In this document: in pieces, positions 1 to 44,147 of the stretch
How positions within the stretch are numbered: the stretch's first letter is position 1
Layout: each line of letters starts with the position of its first letter
Source: Nitrospirota bacterium
Lineage (GTDB): Bacteria; Nitrospirota; Thermodesulfovibrionia; SZUA-242
Assembly (NCBI GenBank): GCA_003235715.1
Contig: QJVM01000223.1
Location: 1-44,147 of the forward strand
Reading direction: 5' to 3'
DNA length: 44,147 nt
Translations under genes and position numbers: made by a program
Notes under the pieces: model-generated
The model's input: the letters and a program-made list of their open reading frames with translations, nothing else
Database searches by the model: none
What the model was told of the DNA's origin: nothing

Positions 1-1025
1 GGAATGCCTGGCTTGAGATCTTTCACCCCGTGACGGAGACCTTTATCGAAGACGGGCACACCTTTGAACTGGCCGCCCACCCCTATATGGCGGCCCTGCT
101 TGAAGGGAAGGAAGCGGGTACGGGAGGGGGTGAGAAGAGGGTCCCGGCCAGTCATATCCTTATTCGGGACCCCGAGTGTCATGCCCTGTCCGGGCCGGCG
201 CTTTCCGCTTACTCGGCGCGTTACGGGGTCCAGACCGTGCTTCTGGTTCCCCTTCACGCAAGGGGTGTGCTCAGCCATTTCATGATGTTCTGTTCGCCTG
301 AAGGATATTCGGAATTCAATGAATGGGAGATCGAACTGCTTGCCTTCTTCGGAAAAGAGGTCATGCAGGCCCTGCGGATGGAGCGTCTCGATGATATTCT
401 GCACGATCTGAAGAACCCGGCTATTGCCATAGGGGGATTCGCCCGTAGGGCCAGACGGCTGATGGAATCCCCTGATCCGAACGCGGTGCGAGACCGGGTT
501 CTTCAGGCTCTGGATATCCTTGTCGAGGAAACCGACCGCATCCAGAGTCTTTCGACCAGCGCTTCCATAGAGGGGCGGGAACGTTTCGTGGACATCGGCC
601 AGACTTTGAAACGTCGTTTCCGGCTTAATGCTGAGGCGGTTCGGGAGCGGGGTCTTGACGGAATCTCCGTGACCCTGGGGCCGGTGGATACCGGGCTCCT
701 GGCATATTGTGCTCCCTTCGAGTTGGAGCGGATTCTGGATAATTTGCTGGCCAATGCCACGGAAGCCCTTCCTGCGGAGGGCGGCGAACTCTCTGCCCGT
801 TGTTCCAAGGAGGGGGACTTTGCAGAAGTTGCCATACGCAACAGCGGGGTTCTTACGGATGAAGAAATGCAGAAGCTGTTCTCCGGCAAGGTCCGGGGAC
901 GTGGGTTTGGAATTGCCCAGCGGTTCGTGCAAACCCTTGGGGGGGAGTTGCGTGTCAGCCAGGAAGAGGCACACACGGTCGTGGTTGTGCGCGTGCCCCT
1001 CGTTTCATCCCGGAAGTCCGCATGA
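1..1025 (+). CDS. sensor histidine kinase, 5' end missing
   Basis: The reading frame is open from base 3 with no stop, so the gene begins outside the window; the GTG at 30 is probably internal. The visible protein starts in what looks like the end of a GAF-type sensory domain. It continues into a phosphoacceptor helix with the H box LHDLKNP (His codon at 402) and ends in an ATPase domain with an N box (NLLANATEAL) and a G2-like GRGFGIAQ. The usual DxGxG of the G1 box is degraded to NSGV, so ATP binding may be atypical. No membrane segment is seen, so this part is cytoplasmic. Only 25 bases separate it from the next kinase gene, which suggests co-transcription. The input signal cannot be told from the sequence. 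Confidence 0.85.
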   Translation, partial: NAWLEIFHPVTETFIEDGHTFELAAHPYMAALLEGKEAGTGGGEKRVPASHILIRDPECHALSGPALSAYSARYGVQTVLLVPLHARGVLSHFMMFCSPEGYSEFNEWEIELLAFFGKEVMQALRMERLDDILHDLKNPAIAIGGFARRARRLMESPDPNAVRDRVLQALDILVEETDRIQSLSTSASIEGRERFVDIGQTLKRRFRLNAEAVRERGLDGISVTLGPVDTGLLAYCAPFELERILDNLLANATEALPAEGGELSARCSKEGDFAEVAIRNSGVLTDEEMQKLFSGKVRGRGFGIAQRFVQTLGGELRVSQEEAHTVVVVRVPLVSSRKSA

Positions 1026-1050
1026 GGATTCGAGGACAGGGTAAGCAGAT

Positions 1051-3507
1051 ATGAGACGGATTCTCCTGATCGGTTTTGTGCTTCTGATCATTTCCGTTGT
1101 GATCACGCTCAATATTTTCTTCCAGCAGAATTACCAACGGGAAACGGCTGAGCAACTGAACCGACAGCAGGCCCTGATTGCAAAGGCGGTATCCACAAAC
1201 ATATCGGGATATCTTGAGCACCTCAAGGATGAGATGCAGGCGCTTTCCAGAACCCTTGGACGCCGGGGACTGGCCCCTGGGGGGTTACCCGAGTTCGTGG
1301 AGGACGTATTTGCCGAGGAAAGCATCGAGGAGGGGGTCACCCTTAAAGTGCTCGATGCCTCGGGCCACGTACTTTTTCCCACGGGAGGCACGGCTGCGCC
1401 CGAGGACGTCCGGATGTTCTATCTTTCGCGGGACATCAAGCCGGGTGGGGTTCGTTTCTTTGATCACACCAGCGATCATGCCATGGTGGAAATTACGAGT
1501 CCCATTCAGGACAGCGGAAACCGGTTTATCGGACTCGTTATGGTCAGTGTTCATACGGACGGAATCAATTCCCGATTCCTTGAACCGATTACGGCCGGGG
1601 ACAGGGGATACGCGTGGATGATGGATGACAAGGGCACGCTGATTTATCATCCGACGCAGCGCGATATGCTTGGAAAGAACATCTACAACGCCGATGAATC
1701 ATGTTACGGGTGCCACAAGTCTTTTCATACGGAAAAGATGATCCTGTCCACCCCGAGCGAAGTGGGTTTCAGTTCCTACGTGTCTCCCATGGGGGAGGAC
1801 AAGCTTGTGGCTTTTGCGCGGATTTCCCTGCCCGGCATCACGTGGTTTGTGTGCGTGACCATTCCCTATTCAGAGGTAACGGCCCGCATTCAGGACAGCA
1901 TGCGGCTCCATTCCTTGCTCGTACTCTTTATCTTTGCCATGACGGTGGTGGGCGCCATCATTGTGGTGATCAACAATAAGAGTCGTGTCAAGGCTGAAGA
2001 AAAGGCTCTGCACCTGGAGAAGGAACGGGTTCTGGAGAGTCGTATCGTTCAGGCGAAGAACTATTTGGAGAACATTCTTGAGAATACCCAGGCGATCATT
2101 ATGGTGGTCCGACGTAACCTGACCGTTCGCACGGTAAACACGGCCTGCGAGGGAATTTGCGGCCAGTCCACTGAAGAATTGCGGGGCCGGCCATTCCTGG
2201 AGGTCTTTCCTTTTTCAGGAGAGAACGATAAGGAAAAGTTTGTGCGCCTTCTGACCGAATGTTTGAACGGGGACGTCAAGCACATTCCGGAATATCCGCT
2301 GATCTGCGGCGGGCGCAAGACCGTGATCAATCTGATCATGAGCCCGCTCCGGATACACGGGGAAATATCGGGAGTCATCCTTTCCGGAAGTGATATCAGC
2401 GAGGAAGCCACCCTCAAGGAAAAGATACGGGAATATGCCCATGAACTGGAGGTTATCGTCAAGGAACGCACGAACCAGTTGCTTTCCGAGAAGGAAAAGC
2501 TCAATGCCCTGGTGGAGGCGATCGAAGCAGGAATTGCCATTTTCCGTTCCGACGGGACGGCCGAATGGACGAACCGGGTGCTTGATGAATGGTTGGTCCC
2601 CGAGACGTCCCACGCCCTGGAAATGGGTGACATATTTGCCGGTCGGGGTACCATGGAGAAGGTGTTCCAAACCATTCGGGAGCAGCGATTCTTTCAAGAT
2701 GTTCTCTACCGGGACTTCGGCCGCAAGGCCGGGCACTTTCAGGTTACGGTCAGTCCCTTGGCTCGCCGTTCGGGAGATGAGCAATTTCTGCTTCTGATCC
2801 AGGATGTCACGGACATCCGGAGGGCGGAGGAGCAGATGATCCAGTCCGAGAAACTGTCGGCGCTCGCGCGGCTTTCGGCTGGCGTAGCTCATGAAATCGG
2901 GAACCCTCTGACATCCATATCGTCCTATGTACAGATTCTGGAAGAGGGGGAGTACGACGAATTTACCTCGGAGGCTCTGAAGACCATCTCTCGGCAGATA
3001 AACCGGATTGCCCTTATCGTGCGCCAGATGGCCAGTTTCACCAAAATCAAAGAATCGGACGTGCGGGCCCAGGATGTATATCAGTTGATTGACCGGACTC
3101 TGCAGCTGATACGCTATGATCGCCGGATGAAGAATGTGGATATCGTTAAGAACATTCCCGAAACGATACCCAAGGTGATGGTCAACGGGGACCAGTTGGA
3201 GCAGGTCTTCATCAATATCGTCCTTAACAGCGGGGACGCCATGGCCGACGGCGGATGTCTTGAGGTCAACGTGAAGCCCGATGGTAAGTTTCTGGAGGTG
3301 GACTTCAAGGATTCCGGGCCGGGTATCCCCCCCGATCGGGTCGAAAGGATCTTTGAGCCCTTTTACACGACAAAGGAAAACGGTACGGGTCTCGGCCTGT
3401 CCGTCAGCTATTCCATCGTGAGGAGCTTCGGAGGCAGCATCGTGGTTTCCAGCAAACCCGGAGAAGGAAGTACATTTACAGTGAGGTTGCCGATCTATGA
3501 AGGATGA
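1051..3507 (+). CDS. membrane sensor histidine kinase with a heme-type CxxCH in its periplasmic sensor domain
   Basis: This 818-residue kinase has a first membrane helix at about residues 4-24, a long extracytoplasmic region to about 288 that resembles a double-Cache sensor, and a second helix at about 289-309. Two PAS-like stretches follow (about 345-450 and 495-600), with a coiled coil between them. The HisKA domain has AHEIGNPL (His614), and the ATPase domain has an N box and the G boxes DSGPGIP and GTGLGLS. The extracytoplasmic part contains CYGCH at 218-222, the covalent c-heme attachment signature, so the sensor probably carries heme and may read redox state or a gas. The ATG at 1051 has only a weak ribosome site. 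The gene overlaps the following regulator by 11 bases, so the two form a matched pair. The ligand is inferred, not shown. Confidence 0.9.
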   Translation: MRRILLIGFVLLIISVVITLNIFFQQNYQRETAEQLNRQQALIAKAVSTNISGYLEHLKDEMQALSRTLGRRGLAPGGLPEFVEDVFAEESIEEGVTLKVLDASGHVLFPTGGTAAPEDVRMFYLSRDIKPGGVRFFDHTSDHAMVEITSPIQDSGNRFIGLVMVSVHTDGINSRFLEPITAGDRGYAWMMDDKGTLIYHPTQRDMLGKNIYNADESCYGCHKSFHTEKMILSTPSEVGFSSYVSPMGEDKLVAFARISLPGITWFVCVTIPYSEVTARIQDSMRLHSLLVLFIFAMTVVGAIIVVINNKSRVKAEEKALHLEKERVLESRIVQAKNYLENILENTQAIIMVVRRNLTVRTVNTACEGICGQSTEELRGRPFLEVFPFSGENDKEKFVRLLTECLNGDVKHIPEYPLICGGRKTVINLIMSPLRIHGEISGVILSGSDISEEATLKEKIREYAHELEVIVKERTNQLLSEKEKLNALVEAIEAGIAIFRSDGTAEWTNRVLDEWLVPETSHALEMGDIFAGRGTMEKVFQTIREQRFFQDVLYRDFGRKAGHFQVTVSPLARRSGDEQFLLLIQDVTDIRRAEEQMIQSEKLSALARLSAGVAHEIGNPLTSISSYVQILEEGEYDEFTSEALKTISRQINRIALIVRQMASFTKIKESDVRAQDVYQLIDRTLQLIRYDRRMKNVDIVKNIPETIPKVMVNGDQLEQVFINIVLNSGDAMADGGCLEVNVKPDGKFLEVDFKDSGPGIPPDRVERIFEPFYTTKENGTGLGLSVSYSIVRSFGGSIVVSSKPGEGSTFTVRLPIYEG

Positions 3508-4858
3508 CAAATACCGGATTCTCGTCGTGGATGACGAGAAGGACATTTGCTCGGCTCTGGAATTCCTCTTAAAGAGGAGGGGATATCAGGTCGACGTGGC
3601 GAACGATGGGGCCACAGCCCTGGAGATGATCCGGCGCAATGCCTATGACCTGATGGTAACAGACCTCAAGATGGAAAAGATGGATGGACTGGAACTGATC
3701 CGCAGAAGCCGGGAAATCTCCGAGGACCTGATCACCGTGATGATGACCGCCTATGCCTCAGTGGAATCGGCCGTGGAAGCGATGCGTCTCGGAGCCTCGG
3801 ATTATATCGTGAAACCCTTTGTCAACGAGGATGTAACCATCACGGTTCGGCGTTTGCTGGAACACAAGCGGGTTCTGGTAGAAAACGAGGCGTTGCGGCG
3901 CCAGTTGAGTCAGGTCGTGGGGGCGAGAAATTTCATCGGGGATTCTCCTTCGCTGAGACGGATCATGGACCTTCTGGAAAAGGTGATTCCCACCAAGAGC
4001 AACATTCTGGTCCTGGGGGAAAGTGGTACCGGAAAAGGAATGATCGCCGAAGTTGTTCATTATGGGAGTCCCCGTCGGGACAAGCCCTTCATGTCCATCA
4101 ATTGTTCCGCCATACCGGAAACCCTTCTTGAGAGCGAACTGTTCGGATACCGGAAGGGCGCCTTTACCGGTGCCAGCGGGGACAAGACAGGCCTCTTGGT
4201 GATGGCCGACGAGGGAACCCTGTTTCTGGATGAGATCGGAGACATGCCCCTGGCCATTCAGGCGAAGGTCCTTAAGGTGCTTGAAACGGGGGAGGTCCTT
4301 CCACTGGGAGACACGCGGGTTCGGAAGATTGACGTCCGGGTGATCGCGGCGACGAATAAGGACATTGCCCGGCTTATTTCGGAGAAGCTGTTCAGGGAGG
4401 ATCTCTACTACAGGCTTAACGTGTTCGAGATAACCCTGCCGGCGCTTCGTGAACGTCCTGAAGACCTGAGAATCCTTGCCCATCATTTTGCAGAGCGTTT
4501 CGCTTCGGAGGCTGGAAAGAAGGGCCTGGGCATTTCCGAGGAGGCCCTGCAGGCGATGTTGGGCTATCCCTGGCCGGGAAATGTGCGGGAACTGAGGAAC
4601 GTAATCGAACGTGCCGTCGTGCTCTGTCAGGAGGACCAGATACGGGTGGAAGACCTGCCGGACAAGGTACGGGAGCACGAGGCCCTGAAAGGCCAGACCC
4701 TCAAGGATCTCCTCAATAATTTTGAGCGTCAGGTTATTCTGGACGCACTCGACGCCAGAGGGTGGAACAAGGAAAAAACGGCCTTGGCCCTGGATGTGGA
4801 TGTGGCGACCCTCTATCGAAAAATGAAGAAACTCGGGATTGGTCTCGATAAGGCCTGA
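3497..4858 (+). CDS. sigma-54-dependent response regulator (NtrC family)
   Basis: This 453-residue protein has a receiver domain (acid pair D12/D13, phosphoacceptor D56) and a central AAA+ domain with Walker A GESGTGKG. The sigma-54 contact loop is GAFTGA and Walker B is LFLDEIGDMP. A Fis-type helix-turn-helix at the C-terminus contains NKEKTALALDV. It should activate sigma-54 promoters once phosphorylated. It overlaps the heme-type kinase gene by 11 bases, so that kinase is its likely partner. It converges on the multiheme cytochrome operon, an attractive but unproven target. No clear -24/-12 promoter was found upstream of that operon by eye. Confidence 0.95.
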   Translation: MKDDKYRILVVDDEKDICSALEFLLKRRGYQVDVANDGATALEMIRRNAYDLMVTDLKMEKMDGLELIRRSREISEDLITVMMTAYASVESAVEAMRLGASDYIVKPFVNEDVTITVRRLLEHKRVLVENEALRRQLSQVVGARNFIGDSPSLRRIMDLLEKVIPTKSNILVLGESGTGKGMIAEVVHYGSPRRDKPFMSINCSAIPETLLESELFGYRKGAFTGASGDKTGLLVMADEGTLFLDEIGDMPLAIQAKVLKVLETGEVLPLGDTRVRKIDVRVIAATNKDIARLISEKLFREDLYYRLNVFEITLPALRERPEDLRILAHHFAERFASEAGKKGLGISEEALQAMLGYPWPGNVRELRNVIERAVVLCQEDQIRVEDLPDKVREHEALKGQTLKDLLNNFERQVILDALDARGWNKEKTALALDVDVATLYRKMKKLGIGLDKA

Positions 4859-4870
4859 ACCAACGACCCC

Positions 4871-4908
4871 GGTCAGGATGTCCACGCCGGTTTGGAGGGC
4901 TCCTGACC
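4871..4908. terminator. hairpin between convergent genes, possible bidirectional terminator
   Basis: GGTCAGGA (4871-4878) is perfectly complementary to TCCTGACC (4901-4908) across a 22-base loop. It lies between the sigma-54 regulator and the cytochrome gene, which converge. Neither side has a long T run, so it is not a textbook intrinsic terminator. A second, smaller hairpin (CTGAAT ctc ATTCAG, 4934-4948) covers the cytochrome stop codon. Confidence 0.4.
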
Positions 4909-4944
4909 CCTAGAGCAGGGATCGGGGCCCAACCTGAATCTCAT

Positions 4945-5787
4945 TCAGTAGACAAAGAGATCCGGACTGCGGAGGGGGTGGCACCGGTCGCAGAGACCCG
5001 GAGCCTGGTCCCTCCCGACGGACCACGTGTGCGGTTTGTGGCAGGCGGTACAACCCAACTCCACCATTTTCAGGTGCTTTCCATGGATGCCGGCCTGAAC
5101 GTGGTCTCCGTGACAGCTGCCCAGGCAGTTGGCGTCGTCCATCCTTAGAGCCTCATGCGGGTGGTGGCACTCAAAGCATTGGAGTCTGGACATGACCCCC
5201 TCTCGTGGAATGTCCTTGTGGCAGTTTGTGCAGCGTTCATAGGAGACCAGGTTGGACGACGAATCACCGAAACTGTGGCAATTCAGACAGAATTGGCCAG
5301 CCGTACCCATCCCGTGAACGAGCTTGTCCTCATGGCATTTGCGGCAGTTCTCCTGGTTGGCCCTTAAGTCATGAGCTTCAGCCCCGTGACAGCTATTGCA
5401 GTTCAGGTTCAGCATGAATACGTGGCGCGCATGCCCGTACGAGTTGCGGAGGGTCAAGGAACCCTGAGCTGTTTCCTGGGCATGGCAGTCCACGCAGGTC
5501 TTCCAGGGCCGGATCCGACCGTGTTCCTGGCTGACGCCACTGGTGTTGCCAGCCACAAAGGCCACGAGCATCCGATTCTCCTCAAGAAGGCTCATGCCAT
5601 GACAGGCCTGGCAGACCATGCCATTATGCCGACTGACGGACCAGGATTTCTGGGCTTCCTGCATGAGGTGACAAAGGGAGCAGAAATCCGGATCGCTCTG
5701 GGTATAGGTATAGTAGCGGCGTCCGACGATAACGGTCAGCGCGCAAACCAGCAAAACGAGTATAAGAAGGCTTCCCTTCCCTTTCAT
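4945..5787 (-). CDS. membrane-anchored multiheme c-type cytochrome (10 CxxCH plus one CxxxCH)
   Basis: This 280-residue protein has an uncleaved-looking N-terminal helix (about 7-22) and then a heme-rich periplasmic domain. CxxCH motifs start at Cys 36, 59, 98, 130, 148, 167, 186, 204, 246 and 266; an extra CLGSCH at 221-226 has three spacer residues. That allows up to eleven hemes, a very dense packing. The N-terminal part resembles the NapC/NrfH quinol-dehydrogenase style, in which a membrane anchor is followed closely by the first heme; the rest resembles paired-CxxCH domains. It is probably an electron carrier between the membrane and periplasmic partners. It lies 74 bases behind a small two-helix membrane protein on the same strand. 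Substrate and terminal acceptor are unknown. Confidence 0.92.
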   Translation of the reverse strand: MKGKGSLLILVLLVCALTVIVGRRYYTYTQSDPDFCSLCHLMQEAQKSWSVSRHNGMVCQACHGMSLLEENRMLVAFVAGNTSGVSQEHGRIRPWKTCVDCHAQETAQGSLTLRNSYGHARHVFMLNLNCNSCHGAEAHDLRANQENCRKCHEDKLVHGMGTAGQFCLNCHSFGDSSSNLVSYERCTNCHKDIPREGVMSRLQCFECHHPHEALRMDDANCLGSCHGDHVQAGIHGKHLKMVELGCTACHKPHTWSVGRDQAPGLCDRCHPLRSPDLFVY

Positions 5788-5861
5788 GAGGGTCGATCCT
5801 TTTTCCTGTTTCCGAACGGAGGTCCGGATCTGGCCGCCCCGCCTATAGACGGGAGTTCCGG

Positions 5862-6167
5862 TCAGTCATCCTTGTCCATGAAGGAGAAAAATCTGTAGAT
5901 CACCATAGCGCATACCGCACCCAATAAGGCTCCAATACCTCCCAGAATACCAAGAATAAAAATAAAGGCGACATAGACAACAGGACTGTGGGGCGTTAAG
6001 GTGGAGGAGAAGATGTGGTTGAAATCACGGGCAATGGCATCTCTCCATGTTCCGTTCAAGGCGTCCGCGTAGAGAAGATCCATGAGCAGGGAGACGGTAA
6101 CGCTTGCCGCTGCGCCAACGATGGCTCCTGCAAGGACAAACCGTTTGACTCGATAAGCACTGGACAT
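5862..6167 (-). CDS. small two-helix membrane protein upstream of the cytochrome
   Basis: This 101-residue protein has two hydrophobic helices, about residues 9-31 and 64-92; the second is glycine-rich (ILGGIGALLGAV). The short polar stretch between them probably faces the periplasm. It has no heme motif and no family that I recognise. It starts at an ATG and is followed 74 bases later by the multiheme cytochrome on the same strand, so it may be an assembly partner or membrane subunit of that cytochrome. That role is inferred only from position. Confidence 0.7.
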   Translation of the reverse strand: MSSAYRVKRFVLAGAIVGAAASVTVSLLMDLLYADALNGTWRDAIARDFNHIFSSTLTPHSPVVYVAFIFILGILGGIGALLGAVCAMVIYRFFSFMDKDD

Positions 6168-6439
6168 TTAACGCATCACGGAGCGCAGAGTTGAAAAACA
6201 CTTCTGTCGTTCAAGGGTTCCTGTCGGTTTGGGCCACCGATTGACGCTCTGAGCGTATCTGCCGCTCTCAGCGAAGAACCGAAAGCATCCCCCAGGAGGG
6301 CTTTCGGCTACGTATCTTATCAGAAACACAGGCTTTGTACCTCCAATTTTGCCCAGAAAAAGCGGCCTCCGCAGCTGGCGGGTGAAGTCTCCTGCCCCCC
6401 CCGAAACGCAAGATTCCCCCCCGTTAAGGCGGGGCTGCC
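6168..6439 (-). other. structured untranslated region ahead of the cytochrome operon
   Basis: No gene is seen in these 272 bases between the tsaD stop and the small membrane protein. Three inverted repeats are present. CCGAAAGC (6289-6296) pairs perfectly with GCTTTCGG across 13 bases. A near-palindromic pair, CGCTCTGAGCG and CGCTCTCAGCG, lies around 6245-6272. TCGGT (6224-6228) pairs with ACCGA (6236-6240). On the minus strand, upstream of the first hairpin, are GGGCAAA, ACAAAGCC and GTAGCC, in the same order as conserved blocks of cyclic-dinucleotide (GEMM) riboswitches. The hairpin that should separate the first two blocks is missing. It may be a leader or attenuator controlling read-through from tsaD. 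Confidence 0.45.
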
Positions 6440-7441
6440 TCAGCCGGTGGAACCAAGCGGCAGGAATGCACTCGCCTTCAGCGAAAGACCGTCTACGACA
6501 CCGGCCTCAAGGCGGTGGAAGGCGGCCGCGGCAATCATGCCCGCATTATCGGTACAAAGGGAAGGGGATGGCAGGTAGAGCTGCATTCCACGGGCCGCGG
6601 TTTCATCCATCATCCGCCTTCGGAGTTCGGAATTCGCCGAGACCCCTCCGGATAGCACTACGCGGGTAACGTTTCTTGCGGTGGCAAGGCGCAGAGTCTT
6701 CTCCACCAGAACCTCCACCACGCTCCGCTGGAATGCGGCGGCAGTATCCTGGACCGGGAAATTAGGGTTGTTGCGATGATGGTAGAGCACCGCCGTCTTA
6801 AGGCCGCTGAAGCTGAATTCGCTTCTACCGTGAAGCAGGGGCTTGGGAAAACGAATGGAGTCAGGATTTCCCTGGTGTGCCAATCGGTCAATGACGGGAC
6901 CTCCAGGAAAACCAATCTCAAGTAATTTGGCCACCTTGTCATAGGCCTCTCCCGCGGCATCGTCCAGAGTTCGGGAGACCTCTTCATAATGCCCGCAAGC
7001 CGTAACGTGGTACACGCTTGTATGGCCCCCGGAAACCACCAGGGCAAGAAACGGAAATGACGGGGGGGTAGGTTCCAGAAAGTTGGCGTATATGTGTCCT
7101 TCGAGATGATTAACGCCGATTAGGGGCTTCCGGATGCCAAAGGACAGGGCCTTTGCGAAGGATACCCCGACAAGCAGCGAACCAATCAGCCCGGGGCCTT
7201 TGCAGACGGCCACGGCATCCACGTCGCCGGCGCTAATGCCCGCCGTCTGGAGCGCCTCAGCCACCACCGGCCAGATCATTTCGATGTGTCGGCGGGAAGC
7301 AAGTTCAGGGACGACCCCCAGGTATTTCTTATGGATATGCTCCTGACCCGACACGATGTTGGACAGGATCTTAAACGTGTCATCGACTACGGCAGCCGAT
7401 GTGTCGTCACACGAGGTGTCGATTCCGAGGATTCTCTTCAC
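6440..7441 (-). CDS. tsaD: tRNA N6-threonylcarbamoyladenosine synthase catalytic subunit TsaD
   Basis: TsaD transfers the threonylcarbamoyl group from threonylcarbamoyl-AMP to A37 of ANN-decoding tRNAs, acting with TsaB and TsaE in the cytoplasm. The chosen GTG at 7441 gives 333 residues, the usual family length, beginning MKRILGIDTSCDDTS. It has a GAGAGG ribosome site about 10 bases upstream. The frame stays open further upstream, but that extension has no family similarity. Family marks include metal ligands H112 and H116 (NHLEGHIYA), the ATPase-fold motif VVSGGHTSVY, and the C-terminal GVSANSELR and TDNAGMIA. It diverges from the sigma-54 regulator at 7625. It stands alone here, and tsaB/tsaE are not in the window. 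Confidence 0.97.
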   Translation of the reverse strand: MKRILGIDTSCDDTSAAVVDDTFKILSNIVSGQEHIHKKYLGVVPELASRRHIEMIWPVVAEALQTAGISAGDVDAVAVCKGPGLIGSLLVGVSFAKALSFGIRKPLIGVNHLEGHIYANFLEPTPPSFPFLALVVSGGHTSVYHVTACGHYEEVSRTLDDAAGEAYDKVAKLLEIGFPGGPVIDRLAHQGNPDSIRFPKPLLHGRSEFSFSGLKTAVLYHHRNNPNFPVQDTAAAFQRSVVEVLVEKTLRLATARNVTRVVLSGGVSANSELRRRMMDETAARGMQLYLPSPSLCTDNAGMIAAAAFHRLEAGVVDGLSLKASAFLPLGSTG

Positions 7442-7522
7442 GGGGACCGGGCCTCTCTTTCGCAGCAGCGGTACCGCGAAAAACCGGGGAAAAGGCGAGG
7501 CAAGTGGCTGACATTTTAGCCC

Positions 7523-7550
7523 ACCATAGGAGGAATTAACCTGCTGACAA
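7523..7550 (-). promoter_or_regulatory. possible sigma-70 promoter for tsaD
   Basis: On the minus strand TTGTCA (7550-7545) and TATGGT (7528-7523) are separated by 16 bases. These match the -35 and -10 consensus at 5/6 and 4/6. The start of transcription would leave a leader of about 75 bases before the GTG of tsaD. A TAAAAT at 7518-7513 is an alternative -10 element. Confidence 0.35.
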
Positions 7551-7554
7551 TGTA

Positions 7555-7583
7555 TTGACAGTGTGTCGTTGTTGTGCCATACT
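7555..7583 (+). promoter_or_regulatory. sigma-70 promoter for the orphan sigma-54 regulator
   Basis: A perfect -35 box TTGACA (7555-7560) is followed after exactly 17 bases by CATACT (7578-7583), a 4/6 match to the -10 consensus. Transcription should start near 7590, giving a leader of about 35 bases before the ATG at 7625. The -35 box abuts the proposed -35 of the divergent tsaD promoter, with TGACA repeated 11 bases apart (7545 and 7556). Confidence 0.65.
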
Positions 7584-7624
7584 GTGCGTAATTTGACGCT
7601 TTTGTTGTGTTCGGGGGGAATGAC

Positions 7625-9013
7625 ATGGCCATAAGAATTCTTGTCATTGACGATGACCAAACGGTCCGGAGTGTTCTTGAAACCTTTCTCCAGGATGAGG
7701 GGTACGAGGTCGAATGCGTAAGCGACGGTCAGGCGGCGGTTTCCTCTTATAACCCGGAGTCTTTTGACATCGTGCTTCTCGACCTTGTGATGCCCGGCAT
7801 GGGTGGCATCGATGTGCTGAAGGAAATCAGAAGCCGGGATTCGTCCGCCTGCGTAATCATTGTAACAGCCCACGGAACAATCGAAAATGCGGTCGAGGCC
7901 ATGCGCCTTGGAGCTTACGACTACATCACCAAACCCTTTCGAATCGAGGACGTTGCGGCGGTTCTCCGTCGCGCAGCCGAGTTCAAACGGCTGAGACTGG
8001 AGAATCAGGAACTGAAGCGGCAGCTCAAGGGGCGATTCAGTTTTGATCGGCTGATTGGTGATTCGCCCGAGATGTACAAGGTATTCGAGCTCATTGAAAA
8101 GGTGTCACGGTCTGAAACGACGGTCTTGATCACCGGTGAATCCGGCACGGGAAAAGAGGTCGTCGCCAAGACAATTCATTACAACAGTCCAAGGGAACAA
8201 AAACCTTTTATTCCAGTTAATTGCGGGGCAATACCTTATGAGTTGCTTGAGTCTGAACTCTTTGGTCATGAGAAGGGTGCGTTTACCGGTGCGGTCAGTA
8301 CGAGAATGGGGCGCTTCGAGATTGCGGCGGGTGGGACGTTGTTCCTCGACGAGATAGCGGAAATGAGTCCGCAGCTTCAGGTAAAGATCTTGAGAGTTCT
8401 CCAGGAGAGGGAATTCGAAAGGGTTGGTGGCGTAAAGACGATCAAGGCCGATGTTCGCATCATCGCGGCCACGAACAAGGCTCTGGAAACGGCCATTGAG
8501 GAGAAGAGTTTCAGGGAAGACCTTTATTACCGGTTGAACGTGATCAATATCAGTGTGCCTCCCCTGCGGGACCGGGTGGACGATATTCCCCTGCTCATCA
8601 ATTATTTTGTCCCCATCATGTGCGCCAAGAAGAAGAGGGAAAACCTGATATTCAGTCGGGAGGCCATGAACATGCTCCTGTCCTACTCCTGGCCCGGAAA
8701 CGTACGGGAGTTGGAGAACCTGGTTGAAAGACTGAGCGTCCTCAAGGAGGACGAACTCGTTACTCCGGAGGACCTGCCTTCGAGGTTCTTCAGCGGTGAG
8801 CCGCCGGTGACGCCGCCCGTGGTGGAGACAGAGAACGGGATCTACCTGAATGATTTAATTGAGGATTTCGAGAAAAACCTCATCCTGAAGGCCCTTCGAA
8901 AGACCAACGGCGTCAAGTCCAAGGCGGCCCAGTATCTGAATATTAACCGGACCACGTTGATCGAAAAGCTCAAGAGACTCAAACTCGACGAGCATGTCGC
9001 GTCAAGATCATAA
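7625..9013 (+). CDS. orphan sigma-54-dependent response regulator (NtrC family)
   Basis: The protein is 462 residues from the ATG at 7625. The in-frame GTG at 7607 is less likely because a G-rich ribosome site (7612-7618) sits between the two. Its receiver domain has the acid cluster D9-D11 and phosphoacceptor D53. The AAA+ domain has [14 protein letters not shown] and LFLDEIAEM, and the Fis-type C-terminus contains [19 protein letters not shown]. No kinase gene adjoins it, so its partner is elsewhere, possibly one of the two kinases at the left of the window. A weak hairpin (ACTTCG 9021-9026 with CGAAGT 9036-9041) follows the stop. It shares its architecture with the regulator at 3497 but is a clearly different paralogue. 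Confidence 0.95.
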
Positions 9014-9126
9014 CGAATCAACTTCGCCGTTGAAACGAAGTCAATCCATTGTCTTGGCCATAGCTGGACGAACGGGGCGTCCTCTCTCAGGCTCCTTTAA
9101 CGACCGTCGGGCGCTGTGCTCTTCTC

Positions 9127-10134
9127 ATGGGTGAGGCCCAATCCGGAAAGAACCGGATCCTCTATATTGAAGACAGCTTCGAGAACCGGATTCTTGCCCG
9201 GCGGATTCTTGAAAGCCGGGGCTACCAGTTCTTCGAAGCGGGGAATGCCCGCGAGGGCCTGAAAGCGGTGGCCGCCTTCAATCCTGATCTCATCCTAATG
9301 GATATCAACCTTCCTGACCTGAGCGGTTTCGAAGCGGCGACTCGGATCAAGGGGATGGGCCGGTACCACCACGTTCCTATAGTGGCGGTGACGGCCCGTG
9401 TTCTGAAAGGGGATCGGGAACGTGCGGTTATCTCGGGTTGCGAAGGGTACATTCCCAAGCCCATTGATGTGGACACCTTTGCAGACACCGTTCAGAAGTA
9501 CCTGGGGGGGGCGGTTGAGCAGCTTGCTCCGGAGGAGGAACGCAACTATTTGAGGCAGTACACCCAACATCTGATTGAACGTCTCGAACGACAGATTGAT
9601 CTGACGCTCACGGACGAGTTGACGGGTGTCGGCAATCTGCGGTATGCGGCCCTCAGGCTGGACGAAGAGCTGTCGCTTTGCCGGCGTTGCGGCATGCCCG
9701 CATCTCTCCTTTTCTGTGATGTGGACTCCCTGAAAAGGGTCAACGCCGAGTACGGTTATGACGTCGGGAACGCGGTGCTAAAGAAAATCGGGCGTATTCT
9801 CTCCACCAATCGCCGCCGTTTCGATATTCTGGCGAGAATTCAGAAGGATGAATTCTTCCTTTTTCTCTTTAACGTGGATGGGCTGACGGCGCGGAAAGCG
9901 GCCGAGCGGTTCGCGGGTCAGATTCGGGATGCGGCCTTTGCTTCGGGGACCCGACAAATCCCGATCTCTGTTTCGGTTCGAGGGGGCGGTCTTGAGTTGA
10001 GGGACGGCACTCTGACCCCCCGAAGCATTATCGAGATGTGCAAAGCGGGCGCCATTCCCGGCAAGTCTCCCGGGCTTCTGGACACGTTTGTGGTGGCTTC
10101 GGAGCGCTGCCCGGATGGTGGGACCGGGGGATAG
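9127..10134 (+). CDS. response regulator with receiver and degenerate GGDEF domain (first of a pair)
   Basis: This 335-residue protein has an N-terminal receiver (E15/D16, phosphoacceptor D59, switch lysine in YIPKPID) and a C-terminal GGDEF-like domain. The domain keeps LTDELTGVGNLR and CDVDSLKRVNAEYGYDVGN, but the active-site loop reads QKDEF (239-243) in place of GGDEF. Loss of both glycines usually abolishes cyclic-di-GMP synthesis, so the domain may bind GTP or a partner instead. No ribosome site is obvious before the ATG. It is followed 5 bases later by a paralogue with the same layout, so the two are surely co-transcribed. The upstream kinase is unknown. Confidence 0.88.
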   Translation: MGEAQSGKNRILYIEDSFENRILARRILESRGYQFFEAGNAREGLKAVAAFNPDLILMDINLPDLSGFEAATRIKGMGRYHHVPIVAVTARVLKGDRERAVISGCEGYIPKPIDVDTFADTVQKYLGGAVEQLAPEEERNYLRQYTQHLIERLERQIDLTLTDELTGVGNLRYAALRLDEELSLCRRCGMPASLLFCDVDSLKRVNAEYGYDVGNAVLKKIGRILSTNRRRFDILARIQKDEFFLFLFNVDGLTARKAAERFAGQIRDAAFASGTRQIPISVSVRGGGLELRDGTLTPRSIIEMCKAGAIPGKSPGLLDTFVVASERCPDGGTGG

Positions 10135-10139
10135 TCCGC

Positions 10140-11078
10140 ATGCCGGGTCTGCCTATACCACGAAGACTTCTTTATATAGAGGGTCACAACGAAAGCAAGC
10201 TTCTGGTCTCAAGACTTCTGGAAGCTGCCGGAACCGAAACCATTTGCTGTAATGATGGGATTCGAGGGCTGGAACTCGCCCAGACAAAACGACCCGATTT
10301 TGTGCTCGTTGACCTCAATCTTCCTCTAATGGACGGATATGAGACGGCCACTCGTTTGAAAGCGGCCTTCCGCAGGAGTGGAGTTTCGCGAGTTCCCGTG
10401 ATTGCGACATCAATCTATGCCCTGCACGATGATCGGGATATGGCTCTGGCCGCGGGTTGTGACGGTTTCATGGCCAAACCGGTGGAGGTCGACACGTTTC
10501 TGGAAACGGTGAGTCGATACTATACCGGCGGGACCGATACCATGTCGCCTGAACGGGAGAAGGCCGCCCTTATCCGCTATCACCGAAGGCTTGTGGAAAA
10601 GCTTGAAACCCGAGAGGCCGCCATTCTTCTGGACGAGAGTACGGACTTGTATAACGAGACTTATTTGTATTCAAGGCTTGAGGAAGAAGCCTCCCGTACC
10701 CTCCGGCGAGGGAAGCCCTTTTCCGTTGCCCTCATATCGGTCCAGCTTCAGTCCCCCCGCGATGAGGCGGAAGCCTTCGAGGAGAAGGCGCCTGTTCACC
10801 GGGCTATCGCCGAGATTATTCGCGCCAACAAGAGAGCGTACGACGCGGCTCACAAGATGAATGGCGATGCCTACTGTCTTATCCTTGTGGATACTTCCAG
10901 GGAGCCGGCCAAGGTTGCGGCACATCGAATATCCCTCCGGATCGTGGAACGGCTACCCAATCTCTCGGGCGCCCGGGTGAGTCTCCTCATGGGTTTGAAC
11001 ACCTACGTGTCCGGCCCCCTGGTCCCGAGAGACTTTATTCGCAAGGCCTCAGAAGGTTTGATGCCTTTCCAACCCTAG
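10140..11078 (+). CDS. response regulator with receiver and degenerate GGDEF domain (second of a pair)
   Basis: From the ATG at 10140 the protein is 312 residues; this start is 5 bases after the previous stop and has a GGGGG ribosome site. The receiver keeps phosphoacceptor D58 and the lysine loop FMAKPVE, but the acidic pair is reduced to E14-G15. The C-terminal domain aligns with GGDEF proteins (ESTDLYNETYLYSRLEEE, then a basic RRGKPFSVAL), yet the active site reads NGDAY (241-245). It is therefore more decayed than its neighbour. Both proteins look like a duplicated pair that kept the phosphorylation switch and lost diguanylate cyclase activity. A direct enzymatic role is unlikely; a scaffold or nucleotide-binding role is a guess. 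Confidence 0.85.
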   Translation: MPGLPIPRRLLYIEGHNESKLLVSRLLEAAGTETICCNDGIRGLELAQTKRPDFVLVDLNLPLMDGYETATRLKAAFRRSGVSRVPVIATSIYALHDDRDMALAAGCDGFMAKPVEVDTFLETVSRYYTGGTDTMSPEREKAALIRYHRRLVEKLETREAAILLDESTDLYNETYLYSRLEEEASRTLRRGKPFSVALISVQLQSPRDEAEAFEEKAPVHRAIAEIIRANKRAYDAAHKMNGDAYCLILVDTSREPAKVAAHRISLRIVERLPNLSGARVSLLMGLNTYVSGPLVPRDFIRKASEGLMPFQP

Positions 11079-11147
11079 CGTTGCGGAGCCCCAGCTCGTT
11101 ACGCAGGCCGAGCCCCTTCGTGGCAAGAACGGCGCACAAAATTACCC

Positions 11148-11930
11148 TTACAATCCAGTAGGGATTTCCGGGTCACTGTTGGCGGAATCAGAAATAGGGT
11201 GGTTCCGTTCGAGGAGCAGCCGTTTGATGTGGAGACGAACTGAGACGTGCACGCGCTTGTCCCACAGGGCATCCCTCAAGTCAAGTGGCCGGAGGTCCGG
11301 AAGAAACCCGACGCAGTCCTGAAGCGGGGTATGGCGGTTTCTAAGGAGAGCCAGCCTGATGTTGTACCGGATGCGCCACCGGGGATGGGAGGCCACCATG
11401 CGGATGGTCGTGGCCGATGTGAGATCATGAAAGATAACCCGATAGAGCCGTCCTTCGGTCATATATGGGTTGTTCAGGCAGAGAACGGTGAGTTCCATAC
11501 GGTCTTCCTGGAGAAGACGGCGGAGAATCCCGTTCCGTCCCAGCCGGGCAAGGCTCTTCTTGATACCCAGGGGCTGTCCGGGTATTTTTTCTACCAGGAA
11601 TTCCTCAACCTTGCGGCGGAGAATGGGAGAAATCCGCATGTCCCGAAGCAGGGAGAGCAGGTCCATGATGCCGAGGTATTTCAACTGTTTCAGGGAAACG
11701 TGGAGGGGAGTCTTGGGGTTCCGGGTGGCGGTGGACCGGATCCGAATGTTATCGCCCCATTCCTTTCGTGCCAGAATTTCTTCGAGGAGGAGAGGCGGCG
11801 TATCACTGCGCGCCACCAGCCTGAGAACCTGTGTGTCCGAGAGGGAGATGTCGGCCAGCTGCCTGCGGATGCGTGACCGGGTTGCACCGAGCGCGTTACT
11901 AACCAGAGCTTCGAGCAAAGCGTCGGTCAT
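11148..11930 (-). CDS. HEAT-like / variant leucine-rich repeat protein of unknown function
   Basis: This 260-residue soluble protein is built of helical repeats of about 40-50 residues. They contain recurring patterns such as NPKTPLHVSLKQLKYL, MRISPILRRKVEEFL, NRHTPLQDCVGFLPDL and KRVHVSVRLHIKRLLLERN. Such T/S-P-L-x-V-A-L repeats followed by basic helices occur in alpha-solenoid scaffold proteins of this bacterial group, so protein or nucleic-acid binding is plausible. The start is the ATG at 11930. It converges on the degenerate GGDEF pair with 69 bases between. The plus strand is also open here, but that frame shows no recognisable protein pattern. Function unknown. Confidence 0.7.
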   Translation of the reverse strand: MTDALLEALVSNALGATRSRIRRQLADISLSDTQVLRLVARSDTPPLLLEEILARKEWGDNIRIRSTATRNPKTPLHVSLKQLKYLGIMDLLSLLRDMRISPILRRKVEEFLVEKIPGQPLGIKKSLARLGRNGILRRLLQEDRMELTVLCLNNPYMTEGRLYRVIFHDLTSATTIRMVASHPRWRIRYNIRLALLRNRHTPLQDCVGFLPDLRPLDLRDALWDKRVHVSVRLHIKRLLLERNHPISDSANSDPEIPTGL

Positions 11931-12081
11931 TATCAGGGCCCCGAAGTCTCTGATCGTCCAGCCCCGGCATAGGTCATGGACCCAGGGGGGCGTAACCGCG
12001 GACGGACCCCTGTTTGAAACCGGTGAAAGGGGGATGGGCCATGGGACACCCTACTTTTTCTCAAATTCGGAGAATAATTTC

Positions 12082-12120
12082 AAGAGACCGTTGGTCGGCA
12101 TTGGGTCCAGCCGGTCTCTT
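12082..12120. repeat. 9-base inverted repeat just upstream of the SSADH promoter
   Basis: AAGAGACCG (12082-12090) pairs perfectly with CGGTCTCTT (12112-12120) across 21 bases. The loop can extend the stem with TTGG/CCAG. It ends 8 bases before the proposed -35 box, so it could be an operator, or a terminator for transcription coming from upstream. The plus side is followed by a pyrimidine-rich stretch but no true T run. Confidence 0.45.
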
Positions 12121-12128
12121 TCCTGCTC

Positions 12129-12156
12129 TTGCCGATGTGGGAAATTGGGATAGAAT
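12129..12156 (+). promoter_or_regulatory. sigma-70 promoter for the SSADH / TPP-enzyme pair
   Basis: TTGCCG (12129-12134) and TAGAAT (12151-12156) are spaced by 16 bases and match the -35 and -10 consensus at 4/6 and 5/6. Transcription would begin near 12163, giving a leader of about 80 bases. A nearby GG-N9-GC looks like a sigma-54 site but its spacing is one base short. Confidence 0.5.
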
Positions 12157-12242
12157 TGCAGATAGTCACTGTTGCTGCGCGTTGACGGGGGGGGCGGTGA
12201 CAGGACGCATACTTAGGCCAGAGGGTAAGGAGGCATCATATC

Positions 12243-13607
12243 ATGGCTTTGATTTCGATAAACCCGGCTTCGGGTGAAACACTCCGGGAATTCAAGGAAT
12301 GGTCGGCTGGCGAAGTGCAGCGGGTTCTGGATGACGTCCATGTCGCCTGGTCGGCCTGGAGATATATCGAATTGTCGGAGCGGGGGAAACATATGTCGCG
12401 ACTGGCGTCCGTTCTGCGCGGGCAGAGGGATGACCTTGCAAAGATCATAAGCCTTGAGATGGGTAAACCGATTATGGAAGCCCGGGCTGAGGTCGAGAAA
12501 TGCGCCATGGTGTGCGAACACTCGGCAGCGCATGCCGCGGAATTTCTGTCCCCGGAGTTTCTGGGGAGTGACGCGTCTCGCAGCTATGTCCGGTTTGACC
12601 CGCTCGGAGTTATCCTGGCCGTTATGCCATGGAACTTCCCCTTCTGGCAGGTGTTCCGCTTTGCGGCACCAGCCCTGATGGCCGGAAACGGTGTGCTTTT
12701 GAAACATGCGTCGAATACCACGTGGTGTTCCCTTTCCATCGAGGGGCTTTTGGTCCAGTCGGGCTTTCCTGAAGACGTGTTCCGTTCCGTTCTTGCAGGT
12801 TCCTCCTTGGTCGCCGGTATCATCGCAAATCCAAAGATAGCGGGAGTAACGCTTACCGGCAGCGCCGCCGCCGGAAGGGCCGTCGGTGAGGCGGCGGGTC
12901 GTGCCCTCAAGAAGACCGTTATGGAACTGGGCGGGTCAGACCCCTTTATCGTGCTGAAGGATGCGGACCTTGATTTTGCCGCAGGACAGGCGACCCTCTC
13001 TCGAACCCTCAATTGCGGGCAGAGTTGTATAGCCGCCAAGCGGTTTATTGTGGAAAAGCCGGTGCTGGAGCCATTCTTGACAAGATTCAGAGAAAGGATG
13101 GAAGCCCTTGTGGTCGGGGATCCCTTATCCGAGGAAACCCAGGTCGGTCCCCTCGCTCGGCCGGACCTTCGCGAACAGTTACATCGACAGGTGGAACGGT
13201 CCGTTCAGCAGGGCGCGGAGGTGGTGCTTGGAGGCAAGCCTGTCCCGGGACCGGGTGCCTTCTATCTCCCCACGATTCTCACGGGGGTGAAGCCCGGAAT
13301 GCCGGCCTTTGACGAAGAGCTTTTTGGTCCTGTGGCTTCGATTATTGCAGCAGAGGACGCTGAAGAGGCGCTGCAGTTGGCGAACGACACCGCCTTCGGG
13401 CTTGGGGCGAGCCTATGGACGCAGAATACGGAGCGGGCCGAGAAACTGGCTGGACGCGTCGAGGCAGGCGCGGTATTCATTAACGGTTTCGTCAAGAGCG
13501 ACCCCCGTCTTCCGTTCGGGGGGGTCAAGGAGTCCGGCTACGGGCGGGAACTTTCCGCTTACGGAATCCGTGAGTTTGTGAACATCAAAACGGTATGGGT
13601 GAGGTAA
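12243..13607 (+). CDS. NAD(P)-dependent succinate-semialdehyde dehydrogenase, Sad/YneI type
   Basis: The enzyme oxidises succinic semialdehyde to succinate in the cytoplasm. The 454-residue protein follows the E. coli Sad (YneI) layout closely: NPASGE at the start, AVMPWNFPFWQV, the cofactor-fold stretch VTLTGSAAAGRAVG, the general-base region MELGGSDPFIVL, and catalytic Cys262 in NCGQSCIAAKR. Near the C-terminus is LPFGGVKESGYGRELS. The start is the ATG at 12243 behind AAGGAGG. Only 6 bases separate its stop from the TTG start of a thiamine diphosphate enzyme, so the two are translationally linked. In cyanobacteria the same two families together convert 2-oxoglutarate to succinate, which is the role suggested here. 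Other small aldehydes remain possible substrates. Confidence 0.92.
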   Translation: MALISINPASGETLREFKEWSAGEVQRVLDDVHVAWSAWRYIELSERGKHMSRLASVLRGQRDDLAKIISLEMGKPIMEARAEVEKCAMVCEHSAAHAAEFLSPEFLGSDASRSYVRFDPLGVILAVMPWNFPFWQVFRFAAPALMAGNGVLLKHASNTTWCSLSIEGLLVQSGFPEDVFRSVLAGSSLVAGIIANPKIAGVTLTGSAAAGRAVGEAAGRALKKTVMELGGSDPFIVLKDADLDFAAGQATLSRTLNCGQSCIAAKRFIVEKPVLEPFLTRFRERMEALVVGDPLSEETQVGPLARPDLREQLHRQVERSVQQGAEVVLGGKPVPGPGAFYLPTILTGVKPGMPAFDEELFGPVASIIAAEDAEEALQLANDTAFGLGASLWTQNTERAEKLAGRVEAGAVFINGFVKSDPRLPFGGVKESGYGRELSAYGIREFVNIKTVWVR

Positions 13608-13613
13608 AGAGCC

Positions 13614-15248
13614 TTGAAAGTTGCAGAGCTGATTGTCCGTTGTCTTGAAAACGAGGGTGTGGACCTCATCTATGGTCTGCCAGGGGAGGAAAACCTTGAA
13701 TTGCTGGAGGTCCTTCAGGATTCCCGGATTCGGTTCATCCAGACGCGCCACGAACAGGGAGCCGCCTTCATGGCTGATGTCTTCGGACGGCTTACGGGCC
13801 GCGCCGGTGTCTGTCTTTCGACCTTGGGGCCGGGGGCGACGAACCTGATAACAGGCGTGGCGGATGCCTTTCTTGATAGGGCCCCCGTGGTTGCTCTTAC
13901 GGGCCAGGTCGATCGGGACCGTCTGCACAAGGAAAGCCATCAGAATATTGATCTCGTGGAAATCATGCGCCCGGTCACCAAGTGGAACACCCGGATCATG
14001 CATCCGCCGGTGGCAGCAGAGGCCGTCCGGAAGGCGTTCAAAGTGGCCCAGGTCGAAAAGCCGGGTCCGACCCATCTGGACATCCCCGATGACGTGGCGG
14101 CAGAAGAGGTAAACGAGGGGCCGCTTCCGGTCAACTGGCCAAAACGAGGGGAACCGGCAGAACGTGAGATCGAACGAGCTCTGGAAATCCTCAGGTCCGC
14201 GCGGTATCCGATTATTATTGCGGGCAACGGAGTGGTTCGGGGGCAGGCGTCTGACACCCTGATAAGGTTTGCGGAGGCTTTCGAGATTCCTGTGGTCACG
14301 ACGTTCATGGGTAAAGGAGTCATTCCATACACCCATCCCCTGGCCCTCTTTACCGTGGGGCTTCAGACGAAGGATGTTTCGTACTGTGGTCTGGACAGGG
14401 CGGACGTGGTTGTTTCCGTGGGATACGACCTGGTTGAGTATGCGCCGGAGTTCTGGAACCGCGATCGGGACAAGAGACTGATTCAGATCGATACGGTTCC
14501 TGCGGAGGTGGACGCCTCCTATAACGTCAATGTCGGCCTGATTGGGGATATCGCGGCATCCCTTCGACGCCTCACGGAGAAGGCGTTCAAGGCAGGAGGA
14601 ACCCCGGTTTCAGGGTTGCGGGACCTGGTGTTTGGCGAACTGGAATCCTTCCGTTTGGACAGCACGTTTCCTCTGAAGCCCCAGAAGGTCGTGGCGGATA
14701 TGCGCACGGTGCTGGGCGACTCGGATATTGTCGTTTCTGATGTGGGCGCACACAAGATGTGGATCGCGCGGCTGTACCCCTGTGTGGTTCCAAATACCTG
14801 TATTATCTCCAACGGTTTCGCGGCCATGGGGATTGCGGTACCGGGTGCCCTGGCGGCCAAAATGCTTTACCCGGAAAGAAGGGTTCTGGCGGCCACCGGG
14901 GACGGGGGATTCCTGATGAACGCGCAGGAACTTGAAACCGCTGTGCGGGTGAAGGCTCCTTTCGTAACTCTTGTGTTTCGGGACAATGAATACGGCCTGA
15001 TCCGTTTCAAGCAGATGACCCGATTCAAGCGGACGGCCTACGTGGATTTCGGCAATCCGGATCTGGTCCGGTTTGCGGAGAGTTTCGGCTTGAAAGGGTA
15101 CCGGGTCGCCGCGGCCAGTGAACTCCTCCCGATTCTCGAGGACGCCTTCACGCAAGAGGTTCCCAGCGTTATCGACTGCCCGGTCCAGTACGGGACGGAG
15201 AACCTTCGGCTTCTGGAACGGATGGGCAAGGTGATCTGCACCTTCTGA
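13614..15248 (+). CDS. thiamine diphosphate enzyme of the acetolactate synthase family, candidate 2-oxoglutarate decarboxylase
   Basis: This 544-residue protein has the three-domain fold of acetolactate synthase. The N-terminal domain has GLPGEEN and catalytic Glu47 in TRHEQGAAF. The C-terminal cofactor domain has TGDGGFLMN followed by RDNEYG. The start is a TTG with the ribosome site in the preceding stop region (GAGGT). It is not the biosynthetic enzyme: ilvB/ilvN lie nearby, no small subunit adjoins this gene, and the MVRQWQ substrate-site motif of IlvB is here GLIRFKQ. AlsS-type acetoin formation is an alternative, but no acetolactate decarboxylase gene is next to it. Pairing with SSADH favours decarboxylation of 2-oxoglutarate to succinic semialdehyde; this is inferred from context. 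Confidence 0.88.
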   Translation: MKVAELIVRCLENEGVDLIYGLPGEENLELLEVLQDSRIRFIQTRHEQGAAFMADVFGRLTGRAGVCLSTLGPGATNLITGVADAFLDRAPVVALTGQVDRDRLHKESHQNIDLVEIMRPVTKWNTRIMHPPVAAEAVRKAFKVAQVEKPGPTHLDIPDDVAAEEVNEGPLPVNWPKRGEPAEREIERALEILRSARYPIIIAGNGVVRGQASDTLIRFAEAFEIPVVTTFMGKGVIPYTHPLALFTVGLQTKDVSYCGLDRADVVVSVGYDLVEYAPEFWNRDRDKRLIQIDTVPAEVDASYNVNVGLIGDIAASLRRLTEKAFKAGGTPVSGLRDLVFGELESFRLDSTFPLKPQKVVADMRTVLGDSDIVVSDVGAHKMWIARLYPCVVPNTCIISNGFAAMGIAVPGALAAKMLYPERRVLAATGDGGFLMNAQELETAVRVKAPFVTLVFRDNEYGLIRFKQMTRFKRTAYVDFGNPDLVRFAESFGLKGYRVAAASELLPILEDAFTQEVPSVIDCPVQYGTENLRLLERMGKVICTF

Positions 15249-15265
15249 CCCAATTCCCGAGTCAT

Positions 15266-15308
15266 AAAACAGTTCGGGGCGACGACCCGTGGTCGCCGCC
15301 CCCGTTTT
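15266..15308. terminator. bidirectional intrinsic terminator
   Basis: GGGGCG-A-CGACC (15276-15287) pairs with GGTCG-C-CGCCCC (15291-15302) around a CGT loop, with one mismatch. The stem is flanked by AAAAC on the left and GTTTT on the right, so either strand ends in a T run. It lies between two convergent operons, where a shared terminator is expected. Confidence 0.75.
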
Positions 15309-15328
15309 CAACCTCAAGGCTTTCAATC

Positions 15329-15814
15329 TCAGGGAGCTGTGCCTTCGCGGGCCATGGCCACCTTACCCGTGCGTACAAACTCCTTGATCCCGATGGGTTT
15401 CAGAAGATTGATCAGAGCCTCGATCTTCTTTTCATCCCCCGTTACTTCTATGGTATAGGTCTTCTGACTGGAATCCACGACCCGGCCCCGGAATATTTCG
15501 GTCAGTCTCAAAACTTCGGCCTTGTGCTCCTGCTTGGGCGCAACCTTGATTAGAACCATCTCCCGTTCGATGTGGTCGACCTCTACGAGATCCACAACCT
15601 TGATTACATCGATGAGTTTGTTCAACTGCTTCGTAATCTGTTCAATAATCTGATCGTCGCCCCGGGTGACGATCGTCATCTGGGAAACGGACGAATCCAG
15701 GGTCATTCCCACGGAGATGCTTTCAATATTAAAGCCTCGTCCGCTGAAGAGGCCTGAAACGTTTGAGAGGACGCCAAACTTGTTGTTGACCAGAACTGAA
15801 ATCGTATGTCTCAT
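15329..15814 (-). CDS. ilvN: acetolactate synthase small (regulatory) subunit
   Basis: The small subunit activates the large subunit and confers valine feedback inhibition in the first common step of branched-chain amino-acid synthesis. The 161-residue protein opens with the N-terminal ACT domain (HTISVLVNNKFGVLSNVSGL, then RGFNIESISVG), which forms the regulatory site. A C-terminal ferredoxin-like half follows, with FRGRVVDSSQKTYTIEVTG. The length is typical. Its ATG shares one base with the ilvB stop (TAATG), so translation is coupled. The bidirectional terminator at 15266-15308 closes the operon, and ilvC does not follow. Confidence 0.96.
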   Translation of the reverse strand: MRHTISVLVNNKFGVLSNVSGLFSGRGFNIESISVGMTLDSSVSQMTIVTRGDDQIIEQITKQLNKLIDVIKVVDLVEVDHIEREMVLIKVAPKQEHKAEVLRLTEIFRGRVVDSSQKTYTIEVTGDEKKIEALINLLKPIGIKEFVRTGKVAMAREGTAP

Positions 15815-17562
15815 TACTTCACCGCCTTCAGCCTTCTGGCTTTGGTTTTCTTGGGCTCCTGAAGAAGCATCTGGTCGATGGAGGCTCCGGCCGGGACCAT
15901 GGGATATACCTTTTCCTTCCAGTCGCAGATGAAGTCCATGAAAACAGGCTTTTTCAACCGGAAAGCCTCCTTGATGACCGGGACGACCTCACTCGGTTTG
16001 GTGGCCCGTAACCCCACGGCTCCGTACGCTTCCGCCACCTTCACAAAATCCGGAATCATGTGCGAATCCAGGAAGGTGTGCGCGTAGCGTTCCTCGAAAA
16101 AGAGCTCCTGCCATTGGCGCACCATACCCAGGTACTGGTTGTTCAGAATGGCGACCTTGACGGGCAGTTTGTTGATCACGGCGGTGGCGAGCTCCTGAAT
16201 ATTCATCTGGATACTGCCGTCACCCGCGATGTCCACCACCAGTGCATCCGGTGCCGCCATTTGCGCGCCGATGGCGGCAGGAAAACCGTAGCCCATGGTC
16301 CCGAGGCCTCCAGAGGAAAGCCAGCGTCGCGGCTTTTCATACCTGTAAAACTGGGCCGCCCACATCTGATTCTGACCGACTTCCGTGGTGATGATGGCGT
16401 TCCCCTTGGAAATTTCGTATAGCTTCTCCACAACGTACTGGGGTTTGATAACTTCGTCATCATAGTCGTAAGTGAGCGGATGCGATTCATTCCACTGACG
16501 TATCTGTTTCAGCCACGCCTGCTGGACCGCATCCCACTTGTGTTTCAGTTCACTCTTGAGAACGCCATTCATATCCTTGAGCACGTGTTTGATATCGCCG
16601 ACCACCGGGATGTCCACACGAACGTTTTTTCGAATAGAGGTCGGATCGATATCGATCTGAACGATCTGTGCGTGCGGGGCAAAGGTGTTTGTCTTGCCGG
16701 TCACCCGGTCCTCAAAGCGTACGCCGACCCCCAGAAGCAGGTCAGAGTTCTGGATGGCCATATTGGCGCAGTAAGTGCCATGCATGCCGGGCATGCCCAG
16801 GTAGAGGGGGTTCGAGGCCGGGAAGGCGCCGAGAGCCATCAGCGTGGTCGTCACCGGTGCATTGAGAATGGTCGCAAGCTCGAGCAGTTCGGCGTAGGCC
16901 CCCGAGGCCACCACGCCGCCGCCGGCGAGGATCAGGGGTTTCTTGGCCCTGGCGACGGCCGCGGCCGCCTGACGGACCATCTGCTTGTTTCCGGCGACCT
17001 TGGGGCGATAACTCGGGATATCAATCTTCTCCGGCCAATCGAAGTCACAGGCGGCCGCAGTGACATCCTTGGGAAGATCAACCAGCACGGGCCCTGGACG
17101 TCCGGTTCGGGCGATGTGGAACGCTTCCTTGATGGTTGGCGCGAGATCCTTCACGTCCTTGACGAGGTAATTGTATTTGGTGCAGGGCCGGGTGATTCCC
17201 ACGATATCGGCTTCCTGAAACGCATCGTTGCCGATCAGTACCGTGGGCACCTGCCCGGTCAGAACGACCATGGGAATGGAGTCCATATAGGCCGTAGCAA
17301 TTCCGGTGACTGTATTGGTGGCCCCCGGGCCGCTGGTGACCAGTACGACACCCGGTTCGCCGGTAACGCGTGCGTACCCGTCCGCCATATGAACCGCACC
17401 CTGTTCGTGGCGGGTCAGAATCAGCTTCAGCTCCTTGTCATCATAAAGCTCGTCGAAAATTCCCAGTACGACACCGCCGGGATAACCGAAAACGGTGGAC
17501 ACCTTTTCCCGCTTGAGGGCTTCCAGGATGATCTGGGCTCCAGTCAGTTTTTTCTTCGCCAT
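15814..17562 (-). CDS. ilvB: acetolactate synthase large (catalytic) subunit
   Basis: This enzyme condenses two pyruvates, or pyruvate with 2-oxobutyrate, using thiamine diphosphate and FAD. The ATG at 17562 gives 582 residues beginning [10 protein letters not shown]. An in-frame GTG at 17574 is rejected because the AAGGAG ribosome site abuts it directly. Family marks are the catalytic Glu in [16 protein letters not shown], the cofactor motif AGDGSIQMN with the downstream [13 protein letters not shown], and the herbicide-site Trp in that same motif. It lies 57 bases after ilvD and is coupled to ilvN. It is the true biosynthetic enzyme, in contrast to the paralogue at 13614. Confidence 0.97.
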
Positions 17563-17619
17563 AGGGTCAAACACTCCTTCTCGAAAAACTTCTATGAATA
17601 AACGCCTTCTTATACGGGA

Positions 17620-19275
17620 TCAGGCCTTCATGACCGCGCCGGTGCTTGCTGACGTCACGAGGCGAGCATACCGTGAAAGCCAGCCCGTGGTGATCTTGGG
17701 GCGGGGGGCCTTCCACTTCTTCTGCCGGCTGCGGATTTCAGGGTCTGATACCATGAGTTCAATGGTCCTTCTTGGGATATCCACACGAATCTCATCGCCA
17801 TCCTGCACTACGGCAATGACCCCGCCCTCCATGGCTTCAGGGGAGACGTGACCGATACAGGGGCCTCTCGTTCCTCCTGAAAAACGTCCGTCCGTGATCA
17901 GGCAGACGCTCGAGGAGAGGCCCATGCCTGCGATGGCGGATGTCGGAGAAAGCATTTCTCTCATCCCGGGGCCGCCCTTTGGCCCTTCATAACGAATGAC
18001 GACGACATCCCCAGGTTTGATATGGTTATCCAGAATTGCTTTCATTGCTGCTTCTTCTGAATCAAATACCCGGGCGGTTCCCTTACATACCAGCATTTCC
18101 TTGCTGACCGCCGTCTGTTTCACGACACAGCCTGCGGGGGCGAGGTTGCCCTTGAGAACCGCGATTCCGCCCTGGCTGTGATAGGCCCGGTCCAAGGACC
18201 GGATGACCTCTCCGTCGAATATTTCCGCCCGGTCGGCGATGGCATGAATTCGTTTTCCCGATACCGTCAAGGTGTTGTGGAGTTTCTTTCGCAATCGGGC
18301 AAGAACAGCCGGAACCCCGCCCGCATAATAAAGGTCTTCCATGTAATGGCTGCCGCCCGGAATCATGTTGGCGATGTGTGGGGTGTCCGTGCTCAATTCG
18401 TCGAAACGTTCCAAAGGAAGCCTGATGCCGGCCTCGTGAGCAATCGCCGGAATATGGAGCACGGTGTTGGTGGATCCGCCCAGGGCCATGTCCACCCGAA
18501 TGGCATTCTCAACGGACTTTCGGGTGATAATTTTTCGAGTCGTGACGTTCTTCTTCACCAACTGTCCGATGACGACCCCACTTTCGTAGGCGATACGCCG
18601 CTTCTCGGCGGCCACCGCCGGGGTGGCCGCACAGCCGGGCAGACTCATCCCCATGGCCTCGGTCACGCAGGCCATGGTGTTCGCCGTGTACATGCCCTGG
18701 CATGAACCGGCACCCGGACAGGCACATTGCTCAAGGGCCTTGAGTTCATCGAGGCTGATTTCTCCCCGTTTGTACTTGCCCACCGCCTCAAACGTATCCG
18801 TGGTGAGGTTCAGTCTGCGGCTGTGACGCCGACCCGAAAGCATGGGGCCGGCTGTAACCACGACGGCCGGGATATCCAGTCGCGCCGAGGCCATGAGCAT
18901 TCCCGGGGTGATCTTGTCACAATTGGTCAGAAGCACGAGTCCGTCCAGCCGATGGGCCTCACAAACGGTTTCTACCATGTCCGCGATGAGTTCACGAGAG
19001 GCCAGGCTGTAATGCATTCCCCGGTGTCCCATGGCAATACCGTCACAGATGCCCGGAATACCAAAGAAGAAGGGAACGCACCCCCCGTCATGGACCCCTT
19101 TTTCAATGAACCGCTCAAGGTCTTTCATCCCCGAGTGACCGGGGATCAGGTCCGTAAAACTGCTGGCCACGCCGATAAAGGGGCGTCCCATCTGGGAGGG
19201 CGAAATCCCCGTGGCATAAAGCAGAGCCCTGTGAGGGGTTCTTTCGATTCCTTTTTTTATGGTCGCGCTTCTCAT
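17620..19275 (-). CDS. ilvD: dihydroxy-acid dehydratase
   Basis: The enzyme dehydrates 2,3-dihydroxy-isovalerate and -methylvalerate to the 2-keto acids of valine and isoleucine synthesis, using an iron-sulfur cluster. The 551-residue protein shows the family marks [11 protein letters not shown], the Cys-rich [18 protein letters not shown] and the C-terminal [19 protein letters not shown]; the three cysteines expected to bind the cluster are in these regions. Length is normal. It heads the minus-strand ilvD-ilvB-ilvN operon. No leader peptide or T-box was recognised in the 109 bases upstream. Confidence 0.97.
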
Positions 19276-19360
19276 GACTTCGGACTCCCTAGAAGTATCC
19301 TGTGAGTGTCGAGGTCTACCTTGGACACGTCACTTTTTAACGCGTGGATTGACAGGGGAG

Positions 19361-19391
19361 GGGATAGGGTGTTGTCCCGTTTTCCTATCCC
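19361..19391 (-). repeat. 8-base hairpin covering the DUF465 stop codon
   Basis: GGGATAGG and CCTATCCC pair perfectly (19361-19368 with 19384-19391) across 15 bases. On the minus strand the left arm contains the TAG stop of the DUF465 gene. It is not followed by a T run in the minus direction, so it may stabilise the mRNA end rather than terminate it. Confidence 0.4.
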
Positions 19392-19603
19392 TCACCCTGT
19401 TTTCGGATGAGTTCTGCCATTCGGTCCTTTTTGGCCAATTTCTGCTTTTGAATGGTTTTTCTTTCCATCTCGTCTTCAGGAGAAAGGTGAAGCCTCTTGT
19501 TCATCTCGTCAAGGGCTCTTTCGAGCGCCTTGTGTTCTGCCTCAAGGGCCCGATACTCTTCATTCTCGGCGCGCAACTTGTCGATGACCTCCTGCTCTCC
19601 CAT
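19385..19603 (-). CDS. small coiled-coil protein, DUF465 (YdcH) family
   Basis: This 72-residue, highly charged protein is almost wholly helical, with a heptad-like pattern (LRAENEEYRALEAEHKALE). Its C-terminal signature KTIQKQKLAKKDRMAELIR matches the basic QK-L-x-x-KD motif of DUF465 proteins. The family is widespread in Proteobacteria and its function is not established. An AAGGAGG site lies 8 bases before the ATG. It may be transcribed alone; the 412 bases upstream separate it from the flavoprotein gene. Confidence 0.8.
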   Translation of the reverse strand: MGEQEVIDKLRAENEEYRALEAEHKALERALDEMNKRLHLSPEDEMERKTIQKQKLAKKDRMAELIRKQGEG

Positions 19604-20016
19604 AGCGGATCCTCCTTGCTTTCTGTTCTATCCGGACCCGTATACCGTCGCTGACCGGCGTGTCCTCGGTCAAAGGGCCCGTTTCGGAGGCCCTGAAGGG
19701 ATGTTCCACGCAACAAACTTCCCTCCGGGACCTGGCGGACGTTAGCGGGTTGAACAAGTCAAAAAAATATCATAACCCACTGAAAAACACAAAGTTTATC
19801 GTCGATCCCTCGGGTTTCGGGACAGCGGTCTACCATGGATCGTTTCTGGCGGACCGTTAGCGTCCCTGAAGCCGGATTGAAAACGTCCGGCGAAGCGTTG
19901 TGCCCCCCCTAACGGCACCTTCCGGATGGGTTTTGAAGGTGGACCCTTCCTGGCTTTCGGGCAATATAGGGCGCAAGACCGTGCCGCCATGCACGGGATT
20001 CTCCTTCAGACCCGCG
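19604..20016. other. intergenic region without a gene
   Basis: These 413 bases lie between the flavoprotein stop and the DUF465 start, both on the minus strand. A bulged inverted repeat, GGGAC/CGGTC (19819-19830) against GACCG/GTCCC (19852-19866), could end the flavoprotein transcript. A smaller one (GAAGG tggac CCTTC) lies near 19934. An AT-rich patch around 19760-19800 includes a minus-strand TATGAT that could be a -10 element for DUF465, but no convincing -35 accompanies it. The open frames here are not protein-like. Confidence 0.5.
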
Positions 20017-21222
20017 TTACACGGAAAATCCGGCGTGGTAGTCCTTCAGGGCTTCGCCAAAACGCTTTCCGTAATCGAAAAGGGTCTGCATGTCCTCAGC
20101 GTTGGGGCGGTATTTTATTTCCATGCCGGGTTCGAATATTTCCAGGTTCATCCGCTTCAGTTCGCTGTAGGCTTCCTTGACCGCTCCACCGCCCCAGCCA
20201 AAGCTCCCGAAAGCCCCCACGATACGATTCTTGGGGCGAAGGCCTCTCAGATGTGTGAGAAATTCGGCAACCGACGGAAACATGATGTTATTCAAGGTGG
20301 GCGTCCCAATCAGGGCGCCACGGGACTTCCAGAACTCCTTGATGGCTACGCTCATCGGGGTGGCTCTCAATTTCACGACCTTGGTCGGGACACCGGCCTC
20401 AAGAAGCCCTTCCATGATGGGTCGGGACATGAGTTGGGTCGATTTCCACATCGTGTCGTAAATAATTACGGCCGTGCAGTCCGCAGCGCCCGTCGCCAGG
20501 TCATGGTACATCTTCAGGATCTTCCCCGGATTCTTCCTCCAGATCACCCCATGGTCCGGGGCAATCATGTCTATCTCCAGTCCCAGTTTGGCCACCTCGT
20601 TCAGTTTGGCCTTGATGATAGACCCAAAGGGCATGAGAATGTTGGCGTAGTAATCGACCACGGCATCCTCAAGTTCTTCCTGTGGCACCTGATCGTCGAA
20701 CCGGGCCGATGTAGCGTAATGCTGGCCAAAGGCATCCTGGCTGATAAGCAGCTTGTCCTCCTTGACGTAGGTGATCATGGAGTCGGGCCAGTGCAGCATC
20801 GGCGTCTCAAGAAAAACAAGGGTCCGCTTGCCGATGCACAGCTCGTCTCCTGTTTTCACAATGTTGATATTCCAGTCCGAGATATCAAAATGACGGTCAA
20901 GGGCTTCCTTGGCCTTCTTCGTCATATACAACGCGGCATTAGGAGCCTTTCTGACCAGGGTTTCCACATCGCCATGGTCCATTTCGATGTGATTAATCAC
21001 AATGTTTTCGATCTTGGACGGATCCACGATGCTAGAGATACGGTCAAGACTGGTCTTGATGAACTCCGTTTTCACCGAGTCTACAAGCGTCAGTTTCTCA
21101 TCCAGTATCAGATAGTTGTTATACGACGTTCCCTTGGGCGTGATGTAACCGTGAAAATCGCGTACGGTCCAGTCAATGGCGCCAACCCAATATATCCCGG
21201 GTTTGATCTCAACAGCTTTCAC
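20017..21222 (-). CDS. FprA-type diiron flavoprotein (rubredoxin:oxygen / nitric oxide oxidoreductase)
   Basis: This enzyme reduces O2 to water, or NO to N2O, taking electrons from rubredoxin. The 401-residue protein has an N-terminal metallo-beta-lactamase-like domain with diiron ligands in HIEMDHGD (H78, E80, D82, H83), H144 and D163. A C-terminal flavodoxin domain begins near IIYDTMWKST. The start is a GTG at 21222 with AAGGAGG five bases upstream. Rubredoxin and rubrerythrin genes lie upstream on the same strand, giving the complete electron chain for oxygen removal in an anaerobe. Whether O2 or NO is the main substrate cannot be read from sequence. Confidence 0.95.
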   Translation of the reverse strand: MKAVEIKPGIYWVGAIDWTVRDFHGYITPKGTSYNNYLILDEKLTLVDSVKTEFIKTSLDRISSIVDPSKIENIVINHIEMDHGDVETLVRKAPNAALYMTKKAKEALDRHFDISDWNINIVKTGDELCIGKRTLVFLETPMLHWPDSMITYVKEDKLLISQDAFGQHYATSARFDDQVPQEELEDAVVDYYANILMPFGSIIKAKLNEVAKLGLEIDMIAPDHGVIWRKNPGKILKMYHDLATGAADCTAVIIYDTMWKSTQLMSRPIMEGLLEAGVPTKVVKLRATPMSVAIKEFWKSRGALIGTPTLNNIMFPSVAEFLTHLRGLRPKNRIVGAFGSFGWGGGAVKEAYSELKRMNLEIFEPGMEIKYRPNAEDMQTLFDYGKRFGEALKDYHAGFSV

Positions 21223-21343
21223 AGGTACCTCCTTGAATTCATAATGGGCCGGGGGCCATCTTCACGAGGGGCAACGTCCCCTTCCGCCCTCCCGTGAGCC
21301 CTCCGGGGGTGGGCCGCTTGATTCAAAGCAACCCGGACAAGAT

Positions 21344-21394
21344 CGGGGCACCCCCCAATTGGCAGGTGGTGCCCCGGAAAAACGGACCCTCCGT
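21344..21394 (-). terminator. two hairpins between rubrerythrin and the flavoprotein
   Basis: On the minus strand the first hairpin is ACGGA ggg TCCGT followed at once by TTTT (21394-21379), a small intrinsic-terminator shape. The second is CGGGGCACC / GGTGCCCCG (21344-21352 with 21368-21376), a perfect 9-base stem with a 15-base loop. Together they could attenuate read-through from rubrerythrin into the flavoprotein gene or shield the mRNA end. Confidence 0.45.
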
Positions 21395-21439
21395 TAAAGC
21401 CCTGCCAGACCACGGTGTGGTCGGTGGGCCGAGTTCTCA

Positions 21440-21934
21440 TTAGTCGATCTTCTTGAAGGCCTTCTTGATCGCCTGACACACCGGACATTTGTCCGGGGGC
21501 TCGTTTTCAACCGTGTGTCCGCAAACCTGACAGACATAGTAGTCCACAGCTTCATTCTTGCCAAGGGAATCCAGCGCCTTCCGGTACAGGGCGGCGTGCA
21601 CCATCTCCACCTGGTTTGCATAATCAAGACTCCGACGGCCTCTTTTATTTCCTTCCTGATCGGCGTCCTTGATCATGGGCGGATACATTTCCTCGAACTC
21701 ATAGGTTTCGCCTGCGATAGCCGCCTCGAGATTCTCCCGGGTGGTCTTCACCTTTCCGGCTGCACTGAAATGGCTTAAGGCATGAACCGTTTCCGCGTCT
21801 GCGGCGGCACGGAAGAGTTTGGCGACCTGCTTGAGGCCTTCCTTTTCAGCCTGTGCGGCAAAGGCGAGGTATTTGCGGTTCGCCTGGGATTCTCCGGCAA
21901 AGGCGTCCATGAGATGTTTCTCCGTAATATTCAT
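21440..21934 (-). CDS. rubrerythrin
   Basis: Rubrerythrin reduces hydrogen peroxide in anaerobes, with electrons from rubredoxin. The ATG at 21934 gives 164 residues (MNITEKHLMDAFAGESQANR) and has an AGGAG ribosome site 9 bases upstream. The frame stays open further upstream, but that part crosses the rubredoxin gene antisense-like and is not used. The four-helix domain has glutamate-rich diiron motifs in AGESQANRKYLAF, DAETVHALSHF and NQVEMVHAALY. The C-terminus is a rubredoxin-like Fe(SCys)4 domain with CQVCGHTVE and CPVC. It lies 46 bases behind rubredoxin. Confidence 0.96.
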   Translation of the reverse strand: MNITEKHLMDAFAGESQANRKYLAFAAQAEKEGLKQVAKLFRAAADAETVHALSHFSAAGKVKTTRENLEAAIAGETYEFEEMYPPMIKDADQEGNKRGRRSLDYANQVEMVHAALYRKALDSLGKNEAVDYYVCQVCGHTVENEPPDKCPVCQAIKKAFKKID

Positions 21935-21980
21935 CGTCAAGATCTCCTGATAAGAAATATGGGTTGTCTGAAAGAAAGGC

Positions 21981-22142
21981 TCAGCCTTCAGGTTCAAACT
22001 CTGACTTTCCTGCGCCGCAGACCGGGCAGGTCCAGTCCTGCGGGATATCCTCAAAAGCAGTGCCGGGGTTGACCCCGTTGTCCGGGTCCCCTTCTGCAGG
22101 GTCATAGACGTATCCACAGACGGTGCATTTGTACTTTTTCAT
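21981..22142 (-). CDS. rubredoxin
   Basis: This 53-residue gene encodes a classical rubredoxin with one iron held by four cysteines, in [10 protein letters not shown] and CPVCGAGK. Between them is the typical [20 protein letters not shown] stretch. The ATG at 22142 has a strong AGGAGG five bases upstream. It is first in a minus-strand cluster with rubrerythrin and the diiron flavoprotein and should be the shared electron donor to both. It is short enough to be missed by length-limited gene finders. Confidence 0.96.
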
Positions 22143-22467
22143 GAGTCCTCCTTAAATTCCAGAGTAGTTTTGCTTGAGCGGACGGGCCATCATGCCCCCA
22201 ACCCGTGCTGTTCCTGGTTTTGCCTTTATATCCCCAGCCTCTGAGCGGCGTACCGCGTCCCTTGCGTTGGACGGCGCGTGTGCATCCCTTGAGACAACCG
22301 TTCCGGCCTTCCCTCCGGGGCGGGCGACTACGGGTTCAGGTCCCCTGAATCCTGAACTTTCAGACCACCTGCTTTCGTGTTCCCCTGTGTGCAGGCTGCA
22401 GGCGTTCCACTCGATAAACATACCTTCAAAAGATTCGTCCTGCAACTGCGCAGCAGCGAGATGGGGC

Positions 22468-22496
22468 ATTTTATAAAACAGGACAAAAACTGTCAA
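22468..22496 (-). promoter_or_regulatory. strong sigma-70 promoter for the rubredoxin-rubrerythrin cluster
   Basis: On the minus strand a perfect TTGACA (22496-22491) is followed after exactly 17 bases by TAAAAT (22473-22468), a 5/6 match to the -10 box. It is among the best promoters in the window. The rubredoxin ATG lies about 320 bases downstream, so the transcript has a long untranslated leader or an unrecognised RNA or small gene. No PerR-type box was recognised. Confidence 0.7.
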
Positions 22497-22720
22497 GAAT
22501 AGGGCGCTCTATTGATGGGTGCTTGAGGGATAAACGGTAGCTCGTACCGCTATACGGGCGAAGCGCGGATTCGGGTCACCCGGGCCCCCTGTCGCGCACG
22601 CAACCTCCGGGGTCAAAGGCGTTCAAGCTGACAGGCCGTATGTCATTTACACCCAAAGATCCCCCGATGAGGACCAGGGGGCCGCTTCGTCAGGGACCCG
22701 GTAAAGCCCACGGGGATTTC

Positions 22721-22750
22721 TTGCCATCACGATTTTCCATTGGATATGAT
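22721..22750 (+). promoter_or_regulatory. sigma-70 promoter for the waaG operon
   Basis: TTGCCA (22721-22726) and TATGAT (22745-22750) each match consensus at 5/6 and are 18 bases apart. Transcription should start near 22757, giving a leader of about 32 bases before the waaG ATG. Confidence 0.6.
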
Positions 22751-22788
22751 TCCCTGGACAGAGAGTTGCCAAAGTCGCTGCGCTTCTT

Positions 22789-23913
22789 ATGAAAATCGCA
22801 TTCTGCCTCTTCCGTTACTTTCCCTATGGGGGGCTCCAGAGGGACTTTCTCCGGATTGCACAGACCTGCGCCGGACGTGGCCACGAAATTCAGGTCTTTA
22901 CCCTTGCCTGGGAAGGGGACAGGCCTTCCGGAATGGGAATCAACCTCGTGGCTGTGAAAGGTATGTCCAATCATCGAAGGTATGACCGTTATATGGAATG
23001 GTTGGCGCATACCTTTGCCATGGACCGCCCCGACGTGGTGGTTGGTTTTAACCGCATGCCGGGCCTTGACGTGTACTACGCGGCCGATACCTGCTATGAG
23101 AGCCGCACGCGGAAGTACCGGCCCTGGTGGTACCGCCTCCTGCCGCGGTACAGGAGTTTTGCAGCGGCGGAACGGGCCGTTTTTCAGGAAGATGCGGCCA
23201 CCCGGATTCTTCTGGTCTCGTCCCAGCAGAAACCCGAATTCCAGGGGTGTTATTCGACCCCGGACCACCGCTTTCATATTCTTCCGCCCGGAATCTCCCG
23301 GGATCGGGTCCGACCCGAGAACGCAGATGAGCTGAGGAGCGCCTTCAGAGCCGAACAGGGATTCGGCGAAGACGACTTTCTATTGCTCATGGTCGGTTCC
23401 GGCTTCAAGACCAAGGGAGTGGACCGGGCCATTCAGGCCCTCCATCACCTCCCGGCGCAGATACGGCGGCGAACCTCTCTTTTTATTGTGGGGGCGGACG
23501 ACAGTCGTCCCTTTGAACGAATGGCAGCCCGGCTGGGTGTCGCCAGCCAGGTCCGATTTATGGGCGGGCGCACGGACGTCCCCCGGTTTCTTCTCGGAGC
23601 TGACCTTCTGGTACACCCTGCCTATAACGAAAACACGGGCACGGTCCTCCTCGAGGCGATGGCCTCAGGCCTCCCCGTTTTGGTGACGGACGTGTGTGGT
23701 TATGCGCATTTTGTGGAGGAGGCGGATGCCGGTATGCTTGTCCCGACGCCCGTCACCCAGGCTTCCATTAACGGCCTGTTGCAGGAGATGATGGTTTCGA
23801 ACCGGAAAATCCAGTGGCGTAATAATGGAGTCGCGTTTGCCCGGGAGGCGGACATTTACAGTCTGCCGGAACGGGCGGCCGATATCATTGAACGTGTGGG
23901 GCAGGCACGTTGA
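22789..23913 (+). CDS. waaG: LPS core glucosyltransferase I (WaaG/RfaG)
   Basis: WaaG adds the first glucose of the outer core to heptose II of lipopolysaccharide on the cytoplasmic face of the inner membrane. The 374-residue protein has the same length as E. coli WaaG and the same landmarks. These are an N-terminal FCLFRYFPYGGLQRDF, the acceptor-side VVGFNRMPGLDVYYAAD, and the nucleotide-sugar site ILPPGI with GSGFKTKGVDR. The E-x7-E type motif of GT4 enzymes follows in NTGTVLLEAMASGLPVLV. The ribosome site is weak. The TGA stop overlaps the TTG start of waaP (TTGA), so the two are coupled. It marks the organism as LPS-bearing. Confidence 0.95.
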   Translation: MKIAFCLFRYFPYGGLQRDFLRIAQTCAGRGHEIQVFTLAWEGDRPSGMGINLVAVKGMSNHRRYDRYMEWLAHTFAMDRPDVVVGFNRMPGLDVYYAADTCYESRTRKYRPWWYRLLPRYRSFAAAERAVFQEDAATRILLVSSQQKPEFQGCYSTPDHRFHILPPGISRDRVRPENADELRSAFRAEQGFGEDDFLLLMVGSGFKTKGVDRAIQALHHLPAQIRRRTSLFIVGADDSRPFERMAARLGVASQVRFMGGRTDVPRFLLGADLLVHPAYNENTGTVLLEAMASGLPVLVTDVCGYAHFVEEADAGMLVPTPVTQASINGLLQEMMVSNRKIQWRNNGVAFAREADIYSLPERAADIIERVGQAR

Positions 23914-24740
23914 GTCCTTACCGGACGAAACTCTATCTTCGGGACGACTTTCAGGAGGCCTGGAAGGAAGAAGACCCTTTCCGGGCGGTCCTGCGTTTGC
24001 GGGGAAAGATATATCGGGAACTCGACGGGCGCCGGACGCTCCGTTTTGAACGGAACGGGCGCGGCTTTTTCCTGAAACTTCATACCGGGGTGGGTTGGCT
24101 TGAGATCTTGAAGAATCTGGTGCAACTCAAATCGCCTATCCTGAGCGCTGAAAACGAATGGCGGGCCATAGAGGCATTGAGGACCATTGGCGTGGATACG
24201 ATGAGCCTGGCGGGTTACGGAGTGCGAGGCGCAAACCCTGCAAGCCGAATTTCGTTCGTGATAACCGAAGAGCTTGAAGGCATGCAGAGCCTTGAGGATC
24301 TGTGCGCGGGATGGAGGGAAACCCCCCCGGAGTTTTGCCTGAAGAAGATTCTGATCGATCGGGTGGCCTTAATGAGCCGGTTGCTTCACGGACACGGCCT
24401 GAACCACCGGGATTACTACATCTGCCATTTTCTCACGGACGCCGCGACCCATCCCGTTAACCCCGAAGCCATCAGGGTCGTGCTCATCGACCTTCACCGG
24501 GTGCAACAGAGACGAAAGACTCCCGAGCGGTGGATTTTCAAAGACCTCGGTTCGCTGTGCTTCTCGGCCATGGATATTGGCCTCAAGAAGACCGATCTTT
24601 TTCGCTTCATGAAAATCTATTCCGGAAAATCCCTCAGACAGACGATGGCCGAAGATGCCCGTTTCTGGTCCGGCGTAAGGTCCCGGGCGGTCGAATTGTA
24701 TAAGAAGGTCCATGGTACAGAGCCTCCTCTGCTTAGGTAA
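23910..24740 (+). CDS. waaP: LPS core heptose I kinase (WaaP/RfaP)
   Basis: WaaP phosphorylates heptose I of the inner core, which stabilises the outer membrane. The 276-residue protein follows E. coli WaaP throughout: KIYRELDGRRTLRFERNG, ATP-site Lys56 in FFLKLH, EDYCADW-like ...SLEDLCAGW, the catalytic loop NHRDYYICHFL with Asp168, and the metal ligand Asp194 in VLIDLHR. The TTG start overlaps the waaG stop. It is followed after 47 bases by a gene with two further kinase-like domains. Confidence in the family is high; the exact phosphorylation site is by homology. Confidence 0.95.
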   Translation: MSPYRTKLYLRDDFQEAWKEEDPFRAVLRLRGKIYRELDGRRTLRFERNGRGFFLKLHTGVGWLEILKNLVQLKSPILSAENEWRAIEALRTIGVDTMSLAGYGVRGANPASRISFVITEELEGMQSLEDLCAGWRETPPEFCLKKILIDRVALMSRLLHGHGLNHRDYYICHFLTDAATHPVNPEAIRVVLIDLHRVQQRRKTPERWIFKDLGSLCFSAMDIGLKKTDLFRFMKIYSGKSLRQTMAEDARFWSGVRSRAVELYKKVHGTEPPLLR

Positions 24741-24787
24741 GCGTACCGGGTTTCAGGAGGTGCGGATGTGAGGGCGGAGCCCCCCAT

Positions 24788-26251
24788 ATGGTGACGTACA
24801 CCGATGCCACGGCCCTGGTTTCACAGGGATACTCGTGCACTCCATCATTTTTTCTGGAGGTTCGGGAGAAGGTCGGGACAGGACGGATTCTGTGCCGCGA
24901 GATACTGAGGATCCTGCCTGGAAGACGGCTGGTGTTTAGAGGTCAGTGGCACGAGAGGCTCGTAGTGGTTAAGGTTTACCTGGCTCGGGGGACGGCGCAA
25001 AGGCACGTCGACCGGGAAATGAAGGGCGTGAACGCCCTCAAGGCGGCAGGTGCAAGGACGCCTCGCGTTCTCCTGGAGACGAGTCTTTCAGGCGACGGTT
25101 CCCCAGTTCTGGTTTTTGAAGAATTGCCTGCGGCTCTGACGCTTTCCGAAGCTGTGGTGCAGGCCAAGGATCCTGCCACCCAGGAAACCCTTTTGCGGCA
25201 AGCAGTACAAACCGTTGCCGCCCTCCACGAGGGGGGGCTGGTTCAGCGTGATATTCATCCGGCCAATTTTCTTTTCTCAGGTGATGAACTCTACACGATT
25301 GACGCGGATTCTGTGGACACACGCAGGGCTGGAACTCCCCTGGGGCAGTGGCCCAGTCTGGTGAATCTGGGCCTGTTTTTTGCCCAGTTTTCCGGGAACC
25401 TGGAGCCTTTCTTTTCCGGCCTCTATCGCGACTACGCCCGAGCACGGAGGTGGGATGAGTCTCGATGTTCCTTTCCCGAACTGCAGAGACATATTGCCGA
25501 ACAGTGGGAACTCAGGAAAGGGCAGTACCTCAGAAAGATTTTCAGGTCCAGCACGGAACACATTTGCCAGAGGGAGTGGAGCCGATACTCCGTGTGGGAA
25601 AGGGGCTGGGACGGTGACGACCTCCGTTCCTTTCTGGCAAATCCTGACGGCTACCTGGAGGGAGGGGAGGTGCTCAAAGACGGCCGTTCCAGCACGGTGG
25701 TGGCGGTCCTCATGAATGGATGCCGGGTGGCGGTCAAACGGTACAACCTGAAAAACCCGTGGCACGTGTTGAGGCGATGTTTACGGAGCACCCGTGCGGC
25801 TGTTTCCTGGAGGAATGCCCATCTTCTCGGGATGATGGGAGTCAGGACCCCCGACCCGGTCCTCCTCCTCGAAAACAGGTGGGGGATTTTTCGTGGTTCC
25901 AGCTACTTTGTTTCCCGATACGTTGAAGGCCGCCCGTATCAAAAGATTTTTGAAGGTCCTTTTCATGAGGCCGGGTGTGGCCGAGACCCCCGGGTTCAGG
26001 AGTTCGTGCGGATGCTGATTCTGCTCAGGAAGCATCGGCTCAGTCACGGGGACATGAAGTCGACGAACTTCATTGAGTCGGACAGAGTTCTCTGGGTCAT
26101 GGATCTGGATGCCATGAAGGAACACGGAGACGAAGCATCACACCGCCGGGCTCTGGCAAAGGACTGCGCCCGGTGGATGCAGAACTGGAAGGCCCACCCG
26201 AAGGTGTCCCACTGTTTCCGAGAGGCCCTGCAAGAAGCGGGGTTCCTTTAG
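24788..26251 (+). CDS. tandem lipopolysaccharide-kinase-like protein with two kinase domains
   Basis: This 487-residue cytoplasmic protein appears to be two small eukaryote-like kinase domains in a row. The first (about 1-250) has a phosphate-site Lys62 in VVVKVYL, a catalytic loop VQRDIHPANFLF (D155, N160) and a metal Asp172 in TIDADSV. The second (about 290-487) has Lys317 in VAVKRYN, a loop SHGDMKSTNFIES (D422, N427) and an Asp in VMDLDAM. Both sets of key residues are present, so both halves could be active. The loops resemble the Kdo-kinase/WaaP family, and the gene follows waaP, so a role in phosphorylating LPS core sugars is likely. The substrate is not known. The length is about double a normal family member. 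Confidence 0.85.
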   Translation: MVTYTDATALVSQGYSCTPSFFLEVREKVGTGRILCREILRILPGRRLVFRGQWHERLVVVKVYLARGTAQRHVDREMKGVNALKAAGARTPRVLLETSLSGDGSPVLVFEELPAALTLSEAVVQAKDPATQETLLRQAVQTVAALHEGGLVQRDIHPANFLFSGDELYTIDADSVDTRRAGTPLGQWPSLVNLGLFFAQFSGNLEPFFSGLYRDYARARRWDESRCSFPELQRHIAEQWELRKGQYLRKIFRSSTEHICQREWSRYSVWERGWDGDDLRSFLANPDGYLEGGEVLKDGRSSTVVAVLMNGCRVAVKRYNLKNPWHVLRRCLRSTRAAVSWRNAHLLGMMGVRTPDPVLLLENRWGIFRGSSYFVSRYVEGRPYQKIFEGPFHEAGCGRDPRVQEFVRMLILLRKHRLSHGDMKSTNFIESDRVLWVMDLDAMKEHGDEASHRRALAKDCARWMQNWKAHPKVSHCFREALQEAGFL

Positions 26252-26321
26252 GAGGGGTCCCCTATCGGCCCCCAATGGTATCTGAGGGCCAGGAACGCTG
26301 TGGCGAGGAAACGGACCCCTC
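26252..26321. terminator. large inverted repeat between convergent genes
   Basis: GAGGGGTCC (26252-26260) pairs perfectly with GGACCCCTC (26313-26321) across 52 bases. A nested GGCCC/GGGCC stem sits inside the loop. It fills the whole gap between the tandem-kinase gene and the argF stop. There is no T run, so its termination role is inferred from position and symmetry. Confidence 0.5.
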
Positions 26322-26322
26322 T

Positions 26323-27234
26323 TCAGGAGGAACGGTCCATCAGGAATTCGAGGATGGCCTTCTGCACATGGAGCCTGTTCTCGGCCTGGTCCAGGACCAC
26401 ACTTCTAGACCCGTCCAGGACCTCGTCGGTAATCTCGTGTCCCCGGTGGGCGGGGAGACAGTGCATCACGATACACGAGGGCGCCGCCAGGGAAACGAGA
26501 TGGCGATTCACCTGGTAGGGGCGGAAGACCAGCGCCCGTTCCTCGGCCTCGCCCTCCTTCCCCATGCTGACCCAGGTGTCCGTATAGATGACGTCCGCCC
26601 CGCGAACGGCTTCCTCAGCATGCTCCAGAACTGATACAGGGACCCTGCTTTCCGCATTCGCTGCCCGGAGGATGCTCTGGTCCGGGAGATGGCCCGGCGG
26701 GCAGGCCAGAACCAACTCCGCCCCGACCCGGCCTGCCGCCTGGACCAACGAATGGGTGACATTGTTCCCGTCCCCCACATAGGCGATACGGCACGAGAGC
26801 GTCTGCTTCTTTTCCTGTATGGTCAGGATATCGGCCAACGCCTGGCAGGGATGGTGCTGGTCTGTAAGGGCATTGACCACCGGAATTCTCGCATGTCGGG
26901 CGAACTCCTCCACCGCTTCATGGGCATACGTGCGGATGACCATGGCTTTCAGGTACCGGGAGAGTACGCGAGACGTATCGCGGATGGATTCCCCACGGCC
27001 CAGTTGAAGCTCGCCGGAAGTGAGGAAGATCGAATGCCCCCCCAGCTGATCGATGCCCACCTCGAACGACACGCGCGTTCGAGTGGAAGACTTGTCAAAG
27101 AGCAGGCCCACGCTTGACCCTGCAAGCATGTCCGCGCGCAGATGCGGGTTCCGTTTGAAACTGACCGCGCGATCGAGGATGGCCAGAATCTCTTCTGTCG
27201 CGAAATCAGAAACGGTAAGAAAATCCCTCTTCAT
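26323..27234 (-). CDS. argF: ornithine carbamoyltransferase
   Basis: It makes citrulline from ornithine and carbamoyl phosphate in arginine synthesis. The 303-residue protein carries the carbamoyl-phosphate site STRTR (50-54), HPCQ (128-131), and the ornithine-site HCLPAHRGHEI near the C-terminus. Length is normal. Its ATG overlaps the argD stop by four bases, so the two genes are translationally coupled. The remaining arginine genes are not in the window. Confidence 0.96.
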   Translation of the reverse strand: MKRDFLTVSDFATEEILAILDRAVSFKRNPHLRADMLAGSSVGLLFDKSSTRTRVSFEVGIDQLGGHSIFLTSGELQLGRGESIRDTSRVLSRYLKAMVIRTYAHEAVEEFARHARIPVVNALTDQHHPCQALADILTIQEKKQTLSCRIAYVGDGNNVTHSLVQAAGRVGAELVLACPPGHLPDQSILRAANAESRVPVSVLEHAEEAVRGADVIYTDTWVSMGKEGEAEERALVFRPYQVNRHLVSLAAPSCIVMHCLPAHRGHEITDEVLDGSRSVVLDQAENRLHVQKAILEFLMDRSS

Positions 27235-28463
27235 GCGGCGCCCACCCGGGTCAACGCGCTGGAGAGACGGTCAAGCATTTCATCAATATCAGCCTCCTCG
27301 ACGATGAGGGGCGGGGTAAACCGCAGCACGTTATCGCCGGCGCAGGTCAAAAGCAGGCCCGCTTCCAGTGCGGCCCGTGTCACCTTGGCACAATCGGTCT
27401 TCAGGGGAAGCCCCAGAAGCAGTCCGGCCCCGCGAGGCTCCGTGGCCACCAGATGAGCAAAATTGTAAGCAAGGCTCTTCAGGCCGTTCCTCAGATACTC
27501 CCCCATTCGCCGCACATTGCTGAGGAGGATGTCGTCTTCAAGGATGTGCCTCAACGTGGCCAGTGCCGCTGCACTGGCCAGGGGATTGCCTCCAAAGGTT
27601 GTTCCGTGGGAGCCGGGAGAAAAGGCTGAAGCCGCCCTGGCCTTGGCGAGCAGACATCCGATGGCCACCCCTCCTCCCAAGCCTTTGGCCAGCGCCATGA
27701 TATCCGGAATCACGTTGAACAGCTCATAGGCGAAGAGATGCCCGGTCCTTCCGATCCCGGTCTGGATTTCGTCAAAAATGAGAAGGACCTCCTTCCGGTC
27801 GCACAGTTCCCTTACCTGCTGAAGATAGGTGACGTCGGCAACGTGAATGCCGCCTTCGCCCTGAATGGGTTCCAGGAGCACGGCACACGTATGCGGGCCA
27901 AGGGCTTCTTCCATGGCCGAGATGTCATTGAAGGGAACAAATCGAAATCCCTGCAGCATGGGACCAAAACCCTTTCGATGCTTTTCCTGTCCGGTGGCGG
28001 ACAGCGCCGCCATGGTTCGCCCATGAAAGGACCCATGGGCGGCCACGATTTCATACCGGTCCGGTCCATAGGTGTCTTTGGAATACTTACGGGCCAGCTT
28101 GATGGCCGCCTCGATGGCCTCGGTTCCCGAATTGCAGAAGAAGGCCTTGTCTGCAAAGGAGCGTTGTACCAGGAGCGTTCCAAGTTCAGTCTGTGGACCG
28201 ATGTGAAAGAGATTGGACACGTGAAGAAGTCGCTGGGCCTGTTTCTGAAGCGCGACCACAACCTTCGGGTGGCAGTGGCCGAGTGCGTTCACCGCGATGC
28301 CCGACATGAAATCCAGGTATTCGGTTCCATGCATATCCCACACCCGCATGCCTCTTCCCTTGACGAGGGCCACAGGGTGCCGGGCGTACGTATTCATAAG
28401 ATACTGGGCTGATGCCTCAATCAGTCTTTCCTGGTCTGAAGCCGTATGTGATGTGGTTTCCAT
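27231..28463 (-). CDS. argD: acetylornithine aminotransferase
   Basis: A pyridoxal-phosphate enzyme that transaminates N-acetylglutamate semialdehyde; it may also serve lysine synthesis. The 410-residue protein has the class-III signature LLIFDEIQTGIGRTG and the PLP lysine in DIMALAKGLGGGVAIG. It also has FCNSGTEAIEAAIKLAR for the phosphate site and HGTTFGGNPLASAAA. It heads the argD-argF pair. A 10-base palindrome and a 9-base hairpin lie in the 35 bases before its ATG (see separate entry). Confidence 0.96.
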   Translation of the reverse strand: METTSHTASDQERLIEASAQYLMNTYARHPVALVKGRGMRVWDMHGTEYLDFMSGIAVNALGHCHPKVVVALQKQAQRLLHVSNLFHIGPQTELGTLLVQRSFADKAFFCNSGTEAIEAAIKLARKYSKDTYGPDRYEIVAAHGSFHGRTMAALSATGQEKHRKGFGPMLQGFRFVPFNDISAMEEALGPHTCAVLLEPIQGEGGIHVADVTYLQQVRELCDRKEVLLIFDEIQTGIGRTGHLFAYELFNVIPDIMALAKGLGGGVAIGCLLAKARAASAFSPGSHGTTFGGNPLASAAALATLRHILEDDILLSNVRRMGEYLRNGLKSLAYNFAHLVATEPRGAGLLLGLPLKTDCAKVTRAALEAGLLLTCAGDNVLRFTPPLIVEEADIDEMLDRLSSALTRVGAA

Positions 28464-28470
28464 ATTCCTT

Positions 28471-28498
28471 GAACCGGTTCCCCATACCGTGGGAAACC
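28471..28498 (-). repeat. palindrome and hairpin just upstream of argD
   Basis: GAACCGGTTC (28471-28480) is a perfect palindrome. Overlapping it, GGTTCCCCA (28476-28484) and TGGGAAACC (28490-28498) form a 9-base stem, with one wobble in RNA, around TACCG. The structure lies 8-35 bases before the argD ATG and just upstream of its AAGGA ribosome site. It could act as an operator or as an mRNA structure affecting translation. It does not look like a classical ARG box. Confidence 0.5.
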
Positions 28499-28699
28499 TT
28501 CCTCAATGTTAGGGCGCGCCAGCCGCGTCTGTGCCAACGACAGGATCCGGAGAGCCGGCTTGCGGAAGCGAAATGCCAGACCTTGCAAGATCAGGCCTAT
28601 CCGGAGACGTACAGTGTAACATAACCTCTTGTAAGTACGGGACGAATCACGGGACAGGAGAGGGGGACGGCAACGTGGTCTGCCCAGGGAAGCCCTCCG

Positions 28700-28729
28700 T
28701 TGCGATACGTGCGGTGAAGCTGGTTTAAT
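28700..28729 (+). promoter_or_regulatory. possible sigma-70 promoter for mutS
   Basis: TTGCGA (28700-28705) and TTTAAT (28724-28729) match consensus at 4/6 and 5/6 with 18 bases between. Transcription would start near 28736, about 75 bases before the mutS ATG. Confidence 0.45.
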
Positions 28730-28811
28730 ATGCCTTAGAGGCGCTCCCGGCCCCCCTCATGCCAGATTCCGGACCTCGCTTGAAGACGCTCTGCGCTCCC
28801 AAACCCGGCAC

Positions 28812-31430
28812 ATGTCTGATCTGACCCCATTGATGAAGCAGTATTTCGATATCAAGGCCAGGTATCCGGATACGATCCTGTTCTTCCGTATGGGGGATTT
28901 TTACGAAATGTTTGGCGAAGATGCGGTTCTGGCCTCCGGAATTCTTCAGATCGCCTTGACCTCCCGGGACAAAGGGAAAGAGAATCCCGTTCCGATGTGC
29001 GGGGTCCCCTATCACGCGGCAGAAGGATACCTTTCCAAACTTGTTCAGGCGGGCAAGAGGGTAGCGGTCTGCGAGCAGGTTGAGGACCCGAGACAGGCCA
29101 AGGGACTCGTACGGCGGGACGTGGTGCGGGTCGTAACCCCCGGCACTCACATGCCCGAGGACCTGCCTCTGGACAGTTCAAACCGATTCATTCTCTGTCT
29201 GTATCCTCGAGACCGTATTTCTGGCATGGCCTGGGCGGACCTCACCACGGGCGAGTTTCGCGTACTCGAGAACACGTCGCCCTGGGAGGATGAACTGGCA
29301 CGCCTGGAACCGACCGAAGTTCTCGTTCCTGAGCAGGTCACGCTTCCCCGTATGCCGACGGCGCTTTCCAGATATACCGTCACGCCAGTTCCGGATGCCC
29401 GGTTCCAGTTTTCCGAGGCCACCCTGGTGCTCGAAGGGCACTTCGGCCGGGAAGCACTGACGTCCACCGGAATGGATGCCATGCTGATGGGAGTCTCTGC
29501 GGCTGGTGTGCTCCTGGGGTATTTGATGGAAACCCAGAAGACGGACCTCTCCCATATCCAGACGATCCGTCCTGTGGAACGTAAAGGGAGGATGACTCTG
29601 GATTCGGTAACTCAGAGAAACCTCGAACTGGTGAAGGGGCAGAGCGAGGATTCCGAGGGAATCTCTCTTTATTCGGTTCTCAAGGCAACCGTGACCCCCA
29701 TGGGGTCCCGCCTCCTCAGGCACTGGATTCTGAACCCGCTTCTCAGTACGGATGAAATCGATGCGAGACTGGACAATATCACCCACCTCCTGGAAGACCC
29801 GGCGCTGCTGGGGAGTATCCGGGCGGGGCTCAAGGGTATTCCGGATCTCGAGCGTCTGATTTCCAGGGTCTCCATGGGTCTCGGCAATGCCCGTGACCTG
29901 GTCGCTCTCAGTAACGGGGTCTCAGCTCTCCCGGGGGTCAGGGAGCAGTTGTCAGGGGTGATGGGTCCGGGACTTGGTCGTCTCGCCCGGAGGATAGACG
30001 GCCTGGATGACGTACGGGAACTGGTCACCAATACCATCGTGGACACGCCTCCTCACTCGGTGCGGGAGGGGGGGCTTATACGGGATGGTTACAGCGCGGA
30101 GTTGGACGAATTGAGGGGCCTCAGCGCTCATGGTCGTGACTTTCTGGCTTCCCTGGAACTCAAGGAGAGACAGGAAACCGGGATTCAGGCCCTGAAGGTG
30201 GGGTTTAACCGGGTTTTTGGGTACTACATCGAGGTTCCCAAGGCCAAACAGGATCAGGTGCCCGCACATTACGTGCGGAAGCAGACCCTGGTCAGCGCAG
30301 AGCGATACATCACCGAGGAATTGAAAAGATATGAAGACAAGATCCTCGGAGCCGAAGACAAGATTAAGGCCATTGAATATGCCATCTTTGTCGATATCCG
30401 GGACACGGTTGCCGAGGTGAGCAGAAGGATTCTCGATACCGCCGCGGCTATCGCGGAACTCGATGTTCTGGCGAGCCTGGCCCAGACCGCCCGGGTCAGG
30501 CGATACATACGCCCGGTGGTTACCAATGGGGACGGGATTCGTATCGTCGGAGGACGTCATCCTGTGGTGGAGGCCGTCGCCACTTCGGAACGCTTTACCC
30601 CGAACGATACCGAGTTGGACGGTGCTGACCATCGTCTCATGATCATTACCGGGCCCAATATGGCCGGTAAATCCACTTACATGCGGCAGGTGGCCCTGAT
30701 CACGCTGATGGCCCAGATGGGAAGCTTCGTGCCTGCGGAGGAGTGCGAAATCGGCGTAGTGGACCGAATATTCACGCGTATAGGAGCTTCGGACCGGTTG
30801 GCCAAGGGGGAGTCCACCTTCATGGTGGAGATGACCGAGACCTCGCATATCCTCAGTCATGCCACGCCCCGCAGTCTGCTTGTCCTGGACGAGGTGGGCC
30901 GGGGGACGAGCACTTTTGACGGCATCAGTATCGCGTGGGCCGTGGCGGAACACATATGCCGAAACACCCGGGCCCGTACGCTGTTCGCGACTCATTATCA
31001 CGAGCTCACGGAACTGGCCATGGTTCTGGACGGCGTCAGGAATTACAATGTGGCCGTGAAGGAATGGGGCGAGGAGATCATCTTTCTCAGGAAGATCCGT
31101 GAGGGGGCGGCTGACAAGAGTTACGGCATCCAGGTCGGACGGCTGGCCGGACTTCCGGCCAGCGTGATCGAGCGGGCCAAGGAGGTCATGGGGAATCTTG
31201 AGAAAGCGGAATTGAATGAAGTCGGACAACCCAAACTTGCCCAGAGCGAGATATTTCGGAAGGAAAGAGGCGATCTTCAACTGGACCTGTTCACGGTTCA
31301 GCCGGATCCGGTGGTGGTCGATCTCCTGGGCTTGGACATTACGCGCCTGACACCGATCGAGGCCTTGAACAAACTTCACGAATTGCAGACCCGTGCGGGC
31401 GAGAAGAAGCACCCAGGAGGAAATTCCTGA
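28812..31430 (+). CDS. mutS: DNA mismatch repair protein MutS
   Basis: MutS recognises base mismatches and small loops and starts strand-specific repair. The 872-residue protein has the mismatch-reading motif F30-x-E32 in GDFYEMFGED. The connector, lever and clamp regions follow. The ATPase has Walker A GPNMAGKST from residue 614, then LVLDEVGRGTSTFDG and the conserved ATHYHELTEL. The length and C-terminal tail (DLFTVQPDP) are typical. The ATG at 28812 has no clear ribosome site, but the N-terminus matches the family exactly from this Met. The TPR lipoprotein follows after 90 bases. Confidence 0.97.
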   Translation: MSDLTPLMKQYFDIKARYPDTILFFRMGDFYEMFGEDAVLASGILQIALTSRDKGKENPVPMCGVPYHAAEGYLSKLVQAGKRVAVCEQVEDPRQAKGLVRRDVVRVVTPGTHMPEDLPLDSSNRFILCLYPRDRISGMAWADLTTGEFRVLENTSPWEDELARLEPTEVLVPEQVTLPRMPTALSRYTVTPVPDARFQFSEATLVLEGHFGREALTSTGMDAMLMGVSAAGVLLGYLMETQKTDLSHIQTIRPVERKGRMTLDSVTQRNLELVKGQSEDSEGISLYSVLKATVTPMGSRLLRHWILNPLLSTDEIDARLDNITHLLEDPALLGSIRAGLKGIPDLERLISRVSMGLGNARDLVALSNGVSALPGVREQLSGVMGPGLGRLARRIDGLDDVRELVTNTIVDTPPHSVREGGLIRDGYSAELDELRGLSAHGRDFLASLELKERQETGIQALKVGFNRVFGYYIEVPKAKQDQVPAHYVRKQTLVSAERYITEELKRYEDKILGAEDKIKAIEYAIFVDIRDTVAEVSRRILDTAAAIAELDVLASLAQTARVRRYIRPVVTNGDGIRIVGGRHPVVEAVATSERFTPNDTELDGADHRLMIITGPNMAGKSTYMRQVALITLMAQMGSFVPAEECEIGVVDRIFTRIGASDRLAKGESTFMVEMTETSHILSHATPRSLLVLDEVGRGTSTFDGISIAWAVAEHICRNTRARTLFATHYHELTELAMVLDGVRNYNVAVKEWGEEIIFLRKIREGAADKSYGIQVGRLAGLPASVIERAKEVMGNLEKAELNEVGQPKLAQSEIFRKERGDLQLDLFTVQPDPVVVDLLGLDITRLTPIEALNKLHELQTRAGEKKHPGGNS

Positions 31431-31520
31431 TAGAATACATGGGTTTCGGGGCGAGCTGCCCGAGCCTGCAATGCGGTGCCCTTCCCGGCCCCCACATGCC
31501 ACCGTCATGAAGGAGGTTTT

Positions 31521-32111
31521 ATGATTTCCATCAAGCATCTCCCCTGGATCGGTTCGGTCCTATTCGTTCTTGCAGTCACAGGCTGTGGCAACAGTTCTAC
31601 CCCGTCAGCACCCGGACCTCCCGCGCAGGGAACCGGCAGCCCCATGGTGGACCTTACGAAACAGGAAGCCCGTTACCGTGAGGTTGTTGCCCAGGATCCC
31701 CAGAACGTCAATGCCTGGGTCGGCCTAGGGAACATGTACATGGATTCCGGCCGCTACGCTGAAGCTGTTGAGGCTTACGGCAAGGCCCTGGAGATTGTGC
31801 CCGAAAACGTCAACGTCAGAGTTGATATGGGAACCTGTTATCGCAGGGTGGGCCAGCCCCAGCGAGCTGTGGAAGAGTACAGGAAGGGGCTCTCGTACGA
31901 ACCCAATCATGCGAACGGACTGGCCAATCTGGGGATTGTCCTGGCCTATGATCTGCAGGATTACAAGGGCGCGCTCGAGGTCTGGGAAAAGCTTCTGAAG
32001 GTCGCCCCCGGTCATCGAATGTCTGAACAGATCAGGCAGGATGTGGCCCGACTCAAGGAGACCCCGGCCACCAGTCAGCCAGCAGTACCCGCGGCCCCTG
32101 TCAAACCTTAG
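31521..32111 (+). CDS. TPR-repeat lipoprotein
   Basis: This 196-residue protein has a lipoprotein signal peptide ending in the lipobox AVTGC (lipidated Cys22). A Pro/Ser-rich linker follows, then about three tetratricopeptide repeats at roughly 46-148 (AWVGLGNMYMDSGRYAEAVEAY is one, with the usual W/G/Y/A pattern). The tail is Pro/Ala-rich. It is probably a periplasmic scaffold for protein assembly. The ATG at 31521 has AAGGAGG at 31509-31515. It lies between mutS and a SUMF1/PEGA protein, which also has helical repeats, so the two may act together. No specific function is known. Confidence 0.9.
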   Translation: MISIKHLPWIGSVLFVLAVTGCGNSSTPSAPGPPAQGTGSPMVDLTKQEARYREVVAQDPQNVNAWVGLGNMYMDSGRYAEAVEAYGKALEIVPENVNVRVDMGTCYRRVGQPQRAVEEYRKGLSYEPNHANGLANLGIVLAYDLQDYKGALEVWEKLLKVAPGHRMSEQIRQDVARLKETPATSQPAVPAAPVKP

Positions 32112-32255
32112 GACGCGAATCTGCTGCAGGGGAATCTCTTCCCTGTCAAGACAAACAGGGTATTTCACGCGGAAACGGGTGCGCCTTTATCGGGGAGTGA
32201 GGCTGGAGGAGGCGTGCCTGAATCCCTAGGTCCTTTCTGGAGATATTGATCTGTT

Positions 32256-33977
32256 TTGAAGAAGAACTCGGCCTTTCTCCTCATGGGTATTCTTGCCCTT
32301 GCAGTGGGCTTTTTTATCAGTTACCGCCCAACACCCGGCGGGCCGGACCCTGTTCCCGGGCCGGAAGACACCCGAAGGACCTCATCCATGACCCCGCAGA
32401 CACCGTCGGGAAAATCCGGCGACAGGAGTGAAGCGAAAACCTCCTCTTCTTCGGGCGTTGAGGGGTCACTTTCCGTTACGAGCAATCCTTCCGGCGCAAC
32501 GTTATATATCGATGGTCGGAAATTTGGAGTAACCCCCCTAACCGTGCCCGGACTGAAACAAGGGGCCTATACCATCCGGATCCTCCGTCTGTATCACGAG
32601 CCTCATGAAGAGAAAGTCGAGATACGGCGAGGGGAGCGCATTGAAAAACATCTGGAGCTCGAACGCGGCAAAGGGATTCTGTCCATTGTCGCGAAACCGG
32701 TCTCGGCCAGCGTCTATCTGAACGGGGTCAAACAGAAGCGGCCGACGCCGCTTCGGGTCGAGGGTCTGATTTCCGGCTTGCACCGCGTTAGGGTCGAGGC
32801 GGACAGATATCGGGGACAGGAGAGGGGGGTCGAGATTCTGCCCGGGGAAACCACGGAGGCTCTCTTTGTTCTGGAGGGAGGCAACCTTGAGTACTACCGG
32901 GATGAATGGCATGAGCCTGAGGTCGCCCGCAAGATGAAAGAAGAGGATGTGGGCGGGCTATTGGCCAAGGCTCGGGCGGCGAGCAGTGCCGGAGATTTCG
33001 CGGCGGCCCTCCGTCTCCTGGAACAGGCGGCATCGATTCTTCCCGGATCAGGGGCCGTAATGGAGTCCGTGGACCTGGTCAAGACGCTTGAGGCAGACAG
33101 ACAGCGCCGGTTGGACCAGGAGCGGGCCGAACGACTGTTGAACAAGGGTAAGGTGTTGGAGTCCGAGGCGAAGTACGAAGAGGCCCTGGCGATGTACAAA
33201 GAGGCCCGAACGATTTGCCCTGATTTTGAAGGCCTCGGCCCAATCATTGCGCGCCTTGAGGACAAGGTGCGTCAGCTGACGGAGTATCGCCTGACCGGAG
33301 GGATGGTTCTTGTGCCCGGTGGCTTCTTCATGATGGGGTGTTCGTCGTGGGCTGGCGACTGCGAGGAAGATGCTTACCCGGTTCACCGGGTGGAGTTAGA
33401 CGCTTTTTATCTCGGGAAATACGAGGTCACGCAGCGGCAGTGGAAGGAACTGATGAACGACAACCCGTCGCACCATCGAGGTTGCGAAGACTGCCCGGTC
33501 GAGAGCGTGGGGTGGAACGACATTCAGGAATTCATCCGACGGCTGAACAAAGCGACGAACAAGCGCTATCGGCTTCCGACAGAGGCGGAATGGGAATATG
33601 CGGCACGGGGGGGCGGGAAGCCCGAAAAGTGGTCGGGAACGAGCAATCCGGAAAAGCTTGAGGACTATGCATGGTATTGGAAGAATTCGGGGCAGCGGGC
33701 TCGTCTGGTAGGAACGCGCTTGCCCAATGGTCTCGGACTTTATGATATGACGGGAAATGTGGACGAGTGGTGTTCAGATGTGTATACGGCCATCTACTAC
33801 CGGTCCAGCACCACGAAGAACCCCGCGGGGCCCAAATCAAGTCCGTTTCGGGTGATCAGGGGTGGCAACTGGAACCATCCGGGTGATGAGATACGTACGG
33901 TCATCCGCTATCACGTCACGCAGGGGGCCAGGCACAACGGCCTTGGCTTTCGTCTGGCCCTGAGCAAGGATGGGTAA
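32256..33977 (+). CDS. PEGA-domain and formylglycine-generating-enzyme-like (SUMF1) surface protein
   Basis: This 573-residue protein has an N-terminal membrane anchor (about 5-21) and a low-complexity linker. Two PEGA domains come next (about 69-138 and 139-210; GSLSVTSNPSGATLYIDG and GILSIVAKPVSASVYLNG). A helical, TPR-like region (about 225-345) leads into a C-terminal SUMF1 domain from about 347, with GGMVLVPGGFFMMG, YEVTQRQWK, RLPTEAEWEYAARGG, MTGNVDEWCSDVY and GLGFRLA. Such domains act outside the cytoplasm, usually in binding rather than sulfatase maturation. The TTG start has a distant GGAG. The stop overlaps the deoC start by 8 bases. Confidence 0.88.
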   Translation: MKKNSAFLLMGILALAVGFFISYRPTPGGPDPVPGPEDTRRTSSMTPQTPSGKSGDRSEAKTSSSSGVEGSLSVTSNPSGATLYIDGRKFGVTPLTVPGLKQGAYTIRILRLYHEPHEEKVEIRRGERIEKHLELERGKGILSIVAKPVSASVYLNGVKQKRPTPLRVEGLISGLHRVRVEADRYRGQERGVEILPGETTEALFVLEGGNLEYYRDEWHEPEVARKMKEEDVGGLLAKARAASSAGDFAAALRLLEQAASILPGSGAVMESVDLVKTLEADRQRRLDQERAERLLNKGKVLESEAKYEEALAMYKEARTICPDFEGLGPIIARLEDKVRQLTEYRLTGGMVLVPGGFFMMGCSSWAGDCEEDAYPVHRVELDAFYLGKYEVTQRQWKELMNDNPSHHRGCEDCPVESVGWNDIQEFIRRLNKATNKRYRLPTEAEWEYAARGGGKPEKWSGTSNPEKLEDYAWYWKNSGQRARLVGTRLPNGLGLYDMTGNVDEWCSDVYTAIYYRSSTTKNPAGPKSSPFRVIRGGNWNHPGDEIRTVIRYHVTQGARHNGLGFRLALSKDG

Positions 33978-34698
33978 ATCCGGCAGGAGAGGGAAGGCGG
34001 AGACGGGCCGGGACCCGGAGGCCCCGAGGCAACTTGCCGGCTTGTTTGACCATACGCTTCTCAGGCCGGAAACGAAGGACTCTGAAATCACAGGTTTGTG
34101 CCGGGAGGCGAAACGATACAGATTCGCGGCCGTCTGCGTCGCGCCCCGGTTTGTGGCGCGCGCCCGCCATCTGCTGGCGGGAAGTCCCGTAAAGGTGGCC
34201 ACCGTGATTGATTTCCCTCTTGGTTCCGCAACCTTGAAGAGCCGGGTCTACCAGGCGCTGGATGCAGCGGAAAGAGGGGCGGACGAACTGGACATTGTAA
34301 TCCCGTTGGCCGACCTGATGGCCGGGCAGTGGCGGAAGGTTCAGGACGATATCACGGCCGTTATCCTCTCCACCGGTGGTCTCGTTCACAAGGTTATTTT
34401 GGAAACCGGTTGCCTTACGGATGCACAGAAGGTTCGCGCAGCCAGGGTGGCCGTGGAGGCGGGGGCGGACTTTGTGAAAACATCCACCGGCTTCGGTCCG
34501 GGCGGCGCCACGGTCCACGATGTCGCCCTCCTTCGAAAAACGGTGGGCGACCGGGCCGGCGTGAAGGCCTCGGGGGGCATCCGCTCCTTGGATGCTGTCT
34601 TCAGTCTCGTTCAGGCGGGGGCCTCGAGAATCGGGACCAGTTCGGCTGTGGCCATCATGGAAGCGTATTCGAAACGAAAGGGCGGTAGAATTTCGTAA
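33970..34698 (+). CDS. deoC: deoxyribose-phosphate aldolase
   Basis: A class I aldolase that cleaves 2-deoxyribose-5-phosphate to glyceraldehyde-3-phosphate and acetaldehyde, in deoxynucleoside salvage. The 242-residue protein has Schiff-base Lys170 in ADFVKTSTGF, the helper Lys199 in GVKASGGIR and Asp108 in ADELDIVI. The first 20 residues are a basic extension before QLAGLFDHTLL, where the family normally starts, so a later start is possible. It overlaps the preceding gene by 8 bases. No other nucleoside-salvage gene is nearby. Confidence 0.95.
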   Translation: MGKSGRRGKAETGRDPEAPRQLAGLFDHTLLRPETKDSEITGLCREAKRYRFAAVCVAPRFVARARHLLAGSPVKVATVIDFPLGSATLKSRVYQALDAAERGADELDIVIPLADLMAGQWRKVQDDITAVILSTGGLVHKVILETGCLTDAQKVRAARVAVEAGADFVKTSTGFGPGGATVHDVALLRKTVGDRAGVKASGGIRSLDAVFSLVQAGASRIGTSSAVAIMEAYSKRKGGRIS

Positions 34699-34955
34699 AC
34701 CACGATCCCGGCCTGCACACGCGTCAGGTTATATTCAAAGAGCGCATGGCTTTCGCCGGGTGCAGGGTCAGACTCCAGGACTACAGGGAGTCTGTCCGAA
34801 AAGCCTCAGAATTACTGAAGAAGCCCAAAGCATTTTTGCAGGTAGGCCTTTCCATCTAAACTGCTCAAGCCAGCGTGTACCGGTATCGGGAAATCCCTGT
34901 GTGCCAGCTGGCTCCGAGTGGCCAGAGAGCTGACCCTGGTCCACCATGTGTCCTC

Positions 34956-34982
34956 TTGACAACCGAAATGCGCCCCTATAAC
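34956..34982 (+). promoter_or_regulatory. promoter of the arsR-led efflux operon
   Basis: A perfect -35 box TTGACA (34956-34961) is followed by TATAAC (34977-34982), a 5/6 -10 box, after only 15 bases. Short spacing is common in promoters that depend on a regulator. Its -10 region lies under the proposed ArsR operator. Confidence 0.5.
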
Positions 34983-35006
34983 ATATAAACAAATCTAAAT
35001 ACGTTA
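34979..35006. promoter_or_regulatory. candidate ArsR-family operator
   Basis: A 28-base imperfect inverted repeat, TAACATATAAAC - aaat - CTAAATACGTTA, matches at 8 of 12 positions between its arms. It overlaps the -10 box and ends at the base before the first ATG of the regulator gene. AT-rich 12-2-12-like repeats here are typical of ArsR/SmtB operators. Binding would block the promoter. Confidence 0.55.
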
Positions 35007-35399
35007 ATGGGTACGCTCATGGATAAGAAAGCGATCCTTTCGTGTCTGAAGGCCCTCGGCGACGAGAGCCGGGTGCGCATGGTCATGCTGTTGAGGGAGA
35101 AGGAACTGTGCGTCTGCCAAATCAAAGAGGTGCTCGGAATTTCCCAGCCCCTGGCCTCGCGGCATTTATCCATTCTCAAGAATGCCGGCCTGGTCGAGTC
35201 CCGGCGGGAGGGAAAACTGATGTATTACGGGTTGAGCGAACAGGCCCGGACAGGCGGGAAACTCGGGCTCGTCCAGGTGCTGAACGGGGCGCTCAAAAGT
35301 GATAGTGTGGTGAGGGATGACCGGGCGCGCCTGCGCGAATGCCATCCCCCCCATGGCCAGTCCCATAAGAAGGCCCGCCGGGGTCCCAAAGGAGGGTGA
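35007..35399 (+). CDS. ArsR-family metal- or metalloid-responsive repressor
   Basis: The protein is 130 residues from the first ATG, or 126 from an ATG at 35019, which would place the Cys pair where ArsR has it. It is a winged-helix regulator with DNA-reading helix ISQPLASRHLSIL. The motif ELCVC (C35 and C37 from the first ATG) matches the thiol inducer site of ArsR, though the third Cys of E. coli ArsR (ELCVCDLC) is replaced by Lys here. It probably represses the downstream efflux genes until a thiophilic metal or As/Sb binds. Its gene is one base ahead of the channel gene, behind the 28-base operator. Confidence 0.9.
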   Translation: MGTLMDKKAILSCLKALGDESRVRMVMLLREKELCVCQIKEVLGISQPLASRHLSILKNAGLVESRREGKLMYYGLSEQARTGGKLGLVQVLNGALKSDSVVRDDRARLRECHPPHGQSHKKARRGPKGG

Positions 35400-35400
35400 A

Positions 35401-36789
35401 ATGAACCGGAAAATCACGAGCGCTATGTTCTTTTTCGCTCTGTGTCTCTTCATGACGGCCCAGGGCCGGGCTGAAATGGTGGTTACCCTTCAGGAAGCGG
35501 TCGCACAGGCCCTGAACCGCAGCGACTCCATCATAGCAGGTGCGAAACGGCTGGAGAGCGCGAGCTATCAGCGGCGCGAGGCGCTGGGTTACCTGTTGCC
35601 GAAAGTCAGCCTGCAGGAACGTTATATGAAGACGGATACCCCGGCATACGTATTTTCCACGAAGATCAATCAGGAAGCCTTCACGCTGACCGACCTTGGG
35701 GGGGCTCCGGACAGTTTCAATGATCCGGACTCCGTCGATGACTTTGAGACCACCCTGGAGGTTGAACAGGTGCTTTTCTCCAGAAGGGCATTTCTCGGAG
35801 CCGAAATGGCGGACCGGAACGAGGAGGCGGCGAGTCTTCAGTTTCTGAGGGAACAGCACGAGGCGGCCTTCCGCGTCTATGAAGCCTATCTGATGGCCGT
35901 GACGGCCGAGGCCTATCTGGAAACGGCCGAGAGTGCCGTGAAAGACGCTGAAGAGCATCTCCGGCTGGCGACCCTGGCAGTCGACGCTGGAACCGGGCTG
36001 GAAGCGGACCGCCTGCGTGCGGAAGCGGCGCTGGGAGAGGTAAGACGGATGGACCTGAAGGTCAGAAACGACGTGGAACTGGCGCGGAGGGGGCTGGGTC
36101 TGGCCATGGGCGTGGAAGAGCCTGTGCGGCCCGCACCGCCCACGCTTGAGAGGGACAAGCCTGATCTTGCACGGCTGGAAGCGGCGGTCCTTCGGCGTCC
36201 CGACATCATGGCCATGACCGAACAGGTCAGCAACGCCAAACGCAACGTGGGGCTCATGGAATCCGAGTTTCTCCCGGACATCGGGCTTTTCGGGGCGCTT
36301 CAAGCCAACGATCCTGATGCGCCTTTTGGAACCCAGGGAACCAGTTACCGCGTGGGTGTGGGCCTCAAGTGGAACCTGTTCAACGGCCTGAGCAGTTCGG
36401 CCAAAAGGAGTTCGGCTCTTGCGGAGTATGAGGTGGCCTCGCAGATGCTGGAGGGCATGAAGAAGAAGGGTCGATTCAGCGTGCGGGAGGCCTACCTTAG
36501 AGCCGCCGAAGCCGAATCGGGGCTGGCGATTTCCGCAAGTGCCCTCCATGCGTCGGAGGAGAGCGCACGCCTCATGCGGCTCCGGTACGAGAACGGGCTG
36601 GCCAGCATGGTGTCGCTTCTGGACACTCAGGCCGCGCTTAACCGGACGCGTTCCGAGGTCGTGAAAACAGAGATGGAATTCTTCAGGTCTCTGGGCCGGG
36701 CCAAGCACGAGGCTGGCCTGTTGTTTGACGAATTGAACCCGCCATCGGAGGGTGGACCACTGAAGCCGGAGAACGGGAGAGGGTTATGA
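35401..36789 (+). CDS. TolC-family outer-membrane efflux channel
   Basis: The protein is 462 residues with a signal peptide cut near A24 (AQGRA). The rest is long alpha-helical coiled coil typical of TolC/OprM factors, with the paired internal repeat visible as LQEAVAQALNRSDSI near the N-terminus and repeated Glu/Ala-rich helices (VSNAKRNVGLMESEFLPDIGL). It forms the trimeric outer-membrane duct of the pump. The ATG at 35401 has an AGGAGG just upstream. It overlaps the next gene by four bases (ATGA). Substrate range cannot be read from the channel. Confidence 0.93.
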   Translation: MNRKITSAMFFFALCLFMTAQGRAEMVVTLQEAVAQALNRSDSIIAGAKRLESASYQRREALGYLLPKVSLQERYMKTDTPAYVFSTKINQEAFTLTDLGGAPDSFNDPDSVDDFETTLEVEQVLFSRRAFLGAEMADRNEEAASLQFLREQHEAAFRVYEAYLMAVTAEAYLETAESAVKDAEEHLRLATLAVDAGTGLEADRLRAEAALGEVRRMDLKVRNDVELARRGLGLAMGVEEPVRPAPPTLERDKPDLARLEAAVLRRPDIMAMTEQVSNAKRNVGLMESEFLPDIGLFGALQANDPDAPFGTQGTSYRVGVGLKWNLFNGLSSSAKRSSALAEYEVASQMLEGMKKKGRFSVREAYLRAAEAESGLAISASALHASEESARLMRLRYENGLASMVSLLDTQAALNRTRSEVVKTEMEFFRSLGRAKHEAGLLFDELNPPSEGGPLKPENGRGL

Positions 36790-37871
36790 ATAAGATGAAT
36801 ATTTGGGCAGGACCGCTGGTCCTGACCCTGGTACTAAGCGCTTGCGGTCATGAGTCGGTTGAGCAGGAAGGCCCCGCACCGGAAGCGAAGGTCGTTGAGA
36901 ATATTGACCTCTACACGGTTCAGAGGACTTCCGTGTCCGGTTCGCGTTCGCTGGCGGGGACGGTCAGGGCCAGGTCCAGCTTCTCAATATCCCCCAGGGT
37001 TATGGCGCAGGTTGAGCGCATCCACGGTCACGAGGGCCAGCGGGTCCGAAAGGGTGACGTTCTCGTGGAACTGGATGACCGGGAATTCCAGGCACGCCTG
37101 ACACAGGCGGAGAGCGCAATGGGCCAGGCTGAGGTCCAGCGGGAACTGGCGGCTGCAACCCTGAAGCGGTACCAGACGCTTCTGGAGGGCAGGGCCGTGT
37201 CCCAGCAGGAGTATGACGTGGTGGCGGCCCAGGAAAAGGCGGCGCGGGAAGCGGTCAGGCAGGCCGAGGCTGCCGTATCAGAAGCGGGAACGTACCTAGG
37301 ATTTACCCGCATCGTGGCCCCTGCGGCCGGCATCGTGGTGAGGAAACATATGGACCCCGGGGCGCTGGCCGCACCCGGCGCGCCGGTCCTGACCATCGAG
37401 GAACCCCGGTACCAGGTCGAGGTTCCTTTGGACAGTTCACGTTCCGGGTCCATGGCCCCGGGATCGCGGTTTCAGGTAGAGGTGGATGCGGCCGGTTTTT
37501 CGGGCGAGCTTCAGGTGACCGAGGTCGTTCCGTCGGTTGATCCCATGTCACGGACGTTCATCGTGAGAGCAGACCTTCCGGACCGTGAGAGTCTGCGGTC
37601 AGGACAGTATGCGAGGGTCTCCATGCCTGATATCGAACGTGAAGTGCTCATTATTCCCGAAACGGCCGTAGTCCGAAGGGGCCAACTGGACGGGGTCTAC
37701 CTCGTTCCTGAGGACGGGATCGTACGTTTTCGCCTTGTCAAAACCGGCGGGCTTTCCGAGGCCGGGCAGGTCGAGGTGCTGTCCGGATTGAGTGACGGGG
37801 ATCAGCTTGTGGCCCGTGATACGGAGGGGGTGAGCGAGGGCGTCCGGGTCGTTGCGGGGCAGGCTCCATGA
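36786..37871 (+). CDS. RND efflux membrane fusion protein, lipid-anchored
   Basis: This 361-residue protein has a lipoprotein signal with lipobox LSAC (Cys20). It then shows the barrel-sandwich hybrid ([19 protein letters not shown] and [19 protein letters not shown]), with a coiled-coil hairpin between ([21 protein letters not shown]), and a beta-barrel domain. It bridges the RND pump and the outer-membrane channel in the periplasm. Four-base overlaps on both sides show a tightly coupled set. Confidence 0.94.
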
Positions 37872-40800
37872 AGGCAACCGGAATATCGGGACGCATTGCA
37901 GGAGCCTTCCTGCAGTCGAAGCTTACGCCCCTGGTCGTCCTGGCCGCGCTGCTCCTGGGAATATTTGCGGTGGGAGTAACGCCCCGGGAGGAAGAGCCCC
38001 AGATTGTGGTTCCCATGATGGACGTATTTGTCCCCTATCCGGGAGCGTCCGCCCGTGAAGTCGAGGAGAGGGTGACGAAACCGCTTGAGCGGAAACTCTG
38101 GGAGATTACAGGGGTGGAATATGTGTATTCCATCACACGGCCGGGCATGAGCATGACCATCGTACGCTTCTATGTGGGCGAAGACATGGAGGACAGCATC
38201 GTCAAGCTCTATAACAAGCTCATGTCGAACGTTGACCTGATTCCCGCAGGCGTCGGACAACCTCTGGTGAAACCACGCTCCATTGACGATGTCCCGATAT
38301 TCGCCGCTACGCTCTGGTCTGAACGGCTGTCGTCTTTCGAACTGCGTCGCATCGCGGCCGAGATGCTGGACGAGATCAACAGTATCGATGACGTCTCCGA
38401 GACCCGGATCATTGGAGGCGCGCGTCGCCAGGTGCGCGTGCTGCCGGACCCGGTTCGCCTAAAGGGCGCGGGGCTGTCCCTATTGCAGGTCATGGGGAGC
38501 CTTCAGTCCGCCAATGCCCGTTTCCCCTCAGGGTCCTTTTCGGAACTGAACCGGGAGGTCCTGGTGGAGTCGGGGCATCTACTCGAGACTGCGGACGAGG
38601 TTCGGGACGTGGTGGTGGGGGTTTTCAATGGCCGTCCTGTGTATCTTCGAGATGTGGCCGACGTGGTGGACGGTCCGGCTGAGCCCGAGAATCATGTCCT
38701 TTTGGGGCTGGGGCCCTCTGCGGCATACAAGGCGATTGCGGAAACCGTAAGGCGCCAGCAGGACTACCCCGCCGTCACGCTGTCGGTGTCCAAGAAGACC
38801 GGGACGAACGCGGCCGTGGTGGCTGATCAGGTGATGGAGAAGATCCGACTCATGGAGGGCAGGGTCATTCCCGCGGATGTACAGGTCACGGTCACGCGGA
38901 ATTACGGGGAGACGGCCACCGAGAAATCCGACGAACTGCTCAAACACATGATGATCGCAACGGTCTCCGTCATCATTCTGATCGCCCTGTTTTTGGGCTG
39001 GAGGGAGTCCATCGTCGTCGCCGTGGCGGTGCCGGTTACCCTCGCGCTCACCATGCTCGTGAATTATCTTTCCGGTTACACCCTGAATCGGGTGACCCTC
39101 TTTGCGCTCATCTTTTCCATCGGAATACTCGTGGACGACGCCATCGTGGTGGTCGAGAACATTCACCGCCATTTCCGGATGAAAGGGGCCGGACGTCGGG
39201 CCGCCATCGAGGCCGTGGACGAGGTGGGAAATCCGACGATCCTGGCGACGTTTACGGTGGTGGCCGCGCTGTTGCCCCTCGCCTTCGTGCGGGGCCTCAT
39301 GGGCCCTTACATGCGCCCCATCCCGGTGGGGGCCTCCATGGCCATGATCTTTTCCCTGCTGGTCGCCTTCATCGTGAGTCCGTGGCTGGGCTACAAGGTG
39401 CTCCGCCACGTGGGGGCCGCCAGTCACCACGCGATTGAAGAGGATGCCACAGGGCTCGGCCGGTGGTACGCCCGAATCATCCGACCCTTCATCCAGAGGA
39501 GCATTCTTCGTTATGCGGCGCTTTCCCTCGTGCTGGGACTGCTGGGGCTGGCAGTCCTACTGGTGCCGCTCAAGAAGGTCACGGTGAAGATGCTTCCCTT
39601 TGACAATAAGAGTGAACTCCAGATCGTGGTAGACATGCCCGAAGGGAGCACCCTGGAACAGACCACCGCTGCTCTCCAGGAAATCGGGATGTTTCTGCGA
39701 GGCGTGCCCGAGGTCACCGATTATCAGATTTATGCCGGGTCCGCATCCCCTTACAATTTCAACGGGCTGGTGCGCCATTACTTCCTTCGTTCGGCGCCCC
39801 ATGAGGGCGATATCCAGGTCAACCTGGTCGGCAGGGAGCATCGTTCCCTGCAGAGTCATGACATTGCCAAGCGGCTTCGGGCTCCGGTCGGAGAGATTGG
39901 AGGACGGTACGGGGCCAACGTGAAGATAGCAGAAATCCCTCCCGGCCCTCCGGTTCTCTCCACGCTCGTTGCGGAGGTTTACGGTCCCGACCCTGATCGC
40001 CAGACCGAGATTGCAGGACAAGTGCGATCCATCTTTGAATCCACGGACGGCGTGGTTGATGTGGACTGGTACGTGGAGGACGATCAGGAGAAGCTCAACT
40101 TTGCCGTAGACCGGACCAAGGCCTCTCTGAACGGAATATCGCCCGAGACGGTCGCACAGGCCGTGCGAATTGCGCTGGGCGGAGTCTCCACCGGCCAGGT
40201 TCACATGTCCCGCGAAAAGGAACCCGTGGAACTTCTCCTCAGGTTGCCGGTGACGGAACGTTCGGGCGTCGACGCCCTGAGCCGAACCACTCTTCCGTCG
40301 GCCACGGGCGTGCAGATCCCGTTGTCGGAACTGGTGACCACGGAACGGACGATCGAAGACAAGACCATCTACCACAAGAACCTCAAGCGGGTGGTGTACG
40401 TCACGGGTGACGTGGCCGGATCGGAGGAGAGTCCGGTGTATGCCATCCTCAAGATGAAGGAAAAGATTGCGGCCCTTGACCTTCCGGAGGGCTACAGCCT
40501 TGAACAATACTCGGCCGTCCAGCCGCCCACGACCATCCGCTACGCCATGAAATGGGACGGGGAATGGCATATCACCTATGAGGTTTTCAGGGATATGGGT
40601 ATGGCCTTTGCCGCAGTCCTGGTTCTGATCTACGTGCTTGTGGTTGCGTGGTTCCGGAACTTCGTGACCCCGCTCGTGATCATGGCCCCTATTCCCCTGA
40701 CCCTGGTCGGCATCCTGCCGGGTCACTGGGCCTTCGGTGCCTTTTTCACGGCGACCTCCATGATCGGTTTTATCGCCCTCGCAGGGATCGTGGTGCGTAA

Positions 40801-41083
40801 TTCGATTCTTCTCGTGGATTTTGTGCAGATGGACTGGCGGGAATCCGGAAATCTTGAGGAAGCCCTGGTCATGGCCGGGGCGGTCAGGCTGCGGCCCATT
40901 GCGCTGACCGCCATCGCGGTGGTGGTGGGCTCTTTCGTGATGCTATTCGACCCCATCTTTCAGGGTCTGGCCATTGCCATGATGTTTGGGGCCGTGGCTT
41001 CCACGCTCTTGACCCTGGTCGCCGTACCGCTGCTGTATTACGAGTTTTTCAGGAGAAAGACCGTTGCTGTTCTGGATGCCTAG
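37868..41083 (+). CDS. RND-family efflux pump, inner-membrane transporter
   Basis: This 1071-residue proton-driven exporter has the usual twelve helices and two large periplasmic loops. The fourth helix carries the proton-relay pair D423/D424 in [15 protein letters not shown]. The position of AcrB Lys940 in helix 10 is Arg977 in [13 protein letters not shown], a conservative change. It exports from the periplasm or inner membrane through the fusion protein and channel encoded upstream. Sequence alone does not decide between drugs and metals, but ArsR control and the downstream SO_0444-type permease suggest a toxic-metal or thiol-reactive substrate. It is followed by a DUF2892 gene 35 bases later. 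Confidence 0.93.
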
Positions 41084-41118
41084 GCTTCTATTGAACCCAT
41101 ACCCATGGAGGTTGCGCA

Positions 41119-41343
41119 ATGTATCGATCGCAGGTTAACACATGGACCCTGGAGAGAGCGATTCGCCTGATGGCAGGGGGCTTCACGCTTCTCGGGCTTT
41201 TTCTTGCCATGGCCGTTCATCCCTATTGGCTGGCCCTTCCGGCACTGGTGGGGCTGAACCTGGTCGTCTTCTCGGTCACGGGGTTCTGTCCCATGGCGGT
41301 TCTGCTCCACGCTGTCGGCGTGCGCCCCGAATGCGGGACCTGA
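41119..41343 (+). CDS. small DUF2892 membrane protein
   Basis: This 74-residue protein has two membrane helices, about 21-35 and 38-58, and the family signature FTGFCPMAVLLHAVGVR-like (VTGFCPMAVLLHAVG) with a conserved GFCP. DUF2892 proteins are common next to rhodanese and metal-resistance genes; their role is not established. A GGAGG lies 7 bases before the ATG. It sits between the RND pump and a permease in the same operon. Confidence 0.85.
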   Translation: MYRSQVNTWTLERAIRLMAGGFTLLGLFLAMAVHPYWLALPALVGLNLVVFSVTGFCPMAVLLHAVGVRPECGT

Positions 41344-41429
41344 ACAAGGGGTTGATGGTGCCAAGCGGGAACGCCGGCGCCCCTCGGGGGTAAGATGGTA
41401 ATGAGAGGCAAATAAAGGATGGAAACGGC

Positions 41430-42653
41430 GTGGAAGTGATCCTGGAAGTCTTCGCAGAGACCTGGAACATTGTTCTGGAGGCGGCCCCCTATGTTCTCGG
41501 GGGGTTTCTGGCGGCCGGTTTACTTTATGTGTTCATCGACGCCAACTGGATATCAAGAAACCTTGGCAGAGGCCGGTATAAACCTGTATTCCTGGCCGCG
41601 CTGTTTGGTATTCCCCTCCCGCTGTGTTCCTGCGGGGTGGTCCCCACGGCCATGGGACTTAGGAAACAGGGGGCCAATGACGGGGCTACGGTGTCGTTCC
41701 TGATTTCTACACCGGAGACGGGAGTGGATTCCATGGCTGTAACTTGGGCCCTGCTGGGTCCGGCGATGACCGTTATCAGGCCGGTTGCGGCCTTTTTAAC
41801 CGCCGTTGTGGCCGGGGTAGCCCAGAACCTCCTGGGCCGCGGCGCAGGAGTGCCTCCAAATGTTTCTCCGGATTCGGCGGTGTGCCGTGTGGACGCCTGC
41901 TGCGACGGACAGGGATGCTCTCCGGCGGAACATGCGGCGCACCACACAACTCTGGAAAAGCTCTGGGCCGGAACCCGGTATGCCTTTGGTGCTTTGCTTG
42001 ACGACATGGCGGGCTGGCTGGGTCTTGGGTTTCTTCTGGCCGGGCTCATCGGGGTACTGATACCTGACGAGTTCATATCCCGCTATCTGGGTTCGGGATG
42101 GTTGCCCATGGTGGTCATGCTGGTAACTGGTGTGCCCATGTATATGTGTGCCACAGCTTCAACGCCTATTGCGGCCGCGCTTATGCTCAAGGGTCTGAGT
42201 CCGGGAGCCGCGCTGGTCTTCCTGCTGGCCGGGCCGGCCACCAATGTGGCCTCCTTAACTGTGCTTGCGGGAACGCTGGGGCGGAGGTCGGTGTTCCTTT
42301 ACCTGAGCAGCATTGTGGTCTGTTCCCTCGTGGCCGGGTTTGCCGTGGATGGCCTGTACGGTTCCTTCGCCCAGGGGACGGGCACGCCTGATGCCCTGAC
42401 GGGATCTCTCATTCCGGCCTGGGTCGAGTGGGGCTCCGGAATACTCCTGGCGCTTCTCATCGCGAAAGGCATTCTGGTCAGGTCAAGGTTTTGGAGAGGA
42501 CGGTCGCGCCCGGAGGGCAAGGCTTGCAGTGACGAACATTGCGATTGTTCCCACGAGGCGGAGCATCCGCCGGTCCTGAAGGTCAGCTCCGTGCAGGCGC
42601 TCTTAGGGAAGCCGAGAGAAGAACCGCCGCACCGGCCAGAAGGGAAGCCATAA
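41430..42653 (+). CDS. permease of the SO_0444 / ArsP (DUF318) type, probable metal efflux
   Basis: This 407-residue inner-membrane protein has about eight helices and the family motif PLPLCSCGVVPTAMGLRKQG, repeated in diverged form as MYMCATASTPIAAALMLKG. Between the halves is a cysteine/histidine-rich loop (CRVDACCDGQGC, then HAAHH), and the C-terminus carries CSDEHCDCSHEAEH; both look metal-binding. Family members export Cu/Zn or organoarsenicals. The start is a GTG with a GGATGG upstream. It is last in the operon and overlaps the convergent MFS gene by 71 bases at the 3' end. Confidence 0.9.
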   Translation: MEVILEVFAETWNIVLEAAPYVLGGFLAAGLLYVFIDANWISRNLGRGRYKPVFLAALFGIPLPLCSCGVVPTAMGLRKQGANDGATVSFLISTPETGVDSMAVTWALLGPAMTVIRPVAAFLTAVVAGVAQNLLGRGAGVPPNVSPDSAVCRVDACCDGQGCSPAEHAAHHTTLEKLWAGTRYAFGALLDDMAGWLGLGFLLAGLIGVLIPDEFISRYLGSGWLPMVVMLVTGVPMYMCATASTPIAAALMLKGLSPGAALVFLLAGPATNVASLTVLAGTLGRRSVFLYLSSIVVCSLVAGFAVDGLYGSFAQGTGTPDALTGSLIPAWVEWGSGILLALLIAKGILVRSRFWRGRSRPEGKACSDEHCDCSHEAEHPPVLKVSSVQALLGKPREEPPHRPEGKP

Positions 42654-43833
42654 TAAAGCTCGCTGAGAAGCTTCCGGATTGTTCCGCAAGCAGTCCGGCC
42701 ACGGCCGGTCCCAGGATCTGTCCAAATCCAAAGATGAAAGTTACCAGTCCGAAGATCTTTGCGGTCTTCTCAGGCCCCACGTAATCCCCGACCAGGGCGG
42801 CCATGATGGAAGGAATGCTCCAAGCCACGACCCCGAAAAGGACGACGGAAAGATACAGAAAGAGGCCCGGAAGCTGAAGTCCGATGAGCAGATAGGACAC
42901 GGCCTGTATGGAAAAAACGATGGAGAGAGCGGCCTTTCTGCCGATACGATCGGAAACGGTCCCCATGACCGGCCCGGAAAGAAGACTGAGGATGCCCACC
43001 CACGACCACAGCGTGCCTGCGGCCTGTTCTCCATACCCCATATCCTTTACAAGGGATGACACCATGAACGTGACGTATATCACGTAGGTGTACCCGAAGA
43101 GGAAATAGATTGCGCCCAGATGAATCACGGTTCCCCGGAGGTGCGGACGGTCAGTTGGGGAGGCCGGAGACGCTTCTGCCCGGGCCTCTGACGGATCATC
43201 GGGGTGGACCCCTACGGGCAGCCTTCCGATATCCTGGGGCCGGTCTCTCAGGACGTGCCAGCAGAGAAGGGCGATAAGGATGACGAGACCGCCCAGGATC
43301 TGCCAGTTCAGACGCCATCCCTCATCAGGATAGAGATTGTTTATCCAGGGAATCATCCGGCCGGTCATCATGATGGCGAAACCGCTCCCTATAACGATGA
43401 ATCCGGCGGCCCGTCCGCGGTGTCTGCGATCAAACCAGGTGGCCACGAGAGACATCATGGGGATGTTGGAAGCCCCGCTCCCCATTCCCGTCGCGGCGTA
43501 CAGGATGAGCAACAGGCCGAAGTTCGTGGAAAGCCCCACAAGGACCATGGTCGTCCCAACGAGAAGCAGGGCCGCGAAGATAACCCGGCGACTTCCGAAT
43601 CGAGATGAAAGATGTCCGCAGACCAGGGCTGAGAGAAGATACCCGGCAAAATTGCCTGTACCGAGATATCCCATCTCGGCCGGGGACAGGGCAAGGGATT
43701 TGCCCATGGCGGGCAGGAGCATGCCGAGGGAAAAGCGGCCGATTCCCAGCGACGCGAGGATGCACAGGGTTCCGGTTCCCGCGATAAACCAGCCGTAATG
43801 TATGAACGTCCTTTGGAGTCGGGCCGAGAGCAC
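42583..43833 (-). CDS. MFS transporter, YbfB/YjiJ-like
   Basis: This 416-residue protein has twelve predicted helices in two six-helix halves, separated by a polar loop near residues 210-235. The first helix region has the IGRFSLGMLLPAMG motif typical of YbfB/YjiJ-type transporters, and the loop 2-3 motif reads GHLSSRFGSRRV. The substrate is not known; related proteins move small organic anions or sugars. The start is a GTG without a clear ribosome site, so a later start at residue 12 or beyond cannot be excluded. Its last 71 coding bases are antisense to the end of the permease gene. Confidence 0.88.
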   Translation of the reverse strand: MLSARLQRTFIHYGWFIAGTGTLCILASLGIGRFSLGMLLPAMGKSLALSPAEMGYLGTGNFAGYLLSALVCGHLSSRFGSRRVIFAALLLVGTTMVLVGLSTNFGLLLILYAATGMGSGASNIPMMSLVATWFDRRHRGRAAGFIVIGSGFAIMMTGRMIPWINNLYPDEGWRLNWQILGGLVILIALLCWHVLRDRPQDIGRLPVGVHPDDPSEARAEASPASPTDRPHLRGTVIHLGAIYFLFGYTYVIYVTFMVSSLVKDMGYGEQAAGTLWSWVGILSLLSGPVMGTVSDRIGRKAALSIVFSIQAVSYLLIGLQLPGLFLYLSVVLFGVVAWSIPSIMAALVGDYVGPEKTAKIFGLVTFIFGFGQILGPAVAGLLAEQSGSFSASFIMASLLAGAAVLLSASLRAPARS

Positions 43834-43889
43834 GGCTGAAACTATAGCATCAGGGGACTTGTGTGAGAAAGAACCTTCGGCCAGGGCGG

Positions 43890-44147
43890 TCAGGGCTCAA
43901 CGCGGTGACCGGTTCGGCGCAGGAGGTCAATCAGACTGTCTGGGCCCACGAGATGGCCGGCGCCGACAATGACGAGGACGTCTTCGTCCATCTGAAGAAA
44001 CTTCTCAATCTCCGGAATCCAGCTGCGATTGCGTTTCAGCATGATCGTTTCGTAAAGGGTCGGGTAGGCCTCGAAGCCTTCATGGATCAGGTTATACAGG
44101 CGGGCTTCATCCCCGGACCGCCAGGTTTCCAGCAGTTCCCCGGCCAT
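43890..44147 (-). CDS. TraB/GumN-family protein, 5' end missing
   Basis: The frame runs off the right edge of the window; the visible 85 residues are the C-terminal end. They match the TraB/GumN family: a helix with AGELLETWRSGDEARL, then ETIMLKRNRSWIPEIEKFL, and the conserved VIVGAGHLVGPDSLIDLL followed by a terminal GHRVEP. The conserved His and Glu residues are those of metallopeptidase-like Tiki/TraB proteins. Bacterial members are mostly uncharacterised. The Met at the very edge is probably internal. It lies 56 bases upstream of the MFS gene on the same strand. Confidence 0.85.
   Translation of the reverse strand: MAGELLETWRSGDEARLYNLIHEGFEAYPTLYETIMLKRNRSWIPEIEKFLQMDEDVLVIVGAGHLVGPDSLIDLLRRTGHRVEP

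Follow-up and report, generated by a model that had tools for sequence, protein, structure and literature searches.

A gene pair for a probable 2-oxoglutarate decarboxylase and a succinate-semialdehyde dehydrogenase in a Nitrospirota bacterium

We analyzed a 44,147-nucleotide stretch of DNA from a Nitrospirota bacterium (the window), and found that it very probably encodes a succinate-forming bypass of the tricarboxylic acid (TCA) cycle. As read from its sequence, a small operon would comprise an NAD(P)-dependent succinate-semialdehyde dehydrogenase (SSADH) and a TPP-dependent 2-oxoglutarate decarboxylase, which likely form a parallel branch to succinate. In the proposed pathway, the decarboxylase would convert 2-oxoglutarate to succinic semialdehyde and CO2, as suggested by homology and pocket residues, and the SSADH would convert the semialdehyde to succinate, probably with NADP+ given its residues K154 and S157. 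Succinate would then pass to succinate dehydrogenase, and the bypass would require neither CoA nor ferredoxin. This enzyme pair is already known from cyanobacteria: in Synechococcus sp. PCC 7002 (A2770/A2771), among others, the OgdA/SsaD bypass uses the same two families, encoded adjacently on one strand, and deleting either gene in PCC 7002 has the expected effect on the pools of 2-oxoglutarate and of the semialdehyde (PMC5160925). In the open-access literature, we found no paper on the gene pair in the present lineage. The original prediction had likened the pair to A2770/A2771, an assignment supported by sequence identity, pocket residues, phylogeny, and gene order.

The two open reading frames lie on the forward strand, 6 bases apart as predicted, with the spacer reading AGAGCC. 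The upstream gene (12243..13607) encodes a 454-residue SSADH of the Sad/YneI type, identified by profile and residue comparison; it begins with ATG and ends with a TAA stop codon at 13605-13607. The downstream gene (13614..15248) begins with TTG and encodes a 544-residue TPP enzyme of the NF006187/PRK08322 family, which homology, pocket residues, the phylogenetic tree, and gene order mark as a probable 2-oxoglutarate decarboxylase. Each start is preceded on the same strand by a Shine-Dalgarno-like sequence: AAGGAGG (12227..12233) 9 bases 5′ of the SSADH start, and GGTGAGG (13598..13604) within the 3′ end of the SSADH gene, 5′ of the TTG start. Genuine ilvN (15329-15814) and ilvB (15814-17574) genes, identified by profile, occupy the reverse strand alongside the pair, in agreement with the original prediction. 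Between the convergent ends of the gene pair and ilvN, we identified a 12-bp G+C-rich hairpin (15276..15302; no strand assigned) that is likely a terminator common to both, and its position fits a two-gene transcript. The promoter that had been proposed for the pair did not hold up: the sole sigma-70-like match (12129-12156; 9/12) compares with 1.3 expected by chance, and we discarded it because the count is no higher than chance. Elsewhere in the window, a 260-residue open reading frame on the reverse strand (11148-11930), divergent from the operon, has no Pfam match, and a 487-residue protein (24788-26251) gives only weak kinase-like or aminoglycoside-phosphotransferase-like matches.

The TPP enzyme shares its fold family and domain order with AlsS and IlvB, containing the N, M, and C domains along with the catalytic Glu and the GDG motif. 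It scores 750 bits against a cut-off of 509 in NF006187/PRK08322, a family that bears the NCBIfam name “acetolactate synthase large subunit”. The protein does not reach the AlsS models (PRK08617, 496 vs 510 bits; TIGR02418, 461 vs 551 bits) or the IlvB model (TIGR00118, 407 vs 538 bits). In place of the IlvB motif MVRQWQ it carries GLIRFKQ, confirming a point of the original prediction, and no small subunit of its own lies adjacent. Unlike its shared fold, its substrate pocket differs from those of AlsS and IlvB, and its identity to them is ≤37%. That the 544-residue enzyme is neither IlvB nor AlsS is well supported at the sequence level.

For comparison, we assembled 80 reference loci, almost all cyanobacterial and including Microcystis aeruginosa NIES-4325; these were retrieved with a query fragment, and all evidence was drawn from the retrieved DNA alone. 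The TPP enzyme is 53-58% identical to 71 cyanobacterial proteins, including 57.7% over 544 residues to the NIES-4325 protein (L068). We take the latter to be MiKGD, matched by strain rather than by gene tag. MiKGD, the decarboxylase of this strain, has been assayed and is active (PMC10418658). By comparison, the window protein is 36.6% identical to AlsS and 31.4% identical to the neighboring IlvB of its own genome. Since L068 is itself only 35.9% identical to AlsS, the window protein is as distant from AlsS as the decarboxylase is. The closest solved structures are AlsS-type enzymes, with AlsS the nearest.

We next compared the predicted active site with that of the Microcystis aeruginosa decarboxylase MaKGD, for which the residues in contact with TPP or 2-oxoglutarate have been listed, together with those required for activity (PMC10418658). 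In an alignment mapping, the window protein keeps 14/14 of these residues, AlsS 6/14, and the genome's own IlvB 4/14. The window protein is identical to MaKGD at Q254, V382, A384, H385, K386, A408, M410, D435, D462, Y465, L467, K471, and Y531 (MaKGD numbering), and its E47 (codon 13752..13754, forward strand, as are the following) is equivalent to the catalytic Glu50. Three positions are associated with 2-oxoglutarate by docking: Q251 (14364..14366) is equivalent to Gln254, which forms a hydrogen bond; K381 (14754..14756) to Lys386, a contact residue; and K466 (15009..15011), within GLIRFKQ, to Lys471, which forms a salt bridge. The roles of K386, K471, and Q254 come from docking, and none of the three is among the mutants described (PMC10418658). 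The Microcystis enzymes resemble the window protein in the complete residue set and in overall identity, but differ in genomic context, as an SSADH gene was not found beside the decarboxylase gene of NIES-4325.

In a careful phylogenetic tree, the window protein and the cyanobacterial enzymes fall in an 18-row clade with support of 100/98. Its further members are the protein of a second genome of the same family (G192), relatives from the phylum, a single plasmid-encoded protein, and three proteins from gut-type metagenome-assembled genomes (MAGs). Outside this clade lie AlsS and the other PRK08322 subclades, and within it the window protein branches beside the cyanobacterial enzymes rather than among them. 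The expected grouping with cyanobacterial decarboxylases, apart from AlsS and IlvB, is therefore recovered in the tree. Forcing the window protein and its G192 counterpart together with AlsS was not rejected in an AU test (p 0.169), nor was grouping this pair with the cyanobacterial and gut-type sequences alone (p 0.15), and joining it to subclades with altered pockets was weakly rejected (p 0.039). On these outcomes, the pair may or may not have arrived by transfer. Sequences closely related to the cyanobacterial decarboxylase, at 76-79% over the query fragment (L118-L121), occur in MAGs labeled Fibrobacter, Ruminococcaceae, and Veillonellaceae, with no adjacent SSADH in the retrieved DNA.

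The best PDB match of the SSADH is Synechococcus PCC 7002 A2771 (4it9), with 488 bits and a gapless alignment over 454 residues, and its identity to cyanobacterial SSADHs is 48-55%. In cyanobacterial SSADHs, mutation or structure has shown that R139 and S419 matter at the carboxylate of the substrate, and K154 and S157 for NADP (PMC7510979). All tested residues are kept in the window protein (11/11), including the catalytic C262, E228, and N131, the semialdehyde-binding W135, R139, and S419, and the cofactor residues K154 and S157. The protein scores 563 bits against the strict NCBIfam equivalog cut-off of 730 for PRK09406. The SSADH tree joins the window and cyanobacterial enzymes weakly (80/35).

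The order of the two genes recurs in other genomes. An SSADH gene lies directly upstream of the decarboxylase gene on the same strand in 53 of the 69 cyanobacterial loci with enough upstream DNA, and G192 has the same pair in the same order, with identities of 68% for the TPP protein and 65% for its partner; this shared order argues that the pairing is not due to chance. The cyanobacterial loci thus share with the window the pocket and active-site residues as well as the upstream SSADH, and differ in that the window's host is non-cyanobacterial and also encodes KorAB-like oxidoreductases. The same gene order, with the SSADH annotated, is found on a plasmid of the archaeon Halorarius, and the literature mentions a pair of this kind in Thiomicrorhabdus (PMC9751133). 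Of 296 genomes sampled from the window's phylum, 90 encode a PRK08322 member above cut-off, and among the phylum loci examined only the window and G192 have both the complete decarboxylase pocket and a Sad-type SSADH beside it.

A PRK08322 subclade of the same phylum (L016, L023, L025-L030, and L036) also adjoins the same SSADH type, which lies directly upstream in, for example, L016, L025, and L036, but the pocket for 2-oxoglutarate is largely gone from its TPP enzyme. Its members differ from the window protein by Q254H, V382N, A384I, H385Y, and L467F, with Lys471 replaced by Glu in several. The SSADH partners examined beside this subclade keep their active-site residues, one with S157 changed to P. 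Either the altered-pocket enzymes use a different substrate, or the residue roles assigned by docking are wrong.

These relatives bear on whether the window enzyme acts on a different, related 2-oxo acid, with the aldehyde dehydrogenase acting on the matching semialdehyde. Changed pockets beside the same SSADH type do indicate that substrate is not uniform in the family; the window protein, however, retains all 14 residues of the set, and R139 and S419, which serve a four-carbon semialdehyde, are present in its SSADH, so that we regard this reading as extremely unlikely. The TPP enzyme could instead be an acetolactate synthase, catabolic or anabolic, that lacks a small subunit and lies beside an SSADH gene by accident. 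The family name, the nearest solved structure, and the failure of the AU test to reject an AlsS grouping all lean this way, but identity is far higher to the Microcystis decarboxylase than to AlsS, the pocket is that of a decarboxylase, the SSADH pairing is conserved, and a true ilvBN adjoins the gene. We consider an acetolactate synthase very improbable.

Related TPP enzymes of the superfamily are carboligases, and the window enzyme might decarboxylate 2-oxoglutarate mainly as a carboligase that, for instance, joins the succinic semialdehyde unit to a second aldehyde or to an oxo acid, leaving the SSADH to clear leaked semialdehyde. SSADHs do also serve in detoxification (PMC7510979). Against this, the characterized Microcystis relatives release the aldehyde (PMC10418658) and the operon contains no gene of a partner pathway, leaving little likelihood for a primarily carboligating enzyme.

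Our TCA inventory is based on family searches in an assembly of 271 contigs with 95.8% completeness, so absences are provisional. No 2-oxoglutarate dehydrogenase E1 scored above cut-off in the genome, the one weak match being DXS. A bypass that replaces the standard step would call for the absence of a ferredoxin oxidoreductase route as well, but the genome encodes two KorAB-like (OAFO-type) loci, putatively for 2-oxoglutarate, with nearest solved relatives including 2-oxoglutarate and general 2-oxo-acid enzymes, as well as pyruvate and indolepyruvate oxidoreductases. Citrate synthases and SdhAB are present, and so is sucC, of which a contig end leaves the N-terminal 285 residues. Given these genes and the KorAB-like loci, the proposals that the cycle is incomplete and that the bypass replaces the standard step are not supported. 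Because of the KorAB-like oxidoreductases, the bypass most likely runs in parallel and is not the only way in which the cycle is closed. The host had also been described as an anaerobe, which is doubtful given that aa3- and cbb3-type oxidases are encoded; it appears able to respire oxygen. Isocitrate dehydrogenase was not found in searches with PF00180 or PF03971, the one PF00180 match being LeuB, a gap that contrasts with the presence of citrate synthase, succinate dehydrogenase, and oxidases. Given the KorAB-like genes, sucC, and the missing isocitrate dehydrogenase, physiological need for the bypass is more weakly supported than the identity of its enzymes. No glutamate decarboxylase family member was found in the window genome or G192, and for this reason we discarded the GABA shunt as a source of the semialdehyde. 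The window does encode a class-III aminotransferase, ArgD, which adjoins ArgF.

The bypass probably operates alongside a route that depends on ferredoxin and CoA, and one may speculate that the bypass and KorAB divide the work between them according to oxygen. If confirmed, the cyanobacterial bypass would also occur, in operon form, in an unrelated lineage that apparently respires oxygen, beside KorAB-like enzymes, and the label “acetolactate synthase” in automatic annotation would conceal a decarboxylase. Part of the PRK08322 family is probably misnamed in this way, and reconstructions of many genomes may as a result wrongly score the TCA cycle as incomplete or add acetolactate synthesis. More tentatively, a large part of PRK08322 might be 2-oxoglutarate decarboxylases; in that case the bypass would be common, as a parallel branch, among non-photosynthetic bacteria that respire oxygen yet keep the oxygen-sensitive KorAB, and would allow them to switch between ferredoxin- and NADPH-yielding routes.

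Contig C40 of the same genome (L170 5472-7275) encodes a 518-residue fusion of a KorB-like subunit with a C-terminal CBS-domain part. Directly 3′ of this fusion lies a 76-residue piece from the end of the succinyl-CoA ligase alpha subunit. We considered from this sucD fragment alone that succinyl-CoA synthetase had been lost, and dropped the idea, as sucC is merely truncated by its contig end.
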